NCBI GenBank assembly: GCA_001820685.1
Contig: MHQP01000013.1
Location: forward strand, 1 to 36,140
From: Candidatus Sungbacteria bacterium RIFCSPLOWO2_01_FULL_47_32
GTDB taxonomy: Bacteria; Patescibacteriota; Minisyncoccia; Sungbacterales; GWA2-42-14
DNA: 36,140 nt
Reading direction: 5' to 3'
The position numbers and the translations under genes were made by a program. Of this stretch, positions 1-36,140 are shown one piece after another. Positions within the stretch are counted from its first letter, which is position 1. Each line of letters opens with the position of its first letter. The notes beneath the pieces are model-generated. The model ran no database searches. It was not told the DNA's origin and worked only from the letters and a program-made list of their open reading frames with translations.

Positions 1-1
1 T

Positions 2-1567
2 GCCAAATATTCATATATATTGAGCGGCGGGGGATTAGCGCTTTTTTACCTTTCAATTTATGCCGCATTCCAGTATTACCATTTAATAAGCCAGCCGACA
101 GCGTTTGTTGCCATGATTGCCGTAACAATTTTCGGCACGGTGCTTTCTCTTTGGGTAGACGCAGTTGAGCTAGCGGCCCTTTCGGCTGCCGGCGGTTTTT
201 TGACTCCGTTTTTGGTATCAACGGGAGCTTCGAATGACTTTTCGTTCTTCTCTTATCTCATAGTGTTGAACCTCGGCATTGTTGCGGTCGCGTTCTTCAA
301 GAAGTGGCACCAGCTCGTCATTCTTGGATTCGCCGCAACTATTTTGAACTTTGCGTCATGGTACGGCGGGTTTTACGATGGCTCTAAATTGCACTTCGCT
401 ATCTATATACTCACCGTCTTTTACGGTCTGTATCTTATCGCAGGACTTGCCTCAAATATCGTTGCCAGAAAATTAGCCGACATGGGGGATCTCTTCGTGC
501 TTTCCGTCAATCCTGCGTGGTATTTCGGCTGGCTTTATTTTCTTATCAAGTCACATCCGTCTCACCTCATGATGGATATGGGCAACGGGGTGAATACGCC
601 CTGGATTGTTCAGTATTCCGACCAGACCCTTGGTTTTCTGGCAGCCATTCTTGCCGGGGTATACATCGTATGCGCCTACCTTGCGGTAGCCGTGCGAAGC
701 GATGATAAGCGTTTGGTTATGTTCCTTGGAGGAGTTGCGGTCGTGTTCCTGACCATTGCCGTCCCGCTTATTCTCGATCAAAACGCCATTACCATCGCAT
801 GGGCGGTTGAGGCGGCAGTCCTTTTTGTGCTTGGTATCTTTCTTAAGAACCGCGACATGAGGATATTCGCGATATGCGTATATATTGTTGCTCTCGTCCG
901 GCTTTTTGGATTCGACTCCTCTGCAGGGGACCTTTCGAGTTATGTGGCAATCTTCAACAAGCGCTTCTTTACCTATTTTATTGTTATTGCCACAGTTTTA
1001 GGAATGGGATACATTGCATCAAAGAAAAAAGAGGAATTGACCGCTTTTGAAAGGGGCGACCAGATGCCGACGCTTTTCTGGACTGTTGGGAACTTTCTGA
1101 TTTTTCTCCTCATTATACTGGAGATTAACAGTTTTTTTGATTCACGGATTTACGCGCTTCAGGTAAAACTTGAAAAAGAGATTCAGCGGCAGATTCCGGT
1201 CCGGAATCAAAGCGACCCGTATTATGCCTATCAAGATACCTATGGCATTCAATACCAGGCACAAACGAGGCTTTCTGCCGATGCCGGCTATCGCCGCCTG
1301 AACAACCTGCGGAATGCCGCTATCTCGGTATTTTTGACGCTCTATGCTATAATTCTTATGGCGATCGGCGTTCTGTATAGGAACAAATATGTGCGCTGGT
1401 CTTCCGTAGTGCTCTTCGGAGTGACCATTGTGAAGGTATTTTTCTTCGATCTTACGGTCTTGGCCGCTCCCCAGCGCATCATTTCGTTCATTGTGCTTGG
1501 CATTATTTTGCTTTTTGCTTCGTATCTCTATTTTCGCTTCGAGAAGCGTCTCGAGGCATCGCAATAA
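2..1567 (+). CDS. DUF2339 family multi-pass membrane protein, 5'-truncated
   Basis: The frame is open from base 2, so the N-terminus lies outside the window; the TTG at 20 is probably internal. At least 515 residues remain, almost entirely hydrophobic helices (a dozen or more membrane segments). The Gly-rich start (SGGGLALFYLSIYAAF) and the repeated helix-loop pattern match the polytopic DUF2339 family, whose function is unknown. A hydrophilic stretch with Tyr and Gln near residues 385-425 probably lies outside the membrane. Only 2 nt separate it from the DUF3999 gene, the common partner of DUF2339, so the two are probably co-transcribed and may form an envelope complex (inference). Confidence 0.8.
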   Translation, partial: AKYSYILSGGGLALFYLSIYAAFQYYHLISQPTAFVAMIAVTIFGTVLSLWVDAVELAALSAAGGFLTPFLVSTGASNDFSFFSYLIVLNLGIVAVAFFKKWHQLVILGFAATILNFASWYGGFYDGSKLHFAIYILTVFYGLYLIAGLASNIVARKLADMGDLFVLSVNPAWYFGWLYFLIKSHPSHLMMDMGNGVNTPWIVQYSDQTLGFLAAILAGVYIVCAYLAVAVRSDDKRLVMFLGGVAVVFLTIAVPLILDQNAITIAWAVEAAVLFVLGIFLKNRDMRIFAICVYIVALVRLFGFDSSAGDLSSYVAIFNKRFFTYFIVIATVLGMGYIASKKKEELTAFERGDQMPTLFWTVGNFLIFLLIILEINSFFDSRIYALQVKLEKEIQRQIPVRNQSDPYYAYQDTYGIQYQAQTRLSADAGYRRLNNLRNAAISVFLTLYAIILMAIGVLYRNKYVRWSSVVLFGVTIVKVFFFDLTVLAAPQRIISFIVLGIILLFASYLYFRFEKRLEASQ

Positions 1568-1569
1568 CT

Positions 1570-2862
1570 ATGGCATCACTTCGCATCTCTGTTGTAATAT
1601 TCGGTATGCTGGGATACGCCTTTTTTGCGGCGGCCGACTTCACCCAATCCGCGTGGGAGTTTCGCGCACGTATTCTGCCGGGTTCATCCATGAAACAGGA
1701 TTACGCCGTACTTGACCTTCCGAGCGAGGTTTTTTCTTACTCGAAGCCGGACATTTCAGACCTGCGCATTGTTGACGCTGACGGCGAGGTGCCGTATGTC
1801 GCGGCTGTTGAACGGGAGACTTCTGGCGTAACGTACGTATCGGCGCGGATGTTCGACCAATCTTTCGTCAAAGGCGAGTCTACAATATTTCTTGTTGATC
1901 TCGGTTCGGAAGGAGTGTTCCATAACTCGTTTGCCATTGATACGTCTTCAGAGAACTTTCGGCGGCTTGTCGAAGTTCAGGGATCAAACGACAAGACGAA
2001 CTGGCGTACGCTTACTCCGAGGGGGCAGATTTATGACTATACTGTCCGCGATATAAAACCTGTTACCGTGAGGGATACGACCGTTGCCTATCCAGATTCA
2101 ACCGTACGCTTCCTTCGCGTTATCATCGCCGACCAAGGAGAAGGCCCTCTTGCCGTTACAGGCATTCGGGTTTGGCGCCATATCTCCACGGCCGCGCGCG
2201 AGATTTCTTATACGCCGAAACTTGAAGTTGCCGAAAATGCAGAGCTAAAAAGCACCGAGGCCGTTCTTGACCTCGGCATTCGTGGAATTCCGCACAGGAG
2301 AGGCCGTATTGCGACCCAAAGCCAGAACTTCAACCGCCTGGTTTCCGTTTATGATAGCGACGATAAGGCAAACTGGCGGCTTTTGAAGAATAGTTACTTC
2401 TTTGCTGTTGTAGCCGCACGATTTACAGGCTCAAACTTGGATTTTGTCTATCCCGAATCAAACAAGCGGTACATAAAGCTTGTTATCGTTAACGGCGACG
2501 ATCGGCCCATTGCGGTCGAAAGCGCTATGCTCTACGGAACGGTTCGGCGCATTCTTTTCAAATTTATTCCCGGGAACGAGTACTATCTTTATCTCGGCAA
2601 TCTGAAAGCGCATCGTCCTCAATACGATATAGAAAAAATATCGCAATATGTTGATACCTCAACACTTGATCAGGTGGGAGCGGGTCCGGTTGTAAAGAAT
2701 CCGGGATATGTGGCGCCAAAGCCTGAAAAAGTTCCTTTGGCGGAGCGCTCTCCCTATGTCTTGCCTGTTGTACTTGGCGCGGTCATTGTCTTGCTGGCAT
2801 TTCTTTTGTTGCGGCTGTTTTTAAAAATGCGTACGGGTTCAATTCCGCCTGCCCAATCCTGA
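1570..2862 (+). CDS. DUF3999 family secreted/membrane-anchored protein
   Basis: 430 residues. An N-terminal hydrophobic segment (about 4-22) looks like a signal peptide or anchor. The body has two beta-rich lobes, each with a similar 'ENFRRLVEVQGSNDKTNWR' / 'QNFNRLVSVYDSDDKANWR' element, as in discoidin-like (F5/8 type C) sandwiches. A single membrane helix lies near residues 394-418, followed by a short basic tail. The opening 'LDLPSEVFSYSKPDISDLRIVD' region is typical of DUF3999. The ATG is 2 nt after the DUF2339 stop and the gene ends in TGA. Most of the protein is probably outside the cytoplasm. Function is unknown; it may work with the DUF2339 protein in envelope or polysaccharide processes (inference). 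Confidence 0.75.
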   Translation: MASLRISVVIFGMLGYAFFAAADFTQSAWEFRARILPGSSMKQDYAVLDLPSEVFSYSKPDISDLRIVDADGEVPYVAAVERETSGVTYVSARMFDQSFVKGESTIFLVDLGSEGVFHNSFAIDTSSENFRRLVEVQGSNDKTNWRTLTPRGQIYDYTVRDIKPVTVRDTTVAYPDSTVRFLRVIIADQGEGPLAVTGIRVWRHISTAAREISYTPKLEVAENAELKSTEAVLDLGIRGIPHRRGRIATQSQNFNRLVSVYDSDDKANWRLLKNSYFFAVVAARFTGSNLDFVYPESNKRYIKLVIVNGDDRPIAVESAMLYGTVRRILFKFIPGNEYYLYLGNLKAHRPQYDIEKISQYVDTSTLDQVGAGPVVKNPGYVAPKPEKVPLAERSPYVLPVVLGAVIVLLAFLLLRLFLKMRTGSIPPAQS

Positions 2863-2917
2863 CATCTTCAAAAATTAATGTGCGGCGAGCAAATTAAATT
2901 ATTTATTAAAACAATTT

Positions 2918-3805
2918 ATGTCATATCTAAACGACGAAAAAATAAAATTTCTCGAAGAAAAGGCGAACGCTGTTCGCATGTCTATTATTGAAATGCTCTT
3001 GGCGGCAGGTTCCGGCCATACCGCCGGGCCACTGGGCATGGCCGATATTTTTACAGCACTGTATTTTCATATTTTAAAACACGACCCCAAAAACCCGGAG
3101 TGGCCGGAGCGCGATTTTCTTGTGCTATCAAATGGCCATATTTGCCCCGTGCAGTATGCGGCAATGGCGCACGCGGGATATTTTCCGATAGAGGAACTTT
3201 TAACGCTTCGTAAATTCGGAACACGTCTTCAGGGACATCCGCACCGCGAAAAGCTTCCCGGAATAGAAGTCTCTTCCGGGCCGCTTGGTTCCGGCCTGGG
3301 GCAGGCGGTCGGAATTGCTATCGGTTTGAAGATGGATAAAAAGCCGAATCAGGTCGTATGCATCATGGGAGACGGGGAACAGGACTGCGGGATTGTCTGG
3401 GAGTCTCTCATGCTTGCCGGGAAGCATCATCTTGATAATCTGACGGTCGTCATTGACCGGAATAACATTCAAATTGACGGAATGACTGAAGACATCATGC
3501 CGCTTGAGCCTATGCGAGCAAAGTACGAAGCATTCAACTGGCACGTGATAGATCTGAATGCTCATAACTTTCAAGACATTAACAGCGCATTTGAGGAGGC
3601 TCGTGGAATTTACGAAAAACCGGTCATACTACTTGCTCACACTATTCCGGGCAAAGGGATTCCGGAGATTGAATTTGACTATCGGTGGCATGGCAATCCG
3701 CCGGGAAAAGGGCCGGGAGATATTATTCCCCAACCGGAGCAGGGGAAAAAGTTTTTGGATGAACTAAGAACTCTTGGGGGTAAAATAAAAGGCGAGCATC
3801 AATAA
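2918..3805 (+). CDS. Transketolase, N-terminal (TPP-binding) subunit
   Basis: 295 residues, corresponding to the thiamine-pyrophosphate-binding half of transketolase. The TPP/metal motif GDGE is at residues 151-154, followed by the paired Asn in 'DRNNIQIDG'; 'SSGPLGSGLGQAVGIA' and the 'RWHGNPPGKGP' end are also typical. The enzyme moves two-carbon ketol units in the non-oxidative pentose phosphate pathway, in the cytoplasm, together with the C-terminal subunit at 5106-6116. Split transketolases are known in archaea and many bacteria, but the halves are usually adjacent; here about 1.3 kb and three genes lie between. The start ATG follows an AT-rich leader without a Shine-Dalgarno site. Confidence 0.93.
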   Translation: MSYLNDEKIKFLEEKANAVRMSIIEMLLAAGSGHTAGPLGMADIFTALYFHILKHDPKNPEWPERDFLVLSNGHICPVQYAAMAHAGYFPIEELLTLRKFGTRLQGHPHREKLPGIEVSSGPLGSGLGQAVGIAIGLKMDKKPNQVVCIMGDGEQDCGIVWESLMLAGKHHLDNLTVVIDRNNIQIDGMTEDIMPLEPMRAKYEAFNWHVIDLNAHNFQDINSAFEEARGIYEKPVILLAHTIPGKGIPEIEFDYRWHGNPPGKGPGDIIPQPEQGKKFLDELRTLGGKIKGEHQ

Positions 3806-3834
3806 CCCTTGTCGGACGCGGTCTAAGGGCGGCC

Positions 3835-3863
3835 TTGTCCAGCCGGAGGAGGTGCTCTATACT
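3835..3863 (+). promoter_or_regulatory. Promoter for the small membrane protein gene, leaderless start
   Basis: A -35 TTGTCC (3835-3840) and a -10 TATACT (3858-3863) are separated by 17 nt. Only 6 nt lie between the -10 and the ATG at 3870, so transcription should start at or next to the start codon. Confidence 0.55.
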
Positions 3864-3869
3864 AATCAT

Positions 3870-4115
3870 ATGCATATGAAATGCCCGGAAAACGATACGT
3901 TCCATCTTTCCTGCTGCGTTCTGCCGCTTGCGGGGATGCTCCTGTGGGCGTCGGCATTCGTTTCGTTCATATTCGCCCTGGTTTCTTTGGGCGGCTTTTG
4001 GTGGGGGATATTGTCGGTTGAGTGGTTTGATATAGCTCAAACCATCGGAATTCTCGCCATCGGGCTCAAGCTCGGGCTTCTTATCCGCATTCATCAATGT
4101 AACGGCAATCAATAA
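3870..4115 (+). CDS. Small membrane protein, two transmembrane segments
   Basis: 81 residues from the ATG at 3870; an in-frame GTG at 3852 would add six residues, but the TATACT -10 box at 3858-3863 would then lie inside the gene. The N-terminus is short and polar with Cys and His (HMKCPENDTFHLSCC). Two hydrophobic helices follow (about residues 20-43 and 55-75, counted from 3870), and the C-terminus is short and polar. I do not recognise the family. It sits between the two transketolase subunits and is followed after 5 nt by another membrane protein. The role is unknown. Confidence 0.6.
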   Translation: MHMKCPENDTFHLSCCVLPLAGMLLWASAFVSFIFALVSLGGFWWGILSVEWFDIAQTIGILAIGLKLGLLIRIHQCNGNQ

Positions 4116-4120
4116 TTTTT

Positions 4121-4498
4121 ATGGCAACTTTCTTAGATAACAACAAAAAAGGCGAACCAGGAAGCGGAACCGGCCTAAAGGGTTTTAATGTTTCGCTCAA
4201 ATCAGAAGACATTCAAAAGGAGAAGGCCCGCATCGTGAGGGTTCACCGCACGTTCTTTGATGTGAGCATGACCGAGCGGCTTTTGAGCCTCATAAATTTT
4301 TTGGCGCTTACCATTTTTTGCGCCCTGCTAACGCTTTTCCTCATCCAAAAAGGGTATCAGGCGGCCGACGAAATAAACACCATTTCGGACTCTCTCAAAG
4401 ACAAGCGCGTGTTAAACGACCCGGCGCTCGGAGAGAAGGGACTGCTTTCCGGCACGGATGAAGCGACAAACACGGAAAAGGTTCCGAGTAAAAAATAA
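4121..4498 (+). CDS. Single-pass membrane protein of unknown function
   Basis: 125 residues. The first 50 are polar and basic with many Lys and Gly. One strong membrane helix follows at about residues 50-76 (LLSLINFLALTIFCALLTLF). The last 50 residues are charged and would be on the opposite face. No enzyme motif is visible. It lies 5 nt after the small membrane protein, with no clear ribosome-binding site, which suggests joint transcription. The N-in, C-out orientation follows from the basic N-terminus (inference). Not a recognised family. Confidence 0.65.
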   Translation: MATFLDNNKKGEPGSGTGLKGFNVSLKSEDIQKEKARIVRVHRTFFDVSMTERLLSLINFLALTIFCALLTLFLIQKGYQAADEINTISDSLKDKRVLNDPALGEKGLLSGTDEATNTEKVPSKK

Positions 4499-4510
4499 CT
4501 AATTTATAAT
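4482..4510 (+). promoter_or_regulatory. Probable promoter of the first CBS protein gene
   Basis: A perfect -10 TATAAT (4505-4510) lies 7 nt before the ATG at 4518. The -35 is poor (TTCCGA at 4482-4487, 17-nt spacer). The short distance again implies a leaderless message. Confidence 0.45.
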
Positions 4511-4517
4511 AAAATCT

Positions 4518-5033
4518 ATGGATGAAGTTTTTGTGCGGGATTTTATGACGACGGAAGTCGTCTCCGTTAAAGCCGATACCTCGGTTCTTGATGTCGTTAA
4601 AATAATTTTTGTGAACGGATTTAACGGCGTGCCGGTTGTTGACGAAGAAGGGCGCCTTGCCGGTATCATTACGGAGTGGGACTTCATTGCAAAAGGGTCT
4701 CCGGTATTTTTCTCGCCTTTGGGAAGGCTTCTTCAGGAGCTCGACATTTTTCGAGAGGACGAAGGAGAAATTGACAAAAAGATAAAAGAGATTGTTTCTT
4801 CAAAGACTGCAGATCTCATGAACCGCGAGCCTATAACGCTTACTTCGAACAACACCGTGCAGGATGCAGCAGACCTCTTTTTGCGCCATCACAGGGTAAA
4901 CCCGGTCCCTGTTGTTGATAAGGACCGAAAACTTGTCGGTATCATCAGCCGATATGACCTTATTAAGCTTTACGCCGACCCGGTATTCTGGAAGAAACTC
5001 GCAGAGAAGAATCATGAAACGCAGGTGAAATAA
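4518..5033 (+). CDS. CBS-pair (Bateman) domain protein
   Basis: 171 residues made of two CBS domains. The first runs from 'VRDFMTTEVVSVKADTSVLD' to 'GRLAGIITEWDFIAKG' (about 5-58), the second from 'TADLMNREPITLTSNNTVQD' to 'RKLVGIISRYDLIKLY' (about 95-155), joined by a charged helical linker. CBS pairs usually bind adenine nucleotides and sense energy state. There is no attached catalytic or DNA-binding domain, so it probably acts by binding a partner or as a free sensor (inference). It lies between the transketolase subunits. The protein at 9325-9813 is a clear paralogue with the same 'HHRVNP.PV' signature in the second domain. Confidence 0.85.
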   Translation: MDEVFVRDFMTTEVVSVKADTSVLDVVKIIFVNGFNGVPVVDEEGRLAGIITEWDFIAKGSPVFFSPLGRLLQELDIFREDEGEIDKKIKEIVSSKTADLMNREPITLTSNNTVQDAADLFLRHHRVNPVPVVDKDRKLVGIISRYDLIKLYADPVFWKKLAEKNHETQVK

Positions 5034-5105
5034 CGCACTCGTGCGCAGGGTCTGCTTTTTCAAAAGTTTAGCAAGAAGTTTTTCTAATTCTTAATTTTAG
5101 CCGCT

Positions 5106-6116
5106 ATGCCCACAAATCCACAAATGAAATTAGCTGAAAATCTTCTCGACCTTAACACGGTAAAGCAAGAGCCGACCCGCATGGGCTTTGGGTTGGGACT
5201 GGTTCAGGCAGCAGACGAAAACCCCAATATAGTCGGACTCTGCGCAGATCTAACCGCTTCCACGAAAATGGACGACTTTGCGAAGAAATATCCGTCACGC
5301 TTCATCCAGATGGGAATTGGCGAGCAAAACCTTGCTGTGACCGCGGCTGGCCTTTCTGCCGTCGGCAAAATTCCATATATCACTTCGTATGCGATGTTCA
5401 GTCCCGGTAGGAATTGGGAACAAATTCGAACGACTCTTTGTTATAACAACTCCAACGTAAAGGTTGTCGGCTCGCATTCCGGTGTTTCCGTCGGTCCAGA
5501 CGGCGCAACGCATCAGGCGATTGAAGACATGGCTATTGCGCGTCCAATTCCGAACATGACGGTGTTTGCTCCGTGCGATTCTGTCGAAGGAAAAAAAATT
5601 GCATATGCAGTTTCAAAATTTTACGGTCCGGCATATATCCGCTATACGCGCGAAAAGACTCCCGTTATAACAACGGAAGAAACACCGTTTGAATTGGGGA
5701 AGGCTCAAGTTTTCTGGTTCGAACCGGAAGGAAAAAAGCCCGATGTTGCCATTATTGCTTGCGGTCCGCTTCTCCATAACGCAATTCTTGCCGCGTCCGC
5801 TCTTGAACGCGAGGGGTTGGCTGTGCGCGTCATAAACAACGGCTCGGTAAAGCCGATGGACGAAGCAACTATCGTTCAAGCCGCGCGCGACGCGGGCGCT
5901 GTCGTTACGGTTGAAGAGCACCAGACTGCGGGAGGAATGGGTTCTTCAGTTGCAGAAGTTCTCGCAAAAAATTTCCCTGTTCCGATTGAATTTATCGGCG
6001 TGCAAAATCGCTTTGGAGAGTCTGGCGAGCCGAATGAGCTTATTGAGGTGTTCGGCATGGGGGTAACCCATATTATTGAGGCGGTAAAAAAGGTCATTGC
6101 AAGAAAAAACGCTTAA
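5106..6116 (+). CDS. Transketolase, C-terminal (pyrimidine-binding) subunit
   Basis: 336 residues: the pyrimidine-binding domain (about 12-180) plus the transketolase C-terminal domain (about 195-330). The glutamate that activates the TPP aminopyrimidine ring is E73 in 'MGIGEQNLAVTAAGLS'. 'SHSGVSVGPDGATHQAIED' and 'VVTVEEHQTAGGMGSSVAEVL' are typical of transketolases and DXP-synthase relatives. It should pair with the N-terminal subunit at 2918-3805. The length fits a stand-alone C-terminal subunit. A hairpin terminator follows directly. Confidence 0.93.
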   Translation: MPTNPQMKLAENLLDLNTVKQEPTRMGFGLGLVQAADENPNIVGLCADLTASTKMDDFAKKYPSRFIQMGIGEQNLAVTAAGLSAVGKIPYITSYAMFSPGRNWEQIRTTLCYNNSNVKVVGSHSGVSVGPDGATHQAIEDMAIARPIPNMTVFAPCDSVEGKKIAYAVSKFYGPAYIRYTREKTPVITTEETPFELGKAQVFWFEPEGKKPDVAIIACGPLLHNAILAASALEREGLAVRVINNGSVKPMDEATIVQAARDAGAVVTVEEHQTAGGMGSSVAEVLAKNFPVPIEFIGVQNRFGESGEPNELIEVFGMGVTHIIEAVKKVIARKNA

Positions 6117-6129
6117 ACTAGTGAAAAAT

Positions 6130-6152
6130 CAGCGTTTTTGACGCTGTTTTTT
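6130..6152 (+). terminator. Intrinsic terminator after transketolase C subunit
   Basis: CAGCGT (6130-6135) and ACGCTG (6141-6146) form a 6-bp stem with a TTTTG loop, followed by a run of six T. Confidence 0.85.
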
Positions 6153-6178
6153 CTAAAAGAGCGTAAGAGTCATAAGGT

Positions 6179-6206
6179 TTGACCGTCTACTATAACAAGT
6201 GATAAT
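6179..6206 (+). promoter_or_regulatory. Candidate promoter of the surface protein gene
   Basis: TTGACC (6179-6184), a 16-nt spacer and GATAAT (6201-6206), in an AT-rich stretch with further overlapping -10-like sequences. The leader to the ATG at 6268 is about 55 nt, unlike the short leaders elsewhere in the window. Confidence 0.5.
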
Positions 6207-6267
6207 ATATAATAAGTGCTAATAAGTAACTTTTTCGGGACTAATCCTGGAAGATGCAAATAAATAT

Positions 6268-9066
6268 ATGAAGAAATTATTGCCTTTTTTTATAACAGCA
6301 GTCATTTTAGCAGGCCCCGCGCTTTCTTGGGCATCTGTTGACCCGGCAACAATTCAGGCCCTGCAGGCGCAAATTCAGGAGCTTCAGGAAAAAATAAGAG
6401 CTCTTATTGCCCAAGGCAACTCCGTAACTCAAACGAAGCCGGCATTTGGAGGCAGTACGACTATGATGTCTGGGTCTGGCTCCGCAGGCGCCGGAGTTAC
6501 TGTTTCTGGCGTGAACATGCAGGCGATTTTTAACGACGACACATCCAATGATGACATCATTCAGCTCAACAATCTCCGCATCCAAAGCATTGACGCTCAA
6601 GCTGGGGTAGCACTCATTACTGCTTCAAACGACTTCGGCATTAACTGCCTTAAGTTCCAGGATCAGGATTCTACATCCGGGATTTCATTTCCGTGCCCAA
6701 TGCCGCTGTCAATTTTGTATCAGATCAAAGTTGACTCCGATACAAGGCTCTTGTTGCGAAACCGCCAAAAAGCGACTCTTGCGGATTTTGCGGTAGGGGA
6801 CCGGATAAATGTTTATGGCTTTATGGACCGCGCCTCAAATGCGGTTACCGCTGTGCTTGTGCGAAACATTGACAAGCCTGCTACAAAAAAATTCATTCAG
6901 TTGAATAATGTTCAGGTGGCGTCTCTTCCTGACTCAACATCTCTGCCAACATCGTTCGTGGTCATTCAAAACGGCATTTCACCGTGCTTTGATTATGGTG
7001 AGATGGGTGTCGGCGGCAAAATCTTCCCGTGTCCGCTCGGTCTTGAGATGCGCGAGATGAAGATGAATATTTCTGCACCTAATAGCGCTGGCGTACTAAA
7101 CACTGCAACAGCAATGTCGGCCTATTATCCGGCGGCCCGCAAATATTCAATCACAGTAACGCCCGACACAAAAATTATTGGAAGCAATCGCCAGCCGTTG
7201 ACGCTTAAAGATATTTCGGTCGGCGATACCCTCAATATTTATGGAAGCCAGTCGGCGTCCGATAGCACTTCCATCAGCGCACTCATTATTCGCGATCTTT
7301 CAAAACCGGTTGCCAACGAACGCTCGGTACTGCGGGTTGCGGTAACTGACGCAAGCATCATGTGCATGCAAATCGGCAGTCAAACTGATGCCCTGAGTTC
7401 TATTATGGCTCCATGCGGAATTCTTTATAATGCAACAGTCGACCTTTATGGCTCTGATGGATCTATTCGGCATGGATCAACTGAGCGAGGAGTGGCGGTG
7501 TTCGAGAACTTGAAGCCGGGTACATATACAGCAGCCGCTTCTGCTCCTGGGTATGATAGAAACAAACTTGCTGATATCAGACTTGATGTGCATCAAATTC
7601 AGACGGTTACTATCATGCTTCAGCACTTATCCTCTAGGGGCATATCGGTCAGAGCGCTTGATAATTTGAACGGTTCGGTTGGAGTGTCTTACGGTGCGAA
7701 TTTTGAGGCATCCGGCGGTGTCGGATCATATGTCTGGGCGATAAGTGACGGCGCACTGCCTCCGGGACTTTCGCTTACTCATCCGCCCGTGCCGATGATT
7801 GCTTGCCGCGTTGATGGACCGTGTCCCATATATCCCCAAAACCGTATTTTGCTCTCGGGAACTCCGACACAGGGCGGAACGTATAAATTCAGATTAACAG
7901 CAACCGACTCACAGGGTCATTCCGGCTCAGAAACATTTATCGCGGAAATTCGCGGCGGCAGTGTCGGGGGCAATTTACCGCCAAGCATTTATGGAGTTAC
8001 CGGCCCTACTCTTTTAGCGGTTGGCCAGCAAGGAACATGGACTGTGAAAGCAGCCGATCCCGAGAATAGTTCATTGAGTTACGCGGTTGTGTGGGGAGAT
8101 GAATCGACTATGGCTGGGACTGCGCCTTCTCTGAGATCAACGGCAAATGATGTCGTTCAAACTTCGACATTCACGCATTCTTTCGCAAAAACAGGAACGT
8201 ATGCACCGGTATTTATCGTGACCGATAACTCCGGAACATCGGCTAAAACTACAATTTCTGTAACAGTTACTGCCAACGGAACAACACCGCCAGTAAGTGC
8301 CGGATACCTCCAAATTAAACCAGCATCCGCGTCAGTTGCGGTTGGCGGGAGTGTACGTATGCAGGCGATATTTCAGCCATCTATGCCTCCGTGTCCCGTC
8401 GGCTTAGCATGCGCTCAAGTTATGCCGGCCCCATATCAAGTTAACGCGGAGTGGACATCAAGCAATCCCGGTGTTGCTTCTTTGGTCATTAGCACTCCGA
8501 ATTGCGCTCAAGGCACAAATTACTGCGGTCAAGAAGTTTTGGTTAAAGGAATTTCAAATGGCGCGGCAGGCATCACTGCCGTTTATAAGATGTCATCCGG
8601 ATTTGTTTTGACCGCAATCGCGAAAGTAACCGTAGGTTCAGGCTCGCAAACCGTTACCGTCATTTCTCCGAACGGAGGTGAAACATGGTTAAAAGAAACA
8701 ATGCAGACTATCAAATGGCAGGACAATTTTGCTCAGACGTGTCCGGCTGGAACGTACTGCGCGTCTATTGCGCCGAGGTATTATACTATTCATCTGGTTC
8801 CATATTATCCTCCATGTACAGGGAGTATCTGTCCTCTCTATGCAATTCACGCTCCATATGTGATCGCAAGCAGTGTGGGCGGAATCTCATATAACTGGTC
8901 AGTGGGCAAGGTATTGAATACATCCGGGGCTGGTGATGTTGCTCCTGATGGTTCGTACACCGTTCAGGTTTGTCAAACTGGCACAGATATCTGCGATTCA
9001 AGCGATTCTTACTTCAAGATTACTTCATCTACGGCAGGGACGACCTCAAATTCAGCGGGGCAGTAA
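6268..9066 (+). CDS. Large secreted multi-domain Ig-like surface protein
   Basis: 932 residues. A signal peptide (1-22, ending near SWA) is followed by a short coiled coil (about 28-50). Then come two related beta modules (about 85-205 and 210-345), each ending 'VGDxxNVYG...' and resembling DUF5666; a carboxypeptidase-regulatory-like sandwich (about 390-450); a putative Ig domain with 'LPPGLSL...LSGTP..GGTY' (about 470-565); a PKD-like domain (about 575-670); a group-2 bacterial Ig domain (about 680-790); and a Ser/Thr-rich 'SPNGGETW' domain (795-920). There is no C-terminal anchor. Cys-Pro pairs recur across unrelated domains and may form disulfides. It probably works on the cell surface, perhaps in attachment to a host cell (inference). 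It has its own promoter and terminator. Confidence 0.85.
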   Translation: MKKLLPFFITAVILAGPALSWASVDPATIQALQAQIQELQEKIRALIAQGNSVTQTKPAFGGSTTMMSGSGSAGAGVTVSGVNMQAIFNDDTSNDDIIQLNNLRIQSIDAQAGVALITASNDFGINCLKFQDQDSTSGISFPCPMPLSILYQIKVDSDTRLLLRNRQKATLADFAVGDRINVYGFMDRASNAVTAVLVRNIDKPATKKFIQLNNVQVASLPDSTSLPTSFVVIQNGISPCFDYGEMGVGGKIFPCPLGLEMREMKMNISAPNSAGVLNTATAMSAYYPAARKYSITVTPDTKIIGSNRQPLTLKDISVGDTLNIYGSQSASDSTSISALIIRDLSKPVANERSVLRVAVTDASIMCMQIGSQTDALSSIMAPCGILYNATVDLYGSDGSIRHGSTERGVAVFENLKPGTYTAAASAPGYDRNKLADIRLDVHQIQTVTIMLQHLSSRGISVRALDNLNGSVGVSYGANFEASGGVGSYVWAISDGALPPGLSLTHPPVPMIACRVDGPCPIYPQNRILLSGTPTQGGTYKFRLTATDSQGHSGSETFIAEIRGGSVGGNLPPSIYGVTGPTLLAVGQQGTWTVKAADPENSSLSYAVVWGDESTMAGTAPSLRSTANDVVQTSTFTHSFAKTGTYAPVFIVTDNSGTSAKTTISVTVTANGTTPPVSAGYLQIKPASASVAVGGSVRMQAIFQPSMPPCPVGLACAQVMPAPYQVNAEWTSSNPGVASLVISTPNCAQGTNYCGQEVLVKGISNGAAGITAVYKMSSGFVLTAIAKVTVGSGSQTVTVISPNGGETWLKETMQTIKWQDNFAQTCPAGTYCASIAPRYYTIHLVPYYPPCTGSICPLYAIHAPYVIASSVGGISYNWSVGKVLNTSGAGDVAPDGSYTVQVCQTGTDICDSSDSYFKITSSTAGTTSNSAGQ

Positions 9067-9147
9067 TAAATAAGTGAAGCGGTTAACCAAAAACAAAGCC
9101 TCGTCTTCCTATATCGAGTTTGCTTCGCAAATTTTGCCGGGCGACCA

Positions 9148-9172
9148 AAGCCCTCTTTTTCGGAGGGTTTTG
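9148..9172 (+). terminator. Intrinsic terminator after the surface protein gene
   Basis: CCCTC (9151-9155) pairs with GAGGG (9163-9167). The stem is flanked by AAAG upstream and TTTT downstream. Confidence 0.65.
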
Positions 9173-9324
9173 ACTTAGTCGGCGGGGTTTTGTGGTGGAG
9201 AATTTACTTAAAGCATGTGTGCGAGCGGTATTTTGCGTTCATAAAATTAGTGCTAGAGTATAAGAGTATCGCGGAAGGTGGCAACACCGTCTTCGTCGAA
9301 TAAAAAATTGTTTTTAAAAAAGAT

Positions 9325-9813
9325 ATGGCCCAAGGCTCACCTATTAGTATAAAAGACATAATGACGACGGAAGTTATATCCGTTTTTCCGGATTCTTCCT
9401 TGTTGGATGCCGCGCGCACCCTTTCAGAACGCCAAATTGACGGCCTTCCGGTCGTTGACCGCGTAACGAACAAACTCGTCGGAATTCTTACCGAATACGA
9501 CCTCATCAGCAAAGGGTCGGCCATTCATCTTCCGACGTTCCAATTTATTCTTGGAAATATAGCGGCATTCAAAAAAAATAGGACCCAATTTGAAAAGCAA
9601 ATAGCTGAAGTTTCTGCGCTCACGGTAAAAGATGTTATGAATACCGATCCGTTAACATTGCCGGAAACCGCTTCGTATGATGACGCGGTGTTTGCGTTTC
9701 GCGAACATCACCGGGTAAATCCCATTCCCGTCATAAACGCAAAAAAAGAGGTTACGGGCGTCATAAGTCGTTTTGACATCCTCAAACCGCTCCATATTGT
9801 TCAGGGAAAATGA
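9325..9813 (+). CDS. CBS-pair (Bateman) domain protein, second copy
   Basis: 162 residues with two CBS domains: 'IKDIMTTEVISVFPDSSLLD' to 'NKLVGILTEYDLISKG' (about 9-60) and 'VKDVMNTDPLTLPETASYDD' to 'KEVTGVISRFDILKPL' (about 97-157). It is clearly paralogous to the protein at 4518-5033, including the linker helix and the 'HHRVNP' segment. It probably binds adenine nucleotides (family knowledge). It stands alone about 110 bp before the PfkB kinase gene and could sense energy charge for the sugar-phosphate enzymes nearby (inference). It ends in TGA. Confidence 0.83.
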   Translation: MAQGSPISIKDIMTTEVISVFPDSSLLDAARTLSERQIDGLPVVDRVTNKLVGILTEYDLISKGSAIHLPTFQFILGNIAAFKKNRTQFEKQIAEVSALTVKDVMNTDPLTLPETASYDDAVFAFREHHRVNPIPVINAKKEVTGVISRFDILKPLHIVQGK

Positions 9814-9924
9814 CGAATGGGGGCGTGCATGAAAGCACCCTGTGTATATGGGGTGTTTTGTATTTTGCAAATTGCTGATAGAATGGATATGTATTTTTTA
9901 TATTTTTAACGAGCCTGAATATCT

Positions 9925-10917
9925 ATGGAAAAAAAGTACGACTTCATTTCGGTCGGAGATACCGTAACCGATGCGTTTATCCGGCTTAAGGACGCAACGG
10001 TCAACTGCGACGTCAATCACGAAAAATGCCTTATTTGCATGCGTTTTGGTGATAAGATCCCGTACGAGAGCGTTACGGTCATTCCGGCTGTGGGAAACAG
10101 CGCGAACGCGTCGGTGAGTGCCGCCCGGCTCGGCCTTTCAAGCGCTTTGGTAACAAATCTCGGCAAGGATTATTACGGAACAGAGTGCCTCGCCGCCCTT
10201 ACCGGAGAAAAAGTATCGACGGAGTTCATCAGTATACAGGAAGGCAAAAAGACGAATTACCATTACGTGCTGTGGTATGAGGATGACCGCACCATTCTGA
10301 TAAAGCACGAAAACTTTGACTATAAGCTTCCGGATATCGACTCTCCCCGCTGGCTCTATCTTTCGAGCTTGGGGGAGCGTGCCGTAGAATTCCACGCGGA
10401 ACTTGAAAAATTTCTCACGGAGCACCCCGATGTAAAATTTGCCTTTCAACCCGGAACATTCCAGATAAAAATGGGAAAAGAAGCGCTTGCTGGATTGTAC
10501 ACGCGTGCTGAAATATTTTTCTGCAATAAAGAAGAATCCCAGCGTATTCTTGGAGTTGGTGAAGAAGATATTAAAGTTTTACTTGAGCGGATGCATCACC
10601 TGGGGCCGAAAGTCCCTGTTATTACCGACGGTCCCAAAGGCGCGTATGCCTACGACGGAGAAAATTTCTGGTTCATGAGGACGTATCCGGACCCAAAGCC
10701 GCCGCTTTCGCGCACCGGCGCAGGAGACGCATTCTCTTCGACGGTAACAGTTGCATTAGCCCTCGGTCTTGACCTGAAGGAAGCGCTTCGCTGGGGGCCG
10801 GTAAATTCAATGTCTGTCGTCCAGCAGATAGGCGCCAGAGCAGGACTCTTAACCCGGCATCAGCTTGAAGAATTTTTGAAAACGGCTCCTGCCGATTACT
10901 ATCCGCAAAAAATTTAG
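9925..10917 (+). CDS. PfkB-family carbohydrate kinase
   Basis: 330 residues. The PfkB signature with the catalytic base is 'RTGAGDAFSS' at 263-272 (Asp268), and the N-terminal region has the family's 'GNSANASVSAARLG' glycine-rich segment. It should phosphorylate a sugar or nucleoside with ATP; the substrate cannot be read from the sequence. An unusual Cys/His cluster (C28, H32, C35, C38) lies in the N-terminal lid region and could bind a metal. The class II aldolase gene follows after 8 nt, so a role as a fructose- or tagatose-phosphate kinase, or a ribokinase-like step, is plausible (inference). Confidence 0.85.
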   Translation: MEKKYDFISVGDTVTDAFIRLKDATVNCDVNHEKCLICMRFGDKIPYESVTVIPAVGNSANASVSAARLGLSSALVTNLGKDYYGTECLAALTGEKVSTEFISIQEGKKTNYHYVLWYEDDRTILIKHENFDYKLPDIDSPRWLYLSSLGERAVEFHAELEKFLTEHPDVKFAFQPGTFQIKMGKEALAGLYTRAEIFFCNKEESQRILGVGEEDIKVLLERMHHLGPKVPVITDGPKGAYAYDGENFWFMRTYPDPKPPLSRTGAGDAFSSTVTVALALGLDLKEALRWGPVNSMSVVQQIGARAGLLTRHQLEEFLKTAPADYYPQKI

Positions 10918-10925
10918 AACGAATT

Positions 10926-11792
10926 ATGTCATACATTCAGGAACTTCATGAAAGAGCATCGCGCGAGGGCTGGGCGCTCGGGCATTTTAATGTTTCGAGT
11001 GCCGAACAAATTCGTTCGGTAGTCCAAGCGGCGCTAAACGTGAAGTGCCCCGTTCTCGTTGGCACTTCCGAAGGCGAGAGAAAATATTTAGGGCTCCGCC
11101 AGGCCGTCGCACTCGTCCGTTCTTTTCGCGAAGAAACGGGCCTTCCTATTTTTCTTAATGCGGATCACTCAAAAAGTGTTGAAGCGGCAAAGGCGGCGAC
11201 GGATGCTGGATATGACTCAATACACATCGACCTTTCTCACTTGTCATACGAAGAAAACGTAAAAGGAACAAAAGAAGTTGTTCAATACGTTCGCGTAAGA
11301 AACCTTGAAGCTCACGTTGAAGCAGAGATCGGGCTCCTGAAAGGGGAGTCAAAAATCCAGCGGGAGGTCATCGAGGTGAGGCCGGAAGATATGACAACTT
11401 CCGCCCAGGCGGCTGACTTTGTCAAAAAAACTGGTATTAACCGTCTTGCTCCCGCCGTAGGGAACATTCACGGCCTTGCGGAAAATGAAAAAATAATCTA
11501 TCCGGACCTGATAAGAAAAATACGGGGCATGATACCACAACATGTCGGCATAACGCTTCACGGAGGTTCGGGAATTTCTGACGCGCTTATTACTGCCGCA
11601 ATCAAAGAGGGCGTCAATAATATCCACATTAATACGGAAATACGGGTTGCGGCGGCTGACGCCATCCGAAGTTCTTTGGCCGAACATCCGGAGGAAACGA
11701 CGCCATACAAGCTTTTAGAACCCATGATCCGGGCGGTGCAGTTGAAGGTGGAGGAGAAACTGAAACTTTTTGGGGCGGTGAATAAGATTTAA
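10926..11792 (+). CDS. Class II fructose-bisphosphate aldolase family protein
   Basis: 288 residues. Zn-binding histidines of class II aldolases are visible at H81 ('NADHS'), H182 ('GNIHGL') and H212 ('LHGGSG'). 'HVEAEIG' (130-136) and the phosphate-binding 'NNIHINTEIR' near the end are also typical. It should catalyse reversible cleavage of fructose-1,6-bisphosphate (or tagatose bisphosphate) to triose phosphates in the cytoplasm. The ATG is 8 nt after the PfkB kinase gene, so kinase and aldolase probably act in sequence. The 'NADHSKS' sequence in place of the usual 'LDHG' leaves open a KbaY/GatY-like substrate. Confidence 0.9.
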   Translation: MSYIQELHERASREGWALGHFNVSSAEQIRSVVQAALNVKCPVLVGTSEGERKYLGLRQAVALVRSFREETGLPIFLNADHSKSVEAAKAATDAGYDSIHIDLSHLSYEENVKGTKEVVQYVRVRNLEAHVEAEIGLLKGESKIQREVIEVRPEDMTTSAQAADFVKKTGINRLAPAVGNIHGLAENEKIIYPDLIRKIRGMIPQHVGITLHGGSGISDALITAAIKEGVNNIHINTEIRVAAADAIRSSLAEHPEETTPYKLLEPMIRAVQLKVEEKLKLFGAVNKI

Positions 11793-11814
11793 ATTATTTT
11801 TGTCAATAAAATTT

Positions 11815-12114
11815 ATGGATCCTGAAAATTATAAAATAGATTCCGGCATTTTGCCGGAAGATAAGGATAATTTAACAGCAGAGCTGGCGCACATAAAAAA
11901 ATTACTTGATGATATTGAGCAGGGAGATCCTGACGTGTCATATGCTGACACCGGAGATTCAATGGAAATATTAGATGGCACGTTAGGAAGGTTTCCGTGG
12001 TACCAAGATTTTCTTGCCCAAAGACGTGAAATTTCAAAGCGAATGATTGGTGGAGACAAAAGTGTCATTAGGGAGGTTCGCTCTTGGTTAGAAGGAGTAA
12101 AAAATAAATTATAA
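11815..12114 (+). CDS. Small acidic protein of unknown function
   Basis: 99 residues from the ATG at 11815; a TTG at 11800 would add five residues but lies only 8 nt after the aldolase stop. The protein is acidic and mostly helical, with an amphipathic N-terminal helix (about 15-37) and a basic C-terminal helix. There is no membrane segment and no recognised motif. Its place between the aldolase and the hydroxyacid dehydrogenase suggests co-transcription, but no function can be assigned. Confidence 0.6.
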   Translation: MDPENYKIDSGILPEDKDNLTAELAHIKKLLDDIEQGDPDVSYADTGDSMEILDGTLGRFPWYQDFLAQRREISKRMIGGDKSVIREVRSWLEGVKNKL

Positions 12115-12126
12115 TTTTTTTATAAT

Positions 12127-13092
12127 ATGAAAATCTTTATTACAAGAAAAATCCCGAATAAGGGTATAGACATGCTTAGGGGAAAAGGATGGGAAGTTGT
12201 TGTGAGCCCGCATGATCGCGTTCTCACAAAGGACGAGCTTATTTCGATGGGAAGGGGGGCCGACGCGGTTTTGGCCCAGCTTACCGATAAAATCGACGGC
12301 TCGGTCGTTGATGGCTGGGGAGGCACTGTAAAAATTGTCGCAAATTACGCCGTTGGGTACGATAACTTAAAAACAGCCGAGATCGCCGGCAAAGGCGTCC
12401 TTATGTCAAATACCCCCGATGTGCTTACCGAAACGGTCGCGGAACACGCAATCGCGCTTTTGCTTTCGATCGCGCATCGCATTGTTGAATCGGATAAATT
12501 TTCGCGGGCGGGAAAATTTCACGGTTGGGAGCCGGAGCTTTTGCTTGGGAGCGATATGTCGCATAAGATGCTTGGCATCGTGGGACTTGGGCGTATTGGT
12601 TCGCGCGTTGCGTATCACGCGGCAAAGGGGTTCGACATGAACATTCTTTACTACGATGTCCGGAGGAATGAAGCATTTGAAAAAGAGATGGGAGCTCAAT
12701 TTCGAGAAAATGCAGTCGATGTCTTTAAGGAGGCTGATTTTATTTCCATCCACGTTCCGCTTCTCGATTCAACCCGCCATATGGTCAACGCCGAACTTCT
12801 TAAAACAATGAAGCAGACGGCGTATCTTGTGAACACGTCACGCGGACCGATCGTTGATGAAGTAGCGCTTCGCGATGCGCTTAAGGTAGGAATTATCAAA
12901 GGAGCGGCGATTGATGTATGGGAGGCTGAACCGAACCTTACGCCGGGATTAACGGATTTGGACAATATCATTATTACTCCGCACATAGCGTCCGCAACGG
13001 AAGAAACGCGCCAGAAAATGGGAGAGCTCGCCGCAAAAAATATCATTGAAGTTCTTGAGGGAAGAGCCCCGGTAACTCCAATCAAGGTTTAG
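12127..13092 (+). CDS. D-isomer-specific 2-hydroxyacid dehydrogenase
   Basis: 321 residues. The Rossmann NAD(P)-binding motif is 'GLGRIG' near residues 153-158. The catalytic triad of the family is present: R239 in 'NTSRGP', E268 in 'WEAEP' and H286 in 'TPHIASAT'. The sequence is closest in style to glyoxylate/hydroxypyruvate reductases and D-glycerate dehydrogenases; D-lactate dehydrogenase activity is also possible, and would fit NADH disposal in a fermenting cell (inference). Two TATAAT boxes (12110-12115 and 12121-12126) precede the ATG, the second directly abutting it. Confidence 0.9.
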   Translation: MKIFITRKIPNKGIDMLRGKGWEVVVSPHDRVLTKDELISMGRGADAVLAQLTDKIDGSVVDGWGGTVKIVANYAVGYDNLKTAEIAGKGVLMSNTPDVLTETVAEHAIALLLSIAHRIVESDKFSRAGKFHGWEPELLLGSDMSHKMLGIVGLGRIGSRVAYHAAKGFDMNILYYDVRRNEAFEKEMGAQFRENAVDVFKEADFISIHVPLLDSTRHMVNAELLKTMKQTAYLVNTSRGPIVDEVALRDALKVGIIKGAAIDVWEAEPNLTPGLTDLDNIIITPHIASATEETRQKMGELAAKNIIEVLEGRAPVTPIKV

Positions 13093-13190
13093 TGTTATAA
13101 AAAGTCGCTCCTCCACAGGTGGGCAGTTTTACTTTTTGTCAGTGTCTGTAGTAGCATGGCAAAAGAACACTCACTTCGGGAGGTTCTCTC

Positions 13191-13376
13191 ATGGCTGATG
13201 CCGATCGGGGAGGAAGGAAGTGCGACTGCGCAAGATTTTACGCTATTCATGTTTTAGATAATCTTAATCCGGATGATTTTATATGTACCTGTACGATCCA
13301 TTGCAAATGCTCATGCGACTTTTGTGCTCACTCGGGCGTGGCACTTCGCCGTGAAGAAGAGAAGAATAATGGATAG
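13191..13376 (+). CDS. Cys-rich 61-residue miniprotein, possible metal binder
   Basis: A strong Shine-Dalgarno GGGAGG (13178-13183) lies 7 nt before the ATG, and a terminator follows the stop, so a real gene is likely. Eight cysteines occur in 61 residues (C11, C13, C32, C34, C38, C40, C42, C45), mostly as CxC pairs, with His at 20, 37 and 47. This resembles metallothionein-like or small zinc/iron-cluster proteins, but I recognise no family. There is no signal peptide. The N-terminus is polar and the C-terminus charged. It stands alone between the dehydrogenase and L25 genes. Metal storage or redox sensing is possible (inference). Confidence 0.55.
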   Translation: MADADRGGRKCDCARFYAIHVLDNLNPDDFICTCTIHCKCSCDFCAHSGVALRREEEKNNG

Positions 13377-13386
13377 AGCGTAAAAT

Positions 13387-13410
13387 GTCCCTTAGTATGG
13401 GACTTTTTCT
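13387..13410 (+). terminator. Intrinsic terminator after the Cys-rich gene
   Basis: GTCCC (13387-13391) and GGGAC (13399-13403) with a 7-nt loop, followed by TTTTTCTTT. Confidence 0.75.
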
Positions 13411-13439
13411 TTAAAAGGCGTTATTTTCAGCCGTTACCT

Positions 13440-13467
13440 TTGCATTTTTATTCGTTTATGCTATCAT
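13440..13467 (+). promoter_or_regulatory. rplY promoter, leaderless
   Basis: -35 TTGCAT (13440-13445), 16-nt spacer, extended -10 TGC-TATCAT (13462-13467). Only 7 nt separate the -10 from the ATG at 13475, and there is no Shine-Dalgarno site. Confidence 0.7.
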
Positions 13468-13474
13468 AAACAGC

Positions 13475-14188
13475 ATGCAGGAATTAAAGGCAAAAACACG
13501 GGAAATACTGGGAAAAAGCGTTAAAAACCTTCGAAAAGGAGGTTTTTTACCCGCAGTCGTTTACGGAGATGGGATGTCTTCCAAGGCAATTTCAATTCCT
13601 ATTAGAGAATTTGAAAAAGTATTTAAGGAGGCCGGCGAATCATCCCTGGTAAAGCTTGATGTGGACGGGAAACCCTATAATGTTTTGATACACGACATTT
13701 CACATGATCCGCTGAAGGGAAGCCTGCTTCATGCAGATTTTTATGCTGTACGGATGGATAAGGCAATCAGGACAGAAGTTGAACTTGAATTCGTAGGGGA
13801 GTCTCCTGCGGTAAAGAATGAAGGAGGAATTCTGGTAAAGGTCATGAGGGAACTTGAAATAGAAGCATTGCCCCAGGACCTCCCGCCGTCCATTGCGGTT
13901 GATATTTCCGGACTCGATAAGCTTGAAGCGCGCCTTCTTATTAAAGATCTGAAGCTTCCGAAAGGCGTTAAGGTTCATATGGAAATGGATGATATTGTAG
14001 CGCTCGTCGAAACGCCGCGCTCCGAAGCCGAACTTGAAGAACTTGCAAAGACCGAAACTGTCGCAGAAGTTGCCGAGGTTAAAACCGAGCAGGAGGTGAA
14101 GGCGGAAGAGAAAGCTAAGAAAGCCGTCGAAGCCGATACTGCAGAACCGAAGAAGACAGATGCGAAGAAGGCAGAACCAAAGAAGTAA
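13475..14188 (+). CDS. rplY: 50S ribosomal protein L25 (CTC/TL5 type)
   Basis: 237 residues. The N-terminal 5S-rRNA-binding domain is typical (LRKGGFLPAVVYG, about 17-30, and 'LIHDISHDPLKGSLLHADFYAV'), followed by the C-terminal TL5/CTC domain (about 95-185) with 'LPQDLPPSIAVDISGLD'. The last 45 residues form a low-complexity Lys/Ala/Glu tail common in long L25 proteins. It binds 5S rRNA in the large subunit. The promoter is of the same kind as those of rpsB and rpmE (TTGC-T, TGCTAT), suggesting shared control of ribosomal genes. Confidence 0.93.
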   Translation: MQELKAKTREILGKSVKNLRKGGFLPAVVYGDGMSSKAISIPIREFEKVFKEAGESSLVKLDVDGKPYNVLIHDISHDPLKGSLLHADFYAVRMDKAIRTEVELEFVGESPAVKNEGGILVKVMRELEIEALPQDLPPSIAVDISGLDKLEARLLIKDLKLPKGVKVHMEMDDIVALVETPRSEAELEELAKTETVAEVAEVKTEQEVKAEEKAKKAVEADTAEPKKTDAKKAEPKK

Positions 14189-14206
14189 GCATACTTGAGC
14201 GTATGC
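14189..14206 (+). promoter_or_regulatory. Hairpin over the start codon of the transglycosylase gene
   Basis: GCATAC (14189-14194) and GTATGC (14201-14206) form a perfect 6-bp inverted repeat with a 6-nt loop. The ATG at 14203-14205 lies in the 3' arm. It could mask the start on the rplY read-through message. Alternatively, CATACT (14190-14195) could be a -10 box 7 nt before the ATG. Confidence 0.4.
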
Positions 14207-15603
14207 AATGTTTCTCGGAGAAAAAAACTTTTTCAATTTTTGGAAAGCCCTTTTTTAGCAGAGGGGCTTTTTGGAGTGCCGCGGTACTTTTTGCAATCGC
14301 GGCGACCGGAGCTTTTTTTGCACATGCAGAGACCACTGAAGAAAAACAGCAATCCATTCAAGCGCAAATTGACGCGCTCGAAAAAGAAGCGGAAGGAATA
14401 GACCAGAATATCCAAGCCACGCGAAAAGATGCCGAAAACCTGAAAGACGGCATATCAATTTTAAACGGCGAGATTAAAAAAAGGGAGATTGAAATTTTGA
14501 AACTGTCTCTTTCCGTCAGGCAGGCCGAACTTGATATCCAGGAAAGGAATAAAAACATCACGATCACGGAAGAAAAGATCGGCGACCAGAAAAAACTTCT
14601 GGCTTCCTCCCTTATGTCTCTCAACGACTACGAGTCGGAAGGCATGTTCAAAATGTTCGTAAAGAACAAAACCGTTTCGGCCTTTCTGTTATCCATCGAC
14701 AGCTTGTATTCCCTGCAAAAGACGGTAAAGGGGCTTATTGTAGATCTTCGTGACAGGGGTGAAGAGCTGAAAAAACAAAAAGACGACCTTGTGGACTACC
14801 AGGCGAGCCAGGAAAATCTGAAAGGGCTCCAAGCGGTCGAGAAAAGGTTTCTTGCTCAAAAGAAAAAAGAGCGCGACCAAATACTAGCCCTCACGAAGGG
14901 AAAGGAGGCGGTTTATCAGCAGATATTGGCGAAGAAAAAGAAAAGCATTTCGGAGCTCCGCACTCAGCTTTTTTACCTGACGAAAACTGGTGTATCGGCC
15001 GAAGACGCTCTGAAATACGCAAATCTTGCGGCAGAGCGCACCGGTATTCGCCCGGCGTTCCTTCTTGCGATTCTTGAAGTTGAAACAGGAAAGCAGTTTG
15101 AAGACGGAGTTATTTCCGTCGGCACTAATCTTGGGACGGGAAATTGGAAGCGGGATATGTATGATTGCTATGTCAGTCTCGGACGGAGGTCCGCCGCGGA
15201 ATCTCAAAAAAGGGCATTTTTTGCCATTACCGCAGGTCTCGGTTTTGATCCCGACCGGATGCCGGTATCGCGCCGTTATGGAAATGGTGCAGGATGCGGC
15301 GGGGCAATGGGGCCGGCTCAATTCATCCCCACAACGTGGCTGTTATATGCCAACGAGGTCGCAAGCCTTACGGGACACAAGCCACCGAATCCATGGAACA
15401 TTGAAGACGCATTTACGGCTTCCGCGAGCTTTTTGGCGGACGGAGGCGCTACTTCCCAAACAAAGACAGGAGAAGTACGCGCGGCCCGCATTTATATCAG
15501 TGGCAAAGCGACATGCTCAACAACGACGCCTGCAGGAAGATTATGCAATTATTATGCGAACAGGGTATATTCATTGAGTCTGGATATCGATAAAGTCATT
15601 TAG
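14203..15603 (+). CDS. Coiled-coil lytic transglycosylase (MltB/SLT-like)
   Basis: 466 residues. A hydrophobic segment (about 25-43, ending FFAHAET) acts as signal or anchor. A long Lys/Glu-rich coiled coil follows (about 45-260), like the N-terminal part of EnvC-type murein hydrolase activators. The C-terminal third is a lytic transglycosylase domain: 'LLAILEVETGKQF' (287-299, likely catalytic Glu294) and 'GAMGPAQFIPTTW' are typical of the MltB/SLT_2 type. It should cleave glycan strands outside the membrane, for growth or septum splitting. It follows rplY by 14 nt but is probably also controlled at its own start. A strong bidirectional terminator ends it. Confidence 0.88.
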   Translation: MQCFSEKKTFSIFGKPFFSRGAFWSAAVLFAIAATGAFFAHAETTEEKQQSIQAQIDALEKEAEGIDQNIQATRKDAENLKDGISILNGEIKKREIEILKLSLSVRQAELDIQERNKNITITEEKIGDQKKLLASSLMSLNDYESEGMFKMFVKNKTVSAFLLSIDSLYSLQKTVKGLIVDLRDRGEELKKQKDDLVDYQASQENLKGLQAVEKRFLAQKKKERDQILALTKGKEAVYQQILAKKKKSISELRTQLFYLTKTGVSAEDALKYANLAAERTGIRPAFLLAILEVETGKQFEDGVISVGTNLGTGNWKRDMYDCYVSLGRRSAAESQKRAFFAITAGLGFDPDRMPVSRRYGNGAGCGGAMGPAQFIPTTWLLYANEVASLTGHKPPNPWNIEDAFTASASFLADGGATSQTKTGEVRAARIYISGKATCSTTTPAGRLCNYYANRVYSLSLDIDKVI

Positions 15604-15621
15604 TTTTTTAAATCGGTTCTA

Positions 15622-15657
15622 AAAAAACGCTCCGATGCCCATCGGAGCGTTTTTCAT
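15622..15657. terminator. Bidirectional terminator between transglycosylase gene and prfA
   Basis: AACGCTCCGAT and ATCGGAGCGTT form an 11-bp perfect stem with a GCCC loop, A-rich before and T-rich after. It serves both convergent genes. Confidence 0.9.
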
Positions 15658-15677
15658 TCAGGTAGATCAAAATAACA

Positions 15678-16739
15678 TTATTCATTTTCTTTCGCCGCAA
15701 ACGCCTCAACGATCGCTTCCATATTTCCCTCAAGGATTTGTGCGATATTGTGCCACGTTTCGTTGATGCGATGGTCTGTGATGCGGTCTTGCGGGAAGTT
15801 ATAGGTTCGCACTTTTTCAGAACGGTCGGCGGTTCCAATCTGCGATTTCCGTTCAGCGCTCATCTTTTTCTCTTCCTCCTGGCGCCTGGCGTCAACAAGC
15901 CGGGTTTTTAAAATGGTCATGGCTTTTTCCCTGTTTTTTTGCTGGGACCTTCCTTCCTGGCATGTGACGACTACACCCGTTGGAATATGAATGAGGCGGA
16001 CAGCCGTTTCAACCTTATTCACGTTCTGCCCGCCCGGGCCTGAAGACCGGAAAAACTCGACTTTCACTTCATCCGGCCTCACTTCAATATCGACGTCCTT
16101 TGCTTCGGGAAGCACTGCGACTGATACGGTCGAGGTGTGAATGCGGCCGTTTTTCTCCGTGTCGGGAATGCGCTGGACCCGATGGACTCCCGATTCGTGC
16201 TTCAGCTTTTCATACACTCCCTCGCCTTCAAGCTCAAAGGTAATTTCTTTGTATCCGCCGAGGTCGGTTTGATTTGAGTTCAAGACCATCGCGTGCCACT
16301 TCTGACCCTCCGCAAACCGCTTGTACATGCCAAAAAGGGTTCCGGCAAAAAGAGACGCTTCAAGTCCCCCCGCGCCAGCCCGAATTTCCATAATGACCTT
16401 CGAAACATCCTCATCGCTGTTTCCGTGCATCATTTTGTCCAATGCTTTTTCCTGTTTTTTTAATTCGCGTTCACTCGTCGGGAGTTCTTCGGAGGCGGCT
16501 TTTGCGATATCGGTTTCTGAAGAGCGGAGGAGCTCTTTTAATTCCTCAATTTCTTTTCGCAGGCGTTCTACGAGAGCCGCGTGAGCGAGTATTTTTTCGA
16601 CTTTCGACATGCGCGTTGCGATTTCTTTATATTTTTGCAAATCCGAAATTAGCGCCGGGTCGGCGATGCTTTTTTGAAGTTCGGCATATTCAGCTTTCAA
16701 TTTTTCCAATTCTTGCTTCATTGGCCTTGTGTCAAACAT
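15678..16739 (-). CDS. prfA: Peptide chain release factor 1
   Basis: 353 residues from the ATG at 16739; an alternative ATG at 16721 gives 347. The peptidyl-tRNA hydrolysis motif GGQ is at 236-238 in 'SSGPGGQNVNKVET'. The codon-recognition region reads 'RIPDTEKNGRIHTS'; the PxT tripeptide (here PDT) marks RF1 (UAA/UAG) rather than RF2. The C-terminal 'RTYNFPQDRITDHRI' is also typical. It is minus strand, downstream of rpmE in the common rpmE-prfA pair with about 75 nt between. TGA stops in this window mean an RF2 should be encoded elsewhere. Confidence 0.95.
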   Translation of the reverse strand: MFDTRPMKQELEKLKAEYAELQKSIADPALISDLQKYKEIATRMSKVEKILAHAALVERLRKEIEELKELLRSSETDIAKAASEELPTSERELKKQEKALDKMMHGNSDEDVSKVIMEIRAGAGGLEASLFAGTLFGMYKRFAEGQKWHAMVLNSNQTDLGGYKEITFELEGEGVYEKLKHESGVHRVQRIPDTEKNGRIHTSTVSVAVLPEAKDVDIEVRPDEVKVEFFRSSGPGGQNVNKVETAVRLIHIPTGVVVTCQEGRSQQKNREKAMTILKTRLVDARRQEEEKKMSAERKSQIGTADRSEKVRTYNFPQDRITDHRINETWHNIAQILEGNMEAIVEAFAAKENE

Positions 16740-16814
16740 ATAACAATAAAAAACAATAAAAAAACAGTACTGGCACAGAAACAACCAAGCCCAAAGGGCA
16801 GGCTCGCTCGGCCA

Positions 16815-17021
16815 CTACTGTGTTTTTTTTGCAAGCCGCCTCTTGTATTTCTCGATGCGGCCTGCGGTATCGACAAGCTTTTCTTTGCCGGTATAAAAGG
16901 GATGGCAGTTAGAGCAGATTTCAACCTCTATTTTTTCCTTTGTTGAACCGACTTCAAACTTATTTCCGCACGCACAGCTGACGCGGGCATTATAATATTT
17001 TGGATGTATGGCTGTTTTCAT
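16815..17021 (-). CDS. rpmE: 50S ribosomal protein L31, zinc-binding type
   Basis: 68 residues from the ATG at 17021. The start '[10 protein letters not shown]' and the Zn ligands C16, C18, C36 and C39 ('SCACG', '[13 protein letters not shown]') identify the C+ form of L31. It is a large-subunit protein at the central protuberance and needs zinc. It is transcribed away from rpsB from its own promoter, with the start 9 nt after the -10 box, and prfA follows. Confidence 0.95.
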
Positions 17022-17030
17022 AACTCTGCC

Positions 17031-17059
17031 AGCATAGCAGAGGGGGGGGTAAAACGCAA
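17031..17059 (-). promoter_or_regulatory. rpmE promoter, leaderless
   Basis: Read on the minus strand: -35 TTGCGT (17059-17054), 17-nt spacer, extended -10 TGC-TATGCT (17036-17031), then 9 nt to the ATG. There is no Shine-Dalgarno site. Confidence 0.65.
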
Positions 17060-17105
17060 TGGGGCGCTTGGAAAGGTGGCTAAAACAGGCAAAGCCATGC
17101 CTTGC

Positions 17106-17134
17106 TTGCATTATTTTCAGGCGTGTGCTATCCT
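17106..17134 (+). promoter_or_regulatory. rpsB promoter, leaderless
   Basis: -35 TTGCAT (17106-17111), 17-nt spacer, extended -10 TGC-TATCCT (17129-17134), then 8 nt to the ATG at 17143. This fixes the rpsB start and excludes the longer in-frame extension from 17059. Confidence 0.7.
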
Positions 17135-17142
17135 CGTTGGGT

Positions 17143-17907
17143 ATGGGAAACAATACATTCGATATGGCAGAAACAACCCTCGAAAACCAAAAACCAGCCC
17201 AAATATTCGACGATCCGGAAATGGAAGCGATGATGGATGCCGGAGTCCACGTGGGGCATACAAAAATGAGGCGGAATCCGCTAATGGGTCCGTATATTTT
17301 TGGTGTTCGCAACAACGTTGAGGTCATTGATCTTGAAAAAACGAAGGAACTTTTCAAAAAAGCCCTTGAATATATGAAAGAGCTTGTCGGGAAAGGGAAG
17401 GTTGTACTTCTTGTCGGAACCCAGCCAGCCGCGCGCACCATAGTCCAGGAAATAGCGGACGAAACGCAGATGCCGTCGGTTACGCGCCGTTGGATAGGAG
17501 GAACGCTTACGAATTTCAAGATCATCTCAAAAAGGATAGAAACGCTTGAAACTCTTGAACGCGAAAAAGCGAGCGGAGGATTCGAAAAATATACTAAAAA
17601 AGAGCGGCTTGTACTGAATGACGAGATCGATCGCCTGAAGAAGAATTTTGACGGCCTAAGACTTTTGAAAAGCATGCCGGACGCCGTATTTGTCGTAAAT
17701 ATAGTGCAGGATGATCTTGCCGTTGCCGAAGCTCGCCGCATGAAAATTCCTGTTATAGCCTTTTGCGATACGAATTCAAATCCTAAGCTTGCGGATTTTC
17801 CCATCCCCTCGAACGACGATGCGGTTCCCGCGATTCGCTACATGGCGGGACGCATCAAAGCCGCACTTCTCGAAGGACGGATGGCTTCGAAAGCCCCAAA
17901 AACATAA
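17143..17907 (+). CDS. rpsB: 30S ribosomal protein S2
   Basis: 254 residues from the ATG at 17143. '[38 protein letters not shown]' style sequence, '[13 protein letters not shown]' and '[35 protein letters not shown]' are all characteristic of S2. A coiled-coil insertion lies near the middle. An upstream in-frame ATG at 17059 would add 28 residues unlike S2, and would place the promoter inside the gene, so I reject it. The EF-Ts gene follows after 2 nt, the usual rpsB-tsf operon. Confidence 0.95.
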
Positions 17908-17909
17908 CA

Positions 17910-18494
17910 ATGGTTACTGTGGAACAGGTAAAAGCGCTTCGGGAAAAGACCGGAGCTTCGATGAATGAGTGCAAGAAAGCCCTCGAAGAAGCGGGAGGAG
18001 ATTTGGCGAAAGCAGGGGAAATTCTTTCGCGAAGGCTCGGCAATATGGCGGGAAAGCGCGTGGGAAGGGAAGCAAAAGCCGGAGTTGTCGAATCCTATGT
18101 CCACTCGAACGGGAAACTCGGAGTTCTTGTAGAGCTTTTTTCGGAAACGGATTTTGTCTCAAGGAACACGGAGTTTCGGGAGCTTGCACATGATTTAGCG
18201 CTTCATATTGCGGCCTCCGCTCCGCAGTATCTTTCTTCGGACGCGGTTCCGGATGAGGCAAAGGCCACCCAGCGAAAGGGTTTTGAAGAGGAAGCCTCAA
18301 AAATGGGCAAACCAAAAAATATTACCGACCAGATCGTTGAAGGGAAAATAGCGGCATACTTCGACCAGTTCGTGCTCTTAAACCAGCCTTTCGTCAAAGA
18401 CCCGAACAAAAAAATTTCCGACGTGGTAAACGAAGCCATCGGGAAATTTGGAGAGAACATCAAGATCGGGCGATTCGTGCGTCTTGAGATTTAG
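17910..18494 (+). CDS. tsf: Translation elongation factor Ts, short form
   Basis: 194 residues. The N-terminal UBA-like domain (about 1-45, 'LREKTGASMNECKKALEEAGGD') is followed by a single dimerization-type core with 'SNGKLGVLVELFSETDFVSRN' (about 69-90, read as two short motifs) and a C-terminal 'QPFVKDPNKKISDVV'. It exchanges GDP for GTP on EF-Tu. At 194 residues it is much shorter than the E. coli protein (about 280) and comparable to the Thermus form. It lies 2 nt after rpsB and a terminator follows. Confidence 0.95.
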   Translation: MVTVEQVKALREKTGASMNECKKALEEAGGDLAKAGEILSRRLGNMAGKRVGREAKAGVVESYVHSNGKLGVLVELFSETDFVSRNTEFRELAHDLALHIAASAPQYLSSDAVPDEAKATQRKGFEEEASKMGKPKNITDQIVEGKIAAYFDQFVLLNQPFVKDPNKKISDVVNEAIGKFGENIKIGRFVRLEI

Positions 18495-18517
18495 AACCAA
18501 TTGGAATTTAAATAAAA

Positions 18518-18548
18518 AAGCCGTTCCAACAGCATTGGAGCGGTTTTT
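18518..18548. terminator. Bidirectional terminator after tsf
   Basis: CCGTTCCAA (18521-18529) pairs with TTGGAGCGG (18535-18543) with one mismatch, flanked by AAAAAAG upstream and TTTTT downstream. It also serves the convergent minus-strand gene. Confidence 0.8.
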
Positions 18549-19141
18549 CAGTTATTTCTAATCGGTACAAGTTTTCTCATGCTGGTTGCGAACGCTTCTA
18601 TCCACTCGCGCACCGTGCTTTTTGCGGGCGGGAGAGGCTCCACATTGATAAAATAATAGAATGTGGTAAACCCGGGGCAGAAAAGAAAGTAGATGCACTT
18701 AAAAAGAAGAAAGCCTTTCGGGTCGCTAATTGAGGAGGGCAGGTAGACGATATCCCAGAGAGTGATCGCAAGCCATAACACCCTCCACATCCAAGAACTG
18801 GAAAGCGAGTCAAAATTTACTTTCGCCTTGCTTTTCTCAAGCACCTGGCCCTCCGCCTTATCGCAATTTTTAATGTCTACAAGCAACCCAATGGAAATTA
18901 TAACATACAGGAAAAGGGAAAAGAGGTCGGTTTTGCGATGAAGGAGGGGTAGCCAGAAGTTTGCTGTTGATACGGCAATGCTCATCCATACGAAAAGGAG
19001 CGCAAGTTTTGCAAGAAAGAAGTTCGTTCTGCCCGTAAGGCGCTGGAATTTATGGCACATGCGGGTAACGAGAGCGAGTATCTTCTCGTCCAGAATCTTC
19101 ATTTCACGGCTCCGCCAAGGTAAAAGTTCTGGGCTATTCAT
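18548..19141 (-). CDS. Multi-pass membrane protein of unknown function
   Basis: 197 residues from the ATG at 19141, which has GGGGAG 6 nt upstream; a TTG at 19165 would add eight residues. Four hydrophobic segments are visible (about residues 40-62, 70-88, 120-140 and 145-165 from this start). A charged N-terminal region precedes them and a basic, Trp-containing C-terminus follows. I recognise no family. It is convergent with tsf, shares the terminator, and is divergent from the small membrane protein at 19249. Confidence 0.65.
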   Translation of the reverse strand: MNSPELLPWRSREMKILDEKILALVTRMCHKFQRLTGRTNFFLAKLALLFVWMSIAVSTANFWLPLLHRKTDLFSLFLYVIISIGLLVDIKNCDKAEGQVLEKSKAKVNFDSLSSSWMWRVLWLAITLWDIVYLPSSISDPKGFLLFKCIYFLFCPGFTTFYYFINVEPLPPAKSTVREWIEAFATSMRKLVPIRNN

Positions 19142-19248
19142 AGCATACTCCCCGAGCTCGTTCAAGGGTCTTTATGGCCATATTCTTGCAATTTGGGGGA
19201 AAATTCGATATAGTAAAACGAGCCTAATTAGTTTCTAAGTGCATACAC

Positions 19249-19623
19249 ATGGCCGATATAGTGTTAGTTTCAGTATCATTCCTAAGCCTCGGCGGGGTTG
19301 TCTATATGATTTCACGGAAAATTCCTTTTCTTTTGGCTATTCCGGAAAGTATCATAGACGAAAGTTTTGTTACAAAACCTTCAAAACTGAAAGTTTTTCT
19401 TGAGAGGATACGGACATATGTTCTGGGGAGGGAATATGAAGAACCGATTCTGGCGTTCGCCGAATGGTTGCTCCGGAAGATCCGGATAGCCCTGCTTCGT
19501 TTTGAGCATCGGTCGTTTGCTGTATTGAAATTTATTCAGGAGCGAAGGCGCCATCTCAAAATACCGAAAGACCAGAGGGATTACATGGAATCAATGAAGG
19601 CTGAAGAAGATGATATAAAATAG
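19249..19623 (+). CDS. Basic protein with N-terminal membrane anchor
   Basis: 124 residues. An N-terminal hydrophobic helix (about 3-20) is followed by a strongly basic, helical body with many Arg and Lys (for example 'LLRKIRIALLRFEHRSF') and an acidic end. The orientation is probably C-terminus in the cytoplasm, by the positive-inside rule (inference). No family is recognised. It directly precedes the tRNA island and is divergent from the gene at 18548-19141. Confidence 0.55.
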   Translation: MADIVLVSVSFLSLGGVVYMISRKIPFLLAIPESIIDESFVTKPSKLKVFLERIRTYVLGREYEEPILAFAEWLLRKIRIALLRFEHRSFAVLKFIQERRRHLKIPKDQRDYMESMKAEEDDIK

Positions 19624-19715
19624 CGAGTTTGCCGGCCAGCAAATCAGTGTCTGCACTCATTTTGCGCCGTGGCCCCCCAAGCCACCTTAGCTCAGCGGTA
19701 GAGCAACTGTTTTGC

Positions 19716-19812
19716 TTGTCCCGTTAGAGCCGACCTAGCTCAACGGCAGAGCAACGGTTTTGTAAACCGTAGGTTCCGAGTTCGAATCTCGGGGTCGGCT
19801 CTAACGGGATAA
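19716..19812 (+). repeat. 20-bp extended stem carrying tRNA-Thr
   Basis: 19716-19728 pairs with 19800-19812 over 13 bp (one G-T wobble), continuing directly into the 7-bp acceptor stem (19729-19735 with 19793-19799). The tRNA thus sits at the tip of a 20-bp uninterrupted stem. Confidence 0.85.
19729..19800 (+). tRNA. tRNA-Thr (anticodon TGT)
   Basis: A complete cloverleaf: acceptor GCCGACC/GGTCGGC, D-arm GCTC/GAGC, anticodon stem ACGGT/ACCGT with loop TTTGTAA (anticodon TGT, reads ACA), variable loop AGGTT, T-arm CCGAG/CTCGG with TTCGAAT, discriminator T at 19800. CCA is not encoded. The flanks are complementary and would extend the acceptor stem, which may affect end processing. Confidence 0.9.
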
Positions 19813-19890
19813 ATAGGTCGCGAGTTCGAATCTCGCCTTCGGCTCCAGGCAAATTTTTACAAAATCTGGATAAAGCGTGGGTCCTCGGTT

Positions 19891-19920
19891 TCCGCCAGAG
19901 GCGGATCCGCCCCTGGCGGA
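19891..19920. repeat. 30-bp GC-rich near-perfect palindrome
   Basis: TCCGCCAG (19891-19898) and CTGGCGGA (19913-19920) enclose the palindrome GGCGGATCCGCC (19900-19911), with one A/C mismatch between. It lies between two tRNA genes and has no T-run. Confidence 0.75.
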
Positions 19921-19983
19921 CAAATCATCCTGCGGCAAGCAGTCAAGAGCGGCTTTGATAGCACAGTAGGCGAGCGTTCGGTT

Positions 19984-20006
19984 ATTTAAAATTTATAATT
20001 TTAAAT
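19984..20006 (+). promoter_or_regulatory. AT-rich inverted repeat with -10 box before tRNA-Tyr
   Basis: ATTTAAAAT (19984-19992) and ATTTTAAAT (19998-20006) are 9-bp inverted arms. TATAAT at 19994-19999 is a fitting -10 for the tRNA starting at 20016. I see no good -35. Confidence 0.45.
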
Positions 20007-20015
20007 TATAGTTAT

Positions 20016-20099
20016 GGGCGGTTCGCATAGCGGCAATTGCATCTGGCTGTAGACCAGACGTCCTTACGGACTACGGGGGTTCGAGTCCCTCACCGCCCA
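20016..20099 (+). tRNA. tRNA-Tyr (anticodon GTA)
   Basis: Acceptor GGGCGGT/ACCGCCC, anticodon stem TCTGG/CCAGA with loop CTGTAGA (anticodon GTA), a long class II variable arm (CGTCC..GGACTACG region), T-arm with TTCGAGT and discriminator A. CCA is not encoded. Confidence 0.92.
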
Positions 20100-20109
20100 T
20101 TGAATATAA

Positions 20110-20213
20110 CCGTGCAAAGCACGGCTATGATTCGGTCGTGAGGGACGAGAAGGGAAGTCCGGGGGACTTCCCCGGGTTCCGCTGAGGAAGCGGAACGAGT
20201 CCCTCACCGCCCA
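20110..20213 (+). ncRNA. Structured RNA candidate next to tRNA-Tyr
   Basis: A hairpin CCGTGC/GCACGG (20110-20124) is followed by a three-way junction. The closing stem GTGAGGGAC (20138-20146) pairs with GTCCCTCAC (20199-20207) and encloses a 9-bp hairpin (20152-20160 with 20164-20172) and a 7-bp hairpin (20177-20183 with 20189-20195). The 3' strand of the closing stem lies in an 18-bp exact copy (20196-20213) of the tRNA-Tyr 3' end (20082-20099). Confidence 0.45.
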
Positions 20214-20214
20214 C

Positions 20215-20248
20215 AATAAAATTCAACCCGTAGGGTTGAGATTTTATT
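20215..20248. terminator. Strong bidirectional terminator after the tRNA island
   Basis: AATAAAAT...CAACCC (20215-20229) is mirrored by GGGTTG...ATTTTATT (20233-20248), an almost complete inverted repeat with a GTA loop and T-rich end. Confidence 0.85.
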
Positions 20249-20311
20249 AGCGGAAGGAAATGCGGATAGGATAATGCCCTCCAGCCATATTTTTAATTAC
20301 CCACTACGTTT

Positions 20312-20875
20312 ATGAACGCTATTAGTCAACGAATTCACTTTTTAAGAACTGCTGTGTTTGATCGGGAGGTTGGGGCGGTAACCAGGAGTTCAAAATATGT
20401 TATTAAGAATGTTTTGAAACATATTCCGAAGTCGCTGGATGAGATTGTTGAGTATGGGCCGGGCGATGGAATTCTTACAAAGCTCCTTTTGCGGCATCTT
20501 TCTCCGGATGGGAAGCTCATTGTCATTGAGTCAAATTCTGAATTTATAAAGATGTTGAATCGTATTGATGACGCGCGCCTTTCAGTCGTCCACGGCAAGG
20601 CGCAGGATGCTGTTCGCATAGTGCGTGAAAACGGAATTCGTAGCGCGGACGCAATTATCGCGAGTATGCCGTTTTCTTTTTTGAATAAAAATGAAAGAAC
20701 GCAAATTGTAAAGGACTCCTACGCCATGCTTGCACCCGGCGGCATGCTATTAATATTTAATCAGTATCAGCCGCTTATGGCATCTCCAATTAAAAAATAT
20801 TTTGGCAAAGCGCATATTGCGCTTGAGCTCCGCAATATTCCCCCTTGTTTTATCATGTACGCGCGGAAAAAGTGA
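20312..20875 (+). CDS. SAM-dependent methyltransferase, possibly phospholipid N-methyltransferase-like
   Basis: 187 residues. The class I methyltransferase SAM motif is 'EYGPGDGILTKLLL' near residues 46-59, with the acidic strand end 'LIVIESNSEF'. The N-terminus 'FDREVGAVTRSSKYVIKNVL' and 'IIASMPFSFLN' resemble the PmtA-type phosphatidylethanolamine methyltransferases and the rRNA adenine methyltransferase fold family. The substrate is uncertain: a lipid amine is my first guess from the N-terminal pattern. It stands alone after the tRNA island. There is no clear Shine-Dalgarno site. Confidence 0.7.
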   Translation: MNAISQRIHFLRTAVFDREVGAVTRSSKYVIKNVLKHIPKSLDEIVEYGPGDGILTKLLLRHLSPDGKLIVIESNSEFIKMLNRIDDARLSVVHGKAQDAVRIVRENGIRSADAIIASMPFSFLNKNERTQIVKDSYAMLAPGGMLLIFNQYQPLMASPIKKYFGKAHIALELRNIPPCFIMYARKK

Positions 20876-20986
20876 TTGGTGCTGATTGTAGGTACCTTTT
20901 CTCACGTCGCGTAAGATGGTTTACAAATTTACCGCCCGCCTTGGATACCCGTCGTTCCTGATTGGCGTATATGAATCAAACAAAAA

Positions 20987-21021
20987 TAAAAACCGCTCGC
21001 ACGAGAGGTTTTGTTTTTATA
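20987..21021. terminator. Terminator downstream of the small minus-strand membrane protein gene
   Basis: ACCGCTC (20992-20998) pairs with GAGAGGT (21003-21009) with one mismatch. A-rich before and T-rich after, so it works in either direction. Confidence 0.7.
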
Positions 21022-21034
21022 TGCGTATAAAGAG

Positions 21035-21244
21035 CTATTTTTTCTTCCCGAGCCAGACAATACTGGGACCGCCGGTAATTTTTGGCCAGGCGCGCTGCTT
21101 AATCGAAATATAGAGCATCCAGACGATGGAGGGAATACTAAGGAATGCGTAAAATCCAATAGCAAGCGCGGCCCCGTGATAGCCCAAGACCCAAAGAACA
21201 GCGGGGGAAATAAGAAGAGCAAGTGAAATGGCTACAGCGGTCAT
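21035..21244 (-). CDS. Small two-helix membrane protein
   Basis: 69 residues. The ATG at 21244 has GGAGG 6 nt upstream on the minus strand, a clear ribosome-binding site. Two hydrophobic segments (about 2-20 and 26-48) are followed by a basic C-terminus (KQRAWPK...GKKK), which should be cytoplasmic. No family is recognised. It is divergent from the mraZ operon. Confidence 0.65.
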   Translation of the reverse strand: MTAVAISLALLISPAVLWVLGYHGAALAIGFYAFLSIPSIVWMLYISIKQRAWPKITGGPSIVWLGKKK

Positions 21245-21535
21245 GTCATGCCTCCGCCATGTCTACAAACATAAATCGCTGAATGATGTTAGCACGAAGG
21301 TGTTGTGTTTGTAAATTCTTCAGAAGTTAAAGACTTTGAGTGAATAAGAGAGAAGCTAGAAAATATGACCCACAAATACTGTGGATTTTTTGTTGTGTGC
21401 ATATATTGTGTATAAACTTTTATGTCATTTTTAGCAAAATGGCTTAAAACCTCATTTATTTGCACGTTCAAGGCATGAAAAATTAGGTTTTTAGCGATTT
21501 TGAAATGGTATAAAAGTGGTGTATGATATAAGTGT

Positions 21536-21560
21536 TGTGGAGGATTGTGGATAAGTGTGG
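21536..21560 (+). promoter_or_regulatory. MraZ-box-like direct repeats upstream of mraZ
   Basis: TGTGG occurs at 21536-21540, 21546-21550 and 21556-21560, an exact 10-nt period. MraZ proteins bind short GTGG-type repeats separated by 5-nt spacers upstream of their own gene (family knowledge). A fourth GTGGT at 21516-21520 is one base out of phase. The array lies about 190 nt before mraZ. The rest of 21245-21750 is AT-rich with no convincing gene; a weak promoter candidate is TTGAAA (21572-21577) with TACAAT (21597-21602), spacer 19. Confidence 0.65.
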
Positions 21561-21750
21561 GTATAAAAACATTGAAAAGGGGATAAGTCAGGGCTGTACA
21601 ATTCCAAAATCCGCATAAATACTTAAAAATTTTTTTCACCCACACCCTTCTGTCTAGCCTTTTGTGGTCGGGTACAAGAATACTTTGCAATTTTAGAACC
21701 TTTTCTATCGGCAGTCTTGCCCCGGAAGTTCATTAAATAGCTCAAATCGT

Positions 21751-22185
21751 ATGTTAATCGGCGAGTACAACCATAGCATTGACCCGAAGAAGCGGCTCGC
21801 CATTCCGGCTAAATTGCGCAAGGAACTTGGGGAGCGGGCAGTGCTCGCTCGGGGGCTGGATGAGTGTTTGTTTCTCTTCCCGATGGCTGAATGGGAAAAA
21901 TACACGGCAGAACTTTTGAAGCTTCCGATGGGAAAAGAAGCGGCTCGAAGCCTTAACCGCATGATGATAGGAGGAGCTGTTGAGGTTGAATTTGACGCGC
22001 TGGGAAGAATTCTTATTCCGGACAACTTACGGCACTACGCGGGTTTGAAACAGCGCGCCGTCGTTATGGGAATGAATAACCGCCTTGAGGTTTGGGACGA
22101 GGAGAAATGGCAGTCGTACCGGGCGGCCGCGGAAAAAAACACCGACATGCTCGCGGAAAAACTTGGAGAGCTCGGACTGTACTGA
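21751..22185 (+). CDS. mraZ: Transcriptional regulator MraZ
   Basis: 144 residues with two SpoVT-AbrB-like swapped-hairpin domains: 'MLIGEYNHSIDPKKRLAIPAKLR' type start (DxxxR as D-PKKR) and 'VEVEFDALGRILIPDNLR' in the second half. It is a DNA-binding protein that controls the division and wall (dcw) cluster, and it is the first gene of that cluster here. rsmH follows after 3 nt. The repeats at 21536-21560 are its likely operator. There is no Shine-Dalgarno site before the ATG. Confidence 0.95.
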   Translation: MLIGEYNHSIDPKKRLAIPAKLRKELGERAVLARGLDECLFLFPMAEWEKYTAELLKLPMGKEAARSLNRMMIGGAVEVEFDALGRILIPDNLRHYAGLKQRAVVMGMNNRLEVWDEEKWQSYRAAAEKNTDMLAEKLGELGLY

Positions 22186-22188
22186 CAT

Positions 22189-23067
22189 ATGCATGTCCCT
22201 GTTCTTCTTGACGAAGCCATACGTTTGCTTGACCCCCAACCCGGAGAAAACTTTATTGACGCGACCATCGGGGGTGGAGGACACGCAGAAAAGCTTATTA
22301 GCCGGATAGGGACTGAAGGAAAACTTCTCGGCATTGACTGGGATGAAGAGCAGATCAGGCGTCTGAAAGAAGAATGGCGCGAGAAGACAAATGTAATTTT
22401 GACAGCCGCTAACTACAAAAACCTTGAGAACATTATTAAACAATATAATTTTGCTCCGCCTGACGGAATCCTTTTTGATCTCGGTTTCGGCCTTCATACT
22501 CTTGAGGTTTCTGGGAAGGGGTTCAGTTTCCAGAAGGACGAACCGCTGATAATGCGATATGGAGGAGACGAAGGACCGACAGCGCGTGAAATTCTGAATA
22601 CCGCAAGCGAAGCCGAACTTGAAAGAATTTTCCGCGAATACGGAGACGAGCGCTATTCGGAAAATATTGCCCACGCGGTCGCGGTAGAGCGTAAGCGAAA
22701 ACAAATCGAGCGCACCGCGGACCTTGTGCGCATCATCGGAGAGGCGATACCGCGCTTCTTAGGCCGGAGAGGCATCAACCCCGCGACACGGACATTCCAG
22801 GCGCTTCGGATAGCAGTGAACGATGAATTCGGAAATATAAAGAAAGGGGTTTCTGCGGCGATTCGGGTTCTTGCAAAAAACGGCCGTATCGTGGTAATAA
22901 CATTCCATTCTGGAGAAGACCGCGTTGCAAAAGAAATTTTTAAAAAAGCGTCGGAGGAAAAAACGCTTGAGATTCTAACTAAACACGTCATAAGGCCAGG
23001 GAGAGCGGAAGTGTTGCGAAATAGGGCCTCTCGGAGCGCAAAATTAAGGGCTGGAATAAAAAAATAA
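22189..23067 (+). CDS. rsmH: 16S rRNA (cytosine(1402)-N(4))-methyltransferase
   Basis: 292 residues. 'HVPVLLDEAI', the SAM motif 'FIDATIGGGGHAEKLI' (about 23-38), 'GILFDLGFG', the C-terminal 'RIVVITFHSGEDRVAKEIFK' and the basic end are typical of RsmH (MraW). It methylates C1402 of 16S rRNA. One oddity: the usual 'LGVSS' is 'LGFGL' here. It lies 3 nt after mraZ in the standard dcw order, followed by the ftsL-like gene after 4 nt. Confidence 0.95.
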   Translation: MHVPVLLDEAIRLLDPQPGENFIDATIGGGGHAEKLISRIGTEGKLLGIDWDEEQIRRLKEEWREKTNVILTAANYKNLENIIKQYNFAPPDGILFDLGFGLHTLEVSGKGFSFQKDEPLIMRYGGDEGPTAREILNTASEAELERIFREYGDERYSENIAHAVAVERKRKQIERTADLVRIIGEAIPRFLGRRGINPATRTFQALRIAVNDEFGNIKKGVSAAIRVLAKNGRIVVITFHSGEDRVAKEIFKKASEEKTLEILTKHVIRPGRAEVLRNRASRSAKLRAGIKK

Positions 23068-23071
23068 TCGC

Positions 23072-23476
23072 ATGACCGTACTTGTGGCACAACTGAATAC
23101 GCTTTCCCTGAAGAATGCTCCCTGGCTAAAGAGGACCGGCCGCTGCATTGAAAGGAGTGCCTTTGGAACGCTGTATTCCTACCGAGCCTTGCTTACCGGA
23201 ACGCTTTTTACGGTTTCACTTCTGCTCGCGGTTCTCTATGTTATTGAATTCAATACCGTCCTGATGGTAGGGGACAGGCTTTCGCTTCTTGAGCGGAGCT
23301 CCAAAAAAGCAGAGAGCGAATTCGTAAAAAATACCGCGCTGTATTCAAAGATACGCTCCGAGATTATTTCACGCTCTGTGGGGGCGGCTGATACCGCGGC
23401 CGTACTCGAACGGGTCTCAAAGATCTACTATGTTGAACATAAGCAGTTTGCAGATGCCGCTCAATACATTCACTAG
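23072..23476 (+). CDS. FtsL-like single-pass division protein
   Basis: 134 residues. A basic N-terminus is followed by one membrane helix (about 43-62, 'GTLFTVSLLLAVLYVIEF'), then a coiled-coil-like stretch ('LSLLERSSKKAESEFVKNTA'). Sequence alone does not prove FtsL, which is poorly conserved, but size, topology and position between rsmH and the FtsI-type protein match. Its likely role is scaffolding of the septal synthase (inference). Confidence 0.65.
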   Translation: MTVLVAQLNTLSLKNAPWLKRTGRCIERSAFGTLYSYRALLTGTLFTVSLLLAVLYVIEFNTVLMVGDRLSLLERSSKKAESEFVKNTALYSKIRSEIISRSVGAADTAAVLERVSKIYYVEHKQFADAAQYIH

Positions 23477-23500
23477 AGGACGGATAAACACGATTTTAAA

Positions 23501-23528
23501 TTGAAAAAACTTTTTTTGCGTATATACT
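23501..23528 (+). promoter_or_regulatory. Internal promoter of the ftsI-like gene, leaderless
   Basis: -35 TTGAAA (23501-23506), 16-nt spacer, -10 TATACT (23523-23528), then 6 nt to the GTG start at 23535. Confidence 0.65.
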
Positions 23529-23534
23529 GGGCGT

Positions 23535-25265
23535 GTGGAAGGGAAACATTTTGAGAAAATCGTTTCGTGGAGATTTCGGCTTGTATTCGGCCTTTTTCTT
23601 TTGCTCGCGGTCATCATTTTGACGCGGATTTTTTATATTTCCGTTATCAAGCATGATGATTACTCCGCCATCGCCGACCGCCAGCACCGCCTGCGGGAAG
23701 TACTGCCCGCAAGGCGGGGGAGCATTTTTTTTCAAGACCGGTTTGGGAATGAAAAAATAGCCGCTTTTTCTTCCGATACCTATGACCTGTCCGTGTCTCC
23801 AAAATCAATAAAAGACCCCCTGGACGTTGCACATAAGCTCGCGGTGCTTTTTAATAAAATACCGGCGGATTATTTGCCTAAACTTCAAAAACCCGACGAT
23901 CCGTTCGAGATAGTTGAGAAGAATGTTTCTGTTGAGATGGCGGACGCCATTGACGAGGCAAAAATTCCGACCCTTTCGTTCCTTCCTTCCACTCAGCGTA
24001 TATATCCCGGCAGAAGGCTTGGCGCGTCAGTCCTTGGGTTTATTGGCTACAAGGATAACGACGTAACGGGGCTGTATGGGATTGAGAAAAAGTTCCAAAA
24101 GGAAATGACCGGAACCTCGGGGCTTTTCGAAGGCGATAAGGACGCATCAGGATTTTGGGTAGCGCTTGGACAGCGGAATGTGCAGAACGCGGTGAACGGG
24201 TCTGATCTTGTTCTCACGGTTGACTACAACATTCAGGAGCGGCTCGCGGCCGAGCTTTCAAAGGTTAAAGAGAAGTGGGGTGCTGATTCAGGGCTTGCTG
24301 TGGTGATTGAACCAAAGACCGGAAAAATTTTAGCCCTTGCGACCGACCCCGACTTTGACCCGAACGAGTATTTCAAAGAAAAAAATTACCAGGTATTTAA
24401 AAACCCAGCGGTGGAGTCCACCTATGAGCTTGGTTCCGTCATGAAGCCGGTAACAATGGCGGCAGGCATTGATACGGGGGTCCTGAACCCTGACACAAAA
24501 TATGAGGATTCGGGGAAAGTGAAAATCGGCAGTTATACGATACAGAATTTTGATCAGCAGGCGCATGGCGTCAATACCATGACACAGGTGCTTGAAAAAT
24601 CCCTCAACACAGGCGCGGTGTTTGCGGGGCGCCTCGTTGGGAAGGAAAATTTTAAGAAGTACATTAGCGGTTTTGGGTTTGGTTCGCTTCTTGGCACGGA
24701 CCTTCCCGGAGAGGTTCCTGGAAACATTTCGAATCTTAATTTTAACCGCGATATTGATTACGCGACCGCATCGTTCGGGCAAGGAATTGCCGCAACCCCG
24801 CTCCAGATGGCATCAGCCATGGGAGCGATCGCAAACAACGGGAAGCTCATGCGGCCGTACATCGTTGAAAAAATAAGAAATCCTGACGGGGAAGAAGCGG
24901 TAACGACCCCAGAAGTTATTCGCCAGGCAATACGCCCGGAAACAAGTGAAACGCTCTCAAAAATGCTCGTTTCGGTCGTTCGGAACGGCTTTGAGGGACA
25001 TGCCATTATCAAAGGGTATTTCATTGCGGCAAAAACCGGTACCGCGCAAATTTCATCGAATGATCGCAAGGGGTACACAGGAGAGTTCATTCACACGTTC
25101 ATCGGATACGCTCCGGCGTTTAACCCACGATTTCTCATCTATGTTCAGCTGAATAAGCCTCGGGGCAATATATTCGCGGCCAACACCTTAACGACGACAT
25201 TCCATACCCTGACAGAATATTTGCTGAATTACTTTGAAGTGCCGCCGGATGAACCGCTCAAGTAA
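23535..25265 (+). CDS. ftsI: Penicillin-binding protein 2/FtsI-type transpeptidase
   Basis: 576 residues with a GTG start, supported by the promoter 6 nt upstream. A membrane helix (about 13-33) precedes the PBP dimerization domain (about 50-200, including 'RQHRLREVLPARRGSIF'). The transpeptidase domain follows with all three active-site motifs: SVMK (Ser301, Lys304), SLN (356-358) and KTG (500-502). There are no visible PASTA repeats. It cross-links septal peptidoglycan outside the membrane. Its place in the dcw cluster argues for FtsI rather than the elongation enzyme. Confidence 0.9.
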   Translation: MEGKHFEKIVSWRFRLVFGLFLLLAVIILTRIFYISVIKHDDYSAIADRQHRLREVLPARRGSIFFQDRFGNEKIAAFSSDTYDLSVSPKSIKDPLDVAHKLAVLFNKIPADYLPKLQKPDDPFEIVEKNVSVEMADAIDEAKIPTLSFLPSTQRIYPGRRLGASVLGFIGYKDNDVTGLYGIEKKFQKEMTGTSGLFEGDKDASGFWVALGQRNVQNAVNGSDLVLTVDYNIQERLAAELSKVKEKWGADSGLAVVIEPKTGKILALATDPDFDPNEYFKEKNYQVFKNPAVESTYELGSVMKPVTMAAGIDTGVLNPDTKYEDSGKVKIGSYTIQNFDQQAHGVNTMTQVLEKSLNTGAVFAGRLVGKENFKKYISGFGFGSLLGTDLPGEVPGNISNLNFNRDIDYATASFGQGIAATPLQMASAMGAIANNGKLMRPYIVEKIRNPDGEEAVTTPEVIRQAIRPETSETLSKMLVSVVRNGFEGHAIIKGYFIAAKTGTAQISSNDRKGYTGEFIHTFIGYAPAFNPRFLIYVQLNKPRGNIFAANTLTTTFHTLTEYLLNYFEVPPDEPLK

Positions 25266-25271
25266 AGAAAA

Positions 25272-25290
25272 AAGCCCAGAAAGGGCTTTG
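25272..25290 (-). terminator. Terminator of the phosphatase gene (minus strand)
   Basis: AAAGCCC (25272-25278) pairs with GGGCTTT (25284-25290). On the minus strand the stem is followed by TTTCTTT. It may also stop the convergent ftsI message. Confidence 0.75.
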
Positions 25291-25297
25291 GAGGTTA

Positions 25298-25831
25298 TTA
25301 CGGGTTTTGCGTAATGTATTCGATGAACCATGGCTGTTCTCGCCGCAATGCGGAGTAAGGCGGATAGTAGAGCGGAAGAGACTCTTTTCCAAGAAGCGTG
25401 AGGAACGACTGCAAAACTTCCGGGAGAGGAGCCGCGTAGGGGTGAGCCGTAAATGTATGCAGAAGAGCGGAATCAAAGTCGAGTCCCATCCACATGAGAT
25501 ACGTGATGACGAAAGACGCGGAACGCGAAACGCCAGCTCGGCAGTGGACAAAAACGCGTTCATTTTTTTCCGCGGCGTCTTTTACCCAAGGGAAAGCCGC
25601 TTTTACTAAATTTCCGTTTGGGTCTTCAAAAACAGCATCGGGAATTGGATAGATAATTTGTGCAATGCCGTTTTGAGCGCAGAACGCATGCGGTGGGCGA
25701 TGAAGAGGTTCGTTGGTAACCGAAACAATCCGCATAATGCCGAATTCGCGGAGAATTTTAGGGTTTGAAGCTGTTGTGGCATTTCCCAAATAGAGCGTAT
25801 CGGTTATCTTTGAGATGACGGAGCGCGCCAT
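25298..25831 (-). CDS. Dual-specificity protein phosphatase
   Basis: 177 residues. The active-site loop HCxxxxxR(S/T) is 'HCRAGVSRS' at 96-104, with nucleophile Cys97 and Arg103; Asp65 ('IPDAVFED') is a likely general acid. The start 'ISKITDTLYLGNATTA' and the 'YLMWMGLDFDSAL' helix after the loop are typical of DSPs. It should dephosphorylate Tyr/Ser/Thr in proteins, or possibly RNA or lipids. AAGGAG lies 5-6 nt before the ATG. It is inserted, on the opposite strand, between ftsI and murF. Confidence 0.9.
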   Translation of the reverse strand: MARSVISKITDTLYLGNATTASNPKILREFGIMRIVSVTNEPLHRPPHAFCAQNGIAQIIYPIPDAVFEDPNGNLVKAAFPWVKDAAEKNERVFVHCRAGVSRSASFVITYLMWMGLDFDSALLHTFTAHPYAAPLPEVLQSFLTLLGKESLPLYYPPYSALRREQPWFIEYITQNP

Positions 25832-25898
25832 GTGTTCTCCTTATAAAGGAACTATGTGCTGGAACTGTATCAAAAGAAAGCGGTTTATGCAAAAGAAA

Positions 25899-25915
25899 AA
25901 GCCTCATTATGAGGC
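25899..25915 (-). terminator. Terminator of the small membrane protein gene (minus strand)
   Basis: GCCTCA (25901-25906) and TGAGGC (25910-25915) with a 3-nt loop. On the minus strand a TTTTTCTTTT run follows. Confidence 0.8.
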
Positions 25916-25917
25916 GA

Positions 25918-26178
25918 CTACGCGTTGAACTTGAGGCCGAAACCGTAACCACTGGACAAGTTCTGGAGTACAGCAATGACAAGTGAAATCGGCCCGCCGA
26001 ATAAAGAAAAAAGAACTATTCCAAATCTTTCTATGCTAGAAATTTTGAAAACCTCCGGAATTAAGCCATATCTTTTTGTTAGATATCGGTCAAGACTGCA
26101 CAACCCGTGAATGACGGAGCCGTATGCATAAATTGCGCAAAGAACATGGAAAATGAGATAGGCAACAAGCAGGCTCAC
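25918..26178 (-). CDS. Small membrane protein, two transmembrane segments
   Basis: 86 residues from the GTG at 26178, chosen because GGAG lies 8 nt upstream; a GTG at 26199 would add seven residues. There is one hydrophobic helix at the N-terminus (about 2-22) and one near residues 52-72, with a basic loop between ('RYLTKRYGL'). No family is recognised. It has its own terminator and is divergent from murF. Confidence 0.6.
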   Translation of the reverse strand: MSLLVAYLIFHVLCAIYAYGSVIHGLCSLDRYLTKRYGLIPEVFKISSIERFGIVLFSLFGGPISLVIAVLQNLSSGYGFGLKFNA

Positions 26179-26246
26179 GGCATTTTCTCCACAATTCACT
26201 ACTCAATTTCGTAAAAATATAGTATCATGAGTTAATAAATTCATCA

Positions 26247-27560
26247 ATGCCGGAACAAATTTTACAATACATTCTAAACGTTCTTGCCCGCCTGACCCTG
26301 AAGCGCTACAGGCCGCTTATCATAGGGATCACGGGTTCGGTCGGCAAAACCTCGACAAAAGAGGCGATATTTTCCGTGCTCAAGAAAAAATACAACGTGC
26401 GAAGAAACGAGAAAAGCTTTAATACGGAGATAGGCCTTCCGCTTACAATTCTTGGCGCGAAAAATCACCATAGAAATATCATCGGCTGGGTGGTGGAAAT
26501 TTTAGTATCTTTCCTGAAAATCATATTTGTGCGTCGCTACCCCGAAGTGCTCATTTTAGAATATGGGGTGCAAAAGCCGAAAGACATGGACTACCTTGTC
26601 CGTCTTGCTCCGCCGTCAATTGCCGTTGTTACGGCAATCGGCGACATACCTGTTCATGTTGAATTTTTTGCGGGTCCGGAGGAGGTAGGCAGGGAAAAAG
26701 CAAAGCTGGTGGACTCCCTCCGGTTTACGGGGAATGCAGTACTGAACATTGACGATACGACCGTTCTTGACATGAAAGAAAGAACGCGGGCAAAAACCCT
26801 TACGTTCGGATTTGATGAACGCGCAGATTTTAGAATCTCCAATTATGAACTGCGCCTGAAGCACGAGGAAAAACAGAACACCGTTCCGGAGGGAATTGTG
26901 TTCAAAATAACATATCGTGGCAAAGTTATTCCTATCCGCCTGAACAACTGTTTCGGAAAACCGCAGGTGTATTCCGCAACCGCCGCCGCGGTTGTTGGCG
27001 TTATTCTAAGCATGAACCTTGTTGAAGTAGCCGAGGCACTTCTATTGTACGAGCCCCCGCCCGGGAGACTCCGGCTCCTTCCGGGAAACAAGGGTTCGTA
27101 TATTATTGATGACACATATAACGCCTCTCCGCAGGCGATGCGCGAGGCGCTTGAGCTTCTTAAGTCCCTTCCGGGCTCGCGCCGTATTGCCGTCTTAGGT
27201 GACATGCTTGAGATAGGAAAGTTTACCGAGCACGCGCACCGCGCGGTTGGGGAACAGCTGGCGGCGTTCGCCGATATACTTCTCACCGTCGGACCTCGTT
27301 CTAAATTTATTGCTGAAGAGGCAACGCTAAGGGGAATAAACAAAAAAGAGCGCTTACTTGACCCGAGGGATGTTTTTTCTTTTGACGACTCCCTAAGTGC
27401 TGGCAAAAAGCTTGATGAGCTCATAAAACCCGGCGATCTCATCCTTATTAAAGGTTCTCAATCCATGCGGATGGAGCATGTTGTGGAAGAAGTTATGGCT
27501 CATCCTGAAGATGCCGGGCGAATGCTCGTTCGCCAGGATAAATATTGGACAAAAAAGTAG
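26247..27560 (+). CDS. murF: UDP-N-acetylmuramoyl-tripeptide--D-alanyl-D-alanine ligase
   Basis: 437 residues. The Mur-ligase ATP loop is 'GITGSVGKTSTKE' (27-39, Lys34). 'KSFNTEIGLPLTIL', 'ILEYGVQKPKDMDYL', 'NIDDT' and the C-terminal 'YIIDDTYNASPQAMREALELL' with 'AVLGDMLEIG' fit MurF. It adds D-Ala-D-Ala to the UDP-MurNAc tripeptide in the cytoplasm. The N-terminal domain is shorter than in E. coli MurF, starting almost at the ATP-binding domain, which is seen in some related CPR proteins. A TATCAT box lies about 18 nt before the ATG. Confidence 0.88.
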   Translation: MPEQILQYILNVLARLTLKRYRPLIIGITGSVGKTSTKEAIFSVLKKKYNVRRNEKSFNTEIGLPLTILGAKNHHRNIIGWVVEILVSFLKIIFVRRYPEVLILEYGVQKPKDMDYLVRLAPPSIAVVTAIGDIPVHVEFFAGPEEVGREKAKLVDSLRFTGNAVLNIDDTTVLDMKERTRAKTLTFGFDERADFRISNYELRLKHEEKQNTVPEGIVFKITYRGKVIPIRLNNCFGKPQVYSATAAAVVGVILSMNLVEVAEALLLYEPPPGRLRLLPGNKGSYIIDDTYNASPQAMREALELLKSLPGSRRIAVLGDMLEIGKFTEHAHRAVGEQLAAFADILLTVGPRSKFIAEEATLRGINKKERLLDPRDVFSFDDSLSAGKKLDELIKPGDLILIKGSQSMRMEHVVEEVMAHPEDAGRMLVRQDKYWTKK

Positions 27561-27613
27561 AAATATGGTAATATTTTGGCATAGAAGCACCTTGCACAAA
27601 TGGGGCCTGGCCA

Positions 27614-29245
27614 ATGAGTGAAGAAGGGAAAATCGCCTTTTTTACACCAGAAATCGCAGTAGACAATTCTCTCTATACGTATAGTGGGGGCCTCGGTGTT
27701 TTTGCCGGAGGCTTTCTTATAGCGGCCTGTAAAATGGGCCTTCCGGTCGTTGGTGTAACCCTCCTTCCACGGCAGGGTTACTATGATCAGTATCTGAACG
27801 AAAATCAGAAGATGGGTGTCCGGTATGTGAATCGGACGTACGAAGGAATTCTCGAGCCGACAGGCGTGAAGTTCAAAATCCCGCTGTCCGGGTCGGAAGT
27901 GTGGATCGAAGTATTGAAACTGCCTGCTGGCAGATTCGGAACGACTGATATCTATTTCCTTGATTGCGACATTGAAGAGAACGATGCTCTTTCGCGTTCG
28001 AACACTCTTCAGCTCTATGGCGGTTCGCGCGATTCGGGAGCAAACATCGAGCGAAAGATAGCACAGTCCTTCATTCTGGGGCGGGGTGGGGTACGAGCGC
28101 TTGAGCTTCTGAATATTCCGGTTGAGCTTTATCACATCAACGAGTCGCATGCCGCATTTGCCGCTCTTGAGCTTCTCGAACGGGAACTTCAGCTCACGGC
28201 CGATCTCGAGACCGCGACCGAGGTGGTGCGTTCACAGGTTGTGTTTACGACGCATACCCCGGTACGCGCGGGAAATCCTGAATACGGAACCTATAGCGAC
28301 GGTATCCCGATGGTGCTCAAAATGGGAAGCTTTGGAAAGGAAATTACCAGTGAAGTGCTTCGCCGGGTCGGCGGAGAGCCGTTCAACATGACGGCGTCTT
28401 GCCTCCGGCTTTCGCGAAAGGCAAATGCCGTGTCTCAAAAGCACGGAGATGTCGCGCAGAAACTCTGGCATTGGGTTGAAGGCGCTTCGCCCATCATTGC
28501 AATCACCAACGGAACAAGCCGGGATTTCTGGCAAGCAGAATCGTTCCGCAACGCGAACACCGCCGAAGATATGCGTTTTGCAAAGAAGCAGGGAAAACGT
28601 GCAATGCTTCGCTTTATTGAAGAACATACTGGCAAGCACTTAAGCGAGAATATTTTTACGGTCGTATGGGCTCGGCGCTTTGCCGAATACAAGCGGCCTA
28701 AGCTTCTTTTTTCTGATATGGAGTGGCTCAAGTCGCGCCTGTCGGCAAATGCTCTTCAGGTTGTTATCGCGGGACGTCCTCACCCGGACGACTATGCAAT
28801 GATTGACGTGTGGAATTGGCTCTATAAACGCTCAACCGAACTGCCGAACCTCGTCGTTCTTGCGGGATATGATCTTGATATGAGCAAGATTTTGAAAGCG
28901 GGAGCCGATCTGTGGCTGAATACTCCGCGCTCTCCGGATGAAGCCTGCGGAACTTCGGGAATGTCTGCCGCGATGAACGGAGCCATCAATATGTCAACTC
29001 CCGACGGATGGATGCCGGAAGCAAATCCGGAGAACTGCTTCCTTTTCGGGGCGCGGTTTGCGGCCTCTGATCAGGATGCGTATGACGCTGAAAAGCTTCG
29101 GGATGCGCTTGACCAAGTCTTAGTGATGTACTTCACGCCCGGCGAGTGGTCCAAGCGTCAGCTTGCCGCGAAACTCGAAGCCGAGATGCGCTGGACGAGC
29201 GACAGGATGGTTTCGCAGTATCAGGAACTCCTATATAAAAAGTAA
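27614..29245 (+). CDS. Alpha-glucan phosphorylase-like (GT35) protein lacking the PLP lysine
   Basis: 543 residues. Family GT35 features: 'YSGGLGVFAGG' near the start, 'YHINESHAAFAALELLE', 'VVFTTHTPVRAGNPEY', 'ARRFAEYKRPKLLF' and 'EACGTSGMSAAMNG' (443-456). In glycogen and maltodextrin phosphorylases the last motif is GTSxMK, and that lysine holds pyridoxal phosphate; here the residue is Ser451 (codon TCT). Without PLP, phosphorolysis should not be possible by the known mechanism, so it may be a glycosyltransferase with another donor or a regulatory glucan-binding protein (inference). The length suits the short archaeal/bacterial alpha-glucan phosphorylases. A terminator follows. Confidence 0.8.
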   Translation: MSEEGKIAFFTPEIAVDNSLYTYSGGLGVFAGGFLIAACKMGLPVVGVTLLPRQGYYDQYLNENQKMGVRYVNRTYEGILEPTGVKFKIPLSGSEVWIEVLKLPAGRFGTTDIYFLDCDIEENDALSRSNTLQLYGGSRDSGANIERKIAQSFILGRGGVRALELLNIPVELYHINESHAAFAALELLERELQLTADLETATEVVRSQVVFTTHTPVRAGNPEYGTYSDGIPMVLKMGSFGKEITSEVLRRVGGEPFNMTASCLRLSRKANAVSQKHGDVAQKLWHWVEGASPIIAITNGTSRDFWQAESFRNANTAEDMRFAKKQGKRAMLRFIEEHTGKHLSENIFTVVWARRFAEYKRPKLLFSDMEWLKSRLSANALQVVIAGRPHPDDYAMIDVWNWLYKRSTELPNLVVLAGYDLDMSKILKAGADLWLNTPRSPDEACGTSGMSAAMNGAINMSTPDGWMPEANPENCFLFGARFAASDQDAYDAEKLRDALDQVLVMYFTPGEWSKRQLAAKLEAEMRWTSDRMVSQYQELLYKK

Positions 29246-29252
29246 AAATTCA

Positions 29253-29275
29253 AGCCGCATTCACGCGGCTCTTTT
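29253..29275 (+). terminator. Terminator after the GT35-like gene
   Basis: AGCCGC (29253-29258) and GCGGCT (29265-29270), 6-nt loop, then CTTTTG. Confidence 0.7.
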
Positions 29276-29382
29276 GTTATCGTACGTTACCCTAAAGGAA
29301 CCCGCGGCTGTAAGGTCGCGGAATCTCATTTCCCTTCTCCCTCACGTCTTACATACGCACGCGCTCATGCTTTCGTTATTTA

Positions 29383-29422
29383 TCTTACCTGCAAATGAAC
29401 GATCGGCCATTTTAAGGTAAGT
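29383..29422. promoter_or_regulatory. 40-bp dyad, site 1
   Basis: The CGATCG centre (29400-29405) lies in TGAACGATCGGCCA. The outer arms TCTTACC (29383-29389) and GGTAAGT (29416-29422) are concentric with it. The site is about 35 bp beyond the 3' end of the regulator gene. Confidence 0.6.
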
Positions 29423-29456
29423 TTGATATAAATAACAGCATTGATGGTTTTTTCAA

Positions 29457-29975
29457 TTACTTTGTTTCTGCGAGCGTTCCGCGCTTTTCAACGGAAAAGA
29501 TATGTATGTGTTTTCGCAAGGCAAGTAGGTCCAGGTCTTCAAAGAAATCTTCACGTAAAGGGGCAAATCCGACCCAAACGCTTTTTTGAAGCTGGGTATA
29601 TCCCAGTCCGAGCAATTCCTGGCGGATCCACCGGCGTTTTTTTCTCTCCGGCTCCGGAATATCATAGCTCACAATTCGCATGACGCCGTCCGTATGGGTG
29701 CCAGCAGGGGATTCTTGTTTCTGAATCGCTTTTCTCCCTTTTTGCGTGATGCGCCAAATTGCGTTTCTCGTTCTTCCTGTTCGCTCCACAAAACCCTCCT
29801 TATTTAATTTTGAAAGGATGGCCGAGAAACTTCTTCGTGAAAATTTACGATTATCTCGTGTATTAAGTAAGGTATGCCATACACGGGCTTGCGGATACTT
29901 AACGGGAAAAAAGCCATCAAGGGCAGCCTCGCCTAATTCAGCAATTTTTTTCAATATGAGGTGCCTCAGCTTCAT
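29457..29975 (-). CDS. Winged-helix/Cas2-like (PaaX-type) regulator
   Basis: 172 residues. The first 85 form a winged helix ('SRRSFSAILSKLNKEGFVERTGRTRNAIWRITQKG', read in two parts). Residues 99-165 form a Cas2-like ferredoxin fold: 'MRIVSYDIPE' (99-108, Asp105 at the Cas2 catalytic position) and 'QLQKSVWVG' (128-136). This is the domain order of PaaX-type repressors and of proteins annotated as Cas2 in CPR genomes. No CRISPR array or other cas gene is present. Dyad site 2 overlaps its predicted -35 box, which suggests autoregulation (inference). The effector and the target genes are unknown. Confidence 0.8.
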   Translation of the reverse strand: MKLRHLILKKIAELGEAALDGFFPVKYPQARVWHTLLNTRDNRKFSRRSFSAILSKLNKEGFVERTGRTRNAIWRITQKGRKAIQKQESPAGTHTDGVMRIVSYDIPEPERKKRRWIRQELLGLGYTQLQKSVWVGFAPLREDFFEDLDLLALRKHIHIFSVEKRGTLAETK

Positions 29976-29981
29976 ATGCCT

Positions 29982-30011
29982 ATATAACTATTGCCCACCT
30001 AACTATGTTAA
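29982..30011 (-). promoter_or_regulatory. Predicted promoter of the Cas2-like regulator gene
   Basis: On the minus strand: -35 TTAACA (30011-30006), 18-nt spacer, -10 TTATAT (29987-29982), ATG at 29975. The -35 lies inside the outer arm of dyad site 2. Confidence 0.5.
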
Positions 30012-30045
30012 CTAATAACGAACGATCGGTCAAAATGGGTTAACA
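30006..30045. promoter_or_regulatory. 40-bp dyad, site 2
   Basis: The outer arms TGTTAAC (30006-30012) and GTTAACA (30039-30045) are perfect inverted repeats. The core GAACGATCGGTC (30020-30031) is centred exactly between them at 30025.5. It covers the -35 region of the regulator promoter. Confidence 0.7.
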
Positions 30046-30121
30046 ATATCGAGGAAGAAGCTGCAAGCAAGATTGCTAGCCCAGCCAGGGCGGGTGTAAA
30101 TGTAGTCCGTAGTCCTCATGC

Positions 30122-30170
30122 TATAAGCAATGTTAACAGTAATTGAACGATCGGTCAATATTAGATAACA
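30122..30170 (+). promoter_or_regulatory. Extended -10 box with 40-bp dyad, site 3
   Basis: The outer arms TGTTAAC (30131-30137) and GATAACA (30164-30170) are concentric with core TTGAACGATCGGTCAA (30143-30158), centre 30150.5. An extended -10, TGC-TATAAG (30122-30127), lies just before it, so the site would cover the transcription start of a rightward transcript. Otherwise the stretch 29976-30348 holds no supported gene. Confidence 0.6.
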
Positions 30171-30258
30171 ATGGGTGGAGAGAACGTCTGAATGAGTGGG
30201 AGAGCACGATTGCAAGACACGTTATCTTGGGCATATGGCTAAAATGGGGTTTTCATGC

Positions 30259-30319
30259 TATACTGTTTTCGTTACGCCCTCATCGCCGTGTGGGTCGAGA
30301 GCAAATGTTTTTGCTCTCG
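30259..30319 (+). promoter_or_regulatory. tRNA-Glu promoter and leader hairpin
   Basis: An extended -10, TGC-TATACT (30259-30264), is followed by a leader with a perfect 10-bp hairpin: CGAGAGCAAA (30296-30305), TGTT loop, TTTGCTCTCG (30310-30319). GCCG (30285-30288) and CGGC (30325-30328) can close it further. There is no T-run, so it is not a standard terminator. Confidence 0.5.
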
Positions 30320-30348
30320 GTGGGCGGCTTACAACAGTTTGAAATTAT

Positions 30349-30420
30349 GCCCTTATCGTCTAGTGGTCAGGACGCCAGGTTCTCATCCTGGTAACCGGAG
30401 TTCGATTCTCCGTGAGGGCA
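30349..30420 (+). tRNA. tRNA-Glu (anticodon CTC)
   Basis: Acceptor GCCCTTA/TGAGGGC, anticodon stem CCAGG/CCTGG with loop TTCTCAT (anticodon CTC), T-arm CGGAG/CTCCG with TTCGATT, discriminator A. CCA is not encoded. Confidence 0.93.
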
Positions 30421-30467
30421 CAACACTGTGCGAGGTTCTAGGGACCGTGGAGGTAGTCTTGCGTGGG

Positions 30468-30488
30468 CGACCGAGGTGGTCGTTTTAT
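30468..30488 (+). terminator. Terminator after tRNA-Glu
   Basis: CGACC (30468-30472) and GGTCG (30478-30482) with a 5-nt loop, then TTTTATATTT. TATATT (30486-30491), 6 nt before the next ATG, could double as a -10 box. Confidence 0.6.
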
Positions 30489-30497
30489 ATTTGACCT

Positions 30498-31610
30498 ATG
30501 TCGGTTTTGGAAATTTTAAATGTAAGCTATAGTGAAGGTATGGATCAGTCGAAATATCGGAACAGGGTATACAAGGTTCTAGCCGAGCAAAAATTTATTG
30601 TTGGAGGCGCGGAAAGAAAAATTATCAAGGCACGCACCACGAACGGTCGCCGATATTTCTTCATGGTTGCGAAACGTATGGAGAAGAATAGGCCTATCGA
30701 ACGATTTATAAAGATACCGGAGAATAGCACCAAGAAACTGCTTTTACCATTCGAGCGACAGATAAAAATCGCTAAATATCTCAAAACGCATCATGTTATA
30801 AATACGAGGGGTGTTGTGGTGGCAAACTCTAATCCAAAGAAAGGGCTACCGTTTGCGATAATGGAGACGTTTCCGACAGGTCATTCCCGGATCGGATTCA
30901 TTGAGGAAAATAGGGGAGTTGAACTTTTGGGCAAAAGGGAGGCAGAAAAAACAATTGACCAACTTTATAAGTTCCATGCCGTTAAGATAGCGTCTTTACC
31001 TGGTGGCCTTAGGAAGGTCTTAAGAATCTACCCCGGGGACTGGCGCGGTTTTCGCCGCGAAGTTTTTCGTTATTTGAATAAAAGAGTGCGGCCCCTGGAT
31101 AGAAAGGGCAGGACGGAGCTGTTCCAAAAAGTTTTAGAGCGCCGTCTTGGGGCCAAGGAGATAAAAGAAAAAGTGAAAATACTAATGGCACGACTGGCGC
31201 CCACCATTGATTCAAAACAAAATCATGTTCCCGCGATCGTGCACGGCGATATGGCCCCGAATAATCTCTATGTTTTTAACTCCGGCGATGTCGAATTTTT
31301 GGATCTCGAATGGGTTGGAGTCTTTAAAAATAAAGCGATTGCAATGATTCTCGATTTTGGAAATCTGAGGGCGCGTGCATGGGGTAACGAGAAGTTCAGG
31401 AATTCTCTTGATGAAGCGCTTATTCGAATGTATTGCGCGCATGGACAAGAAAAACTTGGAAGGGCAATTGTTCAGTTAAGTATTCTACGTTCCCACGTTC
31501 AACTCTCAGGATTTTTTGAAAATTATCCGCTGGTAAAGCAGCGGGATTTGTTGCAGACGCGGCGAAGAAAATCAACCGAGCAGGATCTTATAAAAGTTTT
31601 TGATAGCTGA
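30498..31610 (+). CDS. Aminoglycoside phosphotransferase-fold (APH) kinase, substrate unknown
   Basis: 370 residues. The C-terminal half has the kinase signature 'VHGDMAPNNLYVF' (catalytic Asp in HGD, metal-binding Asn) followed by 'VEFLDLEWVG' with the metal-binding acidic residue. The N-terminal region has a lysine-bearing beta sheet ('RRYFFMVAKRM'). The APH/choline-kinase/fructosamine-kinase fold phosphorylates small molecules or sometimes proteins; nothing here fixes the substrate. It is a single gene between tRNA-Glu and a tRNA-like fragment, which raises the possibility of a small inserted cassette. It ends in TGA. Confidence 0.7.
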   Translation: MSVLEILNVSYSEGMDQSKYRNRVYKVLAEQKFIVGGAERKIIKARTTNGRRYFFMVAKRMEKNRPIERFIKIPENSTKKLLLPFERQIKIAKYLKTHHVINTRGVVVANSNPKKGLPFAIMETFPTGHSRIGFIEENRGVELLGKREAEKTIDQLYKFHAVKIASLPGGLRKVLRIYPGDWRGFRREVFRYLNKRVRPLDRKGRTELFQKVLERRLGAKEIKEKVKILMARLAPTIDSKQNHVPAIVHGDMAPNNLYVFNSGDVEFLDLEWVGVFKNKAIAMILDFGNLRARAWGNEKFRNSLDEALIRMYCAHGQEKLGRAIVQLSILRSHVQLSGFFENYPLVKQRDLLQTRRRKSTEQDLIKVFDS

Positions 31611-31612
31611 TC

Positions 31613-31645
31613 GGGGTCCTACAAAAGAAATTGGAAAGGGACCCC
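31613..31645 (+). other. Hairpin after the APH kinase gene
   Basis: GGGGTCC (31613-31619) pairs with GGACCCC (31639-31645) across a 19-nt loop. There is no T-run, so it is a weak terminator candidate or an RNA-stabilising structure. Confidence 0.4.
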
Positions 31646-31768
31646 AAAGAATGCTTGTAGGGCTTGACCACAGAAGGTCCGAGACCGAGGCGTGGCAAAT
31701 AGTTATGTCTGAGCCGCCTTGGCAACCGCCGAGGAGGTGGCCGGGAGGTGGTCATCATCCACTAAATA

Positions 31769-31792
31769 GGAGTCCGATTCTCCATGGGAGCA
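31769..31792 (+). pseudogene. tRNA-Glu 3'-end-like fragment
   Basis: GGAGTCCGATTCTCC (31769-31783) differs by one base from the T-arm of tRNA-Glu (30397-30411) and is followed by a degenerate acceptor end, ATGGGAGCA. No matching 5' half exists upstream, so it is not a functional tRNA. Confidence 0.4.
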
Positions 31793-31805
31793 CTTAGAAA
31801 ACTCT

Positions 31806-32492
31806 ATGAACGAAGGCGATTCACCATTTGAAAAAGGCAGGAATTTTGAAAAAGAGAATGCGGAGTTATTGCGCAATCTCTGGGAACTTTCGGGAGAAGA
31901 AATCGGCGAGCTAAGGAGCCGGATTGAGGTGTCTCGAGGGCTTGTCCGCATGTTCATCCATCCTTTTTATGAAGCATCGGAGCAGTATCCTGAAAAGTCG
32001 CGCGAGGCGGAGCTTTTGCAGCGAATTGACGAGGGCTTGAAGCGGATTGCAACTCTAGCAGAGGAGAGAACACCGGCAATATTTCTCATGGAGCCATTTC
32101 GGAAAGTTGAAGAACTTTCAAGGTCTTTCAGCGATGTTGCGCTAAAAAACAGGCTTTACGTGATTCCAACTCATAGCGCCTCCCCGCAGCCGTTTTTAAA
32201 TGGAGATAAGGAAGGGCTAGATGCTGATGACTGTTGGTCGGAAAATTGGAATATCCTGCTTGATTGGTTTAAGGAATTAGGAGTCAAAAAAGTCATGATC
32301 GGCGGGCAGTATTTGATTATCGGTAGGACAATATACCACCCGGAGCAAGGGAGAGCCTCAAAAGACGAGCTTGAACTTCGCGGGTGCGTGGGGGCCGCGG
32401 GCCGTATGTTTGAGAAGGACTTTGAGGTTGAATTTTCAAATTTTGCTTTCCCAAAAACGCAAAAAGACCTTAAAGATGCCGGACTATCCTAA
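31806..32492 (+). CDS. Conserved-looking protein of unknown function
   Basis: 228 residues. The N-terminal part is helical and charged (about 1-85); the C-terminal part is alpha/beta, with 'LGVKKVMIGGQYLI' and 'GCVGAAGRMFEKDFEVEFSNFAF'. The last segment recalls the 'CV..TA..A....Y.V' pattern of isochorismatase-like cysteine hydrolases, but the catalytic Asp and Lys are not evident and about 25 residues are inserted before the Cys. I do not assign a function. It is the first of three genes in a row, 46 bp before the next. Confidence 0.5.
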   Translation: MNEGDSPFEKGRNFEKENAELLRNLWELSGEEIGELRSRIEVSRGLVRMFIHPFYEASEQYPEKSREAELLQRIDEGLKRIATLAEERTPAIFLMEPFRKVEELSRSFSDVALKNRLYVIPTHSASPQPFLNGDKEGLDADDCWSENWNILLDWFKELGVKKVMIGGQYLIIGRTIYHPEQGRASKDELELRGCVGAAGRMFEKDFEVEFSNFAFPKTQKDLKDAGLS

Positions 32493-32538
32493 CAGGGCGC
32501 CGGTGGGAAGGCGAGTTATTTTCTAGTACTCTACCATT

Positions 32539-33054
32539 ATGAAAAATTATGAGCAAGAAAAAGAGCCGCATTTTGTTGACTTGTTTTCTCCTGAAATGGA
32601 GAGCCGGTTAAGGGCGGAAGGAAAAATGTACAGTCGGAAGATTGAGCCGATACGCGGAGCAGAACACGTTACAAAACCAACCATCGTTGAAACCCGCCTG
32701 CCGGACGGGACGGTGGAATCAATAGAGGAAGCAAAAGCAGGGGACTGGATTATTACCGGCTCCAAAGGCGAAAGGTTTGTTTTTACGGATAAGAAGTTCC
32801 ACGATTTATACATCGCCGACACTCTGGGCGGATGGATACCGCGGAATCGCAGGGTTGTTGCCTTGCACAACCCATTCAGAAAGGCCGTAAAAATCCAGGC
32901 GCCGTGGGGAACTCCGGAGAAGCTGGCGTATCAAGAGGGAAGTGAAAAAGCGATATTTGTGGCGGAAGTTGCTCCGGACGGAACGCTGACAAAGGACCGC
33001 TATATTATCGGAGACAACGAAATGCTATTAAATAATTATGAACTTATACCGTAG
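32539..33054 (+). CDS. Soluble protein of unknown function
   Basis: 171 residues, hydrophilic, no signal peptide. Two similar beta-rich halves are visible: the first contains 'AKAGDWIITGSKGERFVFTD' and 'KKFHDLY', the second 'KAIFVAEVAPDGTL' and 'DRYIIGDNEMLLNNYEL'. A poor -10-like box (TACTCT, 32527-32532) lies 6 nt before the ATG. The next gene starts 2 nt after its stop, so both are probably translated from one message. No family is recognised. Confidence 0.6.
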   Translation: MKNYEQEKEPHFVDLFSPEMESRLRAEGKMYSRKIEPIRGAEHVTKPTIVETRLPDGTVESIEEAKAGDWIITGSKGERFVFTDKKFHDLYIADTLGGWIPRNRRVVALHNPFRKAVKIQAPWGTPEKLAYQEGSEKAIFVAEVAPDGTLTKDRYIIGDNEMLLNNYELIP

Positions 33055-33056
33055 CT

Positions 33057-33344
33057 ATGAGCACCCTTAAACGCGCTTGGGACTTTTTATCCGACGAGCA
33101 ACGCCGCACCGTCATTGATGAAATAATCGGGTATTTTGCCACCGAAAAAAATGAAACAATAGGGGTAGTTGCCGCAGAAAACATTTTGGACTTCTTTCTT
33201 CAAAGTGCCGGCAATGCAATATATAACAAAGCGCTCGACGACATAAAACCATTTTTAGCCAGCGAGCTTGAAAGTACGCTTCTCAACATTGATATTTCAT
33301 TACGAAAGGCGGAAATGAAGAAAACCCCTAAAAAGACGGCATAG
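33057..33344 (+). CDS. DUF2164 family protein
   Basis: 95 residues. 'LSDEQRRTVIDEIIGYFATEKNETIGVVAAENILDFFLQSAGNAIYNKALDD' follows the DUF2164 pattern (shown here in the 'NETIGVVAAENILDFF' and 'IYNKALDDIKPFL' parts). Proteins of this family are small and helical, of unknown function. The lysine-rich tail is an addition. It is translationally linked to the preceding gene (2-nt gap). Confidence 0.75.
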   Translation: MSTLKRAWDFLSDEQRRTVIDEIIGYFATEKNETIGVVAAENILDFFLQSAGNAIYNKALDDIKPFLASELESTLLNIDISLRKAEMKKTPKKTA

Positions 33345-33612
33345 AGTTGGCCATAACTCGCATGCGCGAGTGTTGGGGAAAGAGGGCTTAAAAAAGAGAT
33401 ACTTTACTTTTTTCTTTACGCTTTCCATCGCAACCCCAGAGCGTAAGTTCGGGGAGTTTCAGCCCATTCTAATTCCTTCCTCCGGTATGATACTGGCAAA
33501 GGGGCCCGACCAAGCTGTGATTTTACCGAGGAGTCGGCAGTTTCTCCGAGGTTTCTCCGGTTTAAACTAGGTTTTTTGTCCTGAGCCATTTTTCAGTAAA
33601 ATCAAAGCTGGC
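33345..33612. other. Intergenic stretch without supported gene
   Basis: About 270 bp. A 66-codon frame at 33370-33570 has no ribosome-binding site and unconvincing composition. Partly complementary TTTCTCCG and CGAGGAG segments (33525-33565) could fold as a terminator for the DUF2164 gene, followed by GGTTTTTTG. Nothing else is seen. Confidence 0.5.
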
Positions 33613-33642
33613 TTGACAAGTGCATAACCCAAGCGCTATAAT
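33613..33642 (+). promoter_or_regulatory. Consensus sigma-70-type promoter of the NAD cluster
   Basis: Perfect TTGACA (33613-33618), 18-nt spacer, perfect TATAAT (33637-33642). It is the best promoter in the window. Transcription should start near 33649, directly at the palindrome. Confidence 0.85.
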
Positions 33643-33649
33643 GGAAATA

Positions 33650-33677
33650 TAGTGTAAAAAATACACTAAATACACTA
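33650..33677 (+). promoter_or_regulatory. Palindromic operator candidate (NrtR-type)
   Basis: TAGTGTA (33650-33656), AAAAA, TACACTA (33662-33668): a perfect 19-bp interrupted palindrome, with a third copy TACACTA at 33671-33677. It sits at the predicted start point of the promoter, a usual place for a repressor. The NUDIX-winged-helix protein encoded downstream is the obvious candidate binder (inference). Confidence 0.65.
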
Positions 33678-33823
33678 GGAATGAGCTAAGAGATATATCT
33701 TTCAGCGTAGGTTCAGCGTTTTAATCGGCGTTTCAATCCGCGGATGGTATGCTGACTATCACGCAGATATGGCGCCGATTACTATTAAAGGACACTGATA
33801 AAATTCTTAATAATCTCAAAGGT

Positions 33824-34414
33824 ATGAAAATCGGTGTATTGGGGAGTGCGTGCAACCCCCCTCACAAAGCGCACATAAGGGCAGGAGAGCTTGTACGGAA
33901 AAAGCTTGGGCTTAACCGTATCCTTCTTATTCCGACGAGTCTGCCGCCTCATAAAGAAAAGCCCGCCGTTCTCCCTGCGGTCCGCTTGGAAATGGCGCGT
34001 CTTGCAGTAAAAGGCCTGCCGCATTGGAAAGTCTCTACTATGGAATTAAAGCGCCCGGGAAAGTCGTACACGAAAGACACTATTCGCGAGCTTAAAAAGA
34101 AATATCCGAAGGATGATTTTTTCTACATCATGGGCTCGGACAATCTCCTTACAATGCCAAAGAAATGGTTTGGGGGATACGAGAGTCTGGATTTATGCCA
34201 GTTCGTGGTGCTGGAACGCCCCGGATACCCGCTTTCAGAAGTCCCGCAAGCTATCCGCCAAAAAGTCATCGGCATACAGCAGTATGGAGCGTTCGTCATT
34301 TCAAGCACCATGATCCGGAAAGCGATTAAAGAAAAAAACGTGGAAAAAATAGCAAAATTTCTTTCGCCGAACATCCGCCAATTTATAAAAAAGATGCATT
34401 TATATGAAAAATAG
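33824..34414 (+). CDS. nadD: Nicotinate-nucleotide adenylyltransferase
   Basis: 196 residues from the ATG at 33824; a start at 33749 would add 25 residues unlike the family. The nucleotidyltransferase motif 'GSACNPPHKAH' is near residues 7-17 (the usual form begins GGxF/GGTF), followed by 'PPHK', and the C-terminal 'ISSTMIRKAIKEK' is typical. 'YIMGSDNLLTMPKKW' also fits NadD. It makes deamido-NAD from nicotinate mononucleotide and ATP. The next gene overlaps its 3' end by 11 nt. Confidence 0.9.
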   Translation: MKIGVLGSACNPPHKAHIRAGELVRKKLGLNRILLIPTSLPPHKEKPAVLPAVRLEMARLAVKGLPHWKVSTMELKRPGKSYTKDTIRELKKKYPKDDFFYIMGSDNLLTMPKKWFGGYESLDLCQFVVLERPGYPLSEVPQAIRQKVIGIQQYGAFVISSTMIRKAIKEKNVEKIAKFLSPNIRQFIKKMHLYEK

Positions 34415-35105
34415 CAAAGTCACGAAAACCAAAAAGGAACACATAAACACCGGAAACGCTAAAATAACGACAGACATCGTTATCTTTACCATTGAAGACG
34501 GCGAGTTGAAGATACTTCTGGTTAAGCGCAAATACGAACCTTTTAAGGGCAGGTGGGCGCTTCCTGGAGGGTTCATAAAAGAAGTGGAGACACTCGAAGA
34601 AACGGCGCGCAGGGAACTGTCCGAAGAAACCGGAGTTTCCGGCGTTTATCTTGAACAACTCTATACATTCGGCGAGCCGAAGCGCGATCCTCGGGGGAGA
34701 GTTGTAACCGCCGCGTACTTTGCGCTTGCACCTAAACACCTCATGAGTCTTTCCGCTTCCTCTGGCGCCGAAGACGCAAAGCTTTTTTCCGTAAAAAAGC
34801 ACCCCGAACTTGCTTTTGACCATGAGAAAATAATGCAAAAAGCCCTTCACCGCCTGCAAAATAAGATTCAATACACCAACTTAAGCTGGAGCCTTCTGCC
34901 CAACGCGTTCACGCTTTCCGAAATTCAGGCCGTTTATGAGCTTATCTGGGACAAAAAGGTTGATAAGAGGAACTTCAGAAAAAAGATGCTCACGCTCGGG
35001 CTCCTGAAGCCGCTTTCAAAAGAACGCACAGGCCTGCGTCAGCGTCCGGCAAAGCTCTATGCGTTCAAGACGAAAACATACGTCGAATTAAGGAGGTTTT
35101 TCTAG
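34404..35105 (+). CDS. nrtR: NUDIX hydrolase with NrtR-type winged-helix C-terminus
   Basis: 233 residues. A NUDIX domain (about 20-150) has the complete GX5EX7REUXEEXGU box in 'GGFIKEVETLEETARRELSEETGV' (given here only by key residues: G, E, REL, EE, G). The C-terminal 75 residues contain 'LLPNAFTLSEIQAVYELIW', 'KRNFRKKML' and 'RPAKLYAF', the winged-helix signature of NrtR regulators. NrtR proteins repress NAD-synthesis genes and respond to ADP-ribose or similar NAD metabolites. Because the NUDIX box is intact, it may also hydrolyse ADP-ribose. It overlaps nadD by 11 nt, so the two are coupled. Confidence 0.85.
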   Translation: MKNSKVTKTKKEHINTGNAKITTDIVIFTIEDGELKILLVKRKYEPFKGRWALPGGFIKEVETLEETARRELSEETGVSGVYLEQLYTFGEPKRDPRGRVVTAAYFALAPKHLMSLSASSGAEDAKLFSVKKHPELAFDHEKIMQKALHRLQNKIQYTNLSWSLLPNAFTLSEIQAVYELIWDKKVDKRNFRKKMLTLGLLKPLSKERTGLRQRPAKLYAFKTKTYVELRRFF

Positions 35106-35138
35106 AATCTACGCAAAACCTTTTCATTCTTTTGGGTG

Positions 35139-35996
35139 ATGAAAAACATCAGACTCTTTAGGACAAAGAAAGAATACGAAGACTTTGTTTTTGGCGAAGT
35201 ATTTACGGAACTGCTTATTCGCGATAATCCGTTTTACCGAAACCTTATCCAACTTATCATCGACTCAAAAGCGCCTGTTTTTTACTACCAATCCGACGAA
35301 TCGGAGCACGCGAACTTTTCCGGATATTACAACTTCGAGCTCATCCGCGAAACGTACGAGAATAAAACCCTGCGGAGCATGTATTTTTTGCACGACTTTA
35401 CCCACCTGTTGTTTTACTATCCGTACGACATGACGTCCGTCTCCGAGGAGGAATTCAGTGACGCCGTTACGCTTGCGGAATACACCGCTTCCAATGAAAC
35501 TGAAATTTTTATCCATTACCGCATTCCGGAACTCCGTGAGAAGGTCTTTCAGGACAGGCGGATATTTTTTGATATTTTGAAAGAACGGGAAACCCCCCAG
35601 CCCCCAATTCAGGCGATGTTTCAGGTGCGAAAGATTATTATTGAAACAGATTCGCTTGATTCGCTTTTCTTTACGAAGCCAGAAGACGCCCAAATACGGG
35701 ACACGTTCAAGTCTTACACGGGGAGCAATTCTTGGTGTAAAGAGCGCTATCAAGCATCCATCAAGCTTAAAAATCCGCATGAGTATTCCTATAAATTCTT
35801 TACCCCGCTGAATTACGAGCGAACCATAACGGTGTATCAATCGACGGCGGGAGAGGCGGAATATCAAAGGAATATTCTTTTGAACATAAGGCTTCTTTGT
35901 ATGATTTTGGGAATGGAAAATCCGCCGGAAACGTTTGAAGAATGTTTTGAAAAGCTTCCGCTTCTCGAGGGAAAAATTATGTTTCCAAAAAAGTAA
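35139..35996 (+). CDS. Unknown protein of the NAD cluster with an HDxxH motif
   Basis: 285 residues from the ATG at 35139 (a GTG lies one codon earlier). Mainly helical and soluble, no signal peptide. The most notable motif is 'LHDFTHLLFYYP' (HDFTH at 85-89) followed by several Glu (103-105). COQ4 proteins carry HDxxH-x11-E as a metal-binding motif, so a distant relation is possible, but the Glu spacing differs (x13). It lies between nrtR and the start of nadE, suggesting a role in NAD or redox metabolism (inference). I recognise no family with certainty. Confidence 0.6.
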   Translation: MKNIRLFRTKKEYEDFVFGEVFTELLIRDNPFYRNLIQLIIDSKAPVFYYQSDESEHANFSGYYNFELIRETYENKTLRSMYFLHDFTHLLFYYPYDMTSVSEEEFSDAVTLAEYTASNETEIFIHYRIPELREKVFQDRRIFFDILKERETPQPPIQAMFQVRKIIIETDSLDSLFFTKPEDAQIRDTFKSYTGSNSWCKERYQASIKLKNPHEYSYKFFTPLNYERTITVYQSTAGEAEYQRNILLNIRLLCMILGMENPPETFEECFEKLPLLEGKIMFPKK

Positions 35997-36052
35997 TTTT
36001 ATTGAAAGTTTTATAAAAAGTGGTACTTGTTGGGCATACGAACTTCAAAAAT

Positions 36053-36140
36053 ATGCCCGGCACATTCATGACGACTAGCAAAAAAACTGAACAAGCTGGA
36101 TACGCGCGGGTTGCGGCAATCGTTCCGCGCCTCCGCGTCG
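36053..36140 (+). CDS. nadE: NAD synthetase, N-terminal fragment cut by the window edge
   Basis: 29 codons are visible, with ATGs at 36053 and 36068. The visible residues end in 'GYARVAAIVPRLRV', matching the start of the nitrilase-like glutaminase domain of glutamine-dependent NAD synthetases. The fragment is too short for proof, but the position after nadD and the NrtR-type regulator supports it. It would turn deamido-NAD into NAD, completing the pathway step after NadD. Confidence 0.6.
   Translation, partial: MPGTFMTTSKKTEQAGYARVAAIVPRLRV

Follow-up and report, generated by a model that had tools for sequence, protein, structure and literature searches.

A three-layer nest of tRNA-Thr genes and the miniature inverted-repeat elements that carry tRNA genes in Patescibacteria

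Introduction

Transfer RNA genes are used as markers that evolve slowly and are inherited vertically, and are regarded as fixed components of the machinery of the code. The locus described here raises the question of how a complete tRNA gene came to lie within the severed anticodon loop of another, held between complementary arms. It belongs to Candidatus Sungbacteria bacterium RIFCSPLOWO2_01_FULL_47_32, whose genome of 1.15 Mb includes the window, a term used here for the whole stretch of DNA that was analyzed (36,140 nt, contig 13). A preliminary description offered four explanations: an intron-like element, a split-tRNA-like junction, nested insertion with decay, and an assembly fault. Loci in this genome and its relatives are designated below by L and a number.

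Results

The tRNA-Thr locus of the window

The inner tRNA-Thr(UGU) is intact, scoring 69.9 bits against Rfam RF00005, and was also called by ARAGORN. It is the sole Thr(UGU) gene among 34 tRNA matches in the genome. Its arms, TTGTCCCGTTAGA and TCTAACGGGATAA (19716-19728 and 19800-19812), add 13 base pairs, one of them a G-U, to the 7-bp acceptor stem, which thereby reaches 20 bp. The predicted RNA fold of 19681-19847 has a free energy of -75.4 kcal/mol (z = -6.0), which none of 200 shuffled sequences equalled. The covariance models, fold and ARAGORN call thus agree with the inner gene, arms and 20-bp stem as they had been proposed. The parts of the locus are as follows.

19681-19714, + strand: remnant of the oldest tRNA-Thr(UGU), now dead: its 5' half, positions 1-34, severed in the anticodon loop; assigned by identity to the L017 tRNA
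19715-19719, + strand: left end motif of the element, CTTGT, common to the tRNA-bearing copies L105, L108 and L141 and to the GIY-YIG element L370
19716-19728, + strand: left terminal inverted repeat, TTGTCCCGTTAGA; the arm recurs at 80 tRNA places and in 127 sampled tRNA-free elements
19729-19800, + strand: cargo, the intact tRNA-Thr(UGU)
19800-19813, + strand: right terminal inverted repeat and end motif, TCTAACGGGATAAA, overlapping base 73 of the tRNA
19814-19847, + strand: 3' half of the layer-1 (second dead) tRNA-Thr with encoded CCA, its 5' half lost; assigned by identity to L007 and kept in L154
19866-19874, + strand: degraded right end, CTGGATAAA, left by an older element whose cargo was the layer-1 tRNA; L154 has the same motif at the same position, L007 a similar motif
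19875-19891, + strand: decayed 3' half of the layer-2 (oldest) tRNA-Thr, partner of 19681-19714; matches L019
19891-19920, no strand: small palindrome, rich in GC and unrelated, within the T-loop of the dead half of layer 2; recognized from its sequence

The element measures about 94-100 bp; its interior is taken up by the tRNA and holds no open reading frame. Across 19560-20120 the covariance search recovered a tRNA as its only accepted match. A group I intron was among the candidates sought there and was rejected, the only other match being a sub-threshold sRNA (E 0.19).

The outer halves had been described as another tRNA-Thr whose acceptor strands do not match. Both are real tRNA-Thr halves, as their identity to tRNAs of relatives demonstrates, and the mismatch is real as well, but they come from two genes rather than one. 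The 5' half is identical at 34 of 34 bases to positions 1-34 of the intact tRNA-Thr(UGU) of L017. The 3' half, with its encoded CCA, is identical at 30 of 31 bases to the inner tRNA of L007. The acceptor strands fail to pair because the halves derive from two different, successively broken tRNA genes. The 5' half properly belongs not with the adjacent 3' half but with a second, more decayed 3' half at about 19875-19891 that the first description had overlooked, with 15 of 16 bases matching positions 39-54 of the intact L019 tRNA-Thr.

The window is therefore a three-layer nest, and its layers 1 and 2 are shared with L154, a locus from a genome labelled Liptonbacteria that has the same downstream layers and a related inner tRNA. 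The 5' half, the 3' half next to it and the worn partner farther downstream point to a succession in which an element carrying a tRNA of type B broke a gene of type A, and an element carrying type C then broke B. The present element is the one that carried type C into B, and the 5' half of B was subsequently lost. Direct reading of the L154 inner tRNA shows a compensatory change in the acceptor stem relative to the window (A4-U69 to C4-G69), as expected if the inner gene is functional. Other nests are found at L108, a double nest of tRNA-Leu, and at L004, where two 3' halves of Thr(CGU) stand one after the other.

Among the alternatives first offered, nested insertion with decay is the one that holds, with halves left by two dead genes. 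The arms recur in independent assemblies, and two ordinary tandem tRNA genes without arms, which would have spoken against nesting, were not seen in the relatives. Element-free relatives have a single ordinary tRNA-Thr(UGU), in several cases beside a tRNA-Tyr. Among the relatives examined, no recent insertion with an empty site at strain level was found.

The arms as ends of a mobile family

The arms of the window are the terminal inverted repeats of a family of short mobile elements, CCCGTTAGA...TCTAACGGG, present in many Patescibacteria and in some other phyla. A search of 384 genomes of the window's class for CCCGTTA-N70-100-TAACGGGATAAA gave matches in 33, and the reversed control gave none; a pattern one base longer is found on 118 contigs from GTDB genomes, with Omnitrophota, WOR-3 and Planctomycetes among them. 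Aligned copies have CCCGTTAGA...TCTAACGGGATAAA in common and differ in their interiors, and the ends can be summarized as CTTGY-CCCGTTAGA...TCTAACGGGR-TRAA, about 100 bp overall. The first set contained 130 distinct dispersed copies with common terminal inverted repeats, and the window element, at about 100 bp, has no coding capacity. By these features the repeat-bounded elements are MITE-like.

Most copies contain no tRNA. None of 127 such tRNA-free elements that were tested lies inside a tRNA, and three merely abut one. Carriage by viruses was considered and rejected: two viral contigs bear the repeats, and in neither do they enclose a tRNA.

Candidates of other kinds were considered and rejected. 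Integron attC cassettes have a GTTAGA...TCTAAC core, but the copies here are single palindromes and are accompanied by neither arrays nor an integrase. A REPIN mobilized by a Y1/RAYT transposase was set aside since the repeats enclose none of the 30 Y1_Tnp genes of relatives.

tRNA-bearing elements across the class

The locus is more than a chance arrangement, as the same arms surround tRNAs at 80 places in related genomes. A T-arm followed by the right repeat was found in 80 of 384 genomes of the class, compared to about 25 for the reversed pattern. Defining a tRNA-bearing element as a complete tRNA between arms with at least eight of nine pairs, we retained 80 distinct elements after retrieval. 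Positions 1-9 of the arms are paired in 76-80 of them, and position 8 varies yet still pairs (G-C in 59, C-G in 8 and A-T in 8 of the 80). Ten isotypes are represented among the cargo: Thr, Ala, Leu, Pro, Val, Arg, Gly, Gln, Ile and Ser.

Flanking sequences were scored, element by element, against a panel of tRNAs and called tRNA-like when they went beyond shuffled sequences. Sixty-two of the 80 have tRNA-like outer flanks, the flanks of the remaining 18 being too decayed to call. Outer sequence and cargo are of one isotype in 59 of the 62, against a mean of 10.3 and a maximum of 23 in 20,000 trials of label shuffling, a test that is optimistic because the genomes are related and the cases are not independent. 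Since ten isotypes are affected, one shared event cannot account for the matching. Two of the three exceptions are near ties (L002 and L284), and in the third (L340) the outer sequence is an adjacent tRNA-Tyr. Outer and inner tRNAs are co-oriented throughout, with no antisense case.

The usual break removes a few bases of the anticodon loop: outer 5' halves stop at about positions 30-36 and 3' halves restart at about 35-44. Other sites are the D-loop (L319, L351, L318), the stretch between the D- and anticodon stems (L108) and the variable/T region (L323). In the tRNA-Arg elements L323, L319, L326 and L337 the break falls in the D-loop or in the variable region rather than in the anticodon loop, so its position depends on the type of tRNA.

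In other classes of the phylum, the T-arm and repeat pattern appeared in six of about 90 genomes, which is not above the reversed control, and the tRNA-bearing form is thus concentrated in the class of the window. One tRNA-bearing case outside the class is L141, from Microgenomates. The window's own genome has further tRNAs between such repeats at L199 (G000:C6:871-1020) and L321 (G000:C45:11903-11997), namely tRNA-Arg(UCU) and tRNA-Leu(CAG).

GIY-YIG genes as a possible mobilizer

The window element itself encodes no GIY-YIG nuclease. Elsewhere, however, pairs of the CCCGTTAGA repeat bound single GIY-YIG open reading frames of about 85 aa, identified by PF01541 matches (L140, L143, L361, L364 and L373), and the window's genome retains a decayed one within the same repeats (L200). 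In the first five the right repeat encodes the C-terminus of the nuclease and its stop codon (SLTG*), which ties the repeat to the coding sequence. The six GIY-YIG elements of the CCCGTTAGA type have no obvious location inside tRNAs.

Inverted repeats flank 22 of 45 GIY-YIG genes of relatives vs. 2 of 22 Y1 transposase genes, and a tRNA lies within 150 nt of 7 of 30 GIY-YIG loci vs. 0 of 30 Y1 loci. Eight loci show the order broken 5' tRNA piece, GIY-YIG gene, complete copy of the same tRNA:

L362 and L394 (Asn): GIY-YIG genes at 1404-1713 and 330-644
L376 (Lys): GIY-YIG gene at 1501-1823
L384 (Ser): GIY-YIG gene at 1409-1737
L388 (Met): GIY-YIG gene at 471-811
L397 (Gln): GIY-YIG gene at 364-687
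L370 (Phe) and L402 (Val): the same order of parts

In the six loci given with coordinates, the gene starts inside or just past the broken 5' tRNA and ends right before the complete copy. Judging from this layout, loci of the L362 type may represent a nuclease element that regenerates its own target, with the same break-and-replace logic as in the window and the nuclease aboard. The window's genome has a decayed version of this order (L404, G000:C24:1203-1655), in which a decayed GIY-YIG gene is flanked by one partial and one complete tRNA-Ala(CGC), and at L370 the GIY-YIG element sits in the D-loop of tRNA-Phe with ends CTTGT...ATGAAG. Other inverted-repeat families, among them CCCCACACCTAATT, CCCACACATAAC and CCCCCACCTATCAAGG, each surround one GIY-YIG open reading frame (L368, L367, L370, L375, L382, L389, L392, L400, L401, L402). 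Apparently they form one superfamily of nuclease elements in which each family has its own ends, and a small GIY-YIG nuclease is the likely mobilizer of the tRNA-bearing elements.

Discussion

Proposed break and replacement

We consider it probable that the locus is the work of a miniature inverted-repeat element that breaks tRNA loops and persists by carrying a replacement tRNA of the same isotype, moved in trans by a GIY-YIG nuclease. Its anatomy, its recurrence, the matching of isotypes, the co-orientation and the three-layer succession are all matters of observation. The remaining steps are proposed. A nuclease from full-length relatives with the same repeats would cut or nick the loops of tRNA genes, and the element would enter the break, destroying a resident and usually single-copy tRNA. 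The cell would survive because the element brings a working replacement. Being divergent, this replacement may in turn become the next target, so that nested dolls accumulate. A bolder version, in which GIY-YIG-driven elements attack essential single-copy tRNAs throughout Patescibacteria, spread by means of the recoded replacement and successively exchange the tRNAs of the host for mobile ones as a natural insert-and-rescue system, is put forward tentatively, at slightly less than even chances. The replacement in that version would be either an entire tRNA flanked by the inverted repeats or, where a nuclease gene is aboard, the missing 5' half following that gene.

Alternative explanations

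The strongest rival invokes selection only: the elements, some with a captured tRNA, insert blindly into hairpin loops, and within tRNAs only those insertions survive in which the cargo takes over from the broken tRNA under the same promoter. This would yield the 59 matches among 62 and the lack of antisense cases with no homing at all. It also gains from two features of the loci. The D- and T-loops hold other small palindromes too, and no match to a sigma-70-type promoter lies upstream of the tRNA-Thr, so that the cargo may have a promoter of its own or depend on the outer one. However, isoacceptors with C34 are often dispensable through wobble reading, and the targets include such tRNAs (Ala CGC, Pro CGG, Leu CAG, Val CAC). 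In such tRNAs an insertion lacking cargo ought to be survivable, but the 127 cargo-free elements include none inside a tRNA. The GIY-YIG genes with broken and restored tRNAs likewise point to active targeting, and we regard selection without targeting as unlikely, if still worth serious attention.

Local duplication would dispense with a mobile tRNA. An ordinary repeat element would have entered the tRNA gene, and duplication or template switching would have added the intact copy, in which case isotype match and orientation come free. L004 indeed has a local duplicate, identical in sequence, of a 3' half and right arm. Against this, inner and outer tRNAs mostly differ in the acceptor and the T-arm, on both strands. 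Moreover, the same types appear at different levels of different nests: the inner Ala type of L245 resembles the outer one of L280, and the inner Thr type of L007 is the one that matches layer 1 of the window at 30 of 31 bases. We judge this explanation improbable.

Archaeal split tRNAs have complementary arms at the break, and a break in the anticodon loop flanked by such arms recalls them. Were the outer halves joined in RNA, whether as a split tRNA or around an intron-like element, they would form a second functional tRNA and the inner gene would be a by-product; in L260, L264, L338 and L341 the outer halves do still pair. In the window, however, the acceptor strands are unpaired, and two halves from different dead genes cannot make one tRNA. 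Bases have been lost or replaced at the outer-loop junctions, and breaks occur in the D-loop or variable region elsewhere (L319, L351, L323). There is no match to an intron family, and the arms belong to a mobile family that mostly lacks tRNAs. Both the split-tRNA and the intron-like readings of the preliminary description are thus very improbable. An assembly fault, conceivable in a draft of 48 contigs that is probably metagenome-assembled, is hardly credible when the same arms and class of cargo recur across many relatives, each assembled independently, and L154 shares layers 1 and 2.

Comparison with known systems

Like MITEs, including palindromes of the REPIN/BIME type, the window element is about 100 bp long, ends in inverted repeats, has no open reading frame, is dispersed and is presumably moved in trans. 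Unlike them, it carries an apparently working tRNA of the isotype of its broken target, and unlike in REPIN/RAYT systems its repeats are absent from the Y1/RAYT genes of relatives and present at GIY-YIG genes. Elements with tyrosine integrases enter tRNA genes, often in the anticodon region, and leave a functional tRNA by means of an identical attP segment. Insertion into a tRNA gene that leaves a working tRNA is common to both, but an integrative element was rejected here: the element is about 100 bp with inverted ends and no open reading frame, integrase and direct att repeats are absent, and what replaces the broken tRNA is an entire divergent gene lying inside it.

SegB of phage T4 is a free-standing GIY-YIG homing endonuclease that homes into the T4 tRNA gene region, and thus offers a GIY-YIG nuclease tied to tRNA genes and to the gain of a tRNA region (PMC2988022). 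SegB lies between tRNA genes (PMC2988022), whereas the elements here break the tRNA itself and have perfect inverted repeats; the window element, moreover, bears a complete replacement tRNA in place of a nuclease. The rRNA genes of CPR bacteria hold insertions that include GIY-YIG-encoding non-intron ones and short uncharacterized ones, and so share with our elements the bacterial group, the stem-loops of a structured RNA as sites and GIY-YIG reading frames outside introns (PMC11270868). The differences are the tRNA targets, the replacement tRNA and the nested succession, and that study makes no mention of tRNA (PMC11270868). The engineered home-and-rescue gene drive, based on Cas9 in flies, also hits an essential gene and carries a recoded working copy as cargo (PMC7968924). 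That drive is engineered, while the present case is natural and bacterial, with a putative homing step. On balance the window element is a variant of a MITE-like element rather than a proven homing element. In open-access full texts, the scope of our search, we found no published description of tRNA-carrying elements of this kind.

Implications

In these genomes mobile elements both carry tRNA genes and break them, and at one and the same place a tRNA is repeatedly replaced by another of its isotype. If the proposed mechanism is correct, the elements would be a testable natural counterpart to engineered home-and-rescue drives, and many of the small GIY-YIG genes of Patescibacteria may have found a role. 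The nests also suggest why tRNA finders and annotation overlook the broken outer tRNAs. Finally, replacement could be a route by which foreign tRNA variants displace resident ones, for example variants that escape tRNA-cutting toxins.

Small palindromes in dead tRNA halves

A separate observation concerns small palindromes. The one at 19891-19920 reads TCCGCCAGAGGCGGATCCGCCCCTGGCGGA, and in L154 a similar palindrome occupies the T-loop of the dead tRNA half of layer 1. The D-loop of dead 5' halves very often contains a short GC-rich palindrome such as CCTGCCTGCCGGCAGGCAGG; examples are found in L362, L394, L376, L397, L384, L105, L067, L008 and L007. It is as if short palindromes favored the loops of dead tRNAs, or were tolerated only there.

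Follow-up and report, generated by a model that had tools for sequence, protein, structure and literature searches.

The DNA analysed here (the window) is 36,140 nucleotides long and is the entire contig C13 of a 1.15-Mb genome, which was rated 98.5% complete and is a Paceibacteria-like (Patescibacteria) genome. The last 2.5 kb of the window carry, in this order on the + strand, a promoter, a palindrome, nadD, nrtR, an orphan gene and the 5' fragment of nadE. We believe that this locus is very probably an NAD-biosynthesis operon controlled by NrtR. Comparison of genomes indicates a real and conserved switch, in which NrtR and a matching operator stand ahead of NAD genes; the type of regulator is already known.

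Promoter, operator and genes of the locus

The sigma-70-type promoter TTGACA-N18-TATAAT lies at 33613..33642 (+ strand) and matches the consensus at 12 of 12 positions, as an earlier sequence-only reading of this DNA had claimed. A promoter match of this kind means little alone, because the scan found four such sites where 5.0 were expected; in the relatives, promoter-like hexamers occupy the equivalent place ahead of the operator. The perfect palindrome TAGTGTA-AAAAA-TACACTA, the predicted NrtR operator, is found at 33650..33668 (no strand assigned), 7 bp past the -10 box and at the expected start point of transcription, where the same reading had placed it. It was the sole match at up to three mismatches in the window (shuffled sequences gave 0.36 on average) and the sole match at up to one mismatch in its own genome. 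At up to three mismatches the genome had 13 sites and the reversed control 33. These weak sites, no commoner than in the control, therefore look like chance, and further operators in the window genome were rejected.

A third half-site, TACACTA (33671..33677, + strand), lies within a 9-bp direct repeat shared with the right arm of the operator, and none was seen in the relatives' operators. The leader from the operator to nadD (33669..33823, + strand) is 155 nt long, compared with about 14–34 nt in the relatives; it is present as a single copy and was seen in this genome only. Although the leader folds better than its shuffles (z -3.24), Rfam gave no match for it at E ≤ 1, and a riboswitch was rejected.

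The nadD gene (33824..34414, + strand) encodes nicotinate-nucleotide adenylyltransferase, and its TIGR00482 score of 130.9 bits against a cut-off of 112.45 bears out the original gene call. An alternative in-frame start is possible upstream at 33749, but 33824 is likelier because the relatives' nadD begins at the equivalent residue. The identity to the nrtR-adjacent nadD of the relatives is about 50–52%. The nrtR gene (34404..35105, + strand) begins 11 nt before the end of nadD, which is the overlap first described.

At the right edge, an open reading frame (36068..36140, + strand) reads MTTSKKTEQAGYARVAAIVPRLRV and corresponds to the 24 codons at the 5' end of nadE, the gene of glutamine-dependent NAD synthase, judged by its N-terminus and by the gene order of the relatives. 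When 42,714 stop-free 15-mers from the six window frames were scored against seven NadE N-termini, AGYARVAAIVPRLRV from this frame ranked top with 39.9, and the next-best window 15-mer scored 25.0. A full nadE directly follows nrtR in five relatives (G003, G004, G005, G011 and G012), and NCBIfam assigned an NAD(+) synthase of the PRK02628 type in G005 and G002 (858 and 879 bits). This sequence evidence indicates that the edge gene, at first only a probable nadE, is nadE, truncated because the window is the whole contig. The profile NAD_synthase PF02540 found nothing in the window genome, the result to be expected if the truncated gene is this genome's nadE. Across 93 genomes, NrtR and nadE occurred together in 10, NrtR without nadE in 5, nadE without NrtR in 4 and neither in 74 (p 3e-7), with a nadE threshold of E < 1e-20 that was chosen after the table had been seen and thereby excluded G090 (8e-15).

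The orphan gene (35139..35996, + strand) encodes 285 aa with an HDFTH motif and stands between nrtR and nadE only in the window genome. The protein had no match in Pfam, NCBIfam or PDB. Among 383 genomes of the class only its own copy was found, and among 379 genomes of the phylum its own copy and one weak match (E 0.0098). PHROGs gave one match (E 0.0011), of unknown function there; none of 47 pattern matches in IMG/VR was confirmed, and the search of plasmids and phages identified no relative beyond weak matches. The AlphaFold model, made without an alignment, had a mean pLDDT of 37 and was unusable. The zinc motif of COQ4 is HDxxH-x11-E. A COQ4-like identity was rejected, since the glutamate is absent at this spacing. 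An HDxxH protein is thus present as noted earlier, but it does not belong to the conserved module (1 of 383 class genomes).

The NrtR protein and its ligand site

The product of nrtR matched PF00293 NUDIX (74 bits, residues 25–145) and PF21906 NrtR_WHD (78.5 bits, residues 163–221), both over the cut-off, and so joins a Nudix-like domain at its N-terminus to an NrtR winged helix at its C-terminus. Its closest PDB match by sequence was the arabinose regulator AraR (5bs6, 4e-41), followed by SoNrtR (3gz5, 2e-36). The AlphaFold model (mean pLDDT 81) gave the same picture for the fold, with E 4.6e-23 for 5bs6 and 1.3e-20 for 3gz6. The description as a NUDIX-winged-helix regulator therefore stands. 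The NCBIfam family NF050029 ('ADPR responsive transcriptional repressor NtrR') scored 182.5 bits over residues 19–226 against a cut-off of 400, which indicates a relative of this narrow equivalog that lies outside it.

The Nudix box GX5EX7REUXEEXGU is intact in the window NrtR. An intact box is necessary but not sufficient for an ADP-ribose pyrophosphatase, and we believe that the protein may hydrolyse ADP-ribose. Studies have described the box as impaired in NAD-related NrtRs (PMC4666351) and some signature residues as substituted in the majority of NrtRs (PMC12735969). The sequence-only reading had called the intact box unlike many NrtR proteins. This holds against the characterised NrtRs in the cited parts of these two papers, but within the branch studied here, which includes the best 80 of 571 database relatives, an intact box is common (66 of 95 sequences), so that it is ruled out as a peculiarity of the window protein. 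By group, it was found in 7/7 clade sequences (the window genome and six close relatives), in 59/80 database sequences (again the best 80 of 571) and in 0/8 other NrtRs of the class.

Arg41 of SoNrtR contacts the phosphate of ADP-ribose (PMC4666351), and in our own reading of the sequence alignment Arg42 of the window NrtR is placed opposite to it. In the same set of 95, again with the best 80 of 571, every one of the 66 sequences with an intact box, the window's among them, had R42, and Met or Val stood there in 11 of the 29 with a degraded box; G56, R94, D139 and H140 were invariant (95/95). In the tree, Harrisonbacteria and Paceibacter joined the seven clade NrtRs (100/99), and the Met/Val-type NrtRs of the class fell elsewhere.

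Operator conservation and the NAD regulon

Full-length NrtR at ≥38% identity was found in 15 of 93 genomes, the window genome counted. Six close relatives carry the clade NrtR (G002, G003, G004, G005, G011 and G012), and all but G002 have the order nadD-nrtR-nadE. The palindrome was present at the nadD or nrtR promoter in 6/6 relatives, five times perfect and once with one mismatch; with the window genome, the count is 7/7, six of them perfect. The earlier claim could have failed if relatives with this gene order lacked the palindrome, and this did not occur. The arms and the 5-bp length of the spacer are fixed, and the five spacer letters diverge among the relatives. In our own reading, the relatives' operator overlaps a -10-like hexamer or follows it by ≤7 bp, a position as for a repressor site.

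The 93 genomes contained 21 perfect sites, which all fell in 8 of the 15 NrtR genomes; the other 78 had none (Fisher 6e-8). At one mismatch, 12/15 NrtR genomes had sites, compared with 5/78 others (Fisher 6e-9). The reversed-pattern control gave 11 matches over the 93 genomes (our own column sum). G042 and G067 have NrtR and had no site in the stretches read.

Within the clade, 17/17 perfect sites adjoin NAD genes, namely nadD, nrtR, nadE, nadK, ADP-ribosylglycohydrolase (ARH), nadA, nadC, pnuC-nadR and a flavoenzyme by nadA. The window genome (G000) has its site at nadD. The sites of G002 are at nrtR, at nadE, between nadK and ARH, at flavoenzyme-nadA and at pnuC-nadR, and that of G003 is at flavoenzyme-nadA. 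In G004, they lie at nadD, at nadA and between the flavoenzyme and nadK; in G005, between nadD and nadA and at nadK; in G011, at nadD and between the flavoenzyme and nadK; in G012, at nadD, nadK and nadA-nadC. Three further clade sites carry one mismatch: that of G003 leads to nadD, that of G005 to ARH, and that on C3 of G002 had no NAD gene recognised beside it. PF02445 confirmed nadA in all six relatives. Profiles were also used to check nadC, nadK and the flavoenzyme, besides nadA, in G012, the flavoenzyme in G003, ARH, pnuC, nadR, nadE, pncA, pncB and the flavoenzyme in G002, and nadE, pncA and pncB in G005; NadE, PncA and PncB were named by NCBIfam in both G002 and G005. The remaining gene calls were made by eye from similarity or by tblastn.

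Because the clade's perfect sites all lie at NAD genes and perfect sites are confined to NrtR genomes, we consider this a genuine NrtR regulon, and one that is broader in the relatives than the sequence-only reading saw. That reading is upheld by the comparative evidence for the NrtR-type regulator, its matching operator and nadE; it drew the regulon too narrowly and put the Nudix box too strongly. The NAD module cannot be called 'self-contained', since in the relatives the same switch also fronts nadK, ARH, nadA, nadC and pnuC-nadR, and pncA and pncB come after nadE. In these close relatives it seems to govern almost the whole of NAD metabolism.

Quinolinate synthase (NadA, PF02445) was found in 7 of the 93 genomes, six of them members of the clade and the seventh G039. 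The flavoenzyme beside nadA in G012 matched PF01266 (81 bits) and PF06039 (62 bits), scored far below every NCBIfam cut-off listed and had 8w75 as its nearest PDB entry (E 1e-21). From its position and the shared operator, our guess is that it takes the role of NadB; a literature search on this replacement turned up nothing bearing on it among the papers listed.

In the window genome the picture is partial, with one operator only. Its assembly had no match for nadE, pncA, pncB or nadA, so its NAD pathway may be incomplete. In the relatives, these genes share a stretch of contig with the nadD operon, and in G005 all four lie within about 7 kb; one unassembled stretch beyond 36140 could thus hold all four in the window genome, and their true loss is possible.

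Contigs were scanned with the seven close NrtRs as queries, and 571 relatives were confirmed. The analysis used the 80 best (loci L081-L160); as the best 80 of 571, these database sequences lean towards the query. Their hosts include Harrisonbacteria, Paceibacter, Woesearchaeota, Chloroflexi, Omnitrophota, Gammaproteobacteria and Flavobacteria. In the 0.80 Mb of these loci, a spacer of 5 gave 58 matches, and the remaining spacer lengths between 0 and 12 gave 0–6 each. A site at -250 to +30 of nrtR was present in 32/80 of these loci compared with 5/1101 control stretches; the other 48/80 had no site near nrtR at ≤2 mismatches. The excess at spacer 5 and the enrichment at nrtR indicate that a broad branch of NrtR proteins has TAGTGTA-N5-TACACTA as its operator. 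From one NrtR group to another, motifs differ greatly (PMC4666351).

Proposed mechanism, alternatives and known systems

On the domains, the fold, the operator conservation and the operator's link to NrtR presence and NAD genes, all computed here, we propose the following mechanism. NrtR, the product of the second gene, would bind TAGTGTA-N5-TACACTA as a dimer at the transcription start and block RNA polymerase at the nadD promoter. When NAD is plentiful, nadD, nrtR itself, the orphan gene and nadE would be repressed. Breakdown of NAD would raise ADP-ribose, which would occupy the Nudix domain and take NrtR off the operator, so that NAD synthesis begins. With its catalytic box intact, NrtR may in addition degrade its own inducer and thereby terminate the signal. 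In the relatives, the identical operator would extend this control to nadK, ARH, nadA/nadC and pnuC-nadR.

We speculated further that the NrtR of the clade both senses ADP-ribose and quenches it, and directly controls ARH, an expected ADP-ribose releaser, in two relatives. Supply and destruction of the inducer would then be united in one regulon that covers de novo synthesis as well as salvage and the formation of NADP, and the DAO/Mqo-like flavoenzyme by nadA, under the same operator, would replace NadB as the source of iminoaspartate. This extended proposal is speculative and, taken whole, rather improbable.

The most serious alternative concerns the ligand, since NAD or another nucleotide could act as co-repressor in place of ADP-ribose as inducer. 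NdnR of C. glutamicum binds DNA better with NAD (PMC6800001), so the ligand could differ here; the winged helix of NadQ also matches by sequence, and NadQ has complexes with NAD and ATP according to PDB titles. However, the Nudix ligand site resembles ADP-ribose binders in Arg42 and the four invariant residues, and we regard a co-repressor as unlikely. A sugar-responsive regulator of the AraR/XylR side of the NrtR family, with NAD genes adjoining by chance, might be suggested by the top PDB match to AraR and by a match of AraR_C to the winged helix. Yet NAD genes surround the regulator and follow the operator in the relatives, no gene for arabinose or xylose was recognised in the regulator's neighbourhood, and the window Nudix box is intact whereas that of AraR is degraded (PMC4666351), which makes this reading very improbable.

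We give no more credit to the view that the palindrome serves in the RNA or the promoter, for example as a leader hairpin or terminator, and is not bound by NrtR. Inverted repeats of 7 bp are able to fold into a hairpin, and the leader 3' of this one is structured, but the fixed arm letters and spacer length with a variable spacer sequence, the contact or overlap with the -10 box, and the recurrence before other NAD genes, with perfect copies only in NrtR-bearing genomes, all argue against it. It is just as hard to believe that NrtR acts chiefly as an ADP-ribose pyrophosphatase whose DNA-binding domain is a vestige: the intact Nudix box would suit such an enzyme, but conservation is good in the winged helix (DKRNFRKK and RPAxLY) and extends to the operator.

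Candidate-phyla bacteria are usually thought to import cofactors, with little regulation. The NrtR-controlled operon proposed here lies in a small genome, and the relatives have an NAD-wide regulon including quinolinate synthase. Within the literature searched, which included few subscription papers and none of those that founded the study of NrtR, no report joined NrtR with Patescibacteria or candidate phyla. The system is of a known kind, and in this lineage it is new and unusually complete. The operator is defined well enough that NAD genes could be predicted with it in genomes of uncultured organisms, and it draws attention to the flavoenzyme beside nadA.

Among known systems, SoNrtR of Shewanella oneidensis (PDB 3gz5, 3gz6, 3gz8) is alike in its Nudix domain and winged helix, with about 40% of residues identical in the fold alignment, and its phosphate-contacting arginine is kept; in contrast, its Nudix box is degraded (RKLAEKTAV). 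BtAraR of Bacteroides thetaiotaomicron (PDB 5bs6, 5deq), the closest PDB match to the window NrtR by sequence and fold, also has a degraded box (VLAELTGL); its ligand is L-arabinose and its targets are sugar genes (PMC4666351), unlike the NAD setting here. MsNrtR of Mycobacterium smegmatis is an auto-repressor of NAD genes that is released by ADP-ribose, similar to the mechanism proposed here, but its operator is GTTTTCGA-N7-TCGAAAAC instead of TAGTGTA-N5-TACACTA, and its hydrolase activity is described as lost (PMC6800001). The NrtR branch of many phyla, as represented by the best 80 of 571 relatives, shares the operator letters and the spacer and often has an intact Nudix box; it differs in its neighbours, for example nadM-NAMPT at L115 and NAMPT at L140.

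Leader and orphan gene of the window

The leader between the predicted NrtR operator and nadD (33669-33823) was long and structured (z -3.24, folding better than shuffled sequence); it was present in one copy in its own genome, and the relatives had no such long leader. The orphan gene between nrtR and nadE (35139-35996) encodes a 285-aa protein with an HDFTH motif; the protein was found in its own genome only.

Predicted operators and their neighbours in other genomes

Four perfect operators were found in genome G058 (L200, L201 and L202), and three of the four had no recognisable NAD gene adjoining. In G035 (L206), operators were located on the flanks of a Val42-type NrtR (Val at the position of Arg42); one side carries nadM-NAMPT, the other pnuC and a NadR-like gene. 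We consider this locus a candidate for a regulated amidated NAD salvage route.

The DAO/Mqo-like flavoenzyme genes of relatives (L198:4058-5392, L193:4346-5695, L196:1227-2597, L192:789-2180 and L199:1281-2780) adjoin nadA and/or nadK at a predicted NrtR operator, and the flavoenzyme is possibly a NadB substitute.

A predicted operator lay immediately 5' of the ADP-ribosylglycohydrolase (ARH) gene in G002 (L193:2619-2637) and G005 (L197:4570-4588); the ARH reaction should release ADP-ribose, which is presumably what NrtR binds. A DNA-ligase-like gene of G005 (PF01068; L197:3463-4449) sits between nadK and ARH, both operator-bearing.

Possible sugar metabolism genes in the window

At 2918-6116 and 27614-29245 of the window, inspection by eye only picked out transketolase-like genes that are split and one gene resembling glycogen phosphorylase, which suggest sugar metabolism in this small genome.
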